The position numbers and the translations under genes were made by a program. The notes under the pieces were generated by a model. The model saw only the letters and a list, made by a program, of their open reading frames with translations. It was not told the DNA's origin and ran no database searches. From assembly GCA_025786725.1 (NCBI GenBank), contig JAHLTZ010000007.1, positions 496,001-560,000 of the forward strand: a DNA stretch of 64,000 nt, given 5' to 3'. The DNA is from Syncephalis fuscata (lineage: Eukaryota; Zoopagomycota; Zoopagomycetes; Zoopagales; Piptocephalidaceae). Shown here piece after piece: positions 1-64,000 of this stretch (position 1 is its first letter; each line of letters begins with the position of its first letter).

Positions 1-46
1 TATTCAGCAACACGTCATGATTACCGCAAATTAACATATAACTTAC

Positions 47-733
47 GGCAGGCATATTTGACTCAAATCGCATCCATTTATTATCTCCAGGTGATATAAC
101 TATTAGCAATGATTTATTTTATTGTTATTACTATCCATCAATATACAATTATCTATCTTATACTGTTGCTCTTTACCTGCTTCTGACATAACTGGTAGAC
201 GTATTCGTTGTCCCGTTTGTTTATCAAGTAATAAACCAAATTTTGCTTCAATCTATTATCATGGTTGGGCAATTGATAGTATACAATAGACTGCTGCTTA
301 CCTCGAGGTGAGGCCGTGTAATATAGCGGGCTAGAAACTCGGACACTGCGTGCAGTGTATCGTCGAAGGGACGCGTACCAAATAGTGTAGGCTCCAATAC
401 AGGTGCAAGTGCCGAGTTTGCCCCTTGTTCGCGCGCACGCTTAACTTCAACAGCTTCTGGCTTATGAGTACCGGCTGGAGGAGGGAATGCACTAGCATTC
501 GGTACAGTCGCGTCTGCTTCAGTAGATGACCGTGTCCCTGAGCGCTGATTCTCATCGGCTGTAGCACTAGTGGATGTTGCTAATGACCGTTTTGAGCTAT
601 GACGCGCCGTCGCGTTTAATTCATCGTCCGCTGCATCCCCAACCTCTGAGCGCGACCGTTTATGCGAAGAAGAGTCGTTACTCTTTGTATCTTCCTCATT
701 ACTCGTTGCTGTTGGTAATGTCAAATCTGACAT
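47..733 (-). CDS. CET1: mRNA 5'-triphosphatase (capping enzyme beta subunit), N-terminal part
   Basis: This is the fungal metal-dependent RNA triphosphatase that removes the gamma phosphate from nascent mRNA before GMP capping in the nucleus. The first exon (733-302) encodes a low-complexity Ser/Thr/Glu-rich leader of about 120 residues, then a run ending in ITRPHLE. After a 49-nt intron (253-301, GTAAGC to TAG) exon 2 (252-177) reads IEAKFGLLLDKQTGQRIRLP, which carries the glutamates of the tunnel motif of this family. Exon 3 (99-47) continues with a WMRFES segment, also typical of Cet1. A GTAAGT donor at 46-41 shows that the gene runs on past the left edge, so the catalytic C-terminal half is missing here. 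The start is the ATG at 733. The leader is poorly conserved in the family, as expected for a linker. Identification rests on the tunnel motif. Confidence 0.85.
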
Positions 734-847
734 GGTATAAAATTAAAGTGTATTAATTAAATGTTAATTATATCAATTTGGTTTTAATAGTATTATTTAT
801 TGTCATCATCATCGTTATAATCATCGTTCATGTCATTTAGTTATCTT

Positions 848-3670
848 TTATCCTTCTACTTCATAAGCATTTGCCTTATGTTTAGGAATAAAGTGAAAGT
901 CACTCGGTGCAGGACCCAAAAACATTTCACTAATAAAAGATTAATTAAACAATTATAAATATTAACTAGTTGTATTACCTAATCTTGACCCAGTCGCTGG
1001 CCCGCTCACTAGCCAATAACGTTTCCATCTCATTTCTTCCCTTAAATGACGGTGGTCTTTCATTGATACGCTGGGGCAATACTTCAAGTAATCCAACTGG
1101 GATATAACTGGATAGATAACCATTAATAACCAGCCATGACTGTTAGTGATCAACTTACCGATGAAGGAAAGATTGCCATTCACATAGGAAACGGCGTGTT
1201 TGATTTACGCCCTATTCGTTAAACAGATAATATTAATTAATCAACTCAATAAACAACTCATTGATTATTTACCTGAGTATCGGATCCCCAATGTTCTAGG
1301 CCGTAGTTGCAGAAATCTTTCATAATATCAAGACGTTCAGTAGCAGAAATATCCCAATGGCGGCGTGTTTTAATTTCGTCAAATAGCCATGGCTTAATCT
1401 AATTAACAATAGTTAATAAAGTTAATGATCTACTTTGTGTGCATGTGTATCTATTTACCAAAGCACCTCTAAATAGCAATAATAGTGATAATAATAATGA
1501 TAACAATAATACATTAATTAGTTAATTAATAGTATATAAACTTGTAATGACCTACCTTCCAATCATAATACCGTCAACTTTATCTTCTTCTATATGATTG
1601 TAGTATTCTTCATAGGAAAGAACATCGCCATTACCAAAGAATTGCATGCCATTACGCAATCCACTACATTCCTTAATATAGTTCCAATCAGCTCGACGAG
1701 TGTATCGTTGTTGACGAGATCTGCCATGTAACTAAATTGTACATTAGTATAGTTACAATGAACAAATGAATAACCACTTACCGTGCCTAAAGCACATCCC
1801 TATTATATATCATTATTATTATTATTGATTAATAAAGACATTCATTATTATATATTAACCAACTTACCCATGCATCAAATCGTGGTACAAGTTTATGAGC
1901 CAAACTTTTATTGTCCCATACGCCCGTACGGAATTTGATAGTTAGTGGACAGCTTAGCACCTATATGAACATATACATATCAATATATAGATAGTATTTA
2001 GCAGTCAATTAATAAATAATTGATACTTACCTGATCCATACCGCGTACAATACGACCTAGTTTTCCTGCTGATTCCATAAGACCGCTACCTGCTCCCTAA
2101 TATTACATTTATAACGATCATCACTTAGTAAAAGCTGTTTAACCTATTGTAGCATGCCTCTACTTACTTGTTTATAGACCATTTCCATAGGACAACCCAA
2201 ATTGATATCAACGAAATCCACATCCAATTCACTCTCAATAACCTCAGCCAATCGAATAAGAGGATCTGGCCGGTTACCACACACTTGTACACCGAATATA
2301 TCTTCACTGGCGTGTCGCTTTGTCAAAGCCCATTCTGTACGTTGACCCTACATAACCATATACCATTAATAGATATTGTTATGTTAAATACCCCTCTCAC
2401 TTACTTGAAGTAAATTGGTGGCCATCGCCATTTCACCACATGTAATATCCACGCCAAATCGTTTGCAAATACGACGGAATGGTAGATTGCCCACTGTAGT
2501 CAATGGAGCCAAATAAGTCTTGCCACTAAAGTCAAGTGTACGTTTTTCAACCAAACGCAATGGTACATCAGGTCCCATATCACCAACAGTTACTGAGTCA
2601 TCAGCATCATTTACTGGCACACTAGTATCTACTGGTACAGACTCTAATGCTGATGATGCTGTCTCGTCTCTTGTTTGATAAGTAGATTCAGTAGCAATCT
2701 TGTCAATGGTAGTTGGAGCGGTATTCTTGGCTATTTCTTTCATTTGTTCTTCCAAAATCCTTTTTGAATTGGGTAATGGATACTAAACTGATATAAGTAA
2801 TTAATAAATGATGATATATTAAACTCACCTTGCTTGTACGTAATTGTTTCATTGTATCAAATCCAATACCATTTTTTATGGGTGGTTCTGGATTAGCCAT
2901 TTTCTAATACAATAGACATGATTAATAAATACAAAATTTTCTAGAATATTGCATACTTCTTCATTAACAATTTGTTCACCGTCTTCTTTGCTATGAGCAC
3001 CGGCAAAACGGCACCGAATACCAAACCGACACCTTATTCATATGATTAATAACAACTCTTTCCGCCAATATGTTATCTTACTTTCCAAATAGATCAAAAT
3101 TAACACAACGATCTCCAATATCGGCGCCTTTCTTTGCCATATATTCTTTAATATCGTGACTGAACTTGCAACTATTAAATGATAACAGTATTAAATCTAA
3201 TACTGCCACTCTATAATATATTCACTTACTGGTCACCCATAGTACATTGCGAATTATTGCCAATAAATTTGCACAGCTATTTAAATAGAATGAGTACTCT
3301 ATAATAATACTCTATATATTCATAATCGCGCTACCTGAAATGAATCACTACTATGAGCTTTGGTTCGTGATTTCATCTGTCCACGTTCACGTTTGCGCTT
3401 CTTGCCTCCACCTTGAGACTCATTCCTTCCACGACTATCTTCTTCTGCTCCCTCTACTGTTGATTCGGGCACATTCTCTGCCGATGGTTTTGATACCTTA
3501 TTATTATCGGTAACAGCTACTTCACTGACTGGGTCATACAAAAGATACCTAAATAATAGGGCTTAACACTTTGATATCCCGTATTCGTCTACTTACTCCT
3601 TCTTAATAGGCGCTACGCCAGTACGACGCTCCGATTGGCGTGTATTCTCCACTATAGCCTCTGAAGTCAT
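848..3670 (-). CDS. DUS3: tRNA-dihydrouridine(47) synthase
   Basis: This flavoenzyme reduces uridine 47 of cytoplasmic tRNAs to dihydrouridine. The gene is split into about fifteen short exons. Near the N-terminus (about 3250-2960) lie two CCCH zinc fingers, visible as [15 protein letters not shown] and later [10 protein letters not shown], which mark Dus3 among the dihydrouridine synthases. The FMN-binding TIM barrel follows with [20 protein letters not shown] and [12 protein letters not shown] (about 2520-2400), then [10 protein letters not shown] (about 2240-2180) and [10 protein letters not shown] (about 1740-1700). The C-terminus reads [17 protein letters not shown] before TAA at 850-848. 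The start is the ATG at 3670 ([16 protein letters not shown]). One exon, 1782-1799, is only 18 nt and is needed to join DAW to LHGRS in frame. The gene is divergent from INO80 and its stop lies 114 bp from the start of the capping gene. Confidence 0.92.
1782..1799 (-). other. 18-nt exon of DUS3
   Basis: On the minus strand a TAG acceptor (complement of 1800-1802) and a GTAAGT donor (complement of 1776-1781) enclose 18 nt that encode GCALGT. Including it joins DAW to [10 protein letters not shown], which is the expected Dus3 order. It shows independently that this genome splices very small in-frame exons in a conserved gene. Confidence 0.75.
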
Positions 3671-4108
3671 AATAGTTGTTTTAAAGAAAAAATAAAAGAG
3701 ATATCAAAGGATTGATTTGAACCAATCCATATCCGCTAAGTGTCTGGATCCAAGTCAGAACAGGGGGTGTAAATCATTGGTACTATAGTCAATAGACACA
3801 CGAACAATGTACAAATAATACGCCACAGTATAATTGATTATGTACTTTTATAGAAAGTGATATACCACAGTGAATATTTCAGTTCTCATATTATATACAC
3901 ACACCCATCCACCCATTCACCCATAAACATGCTTATCTATAAATAAAAAACATAATAGTTTTTATAGTGGTCATCGTTGTCGTGCTTATTGTGATATCTC
4001 TTGCTGTTTCCTTATTGTTACTATCTTGTTTTATTTGCCTACAGACACAAACTACCGTGACAACATCCCACGACAGCCTATAGTTACCGTTTGTATAGTC
4101 GCGCCACA
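3671..4108. promoter_or_regulatory. divergent promoter region DUS3 / INO80
   Basis: These 438 bases separate the start codons of two divergent genes and must hold both promoters. The only clear structure is a short inverted repeat (GGATTG at 3709-3714 and CAATCC at 3723-3728). I see no convincing TATA box. Confidence 0.5.
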
Positions 4109-8661
<4,553 letters not shown>

Positions 8662-8969
8662 TTAAATGACGTTGTTTTGTTAATAGAACATTAAAAACGA
8701 TAAATCGATGCAGTTTATTATTGTCGATATACTCTTTTTCTTTAAATAAATGCAATAAAATAGTTTATAATCTGTTTATATTTAAATGTCAAGTAAATAG
8801 TTCAAGTTAATATACGAGTCTTTTAACTAAAACATTTATATTTAACATAAATATATTACATGCTTGATTGACCAATATTTTTATTTATTTCATATTTATA
8901 CTGAACACTTAAAGTACTGATTTATGCTATACCTTTTTTATATCTATGATAAAACAGCTGCTTATTCAT
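8662..8969. other. convergent 3' intergenic region
   Basis: This AT-rich stretch lies between the 3' ends of the INO80 and P450 genes. It contains several AATAAA-like sequences on the plus strand (for example near 8744-8760) that could serve polyadenylation. I see no further gene in it. Confidence 0.4.
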
Positions 8970-10855
8970 CTATAATGGCGTGGCAGCCATCCAATAACAA
9001 GCGGTTCTTGAAGTAATACCACACAATTCAATATCATCATTATGCAGTTCAATGGGAATTTTATCTAAACGGAAATAAAAGGTGACAACAGCTAGAAATA
9101 GCTTTAGTTGAGCCATCGCTTGTCGCTGACCAAAGCACTGTCGATCGCCACCACCTGTAATTGTATATTATTAATATATTGAATTGCTAAATGGCAACCA
9201 GTATTTAAACTTACCAAATTGATAGGAGGCGTGCATGTAAGATTGGCGCGTTTCAGGTGTAATATTAAGCCAACGCTCTGGTCGGAATTCATTGGCATCA
9301 GGTCCCCAAATACGTGGATCGCGTTGTATGACGGCAATTGGGAAAAAGATATTTGCCTTGGCAGGGATTACAAAATCACCCGTATCAATGGGACGGGCTG
9401 AAGTGCGAGTGAAAGCTGGCGCTACACACGCCAAACGCATGCATTCCCGGTAGACGGCTTCGAGATAGGGTGCGGCTGTTGGTTGCATTTGATCAAATGT
9501 AATATATGGATCGCTGCCACCAGTCAGTCCAATAATTTCTGAGCGCAATCGCTGCTGAACTTGATGTTCGCCAGCCAAGAAATAAAGCATCCACTAATAA
9601 TATAGCCTGTTTAATGGCAATAATAAATAAACTAATACTACTTACACCTTGCGATGATGTGCTTGTCTCTACACCGGCCAACATAAATAGAAGAATCTCA
9701 TCGCATATTTCTTTATGGGTAAATGATTCGTCACTATCAAGCAATAATGCGGCAAGATTAGCCCGTTTAAATGCCTCCGATGTTGACAGTTCGTCATGAT
9801 CTATATTGATATTAAGTGCTAATTGACATTGAATATGCTCTTGGTGCAGCAAATCAACCTCCTTGGCAATAATGTCCAATGATTGACCGACCTGTCTTGA
9901 ATGACCAAATAGTCGAGTACGTAACGTTAACGAGATGGCTTCTTTGCCATTAGCATCACCTAGTACTCGAATAGCTTGTACAAGTTGTTGAATTCGTTTG
10001 ACTTGTTGTATATCCATTTGATGATCATCATCATTTAACAAAGCTTTATCATTATTATTATTATTGTCATCATCATCTAATAGTACTACATTGCGTCCAA
10101 ATAAAAAGCGTGTTGATAATTCAAAACCAAGACAGTCCAGATCATGTCGAAAGTCATAAGGAGAGCCATTTAGACGAGACGACCATCGTTTGACGAGTCG
10201 TTTCATGCTTTCTGCCATAAACGGGAATCCATCGCGTATACGACTATTGGCCATGACTGGTCGTAATGCGCGAATATGTCGTTTGTGTTCGTTGCCTATA
10301 ATAGAATACTATATTTAATTTAAATAAACTTATTGTTTCAATTATAATTACCGGTTAGTGCAACAAGCCCGTTGGGCATAAGCGAGGAAAATATAGAAAT
10401 GGTCCAAGAATTTTGTGTTAAGGCGCTGCGCTATTATTTACACTATGTCAGCTATTGCTAGTCTGTTTGTTACTCCATACACATACGTCTTTTATCAAAA
10501 GCTGTCGAATCAGTCTAATATCAGAAATAATAAAAACGCGCTGAAATCCAATAAAAATTTCATAAATATCGCCATATCTATCGTTTAACGCTTGAAATGC
10601 TCGATGAAGTGAGCCATACGAAAGTATGGTGTTACGGATATTGCCAAATATCAACTCAGGCTGCGGTCCTGGAAATCCTATAAACGAATGTTAGATAGGT
10701 TAGAATAAATAACACAAAAGGCAATTTACCCGATAGCTTGGTAAACCACCACTGCCGGATACAAGCACAGACTAGCCACAAGATGACACCAAACACTATA
10801 ATGTATTCCAGACTTAGTAAAAGTCTGTTTACGAACACTAAATTTAAAAACATTA
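8970..10855 (-). CDS. cytochrome P450 monooxygenase
   Basis: This is a heme-thiolate monooxygenase anchored in the ER membrane. The N-terminus from the ATG at 10855 has one hydrophobic anchor (YIIVFGVILWLVCACI), then a PGPQPELIFGN-like hinge. Helix C reads GNEHKRHIRALRPVM (about 10300-10250). The oxygen-binding helix I reads LLFMLAGVETSTSSQG (about 9695-9645), the ExxR of helix K is ECMR (about 9450), and the PERW region is NEFRPERWL (about 9275). The cysteine-ligand loop is split by an intron and reads FGGGDRQCFGQRQAM when joined (about 9210-9110). The stop is at 8972-8970. Four or five introns are present, including 9600-9655 and one near 10440-10490. The substrate cannot be told. The His-Lys-rich tract near 10070-10020 (poly-Asn/Asp) is an unusual low-complexity insert between helices. 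Confidence 0.9.
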
Positions 10856-12116
10856 CAAAAACTGTATGTGTAAAATTGAAGCCAAGAAAAACGATAGTAG
10901 GGCATGTATACAATTAAATAATACAGTGTGTTTAAATAAGCAGTGCCAAGTTGAAATGAATAGCCAGCATGTGAAAAAGTGGCATCAGTTAATTGAGGAT
11001 TTACTTTCAAGTTATGTTTCAACACTGCATGCATTAAATTGCGTTTATTCGATCGTTTACTTCAAATTTATTCTCAAAGGCCAAGGATTTTACGATTTTA
11101 AAAGTCTTAGCATGTGAATTGTGAATGCTCCAAAGAAAAGAATAAGTTTATAGCAATTACTATTACTGTATTGGCAAATAATACAATTTGTAAAAGCTTT
11201 ATTATTTTCAATAACTCACAATGAATTTAAGAATAAATATATTGTTTACCAAACAGTTTAACATTTCTCAGTTGCACATATTAATTTTCTAAAATATTAG
11301 GATGGTAAAGTTGTTTAGACGCTATGCTTGCATGGTAGAAATTGATATGGATCGCCGACATTAGGAATAAAATGCTGCCAATTGTATTTCATTGTATGAT
11401 TTTACTATAACAAATTAGTTTTGTTTAAATTAATAATGTATAAATTGGTAGTAATACTACAGTAGCAAGTTTTATATTAGCAAATGCGATTAATAGTGTT
11501 TGCTTATTAATGTTTAGATTATTTACAAATCAAGTGTATTATAATTAAAGATAATAAATCAATTAGTAGCCGTTGAAGCAATTCATTGTGGGAATATAGT
11601 GGAATGCTTCATGCATAAGTTATTTCCCAGACCTTTTCTTGTTATTAATTATGCTTGTTACAACTTGGAATGGGGAAACAAGTTGTTGTGGCAGACAAGT
11701 AAAACCTATCAAGGGAAAATAAAGACAATGGCGTTCAGTATTGTGGCGAGCATCAGCGATACAACCAATTTATTAGTAGATATAGCCATAGAATATATTA
11801 TCAGTAAAATAATAAGTATAATAAAACAGATAACAAGTGGTAAAAACAGGTAGCTTTAGAACATATTACTAATAGAACAATGGCAGCATTAAGAAAAAGA
11901 GTATTTTGAATGTGTCATTATTTAAAAATTATTATCGCGTAACGCTTCCAGGCTAGTCCACATAAAAATGTGAAACATTAACGCATCTAAGAAGGTAAAA
12001 TGATGACCAAATAATTTATACAAATAAAATACATATGTTCTAATAAGCTTGAATTCATTACATTTGCGCACGCTTTATTTGATTTTTTATTATTGATTAT
12101 AACTATAGTTGCTGTA
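10856..12116. other. intergenic region with no supported gene
   Basis: This 1.26 kb separates the P450 start from the start of the SR-rich gene, so it holds two divergent promoters. It is AT-rich. An open frame of 84 codons at 11599-11853 has no recognisable domain and I do not call it a gene. No RNA gene was seen. Confidence 0.4.
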
Positions 12117-13307
12117 ATGCCAAATCACTCAAGAAGTCGCTCTCCTGACCGTTCGGCTCATCGGAGACAGCACTGTCGTGACCGTAGCCGAAGTCCGCAT
12201 ACGACGGAACGACGACGTCAAAGTCATCGCAGCCGTAGTCGTAGTGCTGAGCGATCCCGACATCGTGAAAGCTATAGTCGGCGTGCTCGTAGTCCAGATA
12301 TTGAGCGTTCTCGCGCACAATCTCGTAGCCAGTATCATTCCTCAAATACTATCTCTGGTAAGTAATGCCTAAACAATAGCACTATTAGCTATCGCGTTTT
12401 GATTTATACGAACATTGCTAACATTCCTATCGAATAATTGGCTGCGTTTATGCTTGCCGCCAATACCTGTTGATATACTGCACTGCGGTGCGGTCTTTAT
12501 GAACACGCCGATCAATGTGCTGCTACATGCCCATTGTCTTTTGAACGTTGGCGTTGATATTGCTTAAATATGTTTTTATTATTATACTGGATGCTACTCT
12601 GTAAGATAAAGATAAAGATAAAGATAGTTACAAGCAACAGCAGCGCCACTCTTCGCGCGAACGCAGTGACGATAAACAAAGTAGTAGACGCAAAGAACGT
12701 TTACATAAATATTCTGATGACAAGCAGTCAAAATCGCATCGTTGTTCTAGTAGCCGAAAGAACAGCAAGTACTCCAGCGATGACGAGTTAGACTATACAA
12801 GCGATTCATCGTCTGTTACTTCAGCCAGCTCCAAAGGTAAATGCTATTTTTGTGAATATCATAATAATTTATCAATTAAATGGAGCAGAGTCACGTAAAA
12901 AAACAAAAGATAGTAAGCGCCACCATCGTCGTCATCACGAGAAAAAACGTAGCAAATCACATAAACGTTCGGTAAGTATTATTTTCTATTTCAAGCTTAA
13001 TTATAAATATTTCTTAGAAAAAATCCAAGAAATCCAAGCACATTAGCTCTGTAAGTTACTCGATAAAACAAACAAAAATCTATTAATTACAAATGAATGT
13101 GCTACAGAGCTCAAGTGAGTCCGATTCAGATGCACCACGTAGTGCTATTACCGGCAAAAGAGTAGGTGGAATCAAAGTTTACCTTTCTAGCAACACCAAC
13201 CATTATCATTTTAGATAAAACTCAAAGTACGCAAGACGACAGACGATAAGAACCGTGATCAAAACCGCGACGAATTATTGCAATTTTTGAACTCAACATA
13301 CAGCTAA
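12117..13307 (+). CDS. Ser/Arg-rich nuclear protein (SR-like, no RRM)
   Basis: The predicted product starts MPNHSRSRSPDRSAHRR at the ATG at 12117 and consists mainly of RS, SR and HR repeats, followed by Ser/Asp-rich and Lys/His-rich stretches (KRHHRRHHEKKRSKSHKRS, about 12920-12970). It ends with a short non-repetitive tail (KIKLKVRKTTDDKNRDQ, then DELLQFLNSTYS) before TAA at 13305-13307. Five introns fit the frame, including a long first one (about 12358-12604). RS-rich proteins usually act in pre-mRNA splicing or mRNA export in nuclear speckles. No RNA-recognition motif is visible, so this is not a classical SR factor. The tail looks conserved but I cannot assign it to a family. It could be a spliceosome-associated protein; that is inference from composition only. 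Confidence 0.7.
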
Positions 13308-13759
13308 ATATAAAAGCAATTATCTTATAGCAATATAGCAAACAATAATATCTAATGATTTAAAGTAATCTAGAAAATCAGACTAGTAAAATGCATTTGA
13401 CATTCAGATAATATTCTTTATTCAAGATTGATGCAATAAACTATTATAAAGACCAAAAGTTATCTAAACCATCAATGTAGTGTAATTTCATGTCCAATAC
13501 ATTTTCATGTTACTCATTAAAGCTGAATTAAACAATAACTTTAGTATCATGGCTTATCACTTGTTTATTATGTTGTTAAACAGTTAATTTAATTCTAAAT
13601 ATATTCTGCTAATGTGTAGATTTGTACGCATAATAAAATCAATAAGCTACACTGCCTTTAACGGCTGAATATGTTTTAAGTGCTTTATCTGTATTGTTAT
13701 TGAATTATTAGTAAATTAGAAATTTTCTACATTATTTATAAATTATTGTTGCCATCATT
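13308..13759. other. intergenic region with no supported gene
   Basis: AT-rich sequence between the SR-rich gene and the receptor pseudogene. I see no open frame with protein-like composition and no RNA gene. Confidence 0.4.
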
Positions 13760-14718
13760 ATTACACTGGTGATCTGGGATTACAGTTTTATGATCCGGCA
13801 GTATGCTACATTGTTGTCATACGTTTTGTGTGCCATTGCGATGGTATACCAAAGTTGTTGAAGTAAGCAGTCTAATATTCGAATATTGTAAATGCATCGA
13901 TTTCGTATTGACAATTACTTACCAGTCTATTGTGAAAAACATATCTGAATAGCTGCCACCTGCTTCTTATAATAAACATATTACACATGCAATATTGATT
14001 AGCATTACCAAGCACATTATTTGGACACCTTCTCGTGTCAGTTGTTTCCATGTTTTAAATCCCAATGACTTGTATTGCTTATAAGCCACAGAGCTGAATA
14101 TGGCTGAAAATAATATATTGATAGGTATAATGACACTGAGCTAATATGTAGGTATATAAACGGAATAGTGGGCAACACAGAACCCACTTATTTCTGTACT
14201 CACGTAAGATGTTATGAATATAGGCATAAAAGTTAGCTGTGGCAGCATAAACAAAGAGCCGATGACCAGAACCCATCTTTTCTTCAAAAGAATTAAATAT
14301 GCTTTTTATAATATGATTGCGCCGTTGCAAATGCTTGAAAATGAGGCTGTGCTGAGAGCATATCACATGCAATTCGACAATTTGAATGATTAAAAATATA
14401 TAGGATTAAATCTATCAGTATTCCTACACCAAAAAAGGACGGTATTAAGCAACACCATTTGGAAAGAAATTATAACCGATTTATAACCATTTTAAGCGCT
14501 ATTACAAGATTTTGCGCAAATATAGCGGCTATAATTATATATAAAAAATGATTGTACATATATAGTTAACAGTTGAGCTTGGATTTCATGTAAATAATCT
14601 GGTTTTGCCATTATAAATTCATACACGTCAGTTCGCCGCTTGGATGGAGCCGAATATCCCAGAATTGTTTAGCATTTTCTTTCCAATTAGCATATTGATA
14701 TCCGATGGTTTTATTCAT
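13760..14718 (-). pseudogene. decayed tandem copy of the 7TM receptor-like gene
   Basis: The minus strand matches the intact gene at 15319-16290 along its whole length. The copy begins MNKTIGYQYANWKENA at 14718 and keeps HPSGELT where the intact gene has HPSGEMT. It then loses one base, so that VYEF continues in another frame (about 14654). Further on VAYKQYKSLGFKTWKQLTRE is recognisable (about 14085-14030), then an in-frame TAA interrupts CVICLL and EAGGSYSDMFF (about 13970). The C-terminal part (TSTTLVYH, about 13840) is also recognisable. A frameshift, at least one nonsense codon and several weakly alignable stretches show that it is dead. The shared order and the 0.6 kb gap to the intact copy point to a tandem duplication. 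Confidence 0.8.
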
Positions 14719-15318
14719 ATTTGCGTTTTACTAAACACTATAATAACTTTAAAAATGCCAATGAGATAATTAATGTAGAAAAAACCGATAGAACTTGGCT
14801 TAATATCACTTGAGACGACAGTGTTAAAGTATTGTGTCAACTTTGTGGGCAGCTAGGGGCGACTAATTAGGTATAGCTTGGTAAATTGGTTTTGTGGCCC
14901 TACAAGTATTTACAATAGCTTACAATAATCTAGACTCTTATCTTTATAGATATATACTATGCTTAATAACAATGTAAACTATTTAAAGTAGATTCAATGA
15001 AACTGATTACTTAGCTGATATTTATAAATGCTATAATGCAACAAACAATCAATTCTGTAATCAAGATTTTTTGCATAATATTACTAATAATAAAATTAGA
15101 CAATCGATTTATTGCCATTTTTATTACTTATTTTTGACATACATGTATACTGCATTGGCCAACGCAGGTATTCATAGACATTGCGAATAGAAGTGACTGA
15201 CCATTCATTTAATTATTGGTCGTTTTTCAAACGTTATTTATTGTATTACTATGGGAATACTGTCAATTTACGAAAAATCATAGTTATACATGTTATTTTA
15301 AAAAATTGTTGATCCTCG
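14719..15318. other. intergenic spacer between the receptor-like gene and its dead copy
   Basis: About 600 bases of AT-rich sequence. It would hold the promoter remnant of the dead copy and the 3' end of the intact gene. No other feature was seen. Confidence 0.4.
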
Positions 15319-16290
15319 CTACATGATATTAATGGCCAAAAGACTGGATTTTTCATTCTCATTTGCGCAATGTGGTGTTACTGTACGTTTTTTTACATTC
15401 TCGCAGTGATATATCAAAATTGTTGAAGTAGACAACCTAGTATTTAATATTATAAATATTGCTATTGTTATATGTGTGATTACCCACCATTCTGCCATAA
15501 AGAACATATCGGAATAATAGCCGCCTACTTTGAATAATATGCATGTTACGCATATAACGTTGATAATTACTACCAGACCCATTGTTTGAATGCCTTCGCG
15601 TGCCAGTCGTTTTAGTGCTTCAGATCCAAACAATTTGTATTGTTTATAAGCCACGTAGCTAAATATTACCGAAAACAGCACATTGACAGGTATAATGAGG
15701 CTGAACCAGTACAACGGCACGAACTGAGAGTAATGGACGGCGCATGCGCCTTTTTCTTCTATTGTCACATAGGATGTTGCTATAAATATGGGTATAAATG
15801 CCAATTGGAATACCATGAACAGAATACCAACAATCAAAACCCATAGCTTGTTTAGCAAAATGATATAGGCTTTTTGCACTATAATTATACTGTTACTTGC
15901 ACCTGAAGCCGATGCAGCAAGTATAAAGTACCAGATTGAAGGCCTACAGCCTATCTTATTAAAGATATACAATAATAGGCAAATGGCCAGTCCTACTCCA
16001 AAAAGAGACGGAATTAGACATGACCACCCAGCAATAATATAGGGCCGCCGTATAGTCATTCTGACTGATGCTATAAGATTTCGTAGAAATATAATGGATG
16101 TAATCGTACTACCGATGATCTGCAGATGACTGCCTGATAGTCGGAGCCGAGCAAGATTCATGTCGCCAGGTATTTCCGTCACAAATTCATACATGGTCAT
16201 TTCGCCACTGGGATGAAGCGGAATCCCCCACAGATACGCGGCATTATCTTTCCAGCTATCATTGTGGTTTCCGGTTTGGTTAAAACTCAT
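15319..16290 (-). CDS. seven-transmembrane receptor-like protein
   Basis: This intronless gene encodes about 323 residues with seven predicted membrane spans. Examples are IIAGWSCLIPSLFGVGLAI (near residue 95), LWVLIVGILFMVFQLAFIPI (near 150), LIIPVNVLFSVIFSYVAY (near 205) and VITHITIAIFIILNTRL (near 275). The outside N-terminus carries NQTG and other possible N-glycosylation sites. A charged loop, KQYKLFGSEALKRLAREG, lies between spans 5 and 6. The ATG at 16290 (MSFNQTGNHNDSWKDN) is preferred; an upstream in-frame GTG is unlikely. The topology suggests a lineage-specific G-protein-coupled receptor, but I recognise no family signature, so a ligand or G-protein partner cannot be given. A dead tandem copy lies downstream. 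Confidence 0.72.
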   Translation of the reverse strand: MSFNQTGNHNDSWKDNAAYLWGIPLHPSGEMTMYEFVTEIPGDMNLARLRLSGSHLQIIGSTITSIIFLRNLIASVRMTIRRPYIIAGWSCLIPSLFGVGLAICLLLYIFNKIGCRPSIWYFILAASASGASNSIIIVQKAYIILLNKLWVLIVGILFMVFQLAFIPIFIATSYVTIEEKGACAVHYSQFVPLYWFSLIIPVNVLFSVIFSYVAYKQYKLFGSEALKRLAREGIQTMGLVVIINVICVTCILFKVGGYYSDMFFMAEWWVITHITIAIFIILNTRLSTSTILIYHCENVKKRTVTPHCANENEKSSLLAINIM

Positions 16291-18272
16291 TTTAAAAAAT
16301 TCAGGCACAAAAGGTTGCCATATGACTGCAAAGATGAGTTTTATGAGTTAATAAATAATAGCGTATTGAGAAGACAGACACAAAGAAATAGTTAAATATG
16401 CAGACAATTAAAAGCTAAGGACAAAAGAATAGTAGCAGTTACATTTGTTTCAAATGTTTCTATATTATCTTTTGTTCGTATTTATTTAACTGCAACTCGT
16501 TTTCCCGCTTGCGTGCTGATATACTTAGCCGATAAAAGCGTGCGGTTGGTCCAAATGCTTGCCTAAACTACATTAGCCCTCGGTGCATTCTTCAGCGTTA
16601 CGTGGCCGATTGTTACACTTAGGGCGGTTTAAAACGAAACTAGCACGAAGAACAATAGCCTTGGCTTGTGACATCCATGCTTTACAAATGAATAGCTCAA
16701 TGCTGAACCAATCGATATACTGTAATCTGTCGAATTGGCATGCAGCTATGGAGCAGCTACACAAAGCTAGTATTGAAAATACGCATAGAAAAACCACGAT
16801 ACTTACATGTGGAACCAATTAATTGTTCGTGGGTTCATGCTAGAGTGGTAGAATCAATTTCAATGCAAGACAAACAAAGAGTTTGTGCCTATTGCATGAG
16901 CCATTCACGAATAGCAGTCACAGACAGTTCTTTGTATTGTCATTGAGGCCACCTTTGACACACTAAACATGCAGCCGTGCATTTTTGTCATTTTTTTCTT
17001 TCTATTAAACAATATCATCGACGATATTTTAGTATTAAACATTGTTGCTATTTTTATACATCAAGCCAGCTAGATCTATTCAATTGTAATTAATTGCCAA
17101 GCCTTGTTGAATAACAATCAAAACATTATACAATTATATCATTGCAATATCCTAAATAGGCAGTATTGTGCATAATTTTCCTATTCTTTTTTGTAGTGGT
17201 AGAGTACTAAGCCATGAAGTGTTACTATTGGTGGAATCTATAAGCCTTGTAAACACGTTATATATCCATATGGGTTTGATGTCGACAGCTAGGGACGGGG
17301 ATTGGAAATCATCCTGTTTATGTGTACGCTAGTTTGAATAAAGAAGTACATGTACAATTCAATCCAGTGATCTTTAGAAATACAAAGTCTATTTGGTTTA
17401 TTTTATATAGTTTATTAACATAATTGTATTTAATTTAATACATTATATTTAATGTATTCAAATAGATTCAAAAAAACAAAAAACGGACACTACAACATCT
17501 TACCGTTGTACAATAATCAATCGCATGGATAGCGAATTGCAAACAAAGCTTCAGTTCAAAAATACCATTGCACTGCATGTGTCATCTATGGGCCAATCCA
17601 ATAGGTTATAAACAAGTTAAAGGTATTGGTAGCAAACGTAGTGTTATTGCTGAAACCATGCGGCCTGGGATCTAGATTCCATGCATCTAACAAGAATATT
17701 CCTTACAATTGAGAATTAGTCAGGTTGTTCTAATGAACATTGTGCCAGTTTAGATAAACAAAAAAATCAAGATTTCAATCATTAACATTATTATTAAATT
17801 ATTTATAACTAGTATGCTTTATTGTCGTTGATGTAGTTGAAAATCAAGTAATATTACGGTGGATTTTATTGATTCAGCATGGACCCTTATTAAAGGCGCA
17901 GTAGCCGTTTATAGCATAACATTCAAGTCAAACGTAATTGATTGTATATAGTATTAGATAAAAGACAGGTAGAATAACCCATGCTGATTGGTGTATTAGC
18001 ATTCTACAAGTGCTATTATTTATACTAGTGGAAAACGATAAGTCTGGCAATTTATTGTGCAAATCGACGTGCTATTATCGTTGCACATTATGAATAACAT
18101 GTATAGTGTCTAATTCTTCTTTAATAGAATATATCGTAATATGATTGGCGCATCACAATTCTGATGCACTTTTTACTAGTTTCTTTCGTATATTGATCTG
18201 CACACGCGTTCTGGTTTATTTTCCTACTCTACTGTCATCTTGTAAGCAGATTCCGTTGTAAGTGTCGTCAGC
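16291..18272. other. 2 kb intergenic region, one weak secreted-peptide candidate
   Basis: The region is AT-rich and mostly featureless. On the minus strand an open frame at 16818-16573 encodes a hydrophobic, signal-like N-terminus (SIVVFLCVFSILALCSCS) followed by a short cysteine-containing tail. It has no ATG in frame, and a GTAAGT lies at its 5' end, so it may be part of a spliced gene or chance. No RNA gene was recognised. Confidence 0.35.
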
Positions 18273-18653
18273 ATGGATATCATTAAACTATTGCCGCTAC
18301 CGCCTGGACTGGAGCAGCTGCTCAATAGCACACTTAGCCAACTGCCCACGCTGACCGACACACTTACCGTGATCTTTGACCGGGTACCAATTGCTGACAA
18401 TCAGTGGCTTTTTTACATAACTTTATTTTTTGCCGTTTATCTTGTAATTACAGTTGCACTAAGTACAGTGCGCTGGGTATTGAGTTTATTCACCTTTGCC
18501 ATCAAGGTTTGTATAGTTGTTGGAATATTCGTCGCTCTGTTCTGGCTTACGCAGGAAGACAATCAATTTGACCGCTTTGTATTTCAAAACACGCCATTAT
18601 CGGCCATCAAAAACAAATACGGTGCGCCATTATCGACTGCACCTCCGTCGTAA
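18273..18653 (+). CDS. small membrane protein, possibly Apq12-like
   Basis: The intronless gene encodes 126 residues. The first 50 residues include an amphipathic segment (PPGLEQLLNSTLSQLPTL). Two adjacent hydrophobic spans follow, FYITLFFAVYLVITVALSTV (about 50-68) and FTFAIKVCIVVGIFVALFWL (about 75-94), then a polar tail of about 30 residues. The start is the ATG at 18273. Two close spans with an amphipathic stretch recall the nuclear-envelope and ER protein Apq12, which links membrane fluidity to nuclear pore assembly. The match is by layout only, and other small two-span ER proteins would look the same. Confidence 0.5.
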   Translation: MDIIKLLPLPPGLEQLLNSTLSQLPTLTDTLTVIFDRVPIADNQWLFYITLFFAVYLVITVALSTVRWVLSLFTFAIKVCIVVGIFVALFWLTQEDNQFDRFVFQNTPLSAIKNKYGAPLSTAPPS

Positions 18654-18943
18654 TCCAACAAACATACACGCATATATATATAATAAATAATAAACTATAT
18701 GTGCATAGTCGTTATATCCATTAAAAGTATACACATAATTACATACACACACAAATACACATATACACAGTACTCGCGTTTAATTATTATCGCTTAGAAT
18801 AAAGTGCGAAAATGACACGGAATATCCTCCTCACTGTCTTTATTTACGCAAAAAGGCAGGCCAGCCAGTTTACAGCATGGACGTTATTGTCTTTAGGCGC
18901 GAACCACTATAATAGCCATTAAACAATGTTAGTTTTATCTGTT

Positions 18944-20848
18944 TTAGTTTATTAATTTACTTTGATACTTGCCTTGCCAGACACGGATGGTGTTGTCGGT
19001 GTAGCCAGCGAACAAAACGTTACCATCAGAGGACCAGGCCAACGAGATGCAGCGAAGCATACCCTCCTCAGCCTTGAGGGAGTCGATGCCCTCAACCTTA
19101 AGCTCATCAACAACAGACTTGCTCTCCAAATCCCAGATCTTGATGGAGGAACCGGTAGCGGCGCACAACCAGTAACGGTTGGGGCTGAATACCAAGGCGT
19201 TGATCTCATTGCCAGCCTCTAGGCTGTACAGATGCTTAGCATCATTCAAGTCCCAAAGCATGGTGATACCGTCCTTGCCACCGGAGGCGCATAGAGAACC
19301 ATCTGGGGAGACAGTGACGGTGTTGACGTAGCCGGTGTGGCCAATGTGGTTGGTGCGAAGGCGGCACTTGTTAAGTTCCCAGACCTATTAGTAATAATAA
19401 ACAATATTGATTAGCTCTTGTCAATAAATACATATTATTTATGCAATGCTCATAATATGCTAATCATATATATATATGTATGTATGTATATATATATACA
19501 TATTTAAATCATCAGTAAAATGGTGTAGTTGTTCTCATAGGCCATACACTATGGCCATCTGAAGTAGCAAATATATTCAAATGAGCATCATTTGATTTAG
19601 ACTAGCAGTTTTTGCGCGTTCTATTGCATCGCTTTTTACTCGTTTATCCATTCCATCTATAGTTACCTTGACGTATTTGTCCCAACCAGAGGAAACAATG
19701 ACTGGGTTGCTGGGATTTGGCGAGAAACGCACGCAAGAGACCCATTCGGTGTGACCGTTTTCACGGATATCGAATTTGCATTCACCCAAGGTGTTCCACA
19801 ACTTGATGGACTTGTCGCGGGAACCGGAAACGATTTGACGGTTGTCGGCCGAGAAAGAAACAGACAAGACATCCTAGAGATAATACGCGTTATTATAACG
19901 TTCATTTACACGTATATTTTTATTTCCATTCTTTATTAGCCTACCTTGGTGTGACCAACGAAACGACGGGTGGTCAAACCGGTCTTAAGATCCCACAGAC
20001 GGAGAGTAGTATCCCAAGAGGCGGACAAAGCAAATTGACCATCTGAGGAGATGACAACATCTTGAACGATGTGGTTATGGCTAAATGCAACAACAGTTGG
20101 CGTATATGCACATAAGTAATTTATATGCTTATTTAAATATAAACTTACCCAGTCAAACGACGGGTAGCCTTGGCATAGCGACCTTCCTCACGGATCAACT
20201 TCCATACCAAAATGGATTTATCTATTATTATTCATCATCATAATAATACACAATAATACACAGTATTATAAATAAACCACGTCTACTAGCAGTATTCGGT
20301 TTCTATTTACTTACCGCGAGATGCCGACAAGAGAACGTCTGGGTTCTCCGTGGAGGTGGCAATAGCCGTCACCCAGTTACCGTGACCTATGCAGAATGAG
20401 CAATAAGTATATATTAGCCACTATCTTTGTTGGTGTTGCTATTATTTCTTCGCTATTATTACAAATAGATATACATAATATTGCTATGTAACCGCTACAC
20501 TATTATCATCGCTATTATTCATCTATGCATCATACATTCATCATGCATATATCCATCCATCCATCCATCCATCCATTTCTTCCTATTGTAAATAACTAAA
20601 CAACTACAGCTATAGCCATAGCTACTTTGCTGTATATACATCCATGCGATGTATCCATATCATATCGCGTCAATAATAAACAGTATATGCTCTACCATCT
20701 ATTTATCCATCAATCCATCCATCCATCTGTTTATCCATCTATTCGTTCGTGCTGTATATCTATTCCGCTTCTAAATTAATATATGCTTACCCTTGAGTGT
20801 GTCGCGGAGGATCAAGGTATCCGTGCCGTGCGTTGTGTTGTAAGCCAT
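18944..20848 (-). CDS. RACK1: RACK1 / Asc1 / Cpc2, ribosome-associated WD40 protein
   Basis: This beta-propeller sits on the 40S head near the mRNA exit and links translation to signalling. The start is the ATG at 20848 ([20 protein letters not shown]). Seven WD repeats follow. Signature pieces are [16 protein letters not shown] (about 20020), [19 protein letters not shown] (about 19865-19810), [20 protein letters not shown] (about 19740) and [20 protein letters not shown] (about 19170). The last is diagnostic of RACK1 rather than other WD proteins. It ends [16 protein letters not shown] before TAA at 18944. Five introns are present. The one between WELNKCR and DKYVKV (about 19385-19670) is unusually long and holds a box C/D snoRNA. 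The intron near 20395-20790 is also long but holds only simple repeats. Confidence 0.95.
19505..19599 (-). ncRNA. U24/snR24-like box C/D snoRNA in a RACK1 intron
   Basis: Read on the minus strand the element starts with TAAATCA, then A and box C as ATGATGC. It ends with box D, CTGA, followed by TGATTTA, which is the exact reverse complement of the 5' end, so a 7-bp terminal stem brings boxes C and D together. Internally ATATTTGCTACTT stands directly before a D'-like CAGA, and a C'-like TATGAGA follows. From memory, yeast snR24 (in the ASC1 intron) has the same ATATTTGCTACTTCAGATGG block, and U24 guides 2'-O-methylation at neighbouring positions of the large-subunit rRNA. Both the host gene and the guide block agree. 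The second guide, before box D, looks diverged. Confidence 0.85.
20551..20576. repeat. (ATCC)n microsatellite in a RACK1 intron
   Basis: A run of about six ATCC units lies in the long first-half intron of RACK1. Further ATCC/ATCT-rich stretches occur at 20700-20740. It has no visible function. Confidence 0.8.
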
Positions 20849-21063
20849 TTGTTAAAAGCTATCTGCGTAAGAGGAGGCAACAACACGTCGGTGTGCGCGA
20901 TGGCATCCGTCAAGTAGTGTGTGGTGTGTGTGTGGTGATGATTGTGCGGGTGTTTCGCCCACCCAAAAATTGGTAGTTCACATCTAGAAACTATCACAAT
21001 ATTGCCACTCAAAAGGTTCATACAAGTAATTGGAATTTATTATTATAATTATAATTATTATTG

Positions 21064-24000
21064 TTACTTCAATCGAGACAATAGTCGTTGAGGATCAATT
21101 GCATGCTCAGGATCTATAATAGCTTCACAGGCTGCAATATAGGCTGCACGTACAGACACTCTAACTCGGCGTTTATCTCTTCGATAGTCGGTCAGTTTAA
21201 GATGGCGTAGATCGACATCGTCATCTCTGCCAAATGGCTGCAATCCACTTGCATTTACCCATTGCCTAGTTTATTAGTATTCAAATAATAAATAATTGGT
21301 AGTTAATCATTGTCGTGTAATTGTGTTAAACTGCTACTATAATAGTATTTACTACATACCATGATCGTTGCTTCATATGTCGATCAAAGAAACAAATAAG
21401 CTTATCCTTGTCTGGTTCCTTGTAGGACATGACAGCTGCCGGTACTGACTTGGATGGCTGTACCAACTATAGTGTTTAAATCAACATATAATAACAGTAA
21501 TAATTAGTGATCATATTCATGTTATCTGTTATCTGTTATCTTACTTCTGCAGGGAACCATGGAAATCCAGGCATTTTGGCCCATACAAGATCTCCAGGAA
21601 GTAATGATACACGAGATGAGGCGCGTTTTGGCTTTGATGATGGACGTTGCTCAGATACTGCCACTGCTTTATGTTCCTTAGATGAACTCGACGACTAAAA
21701 CATAATTGTTAATACAATTATAAATACTTGACTAAAATAACTATCTTTGTTATATAACATACTTTGGATAAAGTCGTATCTTTTGTTCCACGCGTTGTTG
21801 TAGATTGATTATCTGTTCTTTTTACCTCTTGAGATGGTAGCACCACTCTTGATGATTTTCGTGTTCCTGTAGCTGGTGGAACTTTTGGTTTTGGTGTTAC
21901 ATTCTTATTAGTTTTCCTTAAAAGTGCTTTTGGCGAAATAAATCGTCCATCTGCCCGACGAATAAGCATAGGTTTTGGTTTCTCGAGTTCTCCTTTTAGT
22001 CTATGGCTATAGCGTTGAGGTTGTTGTGCTTCTATATATATATATAGTTCATTGTTAATACAATCTTATTTAATTCTACCACTTTAATTGCTATTACCTG
22101 ATATTCTCGTCGTTGATTCTCCTTTCTTTATTGTACTCGATGCAGTAGATCTATCGGGTCTTTGTTTCTTCATAGTCTGTTTAGTGTCGCCTGTTTGCTT
22201 TTCTTTATTAGGTGACATTTCATCTGGATTCAACATGTATTCATTGTCATGTTCATTGTCCAACATCAGTTCACTTAAATCGGGTGTAGTCAATATATCG
22301 TCAATAATCGATCGATCCATAACATCGCCCACACGCTCAACGCCTAAAGCAGCCGCACGTTTATGCATTTCGCGCAATAAAGGTGCGCTAGCATATTGTA
22401 GACGTTTGGCCAGCTTGTAGTAATAAGTAATTGGCTTGTTGTAAGTAGAAGCGTTAGAAAATACTAGGCTAATATCACGCTGTAACAGAATGGCAGTATA
22501 CAAATATTAGATCAATATATTATATCGTAATAGTACTTTACCTCAAATTCATCAAGTGTTGATAGTCGGATGATTCAATCTTTTTTTTAATAGTGCCAAA
22601 ATCTATAGGCTCTTTAATTACTGACAAGTAATCTGGCACATCTTTAATAGAAACCGGCTCAGCAAATACATTGTGTATATCTCGTCTATAATATTGTAAT
22701 ATTATATTAATTTAACTATTAATTAAATAGCCTTTATCTTACTTTTGAATAGTATTAACCACTTGACGCATTAATAGTTGAAGTGGAAATGCAACAATTT
22801 CAAAATAACGAGTTCTTAATTGGGCCATTCGTAATTTCTCTCTTTCTCGACGTCGAATCATTTCTGTAAGTAATCGAATCTTCTCCAAATCAGCTCGTAA
22901 ATACACCAACGTCTTGAAGGCAATAATTGATTATTGATTAATTGATTAATTGATAAATATTATAACTATTACTTACCGAATATTTTTCAGCCTTTTCTTT
23001 ATCCGACTCTGTCTGAGTACTAGCATAAGCTGTCCACGGCTAACGCGAATAGTATCATTAATATCAATACTGCCTATTGCTATTTAATTCATAACTACTT
23101 ACTTCTAAATGAAGTCGTTTAAGAAGTGGTGCACCACGTCTTGTCTCTCGTTTTAATGCCCAGTATTTACATATTTGTTTAACAAATTGACTTCGCTGAC
23201 CAACTTGTGTACCTAATCCTTGTAGAATTCGATGACCAATATACAGTGGAACCATAGGTGCTTGAGTAAGAAAATGATGACTATGAGCACGGGCTGCCTT
23301 AATTGTATCCGCTAAATCCTCTTCAGATATTGCACTGGCCTTTCTCTTTTGTCCGATAGTCTTTGTTAATTCTAGTCTTGCTTCGTTTTCATTTCTTTCG
23401 TTTTCATCTTCTTGTTCATCGTCATTAGCACTCATAGTCATTGGTGTATCGATATCTGACTGTCTATTCGACTTTTCATCTGTTTCTGCTTCGATCTGTT
23501 CTCCTTCAACGCCTTCAGGCCCATCTGTAACAGTTGTCATATCGATAGTGGCCATATCCTCTTGTAGAATCATGGAGTCGTTATTATAATTAGCACTGCC
23601 ACCTTTTAAATGACGCTATATATATATATATATAGCAATATATAATATCAATATCAATATTAATAATCAATTATTACATATCATGTTATATTACTAACCG
23701 GTCGATGTCGTGCACAGTAGACACGCATATCATCTACATTTAATAAATCTTTGATTTTCATATAATATTTTTCTTTACGAGCACAAGTTACATGAAAGGC
23801 TGTAAAGCAGAATTTATGACAACATTGAATACAGGCACCTTTGCGCACCTTGCAAATTGAACAAATCTACTATGATCGTCAGTTCATTCGATTAAATGTT
23901 ACACCACACGTATCCATATTATACTGACCAATTTCCATCGACTTTTGGGAATATGATCAATTGCATCGACAGGTTCCATATAGACTGGATTAACTATTTG

Positions 24001-24840
24001 CACTTCAGGAATCCATAGAGCACATAGTAAATGGGCCCATTTGTTATTGGTTGTCTGTTTAAAGGCACCGCCTTCATTAGGACAAAAGATGCATGACTAA
24101 TATGTAAATGCTGTAATTAGCTATTCAAAATCAATGTAATACAAGTAACTACTTACCACGGGCTGTTCAGGTGATATCATACATTTACGACATAACCATT
24201 GACCCTCTGGAATATATGGAATACCATAACAATCTATTTATCATTTAATGGTGACTATTACAAATAACCAACAAGGTTAATGATCTAGTTACCTTGATGT
24301 ACAGCCAAATTACAACCATCACAAAATACAATAGCATTTGTATTGTCACACTCAGAATCTAAACAGATTTGACATGGTTGATCATCTGTAAAAGCCGATG
24401 GATTTGTGGGATCTTGTTTGGGTAGATCTTTTGTCTAATTAATATGACTTTTAATTAGATAATAGATAGATTGATGTATCGCTATTGATATAAACACTTA
24501 CTAATTCAAACCATTCTTTTTCTAATCGATCCATGACAAACTCAAACGTGTCATAGTCGATAACTTTTTGTTTATCTTTTACACGGTTTTGGTTATAGGC
24601 TTGTAGCCAGAATTTATCTATTTATAAGATTAGCGTGGAATCAAGTGTAGTTAACAAGTAATCTACCTTGTTCGTCCATATCATACTCGACTAGGCTGTC
24701 GAGTTCCGTTTCTGTTAGCTCTATTCATGGTTACAATGCTGTTATTAATAATAAATACGCGAATATAAATAGTTACAAACCAACATGCCGGATATAATGA
24801 CCTTTGGCCGCTCGTAGTTGACGGTAACCGTAGCCGTCAT
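21064..24840 (-). CDS. BRPF-like chromatin reader (EPC motif, PHD-knuckle-PHD, bromodomain, PWWP)
   Basis: The domain order is that of BRPF scaffold subunits of MYST histone acetyltransferase complexes; the yeast counterpart is Nto1 of NuA3. The ATG at 24840 opens [13 protein letters not shown]. An EPC-like motif ([11 protein letters not shown], about 24690) is followed by a first PHD finger ([20 protein letters not shown], then [20 protein letters not shown], about 24390-24190). A zinc knuckle and second PHD finger follow ([32 protein letters not shown], about 24140-23700). After a charged linker comes a bromodomain (about 22780-22390, with [15 protein letters not shown] and [20 protein letters not shown]). 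The C-terminus is a PWWP domain (about 21560-21090, [30 protein letters not shown]). About fifteen introns and no frame breaks were seen. Yeast Nto1 lacks the last two domains. Confidence 0.88.
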
Positions 24841-25182
24841 AGAGTGTAAATGTATAGCCAATTAAGAGACCCGCTGAATAGACAAAGCACTTGTACGGTG
24901 ACACGTCTTATCGTAGACGCCGATTAACCAATGTCATACAATACAAGCGAATTTTAGTTAAAGACAACGGCTGTAAAGAAAGAAAAGGGTGACCGCCACG
25001 ACGATTATTATTATCTATTTAGTAACGACCTAATAAATATTTATTTTATCCTCTTTCACCATTAAAGAATTCCACTTCTCCGCACTCACCACACACACAC
25101 TCGCCCATTCACACTTAAGAGATACACTTGCACAGATACACCCGTCGTATTCCTATAGTACACATAGTATAAGTGATTAGAT
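24841..25182. promoter_or_regulatory. divergent promoter between the BRPF-like and Msd1-like genes
   Basis: About 340 bases lie between two divergent start codons. The plus-strand side has a C/A-rich stretch (25070-25150) directly before the ATG at 25183. No clear TATA box was seen. Confidence 0.4.
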
Positions 25183-25549
25183 ATGTCGGATGAGGAACAG
25201 GCAACATGGGAACAAAGCTACTTTACGGGTTCTACGCCCTATAAAGGTGGTGGAGTACAAGACTATGATGTCGACAACGCGTCTACTCCTCTAAGACGCT
25301 ACACGGTACATAGGTAAGCTATTATAGTAGAGGACATAGCATTGCTAGCACAAGTAACCATTGACACTTGTGTATACTGTATTCTACTCATAGTGGTGGC
25401 TATCAAACGCCCACTCAAGCCACTGGTATGATGGAACACGACGACTTTTCTGTAGTAGAGGAAGGTCAAGGCGATATGACAAGTAGTCTATTTGAACTGG
25501 CTCATGAAAGACAGGTAGGTCAATTGTAGTCGGAAAAGTATAAGTTATG

Positions 25550-25585
<36 letters not shown>

Positions 25586-27685
25586 CAATATTAAAGCTAA
25601 TATGACATGAGTAGAGAAATATGGATTATCGCGAAGAAATGGAGGATAGTTATCGTAGAATAAGAATTGATAATGAGCAATTAACAGCAAATCTTGTAAG
25701 CTGAACATCTAATTATTATTAAGTAATTAATTGATTAATCAAATATGAATAAATACTAAATAGACAAAATATAAACAATTGGCTGAACAATCAGATAGAG
25801 ATGTGGCAACATGGAGAATTCGGTTCGAGTAAGTATAACATTGTTAATAATAACACAGTACAATTAATACAAGTACTTATTTTAGATCGGCGGAGAGTAA
25901 CTATCGCGGGGAATTAGAAAAGCATAAATATAGTAAAGAGGAGTTAAGACTATTTAAACTTCAGATGCAACAGGCCAGATCCCAGTATGCAGTAAGTGTG
26001 AATAAACACTATTCTATAACTATATGGACATTTATTGACATGATAGAATAGTTTGATGTTCGCAAAAGAGATTTGGAAATGGGTCGATTGAAGGAAAAGA
26101 TGCAAAGATACATGACAGATAGAAGTAAAACAAATAAAGTAGGTCTAAAACTACTGAATCATCTTGGAGAAAGTCAGCGAACTGGTGTTAGTGGCACTCG
26201 ATCCAATCAATCATCGGGAGAAGGTCGGGTAAGTAATGTTAATGGAAAGAAGCGTTACAAGATTAGATTAGTAATATTGAAATAAAGGGCGAGGAATTCT
26301 ATAAGCGTGTACTACACTCATTACAACAACGAGAAAAGGAATTCATACAGGAGAATGAGCAATTAAGAGGTGCATTACGTACATTATATCAAGAGGTGTC
26401 ATCACTACTTGTATCTTCGGCGGCGGCCAATGCACCTCCATCACCTTCTATGGCACAAATTCTACCTAATGATGGCGATATTATGGATGAAAGTGGTATA
26501 GAAACATCAAATACATCAAGTATAGAGGTAGGTATTTCATATTAATGTTAATCCATAGTAATTAATATGGTAACTAGAATAAGGCTGTAGATACTAGTTT
26601 ATTGACGGCTGATACCACTACCACAGCAATAACATCTCAAATGGCCCGTATCGATCTACCATCCTCTATGGCTGGTACTAGTATAGCCGAAGAGGTACGT
26701 GATATGGTGGCCCGTCTACGAGTACAATGGGAAGCAATGACGCTACAAGCACTGGCCCCCATTGATGCTGAAGTGTTGGCCACCAAAGAACAAGTGTTAC
26801 AAGAAAAAGACATAGAACTTGAAGCATTACGTCGACAATTAGGTAAGTTAATGTTTACATTTACTAATGATAATAGCCATGATAATAATAATAACTGCAT
26901 TGTAGATGAATACTCTTATGTAATTAAAGAACAAGAGAAATTAATGGATCTAGCATTGTCACCAGATATGGTCGGTGATCAATATAGTGTAGCAGGTGAT
27001 TCTACAATGTAAGTAAATTGTTTATTTAAAAGTGCTAACTAATTAATATGTAATAATAGCAATGAAATTACCGAGACTGAAATGGGTCAACGATACCAAG
27101 AACTTAAACGACAACAAGATGAATTAAATGCGGAACGAGAAACATTTACCGATGCTGCTGTTAAATTGGGACTTGAACGAGAACAGTTACTTGTAAGTGT
27201 AATGTATATATTTATTAGTATAGTCCATTCACCTAAGCAATACTATAGCGTGAACGATATATGTTTGAAGAGGAGAAACGACGTATAGAAATGGAACGTG
27301 TACTCGATATTCTACCAGATACACCGCAGTAAGTTATTAATGGTCTGTGTAATACACAGATCAACTTACGCTTTATAGATGGCTTAAGGAGACACCGGCC
27401 CGTCAAGCTCATGGACTCGGTCCACGTAGACAAGTACAAGAAACACCATTACGTGGTAGTAAATTGTCACAATCACATATAGCCTTTAATAGCGCATCAT
27501 TTCTAGATGATGATGATGATGATGACGACATTAATCATGGAAATGATCATTATTATCAAAACAGTCATAGTAATAACAATAACAATAATAATGAAGACAA
27601 TGAAGATGAAGATATGATTGGACATCGTGGTGAATTAAATATTGCCGGCATTCTCGAAGATGCAGAGAAAACATTTGCTCATTAA
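25183..27685 (+). CDS. coiled-coil protein of the Msd1 / SSX2IP (ADIP) type
   Basis: The ATG at 25183 opens MSDEEQATWEQSYFTGSTPY. The product is largely coiled coil, interrupted by short polar linkers. A central block, FDVRKRDLEMGRLKEKMQRY (about 26053-26110), matches the kind of segment that is best conserved in SSX2IP/ADIP and in fission yeast Msd1. In those proteins it belongs to a factor that anchors microtubule minus ends at the centrosome or spindle pole body. A second coiled block follows (EEFYKRVLHSLQQREKEF, about 26290). The C-terminus is Asp/Asn-rich (about 27500-27600) and ends AEKTFAH at 27685. About nine introns are present; one carries an ATA/AAT microsatellite. The assignment rests on the central block and overall layout, so it is moderate. 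Confidence 0.65.
25549..25583. repeat. (TAA)n microsatellite in an intron
   Basis: About eleven TAA units lie inside an intron of the Msd1-like gene. It is a simple repeat without visible function. Confidence 0.8.
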
Positions 27686-27922
27686 CTAATTAATTAATAA
27701 ATAATAATAATATATATATATAATATAATGCTAATAGTTTATTTTGTAAATATAAATTTATAGTTAATAAACAATGTATAAATCGAGACATCATCGATGA
27801 CACATGTGTTGTACTGAATAAGTGAGTGGTATCAAGTAGAGGAAACAAACAAAGATTAAGATTGAATATAATACGCGTGTAGAAGATAACAGATTAAAGT
27901 GTTGTTGTGTTATGGTTATTGA

Positions 27923-30900
27923 TTAAACAAATAATCCGGTGGTAGTCGATGCTTCTACCGAATCTAATTCATCGAGCATTTTATCCATATCAGGTATCGT
28001 ATGATCATTCATAATCTCTGATATATCATCTGGTAGTTCAAATTCATCTGCTTCAGGGGTTAATTCATTAACTACCGTTAATTGACTCGTCGATAATCGA
28101 TCACCATGAGCGAGTAATTCTTCACTAAGAATACACTCATCATCGATAGCCGTATCTTCGGATACTGAAGTGAATACAGAAGAGGTTTGACGTCCATGAT
28201 GATGGTTATGATTGTTGTTGTTGTTGTTATTAATGGTTTCGGCATAGTCAAGACCACCGTTCATTGGACTATTTGATGCTTGAGTACAGTAGCGTAGACT
28301 TGATGGAATACAACTTGTATTGCCACTGGCCAATCCGGCACCACTTAGATTGGCATAGCTGTTTTTACGAGAGGCTACGGGCGATGTACGTTGATGATAG
28401 GCGAGTGGATTAGGGGCGGCAGTACTATTACTACGAGAACGACGTCCACGTAATTCAGCGGCCATTACCGAAAATACATCAGTAACTGGACTGTTCTCGG
28501 CACTAATAAAATTAAAGCTACCGGTTCGACTACGGCTTAAAATTGATCCATCGTTACCGCTTAGTGTAGAGAATGTACTAATATCGGCAGCTGCTGAAAA
28601 TGTACTAATATCGCCTACATCTAAACCATTATCTTCATCACCGGTATTCCATAGATCTTCGAAAATACCAAATGCTTGACTGCGTCGTTTATCCACAACA
28701 GCTTGGTTAATCTGGAATGAAGCGGCAAAGCTTTTGTCAAAGAATCGCTCCAACACTTCTTCAGATAAAATAACCGATCTTAATGAGGGCAGTGATAAGA
28801 AACGGACATCATCATGGTCTGGATCTTGCGTAGAGTTTTCATTGGCATGATTTAGAAATACGGCCACTGATCGAAGTGAAAATTCTTGTTGTTCAAATCG
28901 GAACATATATAAAAGACTTTCTGAAAAGTTAATAACATCTTGTTGGGTTAATTGACCATCTTGGTCGGTGTCGTGCATAGCATGGAATAGCTCAATACGG
29001 GACATTAGATCGCCTTTAATGACGGCACCCAATAGGCAAACAAGTTCTTGGAAGGACAATTCACCGGAATTTGCATGCGAGAATTGGTCGAATAGCCGTT
29101 TGGTAAAGTGATAGGTTGGTTTGGAGCGACGGCGTGTTCGTGTGGCATTCATACTGCGATTGGCCATGTCTAAATCTTCAACATCTTCTTTACCGCGACA
29201 CCAACGAGTAATGCTGGCTAAAAAGTCAAGGAATAGCGGATAGTCCATGGTAATTTCGTCTTCTTCTTCTTCACGTCGATAGAATAGAACTCTATGGTAG
29301 CAATCGTAGATTTGGTCGAGTTCGGGTCGTGAAAATCGAGCCGTATCAATTAGATTACGTACAACATTACGTTTGGTAAAGTCTTCAATGCTATGCACCA
29401 CTTTGGATTGTTGCGCCTTACGTAGCACTACAATAACTTCATCGTTAATGTGTAGGAAATCTTGAGTTGCCACTAGAATAAGTCGGTCGAATCCGGTAAT
29501 GGATCGTAAACGTGGATTGGTACTATTTGGATGAAGTAGCGTATTTAAAGAGGAAAAGTATTCTTTAATAATCTCGTTGAATTCCATATCGTCGCGTGCT
29601 TTACGTAGTTTTTCGCTATTGACCTTTAAAATGGCCAAACTATAAATTATTATAATGATTAATATCAACTAAAGAGTAATTAGTAGATAGTTACCTTATG
29701 TGGAATAGAATTTTGGGTCCTTCAATAAATAGTCGATCTAGAATACGAATAACAGATGCTAATGGCATTGCATTAATGAATAGACTAAGGAACCAAGGCA
29801 GTGTAAGTGTGGATATTTGAATATCTCGTGCATTAAGACGTCGCATTAAATCAGGCAAGTCTTTCTTGGCCAAGTCTTCAAAAATAGCCTGATCTAATAG
29901 AGCACCGTACATGCTAGTGGTATAATAACCAGGGCATATCTGTTCACAAAGAGTGGCCAAAGCCCAAAAAGCTTGTTCTTCACTCATATGACTAGATGAA
30001 TATATTAGTATATATATATATATACACCAATAGTTATATTTACTACACTTACATAAGGAGAACTGAAGCGACAATATTCATAGCTTGACAGTAGCCAAGT
30101 TCAGGATTGTGCCATGAATAGGCGGTAAGTACACGGCGTAGTCGCCCAATACCGTCGGATGACTGATAGGCTGGATATTCAGGCAATGAGCGATTAAGAT
30201 CCTTTTCAATTTCAGTTGTAGACATCGATACATTGGTATGGTTCTCTCGAAGTATATCACGATACCGATTTGGATAGGAGCAGCGATAGTAGATGGAACC
30301 ACAGCCAACTTCCCATATTTCACCTCGTAGTTGATTGGGTACACCGGTTTTAACTAGCTTTTGAAATTCTGGTAATTGTAATAAGGTCAAATTACGGCCA
30401 TGTAATTCATAATACATCTTCCATGCTGCTACTGTATTGGCATCGGCATAGCGGGCATCGTCGACTGGATAGCCAAATTGTTGGCCTAATCCAGCATTGG
30501 TATTACTATTGGCATGATCCTCGTCCTCATCTTCATCAAGTTGTTTAAATGAAAATGAGCTGCTATTGGGTGACATTGGAGGTGTAGCAGCGCTACCGCC
30601 AACGGCTTTTGTATCTGTACGAAGCATAGCTTCAGAAGAGCATGTATTTAGAAACGCTCTTAGTTTGGCTACATGTTGTACTTGAATTCGTAATTGATCG
30701 CGTAATGCCATACAGAACTGTTGACCTTCTCGGGCTGACCCTTCAAAAGCAACTACTACGCGTAGTTGATGCCAAGTAATAATAGCCACAGCCAGTGTAT
30801 GTTCAAAGTCATCTACTCGCTCTACACGACGCACCGTATAAAGAGGAATGACCCATTTGCATTCATGTGGCTTTTTTGAACCAAACGCCATATAAGTATT

Positions 30901-32538
30901 CGACACGTAAATACGACCATCCACTGTGTTGCGTGAATTATGCGCTAGTATAGCTGGACACGATTCAAGCAATTGTTCCGTAGGTGGAACACGGAAAAGA
31001 TTTTGAAAGTCTGAATCGTGTTTAAGTATTTCTAATTCTTGACGGAATGATAGAGCGCGTGGTCGTTCTGCAGTATCGTCGACATCTAGCTGGAATAGCG
31101 TTCTTGCCGAGTCAAGACGGCCTCGTCGTGCTATAGTAGGCGACAATGGAGGGCGTAACCCGTTTGACGCTGTTGATTGACGGCGTTGATTATTTAACGA
31201 ATCCGGTGAATTACCATTGCTTCCATTATCGTAACGCGAACGTAGTGTGGCCAATGAGCCTTTACGCGGTAATGGACCGGCATTAAATGAAGCACGGTGA
31301 TTTAAACGCAGTGGAACTGCCGTGGCCGTTGTATTGCGTCTAGGTCGACCTGTTTGTTTATCAACAGCCTGACCTGGTGCTGGATCTTGATTATTCGTCT
31401 TTAATACACGCTCGCTAGTTAGATTAACCAATTGAAGGATGGTTGTATAGACAGTATCACGTTCTGTTAATCCAGCAAAACAATGGGCCTCGCCGCCTTT
31501 GGTCGTAACCTTCAAACCATCAGACATTAAACCGGCCATTGAAGTATTTTTATCGGCCGTTTCAACATTCTTTAATTCTAATACAACTTTAAGTTGATCA
31601 TCGTCATTGGTGCTTCCTAAGAAGCAGATATAATGTTCACTAAGATAGATTGTGCCTGGACGATAACCAGCCGTTGGATGTTGGTAGCCACAGATATAGG
31701 AATTGACCATACGTTCATTAAGCGGCAGGTCAAAGGTATGCCTAAAGAACCGAGCTGTTGTTTTAAATTCTACATTTTCTTCAACATCAGTCGCCTCTAT
31801 TAAGCATGCGTTGTAAATGTAAGTTATTATGGCTATTATTAAATTCTATATCAACTGTACCTTCTTGTTCAATACGTAATCCAATTTCCCGTATAACAAA
31901 TGCCTCTCGCTCCTCAGCATTCTGCATACTTTCTGTCTCTGATACCAATGTTTCTATTTTACACATTTAATTTAATTTAATTCATTCATTAGTTAAATCA
32001 CCTATTATTGATTTCTGTTTAATATTTACCCATCAACCAGCGCCATAATTTATGTGCCACATGACGAGATTCCGTCCGAGCAATAATAAACTTTCTATCT
32101 TTATGTTTACGATCCGGCGTAAAAGTAATACGAAATGATAGTTGTTTTGTGTCTCTATATAATATAAATACAACAGTTAATACATATTAGTTATGTATCA
32201 TAACAATCAATATCCATTAACTAGTCTATATAGTTATTGTATTGTTATTATCGTTATTGTTGTTACTCCGCCAACTCCGTCTTTGCCTAGTATATCACAG
32301 CTTGCAACTCCCCTTTATTCTCCCCTCTCCGTAATTACCGCTATCTCAGCGTGTTCCGTATAGTAATATACAAAGCAAAAACAAAACAAGCTATAACTTA
32401 CGAGTTTTGAAACGAGCTAATAAAGGCACGGAATACATTGGCCGTGGACTTTATACGTTGTAGTGTAAAATAGTCTGACTGGCCAAGTGTCTCCCAGGTC
32501 ACATTCGACGGCTGAGCCAGGACAGGTTCTTCAAGCAT
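27923..32538 (-). CDS. Rab GTPase-activating protein, GRAM-GRAM-TBC-EF-hand (TBC1D8/9 type), paralogue 1
   Basis: The protein would switch off Rab GTPases on endomembranes. The start is the ATG at 32538 (MLEEPVLAQPSNVTWETLGQ), and several short exons lead into the first GRAM domain (about 31740-31440, GTIYLSEHYICFLGS). A second GRAM domain follows (about 30990-30650, GRIYVSNTYMAFGSKKP). The TBC domain (about 30350-29690) has the arginine finger as [14 protein letters not shown] (about 30210) and the glutamine finger as [10 protein letters not shown] (about 30085). Both catalytic residues are therefore present. A long C-terminal exon carries an EF-hand-like loop (HDTDQDGQLTQQD, about 28970) and ends in a Ser-rich, acidic tail at 27923. 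Yeast Gyp2/Mdr1 and animal TBC1D8/TBC1D9 share this order. No frame break was seen, in contrast to paralogue 2. Confidence 0.9.
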
Positions 32539-33602
32539 GTTCTATATTGAATGTTATAGCAGTAGAGAACTGCCTAATAAGCAAATAGAATAGATACGTA
32601 ATCTTGTCGAATAATGTCTTTATGCGGTAAACACAATAACTGCAAAGAAAAGGTTTGCGGGTGAGTTATTGAACACGAAACAATGTTGGTTGGTTGGTTG
32701 GTTGTTTAAAGCGGTCAAGGCCAGTTGGCGCCTAGGTAGAACGGGATAAACCACGTAATGCAAACGGTATATATTGATAGTAAGAGGGAAAGTAGTAGTA
32801 GTAATAGCAGTATCTTGACTGTTGTTGCTATAGCCAGTATTCAGGTTGAATAATAAGTAAACGAAGATAAAGGCTATTGATATAATAATAAACTACTACT
32901 AATAATAATAAGTAAGTGAAGTAAAGTGAAGGAGATTGCGTTGATAACAATTATAAAATAACAATTGAATACGCAGTATAAAGCAGCTATATTTGTGTGC
33001 GTAACTCTTTGAATAGAGCGAGTTAAAGCGGCGGAGCTATAAGAATTCACAAATATTTATTTAGTGAAACCTAATACAGTGATGCGTAGTTGTGTATACT
33101 TCACGAATCATCAACGTTGAAGTATAGCACAGTCAAAGATAAAGAGAGAGAGAGAGAGAAATAGAGCACGAGTGAAAGCCGGTCAAAGTAAACGATATCA
33201 CCGACGGGGAAACAGTAAAGAAAAATTGAACGAGAAAGATAAAATAGAAGAGTGAAAAAGGAAGGTGCAACTGTAGAGGCTCAATAATATGATAGTAAAA
33301 AGGAGAGAAACTAGACCGCACCTACTAATAATGGCAGGAAGCAAGTTAATAAGTAAACATCTCTTATACTAGTAATGTTGAGTTCATTGTGTTGTTGGTG
33401 TTGTTTTAATTGATAGATATTTCGAAACACAACTATCGGATAGAGAGTGAAAGTAAGAGATATCATTACAGGCTTCAAGGCCACTGTGTTACAATGAGTT
33501 ATTATTAATTAGCTAAGGCGTCGTTAATTGAACATGGTGCGATAGAAGCACGAATGTATGTATAGATACATATGTGTGTGTGGGTGTGTGTTTAATAATT
33601 GT
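32539..33602. promoter_or_regulatory. upstream region of Rab-GAP paralogue 1
   Basis: About 1.06 kb separate the Rab-GAP start from the 3' end of the next minus-strand gene. In the sense of the Rab-GAP gene it is strongly pyrimidine-rich (CT-rich), a composition common in fungal promoters and 5' leaders. It includes a (GA)n tract at 33142-33160. No further gene was seen. Confidence 0.45.
33142..33160. repeat. (GA)n microsatellite
   Basis: About nine GA units lie in the purine-rich upstream region of Rab-GAP paralogue 1. Confidence 0.75.
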
Positions 33603-35764
33603 TTATTCATTATGTATTATTGGTATAGTACGTTCGAGTAGGCCGGTTAGGTTATCATGATAAGGAATAGCTTGGTAGTTCAGGGCTGTGCGAAGTTTCT
33701 GTTGTAATGTAGCAAGTGTATCACTTACTCGTTCAACCCTGTTATAATTAGTACCAATATGACCACTATGGATATATTCAGTAAGATCATCGAAGACGGT
33801 CACTACAAATGGAATACATTCGGCGCGTGTTTCAATGGCAGTCGTCCAGTCAAGTAGTAGATTAACATCCCAGGCTACACTTTGCATCAAAGAGGCGAAT
33901 AGATGTAATGGGCGGTATTTTGGTAATAGGCATAGATGGGAGTTGGTAGATAACATCGATTTAGTTAATAGCCGTGTATTACTATGTAATTCACTGTTAC
34001 TATCACCAACGCTACTTGATAATTGATGTAATTGTCCAACAAGTCGATAACAAGTAAATAATTGTTGATCATCAGCTGAAAAGTATAAATGAATGTTTGA
34101 TAGTACTTGTTCTAGTGTTGTTCTATAAGGCGATGTCGCTGCATTCAAAAAAGAAACATCGTTTAAACGTAAGTAGTAAGTATGAAACGTAGAGGTAACT
34201 TGCCTGTAAAAAACATATCATACGCTTTATACAAAGGACAGTAAATATAGACCGCTATGGTTGTTAGTAGATCAATGTTGCCTACAATGTTTTAACATTA
34301 CCGGTTATTGTATTTTGTAGCCATTCTTTGTGTTTAGTTGTAGAATGCTTGGCCGGTTGTTCCAAAGTATCTATTAAGTTCATTATTTCACTATTATTAT
34401 TATTTGTCAAAGTCCTTTGAACGATGGAATGATTTGTGTAGTATAAAATACAAAGAATTAAACGCCTCATTAATGAAGCGGGTGGCCATTCACGTGTTTT
34501 TGTATCAAAACAGAAATCCGATTGATCTTGTAACATGGGTGTAATACTTTGTAACTCATTTAATGATAATGAATTGGCCATGTAGTGTAATGTTAAACCC
34601 ATTGATATCTATCGTTTATTCATTCATTAGTAGATATAGTTTAAATAAATCTACTTACCGGTAAATCAATTGACATATTCTTTAAAATTACTGTAGCTAG
34701 ATTTAATAATCGATAATGAGTAGTAAAATCTATTTGTTCATTATATTGACTAGCAATCGATGGCTATTATATAGTTAGTTATAGGATATGTATATTATTA
34801 TTACTATTCAGTATCTATTTACATACCATAATATTTATAACTCTATTTAAAATAGTCAATGAAATTGACAATGGTGGATATCGATTCATTAATTGAATAC
34901 ATTCCGTCTCAATAGCCAGTAAAGCAATACGCGCTGTTCCCTATCATTTAAAGTTATTATTTATTGTACTGTTAAATAATACACTTGTTTTACCTTAATA
35001 GATATCATTTCTGACCAAACATCTATCTTTTGAGTTATCCATATAAATAATGGCCGGTGTCTATGAATAGTGTCCATGGTGTCTGATTGTCGCTTTGATT
35101 GTCGTCGAATACCACGCAATAAACGATATATAAAATAAAATATGGCTACTTCACTTGTTTTACTCATTGTTACAGTGTTGAATGTTGTCGATACGTTTAA
35201 ATAACCGCTAACATCGCACATTAAATCTAATAAATCAAGATATGATGTCATCGACTGTTCTTCAACCTATGTCAGTCATTTAATAATTGGTCTATTTATT
35301 TATTTATTATACTAACATACTAATGCTTACACATTACATACCATCAATAGACGTTCATAAATAAGACATAGTAGATTCATGATAACGTGCGTTACATATT
35401 TATTATCTTGTCGTCCCCACCATACTATCTAAACAACAGCCAGTGTTCTTCGTTATTCATTATCTATATCAAGGGCTGCTTCATTCTACTTAATAGTTAC
35501 CAGTGGATGTAGTCTTAACGGTATACCGAGCAATTCGTTTGGCATACACGCTCTCTCTGTAGCTATTTGATACAGTGTTTCTAACTGGGTTAGTTGTTCA
35601 ACAAGTACCTCAGTTTGTAGTATGTTCTATATACACACATACACACGCTCACTCATCAATCTTTCTATTAAAAATAAGATATGTGCTCTTACTATAACCG
35701 CATCGTCAAAACGACACGACCAATGCATCACCGACTTTGGTAAAGACTCGTCGTTTGACGCCAT
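33603..35764 (-). CDS. helical protein of unknown function
   Basis: The gene lies between the two Rab-GAP paralogues. The ATG at 35764 opens MASNDESLPKSVMHWSCRFD, and about nine exons follow. The product is Leu/Ile/Thr-rich and almost certainly all-helical. Examples are LVEQLTQLETLYQIATERAC (about 35600), SEVAIFYFIYRLLRGIRRQ (about 35150) and LTLHYMANSLSLNELQSI (about 34600-34550). It has no glycine-rich loop, zinc-binding cluster or membrane span. HEAT/ARM-like repeats are possible but not shown. It ends with the exon at 34148-33603 (NIHLYFSADDQQLFTCYRLV, then IIHNE). The joint near 34200-34300 does not fit a standard acceptor in frame. Either an AAG acceptor is used there or one base is missing. 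I do not recognise a family. Confidence 0.6.
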
Positions 35765-36160
35765 GACTGTCTCAATAGATCAATGTAGACCAAGAAAGAG
35801 AATTGATAAGAAAGGGGTGCCATATAAATTGGTAATAAAAGCTTTTATTTCTACAGTAATCCCATCCTTCATGTCTGTGTGTTTTATTGTCACTCAGCTA
35901 CATAAAACCTTATCGTCATACTACACACCCATTCATACGCTCTTACACCTACCAAGTGTGAATAGACCTCCTTATTACTGGGAATATCCATACTGTTCGC
36001 CTTGACTTCTACCACGTCTTTTCTATTTTATTCAAGGTTTTCTTGGCCGTCAACGTCTCATCTACATTCTACTCCTACTATACAGTCAATCCATATACTG
36101 TCGACACTTAAATACCCATTAGTTGAGTTGTCATTAATCAGCGAAAGGCAGTGCAGCAAT
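35765..36160. promoter_or_regulatory. divergent promoter between the helical gene and Rab-GAP paralogue 2
   Basis: About 400 bases between divergent start codons. The half next to the plus-strand gene is pyrimidine-rich (35860-36100), as expected for a fungal promoter. No clear TATA box was seen. Confidence 0.4.
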
Positions 36161-36621
36161 ATGTTCACCTCTCCTATACGCTGCGAGACAGGCCAGTTCT
36201 GGAATGAAATAGAAGAACAAGGTCCGTTTGTATTACAGCAGCTAAAGACGTCAAACAACGCACTGCTACGTAACGTTCTTGGTACTATTCGTAACGTGTA
36301 AGTGGTTGCTATTGATTCAATACAAATAGTTTTAATTCATGATATCCATCTAGTCTCGATACAAAACAGCCATCATTTCGTATTGTCTTTAAATCGGATA
36401 TATTCATTCAGTATGTACTAGCACTGGCTGAAACACGTAGCTCCATCGATAAACCATGGCGATGGATTGAAGGTGAATAGCTCTTTTGTAATATATACTA
36501 TGTATACTTATTTTAATTGATTAGATAACATGTTAAAAGAAGTACTTCAACTAGATAATATAATGGATCGCGAAAACTATGTAATAAGTAAAGTAAAGTC
36601 ATTAGTGGCTGAAGGTAAGTT

Positions 36622-36659
<38 letters not shown>

Positions 36660-39600
36660 GTGGTCTAATATATACTAACCATGATTAATATAGAAAGTCA
36701 AGATGATGATCCAGATTTGAGGTTTAATGCGGCAGCCCGAGCATTTCGTCGTACATTCGATATACCCGATTCGGAAAGATTAGTTAATTGTAAGTTTAAT
36801 AACGTTAATTTATTAATAATAGCAATATTAATATATATATATATGTGTGTGTGTGTGTGTTTGTATATGTGTATATACAATAGACTATTCATGTGCTTAT
36901 GAAGGTGTTAATCAAGGATGGATGTATATTAGTGAATATTCACTCTGTTTCTACTCTTTTATTTTGGGTATAGAAACCAAATTACAAATTCTTTTACGTG
37001 ACGTTAAAGATGTTCGTAAAGAAAAATCAAAACGAGGTTTAGTACCTGATTCTATTGTATTAACTACACGAGAAGATAAAGAGGTAAGTGCTGATTATTA
37101 TAGTATTAATGTTAGTATTAATGTTAAATATTGTAATTACAGTTTTTCTTTTCTAATCTATTCCACCGAGAGAGTGTAAGTAGTAACAAGTAGATAAGAT
37201 AGTATACTAATGGAATATTTAGACTTTTGATATATTAATTCAACTGATTAATATTAATGCAGAACGTCTATTGCGTGGACATACAGGTAACTAGCTATAA
37301 TATAATATACAAATAGCCGATTAATAGACTGAATAATGTAGAGTCGGTTATACTATTTCACGATGATGAAGAAACTGCCAATTCATCGAGTGGACAGAAT
37401 AAACGGACATTACGTCAAGGATTAGAGGATAGAAAGCGTAATCTGACATTTCAACAACTATTCAACCTGCCTAACATTGAAAGAATTGTATCTGACTGCG
37501 ATGCTACAATACAGATAATGTTAGAACCATCGGTTGAGTTTCAAGGAAAGCTATATCTATCGGATCATTTTATAACATTCTATGCAACGGAACGAGATGC
37601 TTGTCGATGGGTACTTCCATTGTTTGCTATACGTAGAGTGGAGCGTGTGGCTTCACCACCCTATACTATTACACTAGCCATTACTAATTGGCATCAAATG
37701 ATGGTGGTTATTCGACTGAAGGTCACTTATCGACAGGTGATCAATTCTGTTCAGCCTTTAAGGAACAGTTGAAACGTCGTGGTCGTACTATGAAATCATT
37801 ACGACCCTTCCTGGAGACTTGCTATTCAGAATCATTATTGGCTGAACATACCGACCCACCATTGAATGGACTTGGTGTTGTACACGGATATCCTGATGAG
37901 AAGACATTAACTAACGCGGGTAAAAAGTAAGTAATAGTTAGTACTAACAACATTATAATAATGGATATCAATGGATAGGAGCAAGAATGCTGCTAAACTT
38001 GAATATTGGAAGAAATACTTGACGGGTAATATACTAGCAAATACTGTACTATTATATGACTAATCGAATGTTTAGAATATGGGCGTAACCTGACTACTAT
38101 TCGTCAAAGTTCTTTCTCCAAGCTTGTCCGTATTGGATTGCCTAATCAACTACGTGGTGAAATGTGGGAGTTGTGTTGTGGTGCCATGTTCCATCGTTGT
38201 ATGTATCCAAATCAATTTGAACAATTACTCAAAGACCACGAGGGTGTCATGTCGCTGTCGATCGAAGAGATTGAGAAGGATCTTAATCGGTAAGTAATAG
38301 GTTCGATCTATGGTTATATAGTAATGGTGTATACATATGTATGTATATAGATCATTGCCAGAATATCCAGCCTATCAATCATCTGAAGGTATTGAAACAT
38401 TAAGACGGGTACTAGTTGCCTATGCTTGGAAGAATCCAAAACTTGGCTACTGTCAAGCTATGAATATTGTAGTATCGGCACTTTTAATGTAAGCTATAGT
38501 TTAAGAATTAATAGTACAATATTATTCTAATGACCATCTAATGTATCTATTTAGTTATATGAGTGAAGAACAAGCATTCTGGACATTAAATGTTATTTGT
38601 GAACACTTACTACCTGGCTACTATAGGTATGTTTAGTGTAGTGTTGTTTATATTAAGTATTATATTAATATTTGTCCAATTTAGTACTTCTATGTATGGT
38701 GCTCTTTTGGATCAGGCAGTCTTCGAACGACTTGTACAGGAAACCATGCCAGTACTAGATGACTATTTCAGGCGTAAAGATATTCAAGTATCGGTAGCAT
38801 CGTTACCGTGGTTCCTTAGTCTATTTCTTAATTCAATGCCGTTAAGATTTGCTTTCCGTGTATTGGATTGCTTCTTTTTACAAGGACCTAGAATTCTATT
38901 TCAAGTGGGGTAAGTATATGCAAACTGGTTAATTAATTAATTGATAGCTAATTTAAACTATTTAATTTGTATTATTTAAATTAGTTTGGGTAAGTTATAT
39001 GGCTATTATTAATATTTACATGTTTACTAATATATTTGGTGATTAGCTTTGTTGAAGGTCAATGGTGAAGCTATTTTAGAAGCATCAGATGATGGCGCAT
39101 TCATTGCTATTTTCAAGGACTATTTCACGCGACTCGATGATCGTGTCTATCCAAATAGCAAAGATAGTAGAACACGTTCATTGACACAATTCCACCACTT
39201 GATGCGTATTGCATATCAAGACTTTTCTAATGTCACAAATGAATACGTTGTAGAGCTGCGTGGCATGTTACAATCGCAAGTGATACATGGCATTGAGTCA
39301 TTTACTAAACGTAGCTATCTACGTAATCTAAAAATAGAGAGTCGTCTAAGTAAAGAAGCGTTGGCAGCCGTTTATGATAAATATTATGGTATTATATTTT
39401 ATCGTGGTCAAGAAGGTGTCAACCAAGGAAGTTTAGACTATACAGGCTATGTAGAATTTTTAGGCTCAATGACTTGTTGGGGTTTACCACCTAAAGTAAA
39501 AGATGATGAAGAAGAAGAAGATGAAGAGGAGGAGGAGGAGGAGGAAGAAGAAGAAAAAGAAAAAAGAAAAGAAAATGTAGAGGATGTAGAAGATGTTACA

Positions 39601-40813
39601 AAAGAAACAGATCTAATAGTATTAAATGAAGATACAGAAAGTAATACAGTAAAGAAAATTCATCACAAACAGGTCTTTTAATAGATATTGGTAATAATGA
39701 GATAGAAGATGACAATGCGTCTGATGTACAATCATCCATGTTACCAACACCGAATATGGAATTGCCACTATTACCTACACCACCCATACCAGGTCGAGCC
39801 GGCTCTATATCACCACGTCCGGATCCTGCTCAATTGGCAGCAGCGATTGAGTTGACCGAGACACGTAGAGTGAGCCTGACAAAACGTTTATTCCGCGCAG
39901 CAACGACGGCCATTTCTCCAGATCCTACGGAACAGGCTGACTTTCCACAAGCTGCCGTGGCCATAGGAGAATTTTAGGCGGCGATCTATTAACACGTATT
40001 GACTACATCTTTCGATTGTATGATACAGATGGTGATAATCGAATTACACAAGATGAACTTGATGCGTTTATTGAAGAAATGTCCTACTTGACCGTTATGG
40101 TTATAGCAGGCATGAAAGAGGATGATAATCATGTATGGGCCGCATCATTACGCGAGAATGCTCGACGCTATGCGGATCCACTCCAATCGACGCCAGATGT
40201 CAATAGCACAGATACGGCAACGGCAGAAGCAACGGAGGAGAATGCCGAGGCTGCTGATGCCATTTGGTTATCATTACCATCCTTTAGAATGATTGTATTG
40301 GCCGAATCAGTATTGGAGCAGCTGTTTGAAGCGGATTTACCAGGCTCGTTTCATCTTGAACAGCAGCCACAAGCTTACAATGCTCGTCTTGGTCGAGAGA
40401 TCTTTAATGCGCTTTGGTCGGAAGGTACAAAATTGGCCGAAAACGTTGGTAAGCGTGTTACAGCACGTCGACAATCACATACACCTCGACGACCACGATC
40501 ATCGACTCATGGTTTAATTCAGCACGGTCTGAGTGGTGGTGGTAGTGCTAGTGCACCTGCAGCCACAACGCCCACAACCCCATTGGTCGATCGGTTACGT
40601 GCAACGACCAGCGAGGAAGCTAGTGGTCGGTTATCGCCCGCTGCTGCTTCCTTTAGTTCAGCCGCGGCCGAGACTGAGGAAGAATCGATATCGGTGGTTG
40701 ACGAGGAAGAGATAAGTGATGTTGATATGCTTGAAGAGGTAGATCGTCTACTTAACGAACTAGGCCATGGTTCAGATGATGATGATGATGAACCAGTAAA
40801 GAAGAGTAGCTAA
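36161..40813 (+). CDS. Rab GTPase-activating protein, GRAM-TBC-EF-hand, paralogue 2, with apparent frame breaks
   Basis: The gene is a diverged copy of 27923-32538 with the same domains in the same order, starting [20 protein letters not shown] at 36161. GRAM-like blocks are at about 36900-37160 and 37518-37720 ([18 protein letters not shown]). The TBC domain (about 38120-38910) keeps the arginine finger ([16 protein letters not shown], split by an intron) and the glutamine finger ([10 protein letters not shown]). The EF-hand loop near 40020 is canonical ([17 protein letters not shown]). Three places need a shift of one base to keep homology: about 37720, about 39655 (after a poly-Glu tract at 39505-39560) and about 39970. 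At the first, the alignment with paralogue 1 has equal length once one base is added. The other exons are open and well conserved, so this may be a working gene with assembly errors, or a young pseudogene. Confidence 0.75.
36621..36659. repeat. (TAA)n microsatellite in an intron
   Basis: About thirteen ATA/TAA units lie in an intron of Rab-GAP paralogue 2. Confidence 0.8.
36830..36861. repeat. (TA)n(TG)n microsatellite in an intron
   Basis: A TA run passes into a TG run inside an intron of Rab-GAP paralogue 2. It may form Z-DNA but has no visible role. Confidence 0.75.
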
Positions 40814-40974
40814 TTAATTAGCGGGATAAAAGACATTTATTTCTTATTACTTGTTATGTTTAATTCAATCGTATAACTGTTACTATTAAAATAATATTAT
40901 ATCATGATTATTATTTACTAGTTTTGGAAGGCAAATAAAACATGATTATAGATATAGCAAGTTATTGTATCTAG
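40814..40974. other. convergent 3' intergenic spacer
   Basis: A short AT-rich spacer lies between the stop of Rab-GAP paralogue 2 and the possible end of the micro-exon gene on the other strand. AATAAA-like signals occur on both strands. Confidence 0.4.
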
Positions 40975-41167
40975 TTAAGATGAAACCATAAGTTTATTAC
41001 TATAAGCTTGCACAGTTGAATATGGGCAACTAGATGCAAACATGTTGGTAACATAATGATTCCATTGATTAAAGACTGGATAAACCGGAGCATTGGCCAA
41101 AACTTGATATATAAATAGACTAGACGGCGTAATTGTCAAATGGTCTTGCTTTTCACCGAATATATAC
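40975..41167 (-). other. possible alternative last exon of the micro-exon gene
   Basis: After a good acceptor (AATTTAG, complement of 41168-41174) one frame is open for about 63 codons, including TITPSSLFIYQVLANAPVYP and FNQWNHYVTNMFASSCPYS, to TAA at 40975. Its composition is protein-like, which is unlikely by chance in such AT-rich DNA. It needs an incoming phase of 2, whereas the micro-exons in their open phases deliver 1 or 0. A further small exon or one missing base in the sequence would be required. It could instead be an independent coding remnant. Confidence 0.4.
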
Positions 41168-41223
41168 CTAAATTGTATTGGAATAGTGGTTTGATTGCAC
41201 TACCAATGCTAATGTCCTTATGC

Positions 41224-43681
41224 TTATGGGTTATCTGCATTTATAAATAAAAATATACATGTATATAATTAGTGTATAAGCCATCAATATACAATATTAC
41301 TTACTGACTATTGATATTAAGTTATTGATACACATGGTGCATAACATGTAATTAGTGAGTAATTAATCAATATAAAATGCTACTTACTGCCTATTAGTAT
41401 TAAGTTATCGATACACATGATGCATAACATGTGATTAGTGGGTTATCAATTAATATAAAATGCTACTTACGACCTATTAGTATTAAGTTATTGATACACA
41501 TGGTGCATAACATGTAATTAGTAAGTAATCAATTAATATATAATACCACTTACATCCTATTAATATTAAGTTGTTGGTAGATAGATTCCACAGTATATAA
41601 TTAGCACATGTTCTATTGATATACAGCTCAACTTACTGCCTATTAATATTAAGTTGTTGATGGATACATTAAATAGCATGTGATTAGTAAATAGCTAATT
41701 AGTATACAATATAACTTACTCCCTATTAATATTAAATTATTGATGAGCACAATACATGGTATATAATTAATGTATAGTCAGTTAATACACAATATCACTT
41801 ACTGCCTATTAATATTAAATAATTGGTACAATCAATAAATAGCATAGTTAATGTATAGTCAGTTAATATACAATATCACTTACAGACTATTAATATTAAA
41901 TAATTGATACAATCAGTAAATAGTATAGTTAATGTATAGTCAGTTAATATACAATACCACTTACGGACTATTAATATTAAACAATTGGTACAATCAATAA
42001 GTAGCATAGTTAATGTATAGTCGGTTAATATACAATATCACTTACAGACTATTAATATTAAATTATTGGTACAATTAGTAAATAGCATGGTTAATGTATA
42101 GTCAGTTAATATACAATATCACTTACGGTCTATTAATATTAAATTATTGATACAATCAGTAAATAGCATAGTTAATGTATAGTCAGTTAATATACAATAC
42201 CACTTACTTGCTATTAGTATTAAGTAGTTGGCGCAATTAGTAAATAGTATAGTTAATGTATAGTCAGTTAATATACAATACCACTTACGGTCTATTAATA
42301 TTAAACAATTGGTACAATCAATAAGTAGCATAGTTAATGTATAGTCGGTTAATATACAATATCACTTACAGACTATTAATATTAAATTATTGATACAATC
42401 AGTAAATAGCATAGTTAATGTATAGTCAGTTAATATACAATACCACTTACTTGCTATTAGTATTAAGTAATTGGCGCAATTAGTAAATAGTATAGTTAAT
42501 GTATAGTCGGTTAATATACAATACCACTTACGGTCTATTAATATTAAATTATTGATACAATCAGTAAATAGCATAGTTAATGTATAGTCAGTTAATATAC
42601 AATACCACTTACTTGCTATTAATATTAAACAATTGGTACAATTAGTAAATAGTATAGTTAATGTATAGTCGGTTAATATACAATACCACTTACGGTCTAT
42701 TAATATTAAATTATTGGTACAATCAGTAAATAGCATAGTTAATGTATAGTCAGTTAATATACAATACCACTTACTTGCTATTAATATTAAACAATTGGTA
42801 CAATCAGTAAATAGTATAGTTAATGTATAATCAGTTAATATACAATATCACTTACTCCCTATTATATCAAGTTGTTGATACGCACAATACATGGTATACA
42901 ATTAATTCATAAGTCAGCAATATACAATATCACTTACTATCTATTAGTATTAAGTTGTTGATATATATTATGCATAACACGTGGTTAGTACATAGTCCAC
43001 CAATATACAATGCTACTTACAGCCTATTATTATTAAGTTATTGATACACACGACGCATAATATATAATTAGCCAGCGTGCAATAAGTATACAATATAATT
43101 TACATTGGTCTAATATTGTCATTGATACATACAACACAATATATAATTAGTTAATACTCAACTAATATACAATACAACTTACCCACTATGGCATCAAATT
43201 GTTGATGGACATAATACATGATATATGATTAATTTATAAGTTAGCATATACAATATCACTTACCGCCTATTGTTATTAAGTCATTGATACACATAGCGCA
43301 TAGCATGCAATTAGTGGGTTATCAACTAATATACAATATAACTTACAGCTATCTAATATTAAGGTGTCAATTGATACAGTACATGACATATAATTAGTGT
43401 ATGCTTTATTGGTATATAATATAACTTACTAACTATTAGTATTAAGTTGTTGATATACATAGTGCATGGATATAATTAATGAGTCATTAACTAATATACA
43501 GTACAACTTACAATCTAATAGTATCATTAGTTAGCAATACTATTAATAAGCAGATACTATGGCATATCTATTGTTATTGCAACATACCACGACGAACTAA
43601 GGCTGGTTTAGCATCCACTATGGCTGTACTGGCCACAAGAGCCACGACAATGGTGCAAACAACGGCAATGGAAAGCTTCAT
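41224..43681 (-). CDS. secreted peptide gene built from 3-nt and 6-nt micro-exons
   Basis: Exon 1 (43681-43588) encodes a signal peptide (MKLSIAVVCTIVVALVAS, then TAIVDA) and KPALVRR, ending one base into a codon at a GTATGT donor. Twenty-eight candidate exons follow, 26 of 3 nt and 2 of 6 nt, each between TAG and GTAAGT (once GTAAAT). Introns are 73-80 nt. Joined in the phase of exon 1 they give about 30 codons with no stop. Four cysteines appear as C-x3-C-x14-C-x3-C directly after the dibasic RR, which could be a Kex2-type site. Using the CAG acceptor at 41235-41236 the product ends RCRINNP* at 41224. Phase 0 is also stop-free and gives a Thr/Ser/Gln/Ala-rich chain; phase 2 is closed. An alternative last exon may extend the gene to 40975. 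A TATA-like TTTAAATA lies 137 nt upstream (43818-43825). The role is unknown; a secreted processed peptide is inference. Confidence 0.6.
41305..43514 (-). repeat. tandem array of intron plus micro-exon units, about 81 bp each
   Basis: Each unit is one intron plus one tiny exon. The exons, plus-strand coordinates in transcription order, are 43512-43514, 43430-43432, 43347-43352 (6 nt), 43264-43266, 43183-43185, 43104-43109 (6 nt), 43021-43023, 42938-42940, 42856-42858, then every 81 bp from 42775-42777 to 41803-41805 (13 units), and 41720-41722, 41637-41639, 41554-41556, 41471-41473, 41388-41390, 41305-41307. The central units are nearly identical and differ mainly in the exon triplet (CAA, ACC, TCT, TCC). 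The outer units have diverged strongly in their introns yet keep the donor, a CTAAT/TTAAC branch-like block about 40 nt from the 3' end, and the TAG acceptor. Intron lengths are not held to a multiple of three, whereas exon lengths always are. Confidence 0.85.
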
Positions 43682-44057
43682 GGTGATATTGAATTGTTAA
43701 GATAAACAAAAAAAGAGATAGTAGAGTGTAATTGGTATAGAGTGGGGAGTAGTGCGCGTGTAGCAAGAAGTAGAGTGTGATGAGGATATTGCAGTGGGTT
43801 GTGTATATTTTGTGGGCTATTTAAACTTATGGTTTACTGATATGCTAGCATGCTGTAATATATGAGATATACCATTGATGTGTAATATGGGCCAATAAAG
43901 CAATCCAAATAATGATTTGAGGTGCACATGCACCAATAGATTCATGGCGTGATAGTGTGCTTTCAAACTTAATTTCAACCTGCTCGGCATTTACACAAAT
44001 GACACGGCAATTCCAATGAGCATTACATGTGCGATAGAGACATGTACATCGCTTTGC

Positions 44058-44189
44058 TTTTTTATTATACGGTTTAACTATTTGCTAAAAGCAAGGTATT
44101 GTTTAACTTTGTAAAAGCAATAGTGATATTTTTGCCGCCATTTCTACCGATTCAGTCCTCAATATCTGCATGCATACTAAACAGCACAC
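44058..44189. repeat. direct repeat, copy 1 of 2
   Basis: This segment matches 44290-44421 over about 130 bases, with roughly one difference in six. The best shared block is CATTTCTACCGATTCAGTCC. The two copies are 232 bp apart. No terminal inverted repeats or open frames suggest a mobile element, so it looks like a local tandem duplication. Confidence 0.75.
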
Positions 44190-44289
44190 AACCTGCCCGG
44201 TCTTTACTTCAATCTGTTAGTCATTTGCATGAGTACTGTAACGGTGTTCATAACCCAGTACATATGGTAAAAATAGACACATTAACCTG

Positions 44290-44421
44290 TTTTTTATTAC
44301 ACGGTCTAACTATTTGGTAAAAGCAAGTATATTGTTTGGTTTTGTAAAAAAGATAATGATGTCTTTGCTGCCATTTCTACCGATTCAGTCCTCAATGTCT
44401 GTATGCATACAGAATAGCACA
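44290..44421. repeat. direct repeat, copy 2 of 2
   Basis: Second copy of the segment at 44058-44189, with the same CATTTCTACCGATTCAGTCC block at its centre. Confidence 0.75.
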
Positions 44422-45654
44422 TAAAACTGCTGCAAAAACAAGTTTATCAAACTGGTATTTTATACAGGTTTTTACTGCTATACATAGGTCAGTTGTAATT
44501 TTAAATTATAAAGTATATTGATTGGTACATGCATGCATTTCATTCGACACTATGCCTATTGTTATGGGGCAATCATTGCTTTGAATTTACAAATGCATTA
44601 CATTCAAGCATATCATGCTATATGTTGTGCAACTACCATCATTCAAATGACGGCCAATCTAAATTACCTGAAATTGATTATACAATAAGTACTGTTTGTA
44701 GCATGATGCATCACAGCATTTTGCGCAATGGAGCATTTCAACATGTCACTTTCGTCATCAGTTTTCAGCTGTAAACTAGATTGTATCGACTAAATTACAC
44801 GCAATACAATATGTAGACACTAGAATAAACACAATAGAAAGTTCTGCTTAAATATTACAAATTTTAATGCATAATGTAAATGGGTTTGCATATCAATGGG
44901 TAATTATCCAAGGTCTAACTACTGCTTAAATTTCTGAAACCAATTCTGACAAGTCAAGCAATATGGAATATAGAAGAACAAGCCAAAGCAGAAACCAATA
45001 GAAAACAATTGACAGCTCAAAGGTCTACTGGTTTAACATATAGCAAATCGCTATAGTTAGGCTAAGCTGGACCGTGTTTATCAAAAAGTTAATTGCTACT
45101 GATGCAGCTAGAGAAGCAGTAATGTTAAACCGAGATAATGCACAGAAAACAGAGAGATGTAAATAAAATTGAATTGGCAAGTTTTAGTAGTCAAATAACT
45201 TATTATTGTCACTATACTTTATAATTATGGTTGTTTGTGCGGATAAATATTTACAATCACATTGTGACTTCTTATATACTTACATTTACACGACCACCAA
45301 CTAAGCCAACTATTATAAAGCTTAATCTAACTAGTTATTAGAGTAAACAGCTAATATTATACATTATTGCAATAATAGAAAAACAGATTAATTTCATTTA
45401 TTGACCATTAATAAAAGCTGTATAGCTATATATTAAAGTAAAACAAAACATTAGACTGAGTGAGTAATACTTACATGGTTAAATCATTTTACTTTGACTC
45501 TCACATTTTTATTTACTCATTTCACTGCCTTTTCCTATTGTTATCTTATTGTTCTATTCAATACTATATTACATGATAATGTTGAATATAAAAATATAAA
45601 TAGCATGCGTATTTGAACATCAATAAAAAACACTATTCAATCCCTAGTCTTTAT

Positions 45655-46130
45655 TTCTGTTATTATACATCAATACCTGTTCAAGTAGCCTCAACGGCAT
45701 GCCGTATCTTCTGGTTACAGCCGTCGCCACAAGATCTTCCTGATAAAGATACTCAACCTATCATTATTGCATATGGTGGAGGCCGATTTGCTTCATTAAT
45801 TGGCAGCAAAGCATCTGCGCCTACCAAGTTAATACTAAGAATGTTTAAGAGAATGGTGAACATCAGAAGCGCTAAATATTTTACCTTTTTTGTCACCATA
45901 GACGATTAGCTTAATTACAAATATGCCCAAAATGCAACGGTAGGATATTGGAAAATAGAAGAGACCATTTAGATGTAAGGAATCACACTGTATGTAGCAA
46001 CATTAACAGCTGCGGAACGATATGAGATTGCAACCATATGGCTTCTATTAATATTCAATCAATCTTTCTACGCATAGCCAACAACAATAATCGGCCTCAA
46101 ATGTTTCAAAGAAATCAAATAGTATGTTAC
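45655..46130 (+). pseudogene. relic Fanzor / TnpB-like (OrfB zinc-ribbon) nuclease, C-terminal part
   Basis: The conceptual translation contains PIIIAYGGGRFASLIGSKAS and APTKLILRMFKR (about 45745-45855). In another frame, after a stop near 45909, it continues CPKCNGRILENRRDHLDVRN, then HTVCSNINSCGTI, a TGA, DCNHMASINIQ and NNNRPQMFQR (about 45930-46115). The order of a GxGxF block, an APTK block, CxxC, a second cysteine pair, an (N)RDxNAAxNI-like motif and RPxxFxR is that of the C-terminal RuvC and zinc-ribbon region in eukaryotic TnpB-like proteins (Fanzor), known in many basal fungi. Stops, a frameshift and the loss of the Arg before the Asp of the RuvC-III motif (CGA to TGA) show that it is inactive. 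The N-terminal part is missing or unrecognisable. Confidence 0.7.
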
Positions 46131-46640
46131 ATTGTTTATTTAAATGTTTAAAATAGCAGTTACTAATACAATGTTCTGTTACAATCAACTCTATTTTATA
46201 GAAATGATAATGCTATTACATTTATTATATTTATTGTGAATAATGATTTAAACACAAATCAATTAAATCAACTCGTCAGCTCTTTAAATTATTATAATCG
46301 ATTGCGTAAAAAGATTACTGCCCTGGAAGGAATAAAAGCAAATGCCAACCAACAAACCATTACTGTTATTTTAAATGAAAAGGGAAAGTGTAATAAAATA
46401 TGTATATAGTGGGTTATTTGCACTAAAAATAGCTATAACTGGTTTAGATGCTGTGATTGCCGAGTAAACTAGCTTGAATCCGCCCATCTTTCTATGGCTA
46501 GCCACGTGTCGTTGCATAAAAAGGCAATACGCAGTTTTACATACACCTCAAACGAGCTATATGATTAAAAATGGATATGAAAGAATTTTTATTCTACTTC
46601 TTGTTGGCGTCGCTCTCTTCTTCCAATCCATATACGTGTG
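46131..46640. other. intergenic region with one open but unassigned frame
   Basis: Between the nuclease relic and the expansin-like gene one plus-strand frame (46167-46409) is open for 81 codons without an ATG at its start. It reads for example LNYYNRLRKKITALEGIKAN and TITVILNEKGK. It could be an exon or the relic of a gene, but I recognise no family. Confidence 0.35.
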
Positions 46641-46650
46641 CTTTCTAGCC

Positions 46651-46658
46651 TATATAAA
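46651..46658 (+). promoter_or_regulatory. TATA box of the expansin-like gene
   Basis: TATATAAA lies 32 bases before the ATG at 46690, in a short AT-rich leader. The sequence and position suit a TATA element followed by a very short 5' leader. Confidence 0.6.
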
Positions 46659-46689
46659 TACACTATCTATCACTTAATTATCATCTACA

Positions 46690-47667
46690 ATGAAGTTATA
46701 TCAACAACAAGCAGCACTAGTGGCCTATATGCTGGCAGCACTGGTTGCTCCATCACCACTGGCCAATGCTATTACCCTTCCACTACCTGATTTTGTTGCT
46801 AATGGCGTACGCAAAGGCGAAGCAACCTTTTATGACTCGGACGGCAGCGGTCATTGCTCTTTGGGTCCACGATCTGACGGTGTATTTGGTGCCATGACTT
46901 CAAAGTTATGGTCAATGGCTGCTGTGTGTGGTATTTGTGCTGAAATATCACATAAAGATAAAAAGGTTGTCGTGCCCATTGTAGACGAGTGTCCAGGTTG
47001 TTCCGACGGCAGTATTGATTTATCACGTAATGCTTTCCGGGCCCTTGCTTCGGAAAGTGCTGGTCGTATTGAAATTAGCTGGACAGTTGTGCCATGTCCC
47101 GTACAAGGTACCCTTCGTTATCGCTATAAGCCCGATGCCAATGCACAGTACCTTGCCGTACAATTGCTTAATTATGCAGTACCGGTTCGTTCGGTTGAGT
47201 GTCGTACGGCGGGTAGCGGCACTTGGCAAATGCTGCAACGTTCTGTCGATAACTACTTTACCGGCACTACACCAGGTAATGCCGGTAGTGCTGGCCTCGA
47301 CTTCCGTGTGACGCCGTATGGTGGATCGGCCGTTGAAGATACGGCTATATCATTTAGCCCAGGTCAAACGATTTCTGGCAAGCAAAGCTTAGGCAGTATC
47401 AGTGTGGTCAGAGGCAGCGACGGTCAAACACATGTAGCTTTTAATACATCGAATGGCAAGGGTGTTTCTGCTACTATTGGTTCGAATGGTGTTGATGTTG
47501 ATTTGAACAACATTAGCATTGAATCACTTGCCAACTCCATCAAATCAAGCAACTCTACCGATACAGCCGAGCAGAAAACGGCCAGCAAAAATTCAAGTAA
47601 TCCATCTTTAACTATCTCTGTTACATGGCTAGCCAGCTTGACAGCTATCTACCTACTTTTACAATAA
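46690..47667 (+). CDS. expansin-like / DPBB secreted protein with probable GPI anchor
   Basis: The intronless gene encodes 325 residues. A signal peptide (to about PLANA, residue 27) is followed by an RlpA-like double-psi beta barrel: GEATFYDSDGSGHCSLG (about 40-55), AAVCGICAEI and VVPIVDECPGCSDGSIDLS (about 95-113), the last holding the Asp-Glu-Cys-Pro-Gly-Cys signature. A C-terminal CBM63-like beta domain follows (QLLNYAVPVRSVECRTAGSG, about 160-179). The last 90 residues are Ser/Gly/Asn-rich and end in a hydrophobic tail (SVTWLASLTAIYLLLQ), as expected for GPI anchoring to the plasma membrane or cell wall. Expansin-like proteins of fungi loosen polysaccharide networks without hydrolysis; the substrate is not evident here. 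The GPI signal is less common in secreted loosenins and suggests that it acts on the fungus's own wall. Confidence 0.88.
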   Translation: MKLYQQQAALVAYMLAALVAPSPLANAITLPLPDFVANGVRKGEATFYDSDGSGHCSLGPRSDGVFGAMTSKLWSMAAVCGICAEISHKDKKVVVPIVDECPGCSDGSIDLSRNAFRALASESAGRIEISWTVVPCPVQGTLRYRYKPDANAQYLAVQLLNYAVPVRSVECRTAGSGTWQMLQRSVDNYFTGTTPGNAGSAGLDFRVTPYGGSAVEDTAISFSPGQTISGKQSLGSISVVRGSDGQTHVAFNTSNGKGVSATIGSNGVDVDLNNISIESLANSIKSSNSTDTAEQKTASKNSSNPSLTISVTWLASLTAIYLLLQ

Positions 47668-47803
47668 ATTATCGATATGTCGACGTAGTTTTAAATAAAT
47701 AAGTCTATAGTGTGTATTACAGCTATTTACTATTTTGCATTTATAAAATAAATGTTAGAATCTAGCATTGCTATTATTTATTTGCATAAATGAAAAATAC
47801 TAA

Positions 47804-49904
47804 TTAATGACCGCCACTTGGTCCAATGTCCGTTTGCACTTCTGACCAGCGACGTGGTCTAACAAATGCACCAGCAATTCCTGCCAAAATAGTTGGTCCA
47901 ATTAATGAGCCAAATAATACGTGGAATGCTTTAATTAATCCGTGAATACTAGAGATGCGAATATCATCTGGTAGACTATGGATACTGTCGAGTGAAACTG
48001 ATCCTTCGCCTCCCTAAAAATTAAAAATGGTCAATCTACTAATAGAGCATATAAATAGTACATATTAATCTTACCCCGGTTGAAAAGTGTAGTTCCGGTG
48101 CAAATACAGCGGCAGCATTGTTGAATATAGCACCTGATATTGCTAGACCAATGGTGGCACCCATCATTTGAAAGAATGAGCATAGCATTGTGGATACTGC
48201 AATATCTATTAATGCATAAGTTAGTATTTATGCATCATGCTGGCACAATTAATTACCTTCACTTTTGCACGAGGCTTGTGCAGCAAGAAAGATTGGCTGG
48301 CCTAACATGCCTAGACCTATGCCGGCAACTACAAGAATAATCATTTCTGATGCCATTTCTGGCATTTCCCAAAATGTTAATGTTAAACCGAGCGTGGTTG
48401 CTACAATGGCAAATCCTCCTGCTATAGTCGTGGGATAGGACCAAGCATTTAATTTACCAATAACTATAGTACTAACGATGGTGCAAATGCAAACTGCAAC
48501 CATAAGTGGAATTAGCATAACACCAGCTTGGGTGGCACTTTTGTTGCGAATCAGCTATAGGCGATTAAAAATTAGCTAACAATACTATTCATCAAATACT
48601 CCTACCTGATAGAAAAGTGGCAAATAATACACTAGCGTAAATATCATCCAACCGGAAAAAAATGAAGAAACCATTGTCAATACGGTATTACGCGAGGTAA
48701 GAATGCGTCCTGGAATAAATGGCTCCTTTGCGTGCCATCCCTCGACCCGAATAAAGGCAGTGTACATTGCTGCAGAGAAACATAGTAAGGTAATGACAAT
48801 GGGCGAATTCCAAGTGTACGCGTTGCCTCCCCATCCAAGTGCCAGCAGCATTGATATGATTGCCACAAGCAATAGCGTGGCACCAAGATAATCAATACGC
48901 TTGAGTTTAGAGCGTATTGACCCTTGAATGGGCGGCATATGGAAACCAAATATAATAATCAACATAGAGATAAAACCAATTGGCAGATTGATATAAAACT
49001 AGTTGTTACATTGTTAATACATTGTATTTAAACTAATAAATATAAAATGCATATTTAATTTACTTACTGCCCACCGCCATGTAATATGGTCGGTGAAAAT
49101 GCCACCTATAAGTGGACCAACAACACTACTAACGCCAAACACCGCGCCAAACCAGCCTTGCATGATAGAGCTGCGCTCAGGTGTTGATACGGCTAGTTAA
49201 ATAAATGGTTTTTTAGTTTTAGAATAACCAGTAAATATAATTTGTTTACCTGTAATGATGACGAGTGCCAATGCATACATACTTTCGCCGCCGAAACCAG
49301 CAACAGCACGAAATACAATAAGAAAAACCATGTTGGTGGCGAGGGCGCAGCCCAATGAGCCAAGCAAAAACATGACTAATGCAAATAAAAAGACCGGCTT
49401 TAATCCAAAAATGTTTGTGAGTTTACCGTAGAGTGGTGTAACAGCAGCCGTTGTCAAGAGATAGGCGCTACCAATCCAAGAAACATCTCCCAGGCTGTGA
49501 AATTCCGAAGCAATTTTCGGGATTGCCGTTGCTACGATAGTTTGATCCAACGAGCAAAGAAATACGGTTAATGCCATTCCTGAGAATAGAATAATCGAGC
49601 GTTTTAGCGACATCGGCTCAACCGGTGACGGTAAATCTTTTTTTGCGTCATCTTCGCAAGCATTACCTAGCGACAGGTTATCGCTATTTTGCATGTTGTC
49701 GATGGCGGTAAACATTTGCTTTTGATTTGGACTAGGATTTGGTGACTGCTTAATTGACTGTGTTGTATCAGAGTCATGCTCTAAATCTTTATACTCAAGT
49801 AAATCGGAAGCTGTTTCTTTATCAAGGCATGTACCGCTAGCTTCTCTCGCTATTGAATCCGGCAGGACTGTGGCTTTATTTTCTTGCTTGTTAGAAGCAA
49901 ACAT
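47804..49904 (-). CDS. major facilitator transporter, DHA2-type (14-span) drug/H+ antiporter
   Basis: The start is the ATG at 49904, followed by a polar cytosolic leader of about 100 residues. The first span carries [20 protein letters not shown] (about 49555-49500), the motif D1 of DHA family antiporters. Motif A appears as [15 protein letters not shown] (about 49435). The next exon gives [20 protein letters not shown] (about 49170-49110), a motif C-like glycine-rich span. Later spans include [20 protein letters not shown] (about 48520) and [16 protein letters not shown] (about 48330-48285). It ends TDIGPSGGH at 47804. Four to five short introns are present. The long acidic leader and 14 spans fit plasma-membrane or vacuolar exporters of toxic compounds or basic amino acids. 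The substrate is unknown. Confidence 0.88.
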
Positions 49905-51021
49905 TATTGCGTTTTAATTAAATTTTTTTTATAATGCAACTAAAATAATTATTGCAAAAAACTATTGAAACCAGTAAGCTATATGAATGAGTAATCAGCG
50001 ATGCTTAATGATGGTGTGATTTTTGTCCTTGTTCATATCTTTCAAAATACTGTCAGGACAGTCTGCCCTAAGTATGTGTTGGCGTGGGATAAACCTTAAA
50101 TAACTCCCACTATTATTGCGTTAACTGCAATATGGTAGTTTTTAAAGGCGCTGTTATTATTGTCGTAAGACTCAACGACAAACGAAAATTTTGATGGTAA
50201 TACGTGATTTTGAACGTTTGATTGAGAAGTCAAGAAACAAAAAATGTTAATTTTTAGATACTTCAAAATCCTGACTAGTTGTAACTGCTGTTGCAATTTT
50301 TGTAAAAAAGGAAAGAGTAACAAGGAAATATTTAATTTTAATAGATACTGGGACAGAGAGGATGCTACTGTTGCTGCGGTAATAGTATCGGGGATGGCCG
50401 TAATAATGATCGTGATAATGGTATTAGCTGGTGACGAAGAAGGTAGAGAAAAAAAGGTGGTAATGGATGCAATATTATTTTCATAGCTATTAATTGTTTG
50501 AGGGTTGAGAAGCACAAGGCGCTTAATAGTGATGCATTAAATTTAATGTCCACGTGTTTTCAAGTTGATACAAGGAGTATACCAGTTCTATAACGATACT
50601 TAGCAGCAGTCCAGCATTGTTTATTTTGAACTAAGAAAATATCATTTTAAGTTTATGCAATACATATGCAATAGAAAACACAATAACTATAAATGACGAG
50701 TATTAAGCAAACCAAAAATAACAGCGAATAAAACATTGATAATAAAATGAAGACACAAGAAATAGTTCATCTTTAATTATTTATGCACCGTTTGTTTATT
50801 GTTAATATTTTTAATACTTTAGTTTACAACTATAAAATTGGTGTTTTATTTGTTAATTATTAAATGCATTTTTAAAATAAAGTAAGTTAATTAAATGCTG
50901 TTTATTTGTTAAACGATATAGATTTACACATTCTTATAGTAATAATAGCTAATCATGCTTAATTTGTTTAAAGTCACTTTTATTGTCTGAAATTGACGTC
51001 GCTGGAGTAAAAACCGTTAGA
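49905..51021. other. intergenic region with no supported gene
   Basis: The 1.1 kb region is AT-rich. Open frames on both strands (for example 50096-50515) have low-complexity composition and I do not call them. It holds the upstream region of the transporter and the 3' end of the next gene. Confidence 0.4.
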
Positions 51022-52127
51022 TCAACGGGAATTAATCAATAAGCCTTTAAGAACTGTTGGAAGCATGGGTTTGATCTGAGCTTCATTGTAGCCAAAACGC
51101 ATATAAAAACCAGTAACCAATTCTGTCACTGCCTTGTCAAATCTTTGTGTTTGTGCCTTATATGCACCATTTCCGAAGAAACCAACAGATTTAACATCTA
51201 AAAAGCCATTCGACTTGATAAATTTAACCTCGTGTTCACCGATAATAGTGACAGCTAATCATTAAATTAGTATCATTGCTATATGCTTTTATATAACTTA
51301 CTTGATCTGTCCATATTGTAATACCATCCCATTCTTTTTAAAAGATCAAAAGCTATAGCATATATGGTTAGTTTTACTCCAAAAAATGTTTTGAATACCT
51401 ACCCTTTTTAAGCTTATTAACAAAGTTCTGTATATAAACTTGTGCTAGTCTAGGATCTTTAGATTTATTAGCAGAAACCTGTTTAAATCTATCAGCAACA
51501 GCATAAAGATCTTCAGTAACGGTGTATGGCATCACCAAATAACAAGTAATGCTTTGACCGCGCGGATATTGTTTAACAGGACAGTTAAGAACACTCTTGG
51601 CTTCATTATCTGCTGGCGTATTGAATTTTGGATCCATGCATTTCTATCCTTACAATTAGACAGGTTATTAAAAAAAGTAGCAATTATTTCTTACCGTATA
51701 AAAGTTATAGGGGGCTATAGTCTTATCATTGATACCCGCGCACTGAACTTCAGCAGATTTTCCATTTAATTTTCCAAAAGCGCTCATCGTAGTTGTACCT
51801 GAGCTAGTAAGAATGAGTCCATTTTCGCCAAATGCTCCTGCTTTTCCAGCTGGATATCCAAAAAACGAATTGGTTTCTAAATTATGATACAGTTAGTATT
51901 ATTGCAGCATGGTATATACAACCACTTACTCTTGTCCCATCCTAATGCTCTGGAGCTATTTGGTTATTTGCCCCACCAACTGGTGTAACTTGTGCTCCAC
52001 CAGCGGGCGCTACTTGTGTTCCACCAAAAAATGGCATTCTTGCTTCGGCAACGTTCTGCATAGTTGAAACCAGCAACAGCATGGCAGTGACGGTTGGGAA
52101 ACTAAGTTTTTTCGCAAGCATCATCAT
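51022..52127 (-). CDS. secreted protein of unknown function
   Basis: The ATG at 52127 opens a signal peptide (AKKLSFPTVTAMLLLVST, then MQNVAEA). It is followed by a repeat of VAPAGGAQ / VTPVGGAN type. Further exons give NSFFGYPAGKAGAFGENGLI and KSAEVQCAGINDKTIAPYNF (about 51880-51700), then MDPKFNTPADNEAKSVLNCP and RGQSITCYLVMPYTV (about 51637-51510). The last exon gives EVKFIKSNGFLDVKSVGFF and ends LLINSR at 51022. Four or so cysteines suggest disulfides. In exon 1 the straight reading hits TAG at about 51945. Either a 59-nt intron with a weak GTGGAG donor removes it or one base is missing. I recognise no family; an extracellular role is inferred from the signal peptide. Confidence 0.6.
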
Positions 52128-53970
52128 GTTGAATGGTTGTTTTCTAGTATCGATCTACGAGGTTTTAGAAAAGACTTTTAAAAGGCGTCGATGATAATGA
52201 TGTTTTAAAAGCGGTTGTCGTCGATGTGAAGAGTGTTAGAATAAAGTGAACTGTTTGCTTGAAAGCAGGCGCTTATTTATAGTAAATAGTCGATCATGAC
52301 AGCTGGTATACACTGTTTTCACTAAGCAAGTATGGAGTTATGTGCGTATGTAACATCGTTTGAATTAAACCAATAAACAGGTATTATCGGTGTCAAGTAA
52401 CAAAATATGGAAGTACAAAACTCAATACAAAACTTCAGGAATCAAATGTTTCAAGATTATACTACTTTGGTTAGTGATCAGTACAAATATGATGTAGTGT
52501 AGGTATAAATGTTTAAAAATAAATGAGTGATTGCAAGTATAATTTAAATTACATAAATAAAATATTTCTTGAATTATAAGAGATTTTCTACCAAGGCTTG
52601 ATTGTTATTATAATTTCTACATTGTCTTAGTGATTTATAAACTGGATGAAACGGCCAACGTGGTAATTTTTATCTTTGCAGCAATCTACGAAAAATTGCT
52701 AGTTTTATTCCACACAAAGCCCTCTTCCCCTTAAATCATCCCTTCAGTTCTATGGTTGAACATACCCCGAAAACACCGCGAGTCTAAAATACATCCATTC
52801 AAGCTCAAGCAACAATGAAAGGAATAAAAAATTACGGCTAAACGTAAACAGTTGCCATTATTTAATGTTTGCTAGTTTAAGCAATGTTTTTACAGTATGC
52901 TTAATAGCAAATAAATAAACTTTTGTTCATATATAATTTGAAGTATATAATTTATTTAGCAAATAAAAACTTATGCAATTGCTTTTTTGTTTTTGGAATT
53001 GCCATTAATGCAATATGCTGCTAGTCTTACCGCTTTTGAGAAAGAATAGACTGGATGCTACTAGTTTAAAAGTATTTGATATTTTAATTTACTCACATTT
53101 TACGTCTCTAAAAAACTCGAATAAATTTACTTAAATCCATTATTATTACTTAGTCTTTGAATTTATTTCTATTGATTCCAATGATTTTAACTAAAAACGA
53201 TTTATTTTATTGCAATTTAAAGCTGTGCGCTTCTATCATACAATCAAATTGGCAATTATAACAGTTTTATTAACAAGATGCATTCATGCCAAAAAACGTA
53301 TCTCAAGTTTTTAATCTATTTAGCATGGCTTGCACACTTAATAATAAACTAATTGAATTTTATTCCAGTATGCTTGCGATGGTACTCAAAACCAATTTCT
53401 TAATCATTAGCTTATAATTTCCAAGAATATGAAGAACAGATTAAAGGGACCCTGATGGGAATAAATCTTAGTTAAAGTAAAACAAAGCTTAATTTGAGCT
53501 TTGTCGATTCATGTAATTTAATCAAATAGCAACAATGTAAAAGCAGGCACAGCTCAAAATTCCATTCATAAAGCGAAAATATTGTATTTTTGGCTATAAA
53601 TCAATATGTACTAAGCTTCAGTCTAGTATCTTTATGATTTCTTTCTTATATCGTATATATATCAACACTATTAATGCAGATTAGACACATTTAAAGTGTA
53701 TAAAACATTTACGCATCACGCTTCATTCACAACTACTATTTAGGCATAATTTCTAAGCATCTAAAATACAATTAAGCACATAAATGGGCGTTGCAATAGG
53801 GATTAATCAGCAGGCCAATCACGTGCTATTCAAGCACACAATTTAGGACACAAATGCTACAAGTATAGCGACATAACTGTCAGTATATTTGTACATGGCA
53901 TTTCCCTAGTTTGTATTGCGCATAACGTTTTTCCTTTTTGTTCTTTTATTAGTTTAAATTTTACTTGGTG
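52128..53970. other. 1.8 kb intergenic region with no supported gene
   Basis: Very AT-rich sequence with many short A and T runs. No open frame of protein-like composition, no RNA gene and no ordered repeat was seen. Confidence 0.4.
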
Positions 53971-55924
53971 ATGCTTTCGTCACTGCGCAGCAGCGATAGG
54001 ACATGTCATCGACTTTCTATCTTACCTGACCTCGTTATTGAACGCATTCTATACCATGTCGACCATTTATCTGATGCATTTTCTTTCGCAGCTACTTGCC
54101 GTGACATCCGTTTCCTTTCGTTGAAAGCAGCTCTTACTGGAAATTTCAGTACCAAAAACAATTCGGCTACTCGATAGAAGAAAACAATTGGGTAAAATGG
54201 CAACGAACACGACAAGAATCATTTGGAGCCCCTTGTAAAATTAATCCGAACGAAATCAATCACAATAAAACAAATGATGATGTATCTGTTTGTTGGTATC
54301 TGCTACTATGCCGTCGTGGCATTCTGGAACGGCAATGGAAGAAATGTCGCTGGCGGCCTGGTGGTGTACGAGTACAAAAACCAGATGATTCGACACATTT
54401 GACAATAAATAAAACATCAATAGAAGACATAAGCATAGCTAGACTTCAACTTATTGGAAATGATGAAAGGTTTCTTCTGTTGGCCGATCACATTCGCGCC
54501 GGCTAATCGTTGTGGAGCCAGAGTCACCTGCTCGAATGGTTGAACTTGAGCAGCCAACAGATATTACAGAAAACGTATGGCCAGTCAAGCTAGGATCGAT
54601 AACATTTGGTAGATATTGGATGGCAGCCAGCATGGTTGATACTGGTGTAATATGTATTTGGCAACTGAAAGATGGCAGCTTGATGGAGCAATTGCCAACG
54701 CCGTGGAAAATGCCAAACATCACTTCTTTATACAACTGGCTTCTTGTGCAGCCAGACCGACAAGACAATGACGCAAATGACTGTGCTTTTTTCAAAAGCT
54801 CCCGGTGTGCTTGTCAGCTACGTGGCATTGATGCGAGTACACATGCAATTGTATATCACATTTCACAAAACAACATTCCTATTACAGTTGTTGATTGGCC
54901 ATCAACAGTAGATATATTAACAAAAAAAAATCGGCCTCGATATGCTTTATTGCCAAGTAGCAAGGCTGATGGACCAGTTGAATTATCCGCATATATTTCA
55001 GTTAATGCAGTCATATATTGGGCGTATTTTCAAGCAAATCCATTAAATTACAGCTATACACAGGCGATAAAAATCACCGAACTTGACATGGTATCAACCA
55101 GCTTAAAGGAACAGTACTAAAGGAGGGGCACTTTAGTGTATCTGCTCCTTTATTAGGCGACATTGTCTGCTGGCCTTTAGGATCAGGAGATGGACTAAAC
55201 AATGAAGAGCGTGTACTATTATTAGATTCTTATGGCGACGAGGTTAATGAACGCTATTTTTTTATTCGAATCAATACTGCTAATACACGAAGCAAACCAT
55301 CCGATACCGAATGCTTGAAGTAGCAGAACGACTCAAGGAAATACAGACAACAGTGTTGTGGATGAAGAAAATATTTTGGAAATAGAGCGTCAAAATTGGA
55401 TTGGTGTCCATTCGCTCACGACAGGTGAATTGGTGTGGCAACGTGCAATGCGTGGGGAGTGTCGTGGACGATTATTGCCATCGATCAAAAACAAAGTCAT
55501 TTTGTGCACGTTTGATCGTGGAGCCTTTTTGCTAGGCATGGAAAACGGTGAAATTACGCGTGTATTTCGTGCAACTGGTGGCCGGTTGGCATTGCATCCC
55601 GTCCATGCAATTGGCTCAGTGTGTGTTATCTGGGCCAAAGACGGCAAGTCTGTATTTTGCATTGACATTGGTCGACAACGAGCCGCTCGGCGGTCTTTAC
55701 CAGATTATTGGTCAACGGCCAAAGACTCTACTAGCTTAATTTTAGATACTAGTACTGATGAACAACATAAGCAATTTGCGGCAGGAGCATCGTTTCTTGC
55801 CATGGTAAAAGGCGATTCTGTCGTTGGATTTATTTTCACAACCGTAAAAAATAAAAATACGCTTTATTCATTAACTTTTGAACGTATTAACACGCCAAAT
55901 TATTTTTTGGTAAATATAGAATAA
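53971..55924 (+). CDS. F-box protein with beta-propeller-like C-terminus, frame broken at several places
   Basis: The ATG at 53971 opens an F-box-like N-terminus (LSILPDLVIERILYHVDHLS, then FSFAATCRDIRFLS). That is the usual Skp1-binding motif of SCF ubiquitin ligase receptors. The remainder reads like blades of a beta-propeller, for example GRYWMAASMVDTGVICIWQL (about 54610) and GVHSLTTGELVWQRAMRG (about 55400). The gene has no intron. Open segments in different frames join with one-base shifts near 54120, 54493 and 55095, all in the same direction, and near 55315 by either one +1 or two -1 shifts. Each segment is free of stops for 60-200 codons, unlike an old pseudogene. It is therefore either a very young pseudogene, a gene with sequence errors, or one that is recoded. 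Confidence 0.6.
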
Positions 55925-57455
55925 ACATAAGTTTATAACCTTGCAGATATTCTGTATATCAAAAGTTATTGCTTTAGGATAATTGCTGTAATTTAATATG
56001 ATTGCTGCCAACGACATAAAGCAATAAATATGTTATCGATTTGATAGTATTTTATTTTAGTTTCTATTGATTTCAAATATATAGCCACAAGTTATTAATT
56101 TTATATAATTCAAATAAATCAGCAAAAAGTGAATAGCTATTGGCGATAGATTATAGCCTGTTTATGCGCACGCATATGCTTAGCTGAGCCCTGTCACTTG
56201 CCACTCAGCTCCATGTTTAATGGAAAAAATGCTATTAGACATGATCATTTGACCATTAGGTAATCATCAATGGTTTAATGGATTGTTTAATAATAGTGTA
56301 ATGGCAATGGCATAATAAATAAAATAGCTAATTCACTAATCCATTGACGTTATTATCAAAATGGATAGTATGATGTAATTGTAATATTCTAATATCTGCA
56401 AAAAAGCTATTTTATTTAATTGATAAAAAGAATACTTATAAATAGCATGGTGATACAAATCAAGTGCCTAAATGACGTATTGCGCTGTTTTTTTAACTTC
56501 AACATCTGTCATGATTTTTTATAAATCGGCATAAAATCCAAAAGATGACGTTAAAAAAGCAATACCAATCGAAAGGTTGGCATAAGAAAAGTATAGGCAA
56601 TTCTTTCATGCTCGTATACTGTCATTTACACTACAGGTTTCTGAATGACATAACCTTAGCTTTTTCCCGGGATCAAGCAGGTTTTATGGTAGTACAAGGC
56701 TATTGTCGTGCGCATAAAACGTTGTTTTATGTTCTCTTTTCCAATTAAAACGTTCTTTATTCCCATTATAGCTCAGTAATGCGCGCCGTGTGTACTTACA
56801 TTTTCACAGTGCCAAGCTGCACTTTACCGAATAGCAGTACTACGCTAAAGATCTACGAAGCAGCACGGCCACACAAGGGAAAGTGAGCAAATAGCAGAAA
56901 GTGGCAATAATATTGGGAGCAGCATCAGATTATGCTTGAAGCACAGCATAAGACAAGGACTGTACTACCACCAACTAGCAGCAGCATTAATATGACACAG
57001 TTTTGGCCATAGAAAAGCTAGCAATCATAAGTAGCAACTAATGAGGCCTTAAGAATCTAATTAGAAGCTATGCTTTGCTGTTAGGCTTCAGAGGGCAGAA
57101 TGGGCAGTTTTCTACGCATGAACGTAAAACCGCTTTTAATAAGTGTTAGAAATCCAACGAAAACTTCAATGCGCCGCAAGTGCTACCATGTCTTCCTGAA
57201 ATGTTCATGATTGTCTTATTGCCATGCTGGTAATACAAATTAGGCGTGACCTGCTGCTTTGATGTCTTCATTTGCGGAGAGCGTGTCACCGTTCCCATTT
57301 TAAATTTACCTTAGCGGTTTGTAACGGTCCATTGAATAAAAGTAGCACGGTATCCACTGCCATAATGGCTTCGTTTTGTACCATCATATACCTACCTATC
57401 CACCTAATTACTCACTGATCCACCTCCGTAATTTTTCTTGCTATTTTCTTGCATA
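55925..57455. other. 1.5 kb intergenic region with no supported gene
   Basis: No supported gene. An open frame at 56545-56748 has unremarkable composition. The part before the 7TM-RGS gene (57370-57450) is C/T-rich, as for other promoters here. Confidence 0.4.
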
Positions 57456-59148
57456 ATGGCACAAAGTGCATCTGATGAGATGCTGCACCTACCGATGCTA
57501 GCCATCTATGCCGCAATACTTGGAGTGGCTCTGGTGTATTATATCACCATCGCCATCCTATTCATCCGATGTCGTCCGCTTCAGGCAATGCGCCGCCGCT
57601 CCATGACACTGGCCATGCTATCAATGGTCGTTTCAGTCATTGTGACTATTGTTTATTTGCTTGTTGCGCCACTTCGCATGTATATGACATGCTCTGTATC
57701 GATGTGGCTGAGCTATCTTCTTTTACCCGCCAGTGTTGTGCTTGTTGGTTCGCGAGCTCTTAACTTGGCAGTAGTGCGCCGGTCGCATGAGGCTGCCGTT
57801 CTACGTGTTGAAGAGTCGGTTGCCGCACAGGAGGCCGACGTGAAAAAGCAGGTGATGGAGCGCCAACCAGCAAACCGATCATCACAAGACAATAGCCAGA
57901 TACATCCCTGGGCATCTAATGGGCCTGCCGACATGGAAGAGGGCAGTGCCAATGCCTGGCAGGCTAAAAACAACGGCGCCTACTCATCTACAACATTAGC
58001 ATCGCCGAGAATTACCACAGGACTAATAAGATCAAAAAAGTCGGCCGCCGTAAGCCGATGGTTTTTGCGCCATCTGTACATGTTTAGTGTGAAAGCATTG
58101 ATCATATATTTTAGCCTTTCGTTGCGCTAATAGCCATTTACCTACTTGCTGTACAATTTATTCAATTTGACAATGCTACTGGCATTGCATTGAATGAATG
58201 GCCACGCAATGATTGTGAAATGCGTTGGGAATATCACGCATTGCATGGCTTTGTAATGTTGCTTATTGTCCTAGGATTAATGTCGTTTGCTCTGTTGCTG
58301 ATACGTCAAAAACTACATGATGATGCGCAAGATATGCGAACACACGGCCAAGAACTTATGCTTTCTGTAGTTTCATGGACTGCTATACTTTCCATCTATA
58401 TAGCTTTAGCTTTGACAGCGGAGCAAACAAAGGGTGGACGTGACCCGCGTGTCTTCCCTGCCACGAATCTTTTTGTTATTGGCTGTTTCCTGGACCATGT
58501 AGTTAGTGTCGCTTGGCCGACTTACCGCGCCTATTTTAACCTGGGTAATGCTGGCTGGCGTAATATTAATGCCAGTACAATTGCTGGCGTCAAATCGATT
58601 CAAATCACAGGATCGCGAGCACAGTTCCAAAAACTGCTATCTGATCCAAAACGTTTCCGCGAGGTAAGCTATACTAGGTGTAATATTTGCACATTCTGTA
58701 TCTAATTTTTATTTATTAGTTTAAACTTTTTTCAATTCGCAATATGAGTGTGGAAAATGCATTCTTTTACGATGCATGCCGTTCCTTATTAAAATCCTCA
58801 GAACTCCACGATATTGCCTTGACCGAGGGCAATGCCGACCCGGGCTACAAAGATCGATTGGTTCGTCGACTTATGTGGCTGTATACAACCTTCCTTCGCG
58901 CCAGTGCAGATATGGAAGTTAATTTATTGGGTACTACACGGCGACGTTTAGAACGGGCAGCGCGCGACGGCGTTCTAGACATACCGATTATGAAGAAAGC
59001 TATGAACGAAGTTGAAGAATTAATGTTCTACGACACCTATCAACGCTACTTGAGACAGCACGGCGATGAAGTCGATAGCGATGTTGGCAATGAAACAACC
59101 ACATCAGTTACTGAAATGACAAACGTCAAGCATAAACATAGTAGTTAG
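57456..59148 (+). CDS. 7TM-RGS protein, copy 1
   Basis: The ATG at 57456 opens MAQSASDEMLHLPMLAIYAA. The N-terminal part has several membrane spans (AAILGVALVYYITIAILFI, TLAMLSMVVSVIVTIVYLLV, WLSYLLLPASVVLVGS). A cytosolic loop rich in polar residues follows, then more spans (FVMLLIVLGLMSFALLLI, SVVSWTAILSIYIALAL). After an intron (58663-58720) comes an RGS domain: FKLFSIRNMSVENAFFYDAC and LVRRLMWLYTTFLRASADME (about 58725-58920). RGS domains speed GTP hydrolysis by G-alpha; fusion to a receptor-like 7TM bundle is known in plants (RGS1) and some fungi. One frame correction is needed near 58120, where ALIIYFSLS must continue as VALIAIYLLAVQF. The stop is at 59146-59148. Confidence 0.78.
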
Positions 59149-62100
59149 TTAATCTATAACAGCACATATTTTTGGTACCTATAATTTCACTACTTTTAAT
59201 ATATTTGAATTAATAATAATGCTTATAATGACTTTCTTTTACAAAAAAAATATTTTGCTCAGTATAAGACATTTTTCAAACTATAATGATGCTTTAATAT
59301 GTTTAAGTAATTTTAAATTATATGTTGCTATTAACAGCAAACAGTAAGCGTACTTGAGTAAACATATTAATATTAGTTTATTGCTATACATTTATAGTGC
59401 AGAATACTGCAGACAATGCTTATTATTTAACATTTATTAGTACATTTTAATTGTTAAAATATATACAATTATTAGAAATATTGCAATTACATTAATATTA
59501 ATTATTATAAACACTTTCCTACAACAACCTGTTCAGCTAGAATTATAAAAAATTGGGTCTTTGTATTTAATTAATTCTACTTTATAACAGCTATTAGGCA
59601 TATTAATTACTCACATACAATTGATTGATAATAATATACGTTTGCAATTTAATACTACAGTTTTATTGACTCTCTATTGCACTTTATCGATCATACTATA
59701 ATTAAAAGTACGCTTTTAATACGCATTACTTAATTAAAGAAAAATACACAGACATTTTTTTAAAATGAGTCATTTAAATAAATTTATTTTAAAAGTATGA
59801 TAATTTCTTACTTTTCCCTCTTCTAAACAATCATAAGTTTTAGTACAGCACATATTCAACATGGCATATAAACAAATTAGAAATGCTTTTGCCGTGTCAA
59901 AGAAGCTGAAAATAGCAATGATTGAAGTAATAAAGGTGATTTTCAAACGATAAGATTAAAGAAGAACAATGCAAGAGAGTGTTGGAAATAGTGCTTGTAT
60001 TTAACTAGTAATTAATCAACTACTGATAATATCTAAGTAAAATATATGGAATGTACAAGTATATGCAATGAATATATGTTATCAAGTGTAAAAAAGAGAA
60101 ATGAAAAGGGATGACGTAGATTGTATGTTATGCAATCAGTAAACCGCTTTTATAAGACACAAAGCAAAGTGATGAAATAATATAAGTAAACATTTATTTT
60201 TTGTTTTGGTGATCAAATAACTATTTTTAAAACATCTAATCTATTGAACGTGATAATGGGTAGTGAGTGACATCAATCATCAAAATACTCATTATTGTAT
60301 ATTTATTATACAGTATGCATATAATATCACAATATGTATTATTACTATGTATACTCGCCACTTTGCTTGATTAACACTAAAAACATAATCAATTGATATG
60401 GCTTAATTTATTTATAAATAATTTCAATAAAACATAACTTCGTTCATATTCATATTGTTTTTTTACCAATACAACTTAGTAAACAAACTAAGTGAATATG
60501 TCAATTTTTATTCATAAAAGAGTTGGAATCATACCGACAACGGGTATAGATAGCGTATAGCCAATATATAATAAAATGATAACCTTATAATGAATATGTA
60601 ATATTGAACAAGATTGGCAATGTTAAAGTTATTGAGCATATATGCATGAACAGATGACCGACATTAGTCGACATTTGTTAACAATAAATTTAGAACAAAA
60701 ATAAAAAACAGTTTTGGATAGAGAAAGGCTAGGCGATTATAAAATGATATATAGATTGATAAATATACGTAAGAAAGCATATAAAACGATGTTAAAGCTA
60801 TAGTGCTATAATGCAATGAGTGGAATGAGTGAAGTGTAATGGAACACATAAACAATAGAACATATCTAGTATATCGTAGAATGATATATAGTAGTATGGG
60901 ACAGAATGGGAATGATATAGGTGAATAGAGGATACATGTATACTGAATAATAAATTTATGATAATGAGTATTTTGGACCCTGATGTGAATTACTCCCAGT
61001 TTCATGTTTAATAGAAAGTTTAATTTAAAAGTGTAAATGTTATTAATGTAGTCATTTAACATCCAAATTACATTATTTAATTAATAAAGAATGTAATATA
61101 TACGTCATAAAGTGAATCACATTGTACATAAAAAGAATATGAACAAATTAAAATACAGATGAGGGAATTGTTTAAGTGGTGGAATAAAAGAAAGAATAAA
61201 ATCAATAGCATAAAAGCAAATATAATTATAGAATATGCCATCAGTAAAACAATGAGTGTAATAAGAAGAATAGATAACGAACAATAAAGACAAATATATT
61301 CATAGAACAATGTCATTGGTAAAAATAAGAATAAGAACATTAATGCATAAGCAAATGTTATTATCATATAACATGATATTATAATTGACAGCTAAACTTG
61401 TAAGCATTAGATTTAGTATATAAGCACCAATATTTATTAAATGTTAAATAAAATTGTAAACATACCTATTCTAAACTACACCTTTGTAAATAGAACCAAC
61501 TATAATGTTGCAACCCACTGATTATTTTTAGCAAATATATAAGTTGTGTTTATTTAGTATTCTTAATAAAACTGATCACTGTTAGAATACTAAAATACAA
61601 CCTTGTACAACTGGCCTTGTTTGCTTGCGAGTATGATGTTGGGGCATGCAGTAAACTTGATCAAGTACATGTTCATCAAGTAAATTTATAACCGGTTTTT
61701 CCTAAACCGTTTGGATGGCCACATGCAATCTTGTTCACTAAAGTCGTTCTGTGCCGAATAAGCGCTTTCATTCTAATTCTATACCGCCTGATTCATCAAT
61801 ACCTTTGTCATTCATAGTCAAGCCTGCAATGTTACTTTAAGACGTTTAAACGTACTGGTAAAGAGTCATTGCGACTTGCAGGTTTGGTAAAAAGTTGCTT
61901 TTTGCCAATATTAATATCGGCTTAATATCTTTACCATCATTGCCGCTCTCTTTTTGTATTCAGCGCTTACTTCTAGTCAGTCATCATACCTGCTATTCTT
62001 TGTATTGAACTTGTTTGCAGAACATTTTTATAGCCTAGAATCCCGTATTATAATTATATTTGCGCGGTCGCAGGTTCGTCCGCTTGACGTTTTGCGACCG

Positions 62101-62321
62101 CGTTACTTAATATCGACAACTATTTTGTACTGTGTTTATCTTCCACAAAAAATTGATACTAGCCAGTTTATTTCATATTATACTATGGCATTTGCTGTTT
62201 ATCCAAGCAATGGCCTCTGGAAAAAACTAAATATTTTATTAACATCTTCTTTTTGGATCCATTTACTCGCACAACGTCACGAGCGCTGGCGGATCAAAAA
62301 ACACCCGATTCAGCGATAGAT
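59149..62321. other. 3.2 kb intergenic region, part purine-rich, with a GC-rich hairpin
   Basis: This is the longest stretch without a gene. Between about 59880 and 61370 the plus strand is clearly richer in A and G than in T and C. That produces hydrophobic open frames on the minus strand (60664-61062 and 61077-61367) which I regard as artefacts. An open frame at 61954-62319 shows no domain. A GC-rich inverted repeat lies at 62063-62102. A long noncoding transcript is possible but not shown. Confidence 0.4.
62063..62102. repeat. GC-rich 10-bp inverted repeat (hairpin)
   Basis: CGCGGTCGCA at 62063-62072 and TGCGACCGCG at 62093-62102 are exact reverse complements, with a 20-nt loop between them. 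It stands in otherwise AT-rich DNA 220 bases before the start of the second 7TM-RGS gene. It could be an operator-like site, a structured 5' leader element or a terminator of an upstream transcript. Confidence 0.7.
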
Positions 62322-64000
62322 ATGAGTGGCCAAAGCACCATGTCTTTTTCCAATGCTCCATCAGAGGGACATAATAACTCGCCTTATGGTATTGAGTACT
62401 CTGCGATTAACATTGCAGCGTTAGCTGTTATAGTGGCTTTATCGTCTGCCAGCGCAGCAGTTTTCTATAGACTACGGGATGCGCCATCAATTCGATATCG
62501 ATTGCCGTTCGATTCACTGTTATTTGTATTTTGTGGCACCTTACTCTGTACCTTAATTTTCCTTCGCGAAGCATTAATACCTCATTTTCCGTGCTGGGTT
62601 CTTTTATGGGGAGCGTACATTTTGCTTCCACTTTGTTTTTGGCTATCAGTAGCACGTATCAGCATGCTTGTGGCGGTCTACCGCATTAATGAAGCATCAG
62701 CAGCTCGTATTGCATGGCAACTTCAATTGAGATCGAACAATTGTCGTATGGCTGCTGCAGCTACCATTGTCGATGAACATCGCAATACTATCATCTCATT
62801 TGATGAAACCAGGCTTTCCACGAAGCCATCGCAGACATCACTAGAAACCGATACACAGGAAATGCAACGGCTTGTTAAATCCGATCGAATTGCCGTTACC
62901 AATACGAGTGCATCGCCGTTGAGAAACTCGGTGCTATGTAAACCGGCAATTGACGAAACATATGCCCAGTCAAGCGGAGGATGGTCGCATAGATCTTTTG
63001 TTACACTCAATCAGCCATCATTTGATCCAGCAGCGAGCGATCCTCCACAGCGTAGTCGATCAGTTGTTTTTTGGGAAAAATATCGTACTTTGCAATCGGC
63101 ACGTAATCGCTTTATTTATTTAACCGCTTATCTAGCCATCATGGTATCTATATTATTAATCATTCATATTTATTCAAGCGAGAATTCATTCACCAAAATG
63201 GATACTGGAGATAACAAATGCATTACTGGATGGGAACGTTATTTGCTTTATGTAATCATTAGTGTTTACACTGTAGTTGCGCAACCGGCAACACTGTATC
63301 TTGCACGCAATATTAGAGATAACTTTAGCATTTGGTTTGAATGCCTCATTACCGCAATTTTAACTTTCATTTTGTATAGTGCTTATCTTGTCTTGCTTTT
63401 TATCCCTTCATATGTTTCAGTGCACTTTATGGCCTATCTTTTCGTAGCTCAAGTTGTAATGACACAAGCTGTATCAATTTTTCGACCTGCTTTAAATGAG
63501 TGGCAGCAGCGCGGCCGTGTTAAACGGCTTCAGGATGTAAATAATGGCAGTATATCACGCACTAGCTTCCGCTCTATGATTGACGATACATTTTTATTTA
63601 ACCAGGTATGTTAACAATAATTACAAGGTTATTAAAATACTAATGTTTAATTAACTAGTTTAAAGAGTTTACATTGCGAGACTTTAGTATTGAAAATGTT
63701 CTGTTTATTGAAGCATGTATTGCTGTGTTGGCCATTTTACATTCAGATATGGCACGTAGTCTTGGGCTGCCTCCAGACACCGCACCATCTGCCCTTACAG
63801 TGGGTGTGTTACGTCGTGCACATACAGTTGCAGAAACAAGTGCTCATGGCCGATCGATGCGACAGCTGAACGTGGCAAGTTTCAACGTAAATTTTCTTCT
63901 TATCATGAAATATCCAAAAGACATAATGAGTCAGCCGATATGTTGGTTTCATGTGAAGTCTGGCATAGACTACAGCTTATTCACGAGATATTTTTATCGG
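62322..64000 (+). CDS. 7TM-RGS protein, copy 2 (cut by the window end)
   Basis: The ATG at 62322 opens MSGQSTMSFSNAPSEGHNNS. Spans include SAINIAALAVIVALSSASA, LLFVFCGTLLCTLIFLREA and WVLLWGAYILLPLCFWLSV. A polar loop (about 62730-63060) is followed by further spans (FIYLTAYLAIMVSILLIIH, IWFECLITAILTFILYSAYL). After an intron (63606-63659) an RGS domain begins FKEFTLRDFSIENVLFIEAC. The layout equals that of copy 1, 3.2 kb upstream, so the two are tandem paralogues. One frame correction is needed near 63868, after which RKFSSYHEISKRHNESADML and WHRLQLIHEIFLS continue the RGS fold to the window end. An in-frame TTG upstream at 62253 is less likely as a start. Confidence 0.78.

Follow-up and report, generated by a model that had tools for sequence, protein, structure and literature searches.

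In the genome of Syncephalis fuscata (Zoopagomycota, Zoopagales), a signal-peptide exon on the minus strand of the stretch studied is followed by a regular series of 3- and 6-nt blocks, each set between an apparent splice acceptor and donor. The locus raises the question of whether these blocks are exons that write a peptide almost codon by codon or repeats within a single intron. We analyzed it within a 64,000-nt stretch of DNA (the window) and across the gene family to which it belongs. The predicted gene runs from 43681 to 41224 (-), with the ATG at 43681 and an in-frame stop codon ending exactly at 41224, the boundary that an earlier note had drawn. It is composed of a 94-nt signal-peptide exon, 28 micro-exons, and a terminal exon, separated by 29 introns that are all in phase 1. 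Its features are as follows.

43588..43681 (-): exon 1, with ATG, signal peptide, and pro-region MKLSIAVVCTIVVALVASTAIVDAKPALVRR, closing in phase 1 on the first base of the following codon; RR processing site and signal peptide assigned by eye
43515..43587 (-): intron 1, 73 nt, GTATGT...TAG
43512..43514 (-): micro-exon 1, ATT
43430..43432 (-): micro-exon 2, TTA
43347..43352 (-): micro-exon 3, ATAGCT (6 nt)
43264..43266 (-): micro-exon 4, GCG
43183..43185 (-): micro-exon 5, TGG
43104..43109 (-): micro-exon 6, ACCAAT (6 nt), followed by the sole GTAAAT donor
43021..43023 (-): micro-exon 7, GCT
42938..42940 (-): micro-exon 8, ATA
42856..42858 (-): micro-exon 9, GGA
42775..42777 (-): micro-exon 10, CAA
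42694..42696 (-): micro-exon 11, ACC
42613..42615 (-): micro-exon 12, CAA
42532..42534 (-): micro-exon 13, ACC
42451..42453 (-): micro-exon 14, CAA
42370..42372 (-): micro-exon 15, TCT
42289..42291 (-): micro-exon 16, ACC
42208..42210 (-): micro-exon 17, CAA
42127..42129 (-): micro-exon 18, ACC
42046..42048 (-): micro-exon 19, TCT
41965..41967 (-): micro-exon 20, TCC
41884..41886 (-): micro-exon 21, TCT
41803..41805 (-): micro-exon 22, GCA
41720..41722 (-): micro-exon 23, GGA
41637..41639 (-): micro-exon 24, GCA
41554..41556 (-): micro-exon 25, GAT
41471..41473 (-): micro-exon 26, GTC
41388..41390 (-): micro-exon 27, GCA
41305..41307 (-): micro-exon 28, TCA
41235..41304 (-): last intron, 70 nt, GTAAGT...TTTATTTATAAATGCAG
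41224..41234 (-): coding part of the terminal exon, with two closing bases of a codon, then AAC CCA TAA
below 41224 (-): 3' UTR; uninterrupted paralogues can be read with a similar one
41699..42953 (-): most homogeneous stretch of the array, 81-bp period with 86% matches, encoding the NPNP-type stretch

These coordinates bear out the 28 blocks that the earlier note had proposed, 26 of 3 nt and two of 6 nt. All 28 internal exons are in phase 1-1, and together they make up 90 of the 195 coding nucleotides and nearly the whole mature peptide. Skipping any one of them leaves the frame intact. The 29 introns measure 78 nt (14 introns), 80 nt (9), 73 nt (2), 79 nt (2), 77 nt (1), and 70 nt (1); the lengths of 73, 77, 78, 79, and 80 nt noted before were all found, but the final intron, at 70 nt, falls outside that list. 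The description of every block as lying between a TAG acceptor and a GTAAGT donor holds for the acceptors of all 28 micro-exons (the terminal acceptor is CAG) but not for every donor: 27 are GTAAGT, exon 1 has GTATGT, and the micro-exon ACCAAT has GTAAAT. Two ordinary-looking intron candidates elsewhere in the window carry similar signals, at 9214 (-) (GTAAGT...CAG, 60 nt) and 30052 (-) (GTAAGT...TAG, 61 nt), in a list of 14 candidates of which some are implausible. A higher-order period of 162 bp spans 41286-43070, and in the core of the array CAA and ACC blocks alternate to give NPNP, a homogeneity as expected if units were duplicated recently.

When joined by the predicted splicing, the 195-nt coding sequence gives a 64-residue precursor, MKLSIAVVCTIVVALVASTAIVDAKPALVRR-DFNSCVDQCYRTNPNPIYPNLFLCRSRCRINNP*. 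Its N terminus, MKLSIAVVCTIVVALVASTA, is hydrophobic by eye, and the predicted mature part, DFNSCVDQCYRTNPNPIYPNLFLCRSRCRINNP, has two CxxxC pairs and no CYC motif. Among 20,000 shuffled exon orders of this array, 75% were free of stops, 3.8% had at least four cysteines, and 0.065% combined no stop with at least four cysteines and two CxxxC pairs. The absence of stops is by itself unremarkable in so short a chain, and for the same reason the shuffle test is weaker for the window gene alone.

Several features surround the gene. A DPBB_1 protein that looks secreted (46690-47667 [+]; Pfam E value, 4.5e-9), expansin-like by eye and with a hydrophobic N terminus, is encoded about 3 kb upstream on the opposite strand. 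Two sets of long ORFs at 27923-29668 (-) and 39049-40813 (+) have similar N termini (EF-hand-like by eye), and the latter set and the array gene are arranged tail to tail, with the stop codon of the array gene about 400 nt away. On the upstream side of the array gene, at about 44058-44424, a duplicated segment of about 135 bp occupies -743..-609 and -510..-377 relative to the ATG; this segment is also common to other family members.

A genome search showed that the window gene is not a single oddity but belongs to a large family. The signal exon gave 150 scored matches among 335 candidates, all at an E value of 5.2e-8 or better. We examined 116 of the 150, including the window gene, and by a strict automatic rule sorted the loci into 70 arrays, 25 uninterrupted open reading frames (at least four cysteines in the mature part), and 21 others; the 70 arrays are a lower bound because the last group includes missed arrays (C2, with 41 units, and L053, with 31). 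Fifteen arrays could be parsed as far as a terminal acceptor, and these contain from 13 units (L042 and L049) to 41 (C2), with 28 in the window gene; L036 has 48 units, and its terminal acceptor was not found. Single long introns of 488 to 494 nt interrupt the series of about 78 nt in L042 (intron 2), L038 (intron 9), and L039 (intron 19). The insert in L042 is unlike the repeat units, and no tRNA genes were found in the three loci.

Uninterrupted paralogues resemble the arrays in their signal exon, in most cases in the VRR junction too, and in a similar 3' UTR reading, and their mature part is rich in cysteines. In the 25 uninterrupted members it has four to eight cysteines, often as C-x2/3-C-x3-C ... 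C-x3-C by eye. A profile of 12 uninterrupted family members, searched against 5.8 billion proteins, returned 13 at an E value of ≤0.01, all from S. fuscata, in a search that reaches only relatives sharing short words and can miss highly divergent families. The window gene is not among these 13 public proteins. The public gene models P0004 to P0008 lack the micro-exons, and that of P0006 runs into an intron unit by eye. A Pfam scan of five family proteins gave no match at an E value of ≤0.1 for P0001, P0003, P0010, and P0012, and for P0002 only Gloverin (E value, 0.051; 13.9 bits versus a cut-off of 25). The predicted structure of P0003 has two helices in the mature part at fair confidence, and no fold match was found. 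Cysteine-stabilized helical hairpin peptides are a class in which two antiparallel helices are joined by two CxxxC pairs. Two loci with similar signal exons encode a lysine-rich 111-residue form without cysteines (L110/P0010) and an eight-cysteine form (L116/P0012); they differ in the mature part, and the signal exon is therefore common to more than one kind of product.

The spacing that defines the array recurs throughout the genome. With up to one mismatch, TTAATATTAATAG-N3-GTAAGT occurred at 1798 sites, the same signals at other gaps occurred 7 times (N2), once (N4), and once (N6), and the N3 pattern read backwards did not occur at all. With up to three mismatches there were 3257 matches versus 89 for the backwards pattern, and the genome therefore probably holds some thousands of such blocks. 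Separate scoring of acceptors and donors gave 288 pairs no more than 40 nt apart, of which 286 had a gap of exactly 3 nt, in a set that contains the window gene twice. The pattern in the window is not due to chance.

The earlier note had been struck by exon lengths in multiples of three alongside variable introns, and this holds across the family. Parsing of 29 genes gave 759 micro-exons, 752 of them multiples of 3 nt, with a parser that has no length term and whose splice profiles were trained on 3- and 6-nt sites, and the 748 introns (57 to 85 nt) were not confined to multiples of three (286/182/280). The seven exceptions fall in L032 (one), L041 (one), L058 (one), C1p (two), and L036 (two, with an in-frame alternative), and some arrays may therefore be decayed. 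Of the 70 arrays called by the automatic rule, 69 have the exon 1 donor in phase 1; in the remaining one, L127, exon 1 seems to have lost 1 nt. L032, L041, L058, C1p, and L127 are likely decayed copies or have unusual splice sites. Family-wide, the length of the blocks is conserved and their letters are not: 625 three-nucleotide exons (near-copies L031, L037, L044, L049, and C1p left out) have per-position entropies of 1.86, 1.87, and 1.96 bits out of a maximum of 2, with 55 of 64 trinucleotides present. Neither the AG of the acceptor nor the first base of the donor varies, as the parser requires, and the remaining donor bases have entropies of 0.10 to 0.34 bits. Of the 30 sites that trained the second acceptor profile, for 6-nt exons such as that at 43104-43109, 26 end in TATTAG, as if the acceptor had shifted 3 nt upstream within TATTAATAG, by which an exon of one codon could become one of two codons in a single step.

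Joined in order, the blocks of the arrays read nearly free of stops in the frame set by exon 1. We shuffled exon order within arrays, which keeps composition and alters only order. In 22 deduplicated arrays, phase 1 gave 1 stop and 91 cysteines in 539 codons, and 5000 shuffles gave a mean of 26.4 stops (minimum, 13) and 44.5 cysteines (maximum, 60). The other phases had 6 stops in 568 codons (phase 0) and 46 in 539 (phase 2). The set leaves out L048, L044, L037, L031, L049, and C1p as duplicate, near-duplicate, or damaged; with these six kept there were 2 stops in 630 codons, in L042 and its near-copy L049, versus a shuffled mean of 27.9 and a minimum of 15 (2000 shuffles).

The uninterrupted paralogues served as natural "cDNAs." The 35 joined micro-exons of L056 encode AKDPAKCNQCMSQCYGNYPYPSQAINDCPKRCAKQC, and the uninterrupted public protein P0003 reads GKDPAKLCDKCIDKCHKNYPYPSLATRYCLGYCRKECDT, with 19 of 37 positions identical and 25 of 37 positive. 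The joined blocks and the P0003 gene share an exact 16-base run, TATCCTTATCCTAGTC, which in L056 is broken by introns. In a DNA-level comparison of 20 arrays with 17 uninterrupted genes, L056 scored 48 against the P0003 gene and L036 scored 47 against the uninterrupted L070, versus a maximum of 35 in 4000 shuffles. The other 18 arrays, including the window gene, did not surpass the shuffle maximum; as many as 140 of 200 shuffles of the window array scored as well as the array itself. A profile of 13 uninterrupted mature peptides scored at least 10 bits in 9 of 28 arrays (7 loci once C1m, L044, and L048 are counted once) and in none of 560 shuffles, and at least 5 bits in 15 of 28 arrays versus 16 of 560 shuffles. 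Thus, 19 arrays lie below 10 bits and 13 below 5 bits, many of them represented by partial sequences in this test. The window product scored 9.3, and the best shuffle scored 7.1.

Divergence between paralogues follows the same anatomy. In nine pairs, differences affected 147 of 503 micro-exon positions (29%), 512 of 5327 mid-intron positions (9.6%), 21 of 1444 splice-signal positions (1.5%, a conservation partly favored by the parser, which picks good sites), and 8 of 761 positions in exon 1 (1.1%). Micro-exons thus changed about three times faster than mid-introns, and an earlier count of 12 pairs gave 134 of 523 (25.6%) versus 945 of 11233 (8.4%). The contrast between micro-exons and introns was significant at 0.05 in seven of the nine pairs (not in L044/C1m or L042/L049), and the pooled P value of 3.7e-31 is not strict because pairs share members. 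There were no micro-exon differences in 3 of the 12 pairs of the earlier count and 1 of the 9 pairs of the later one. The faster change of the micro-exons fits diversifying selection on the peptide; counts for pN/pS were too low to decide the matter.

Spacing, stops and cysteines in the exon 1 frame, divergence, and the two paralogue "cDNAs" argue for the micro-exon reading that the earlier note had favored. Judging by these sequence features, we think it very probable that the window holds an intact gene whose 28 micro-exons are spliced into the mRNA of a secreted peptide and whose array changes by duplication and loss of units. The spliceosome would take out 29 short phase 1 introns and join exon 1, the micro-exons, and the terminal exon; exon 1 would supply the signal peptide and pro-region (..VRR), and the mature cysteine-rich peptide would be written nearly one residue per exon. 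Recognizing such small exons in a long series is mechanistically demanding. Intron definition could be enough, as each intron comes with signals of its own. Since only 3 nt separate each 5' splice site from the 3' splice site before it, adjacent introns could hardly be recognized simultaneously, and serial removal, in which each step makes the exon end for the next, would be the simplest model.

The array may have arisen, and may still change in length, as the unit of about 81 nt (intron plus 3 nt) is duplicated in tandem or lost. Because of this composition, each event would add or remove one residue with the frame unbroken, and because all introns are in phase 1, gain, loss, or skipping of units keeps the frame. 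Each intron-plus-codon unit probably accounts for a single residue gained, lost, or altered in a secreted peptide that evolves fast; the exposed codon letters would diverge fast, with the splice signals and signal peptide held. The genus Syncephalis is parasitic on other fungi, and from this life style and the rate of evolution we would guess that the peptide acts in attack on, or defense against, other fungi, whether hosts or competitors.

A broader reading, which we hold tentatively and a little short of evenly balanced, is that dozens of secreted-peptide genes with mature domains built of tandem intron-plus-codon units vary codon by codon through unequal exchange, skipping, and write-back of cDNA. 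Homology among introns would drive the unequal exchange, inserting or deleting single residues; fast codon change and optional skipping would multiply the variants; and cDNA recombination would write spliced copies back as uninterrupted genes.

Alternatives concern how the blocks are used. That real exons are often skipped, one gene yielding many in-frame peptides, would be a refinement of our preferred explanation. All 28 window micro-exons can be skipped in frame, and schistosome micro-exon genes, as described in PMC4350168, use alternative splicing of small symmetrical exons. However, skipping would alter junction codons, and the full chain has a cysteine framework resembling that of the uninterrupted paralogues, which hints at selection on the full-length product; we consider frequent skipping less likely than not. 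Far less probable is that the uninterrupted copies alone are normally expressed and the arrays are a reservoir from which new ones arise by rare transcription, splicing, and cDNA recombination: three uninterrupted copies (L045 to L047) have most of 1.5 kb of upstream sequence in common with array genes, at about 70 to 91% identity, and this likeness and that of the 3' UTR make conversion between array and uninterrupted gene in place plausible, but the arrays would still have to be spliced at some time, and most of the parsed arrays have kept their frame and splice sites. The alternative raised in the earlier note, a single 2.4-kb intron filled by a minisatellite of exon-intron border copies, can draw on the tandem repetition of the region and on the skipping of all blocks, which keeps the frame and gives a product ending VRRDNP* (MKLS...VRRDNP), but we give it almost no credence since it predicts neither the 3-nt spacing, nor a lack of stops and a doubling of cysteines that depend on exon order, nor the agreement with uninterrupted paralogues that two arrays show once their blocks are joined, nor blocks changing three times faster than mid-introns beside nearly frozen splice sites.

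Spliced as we propose, the window gene would have relatives in kind. Schistosome micro-exon genes, described in PMC10526429 and PMC4350168, encode secreted proteins with a constant signal peptide and a fast-evolving mature part in many tiny symmetrical exons; they have 10 to 20 exons, mostly of 15 bp (6 to 81 bp in the text, 3 to 81 bp in the abstract), and introns of 0.1 to 5 kb. The window gene likewise has most of its mature coding sequence in tiny symmetrical exons; its signal peptide is putative, assigned from the hydrophobic N terminus by eye. It differs in its 28 consecutive 3- or 6-nt exons and similar 70- to 80-nt introns in tandem repeat, and in belonging to a fungus, with cysteine-rich products and uninterrupted paralogues in the family. 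The earlier note had named these genes as the nearest known case with larger exons; they remain the nearest kind, but since their exons reach 6 bp (3 bp in the abstract of PMC10526429), the difference in size is smaller than supposed.

Aphid bicycle genes, as described in PMC9168663, form large families of divergent putative effectors that carry cysteine motifs in pairs. Their exons are many and small and almost all share one phase, with internal exons starting at codon position 2, as in the window gene. They average about 17 exons, and a "megacycle" form has more than 100 microexons of about 60 nt each for about 2000 residues; compared by that description, the window gene differs in its one-codon exons and tandem intron repeat. 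Bicycle proteins are marked by two CYC motifs; the window product has two CxxxC pairs and no CYC, and in the profile search, with its reach limited to relatives sharing short words, homologues of its family were found only in S. fuscata, which speaks against membership. Spliceosomes can join exons of 1 to 3 nt, as described for Fusarium CYP621A, Arabidopsis APC11, Drosophila homothorax, and RPS24 (PMC12940212, PMC7392893, and PMC12686416); in the CYP621A study, a homologue without introns also served to mark the length (PMC12940212). Unlike these ordinary genes with one or a few tiny exons, the window gene would write a whole domain in this way. Our literature search found no description of a gene family in which an entire domain is encoded by one-codon exons set in a tandem intron repeat. 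We therefore regard the gene as an extreme form of the micro-exon gene, apparently of independent origin.

If spliced as predicted, with 29 introns for a 64-residue precursor, it would be among the most finely divided genes known to us. It would then offer a test bed for the limits of exon size in a series and for serial splicing without exon definition, and its intron repeats could be tested as a source of mutations that insert or delete single residues. Array genes are nearly invisible to standard annotation, with 13 public proteins versus 150 scored signal exons, which suggests that similar repertoires of secreted peptides may be missed in other parasites. Micro-exon genes stand at the parasite-host interface in schistosomes and aphids, and a third, fungal, case would make convergence testable.
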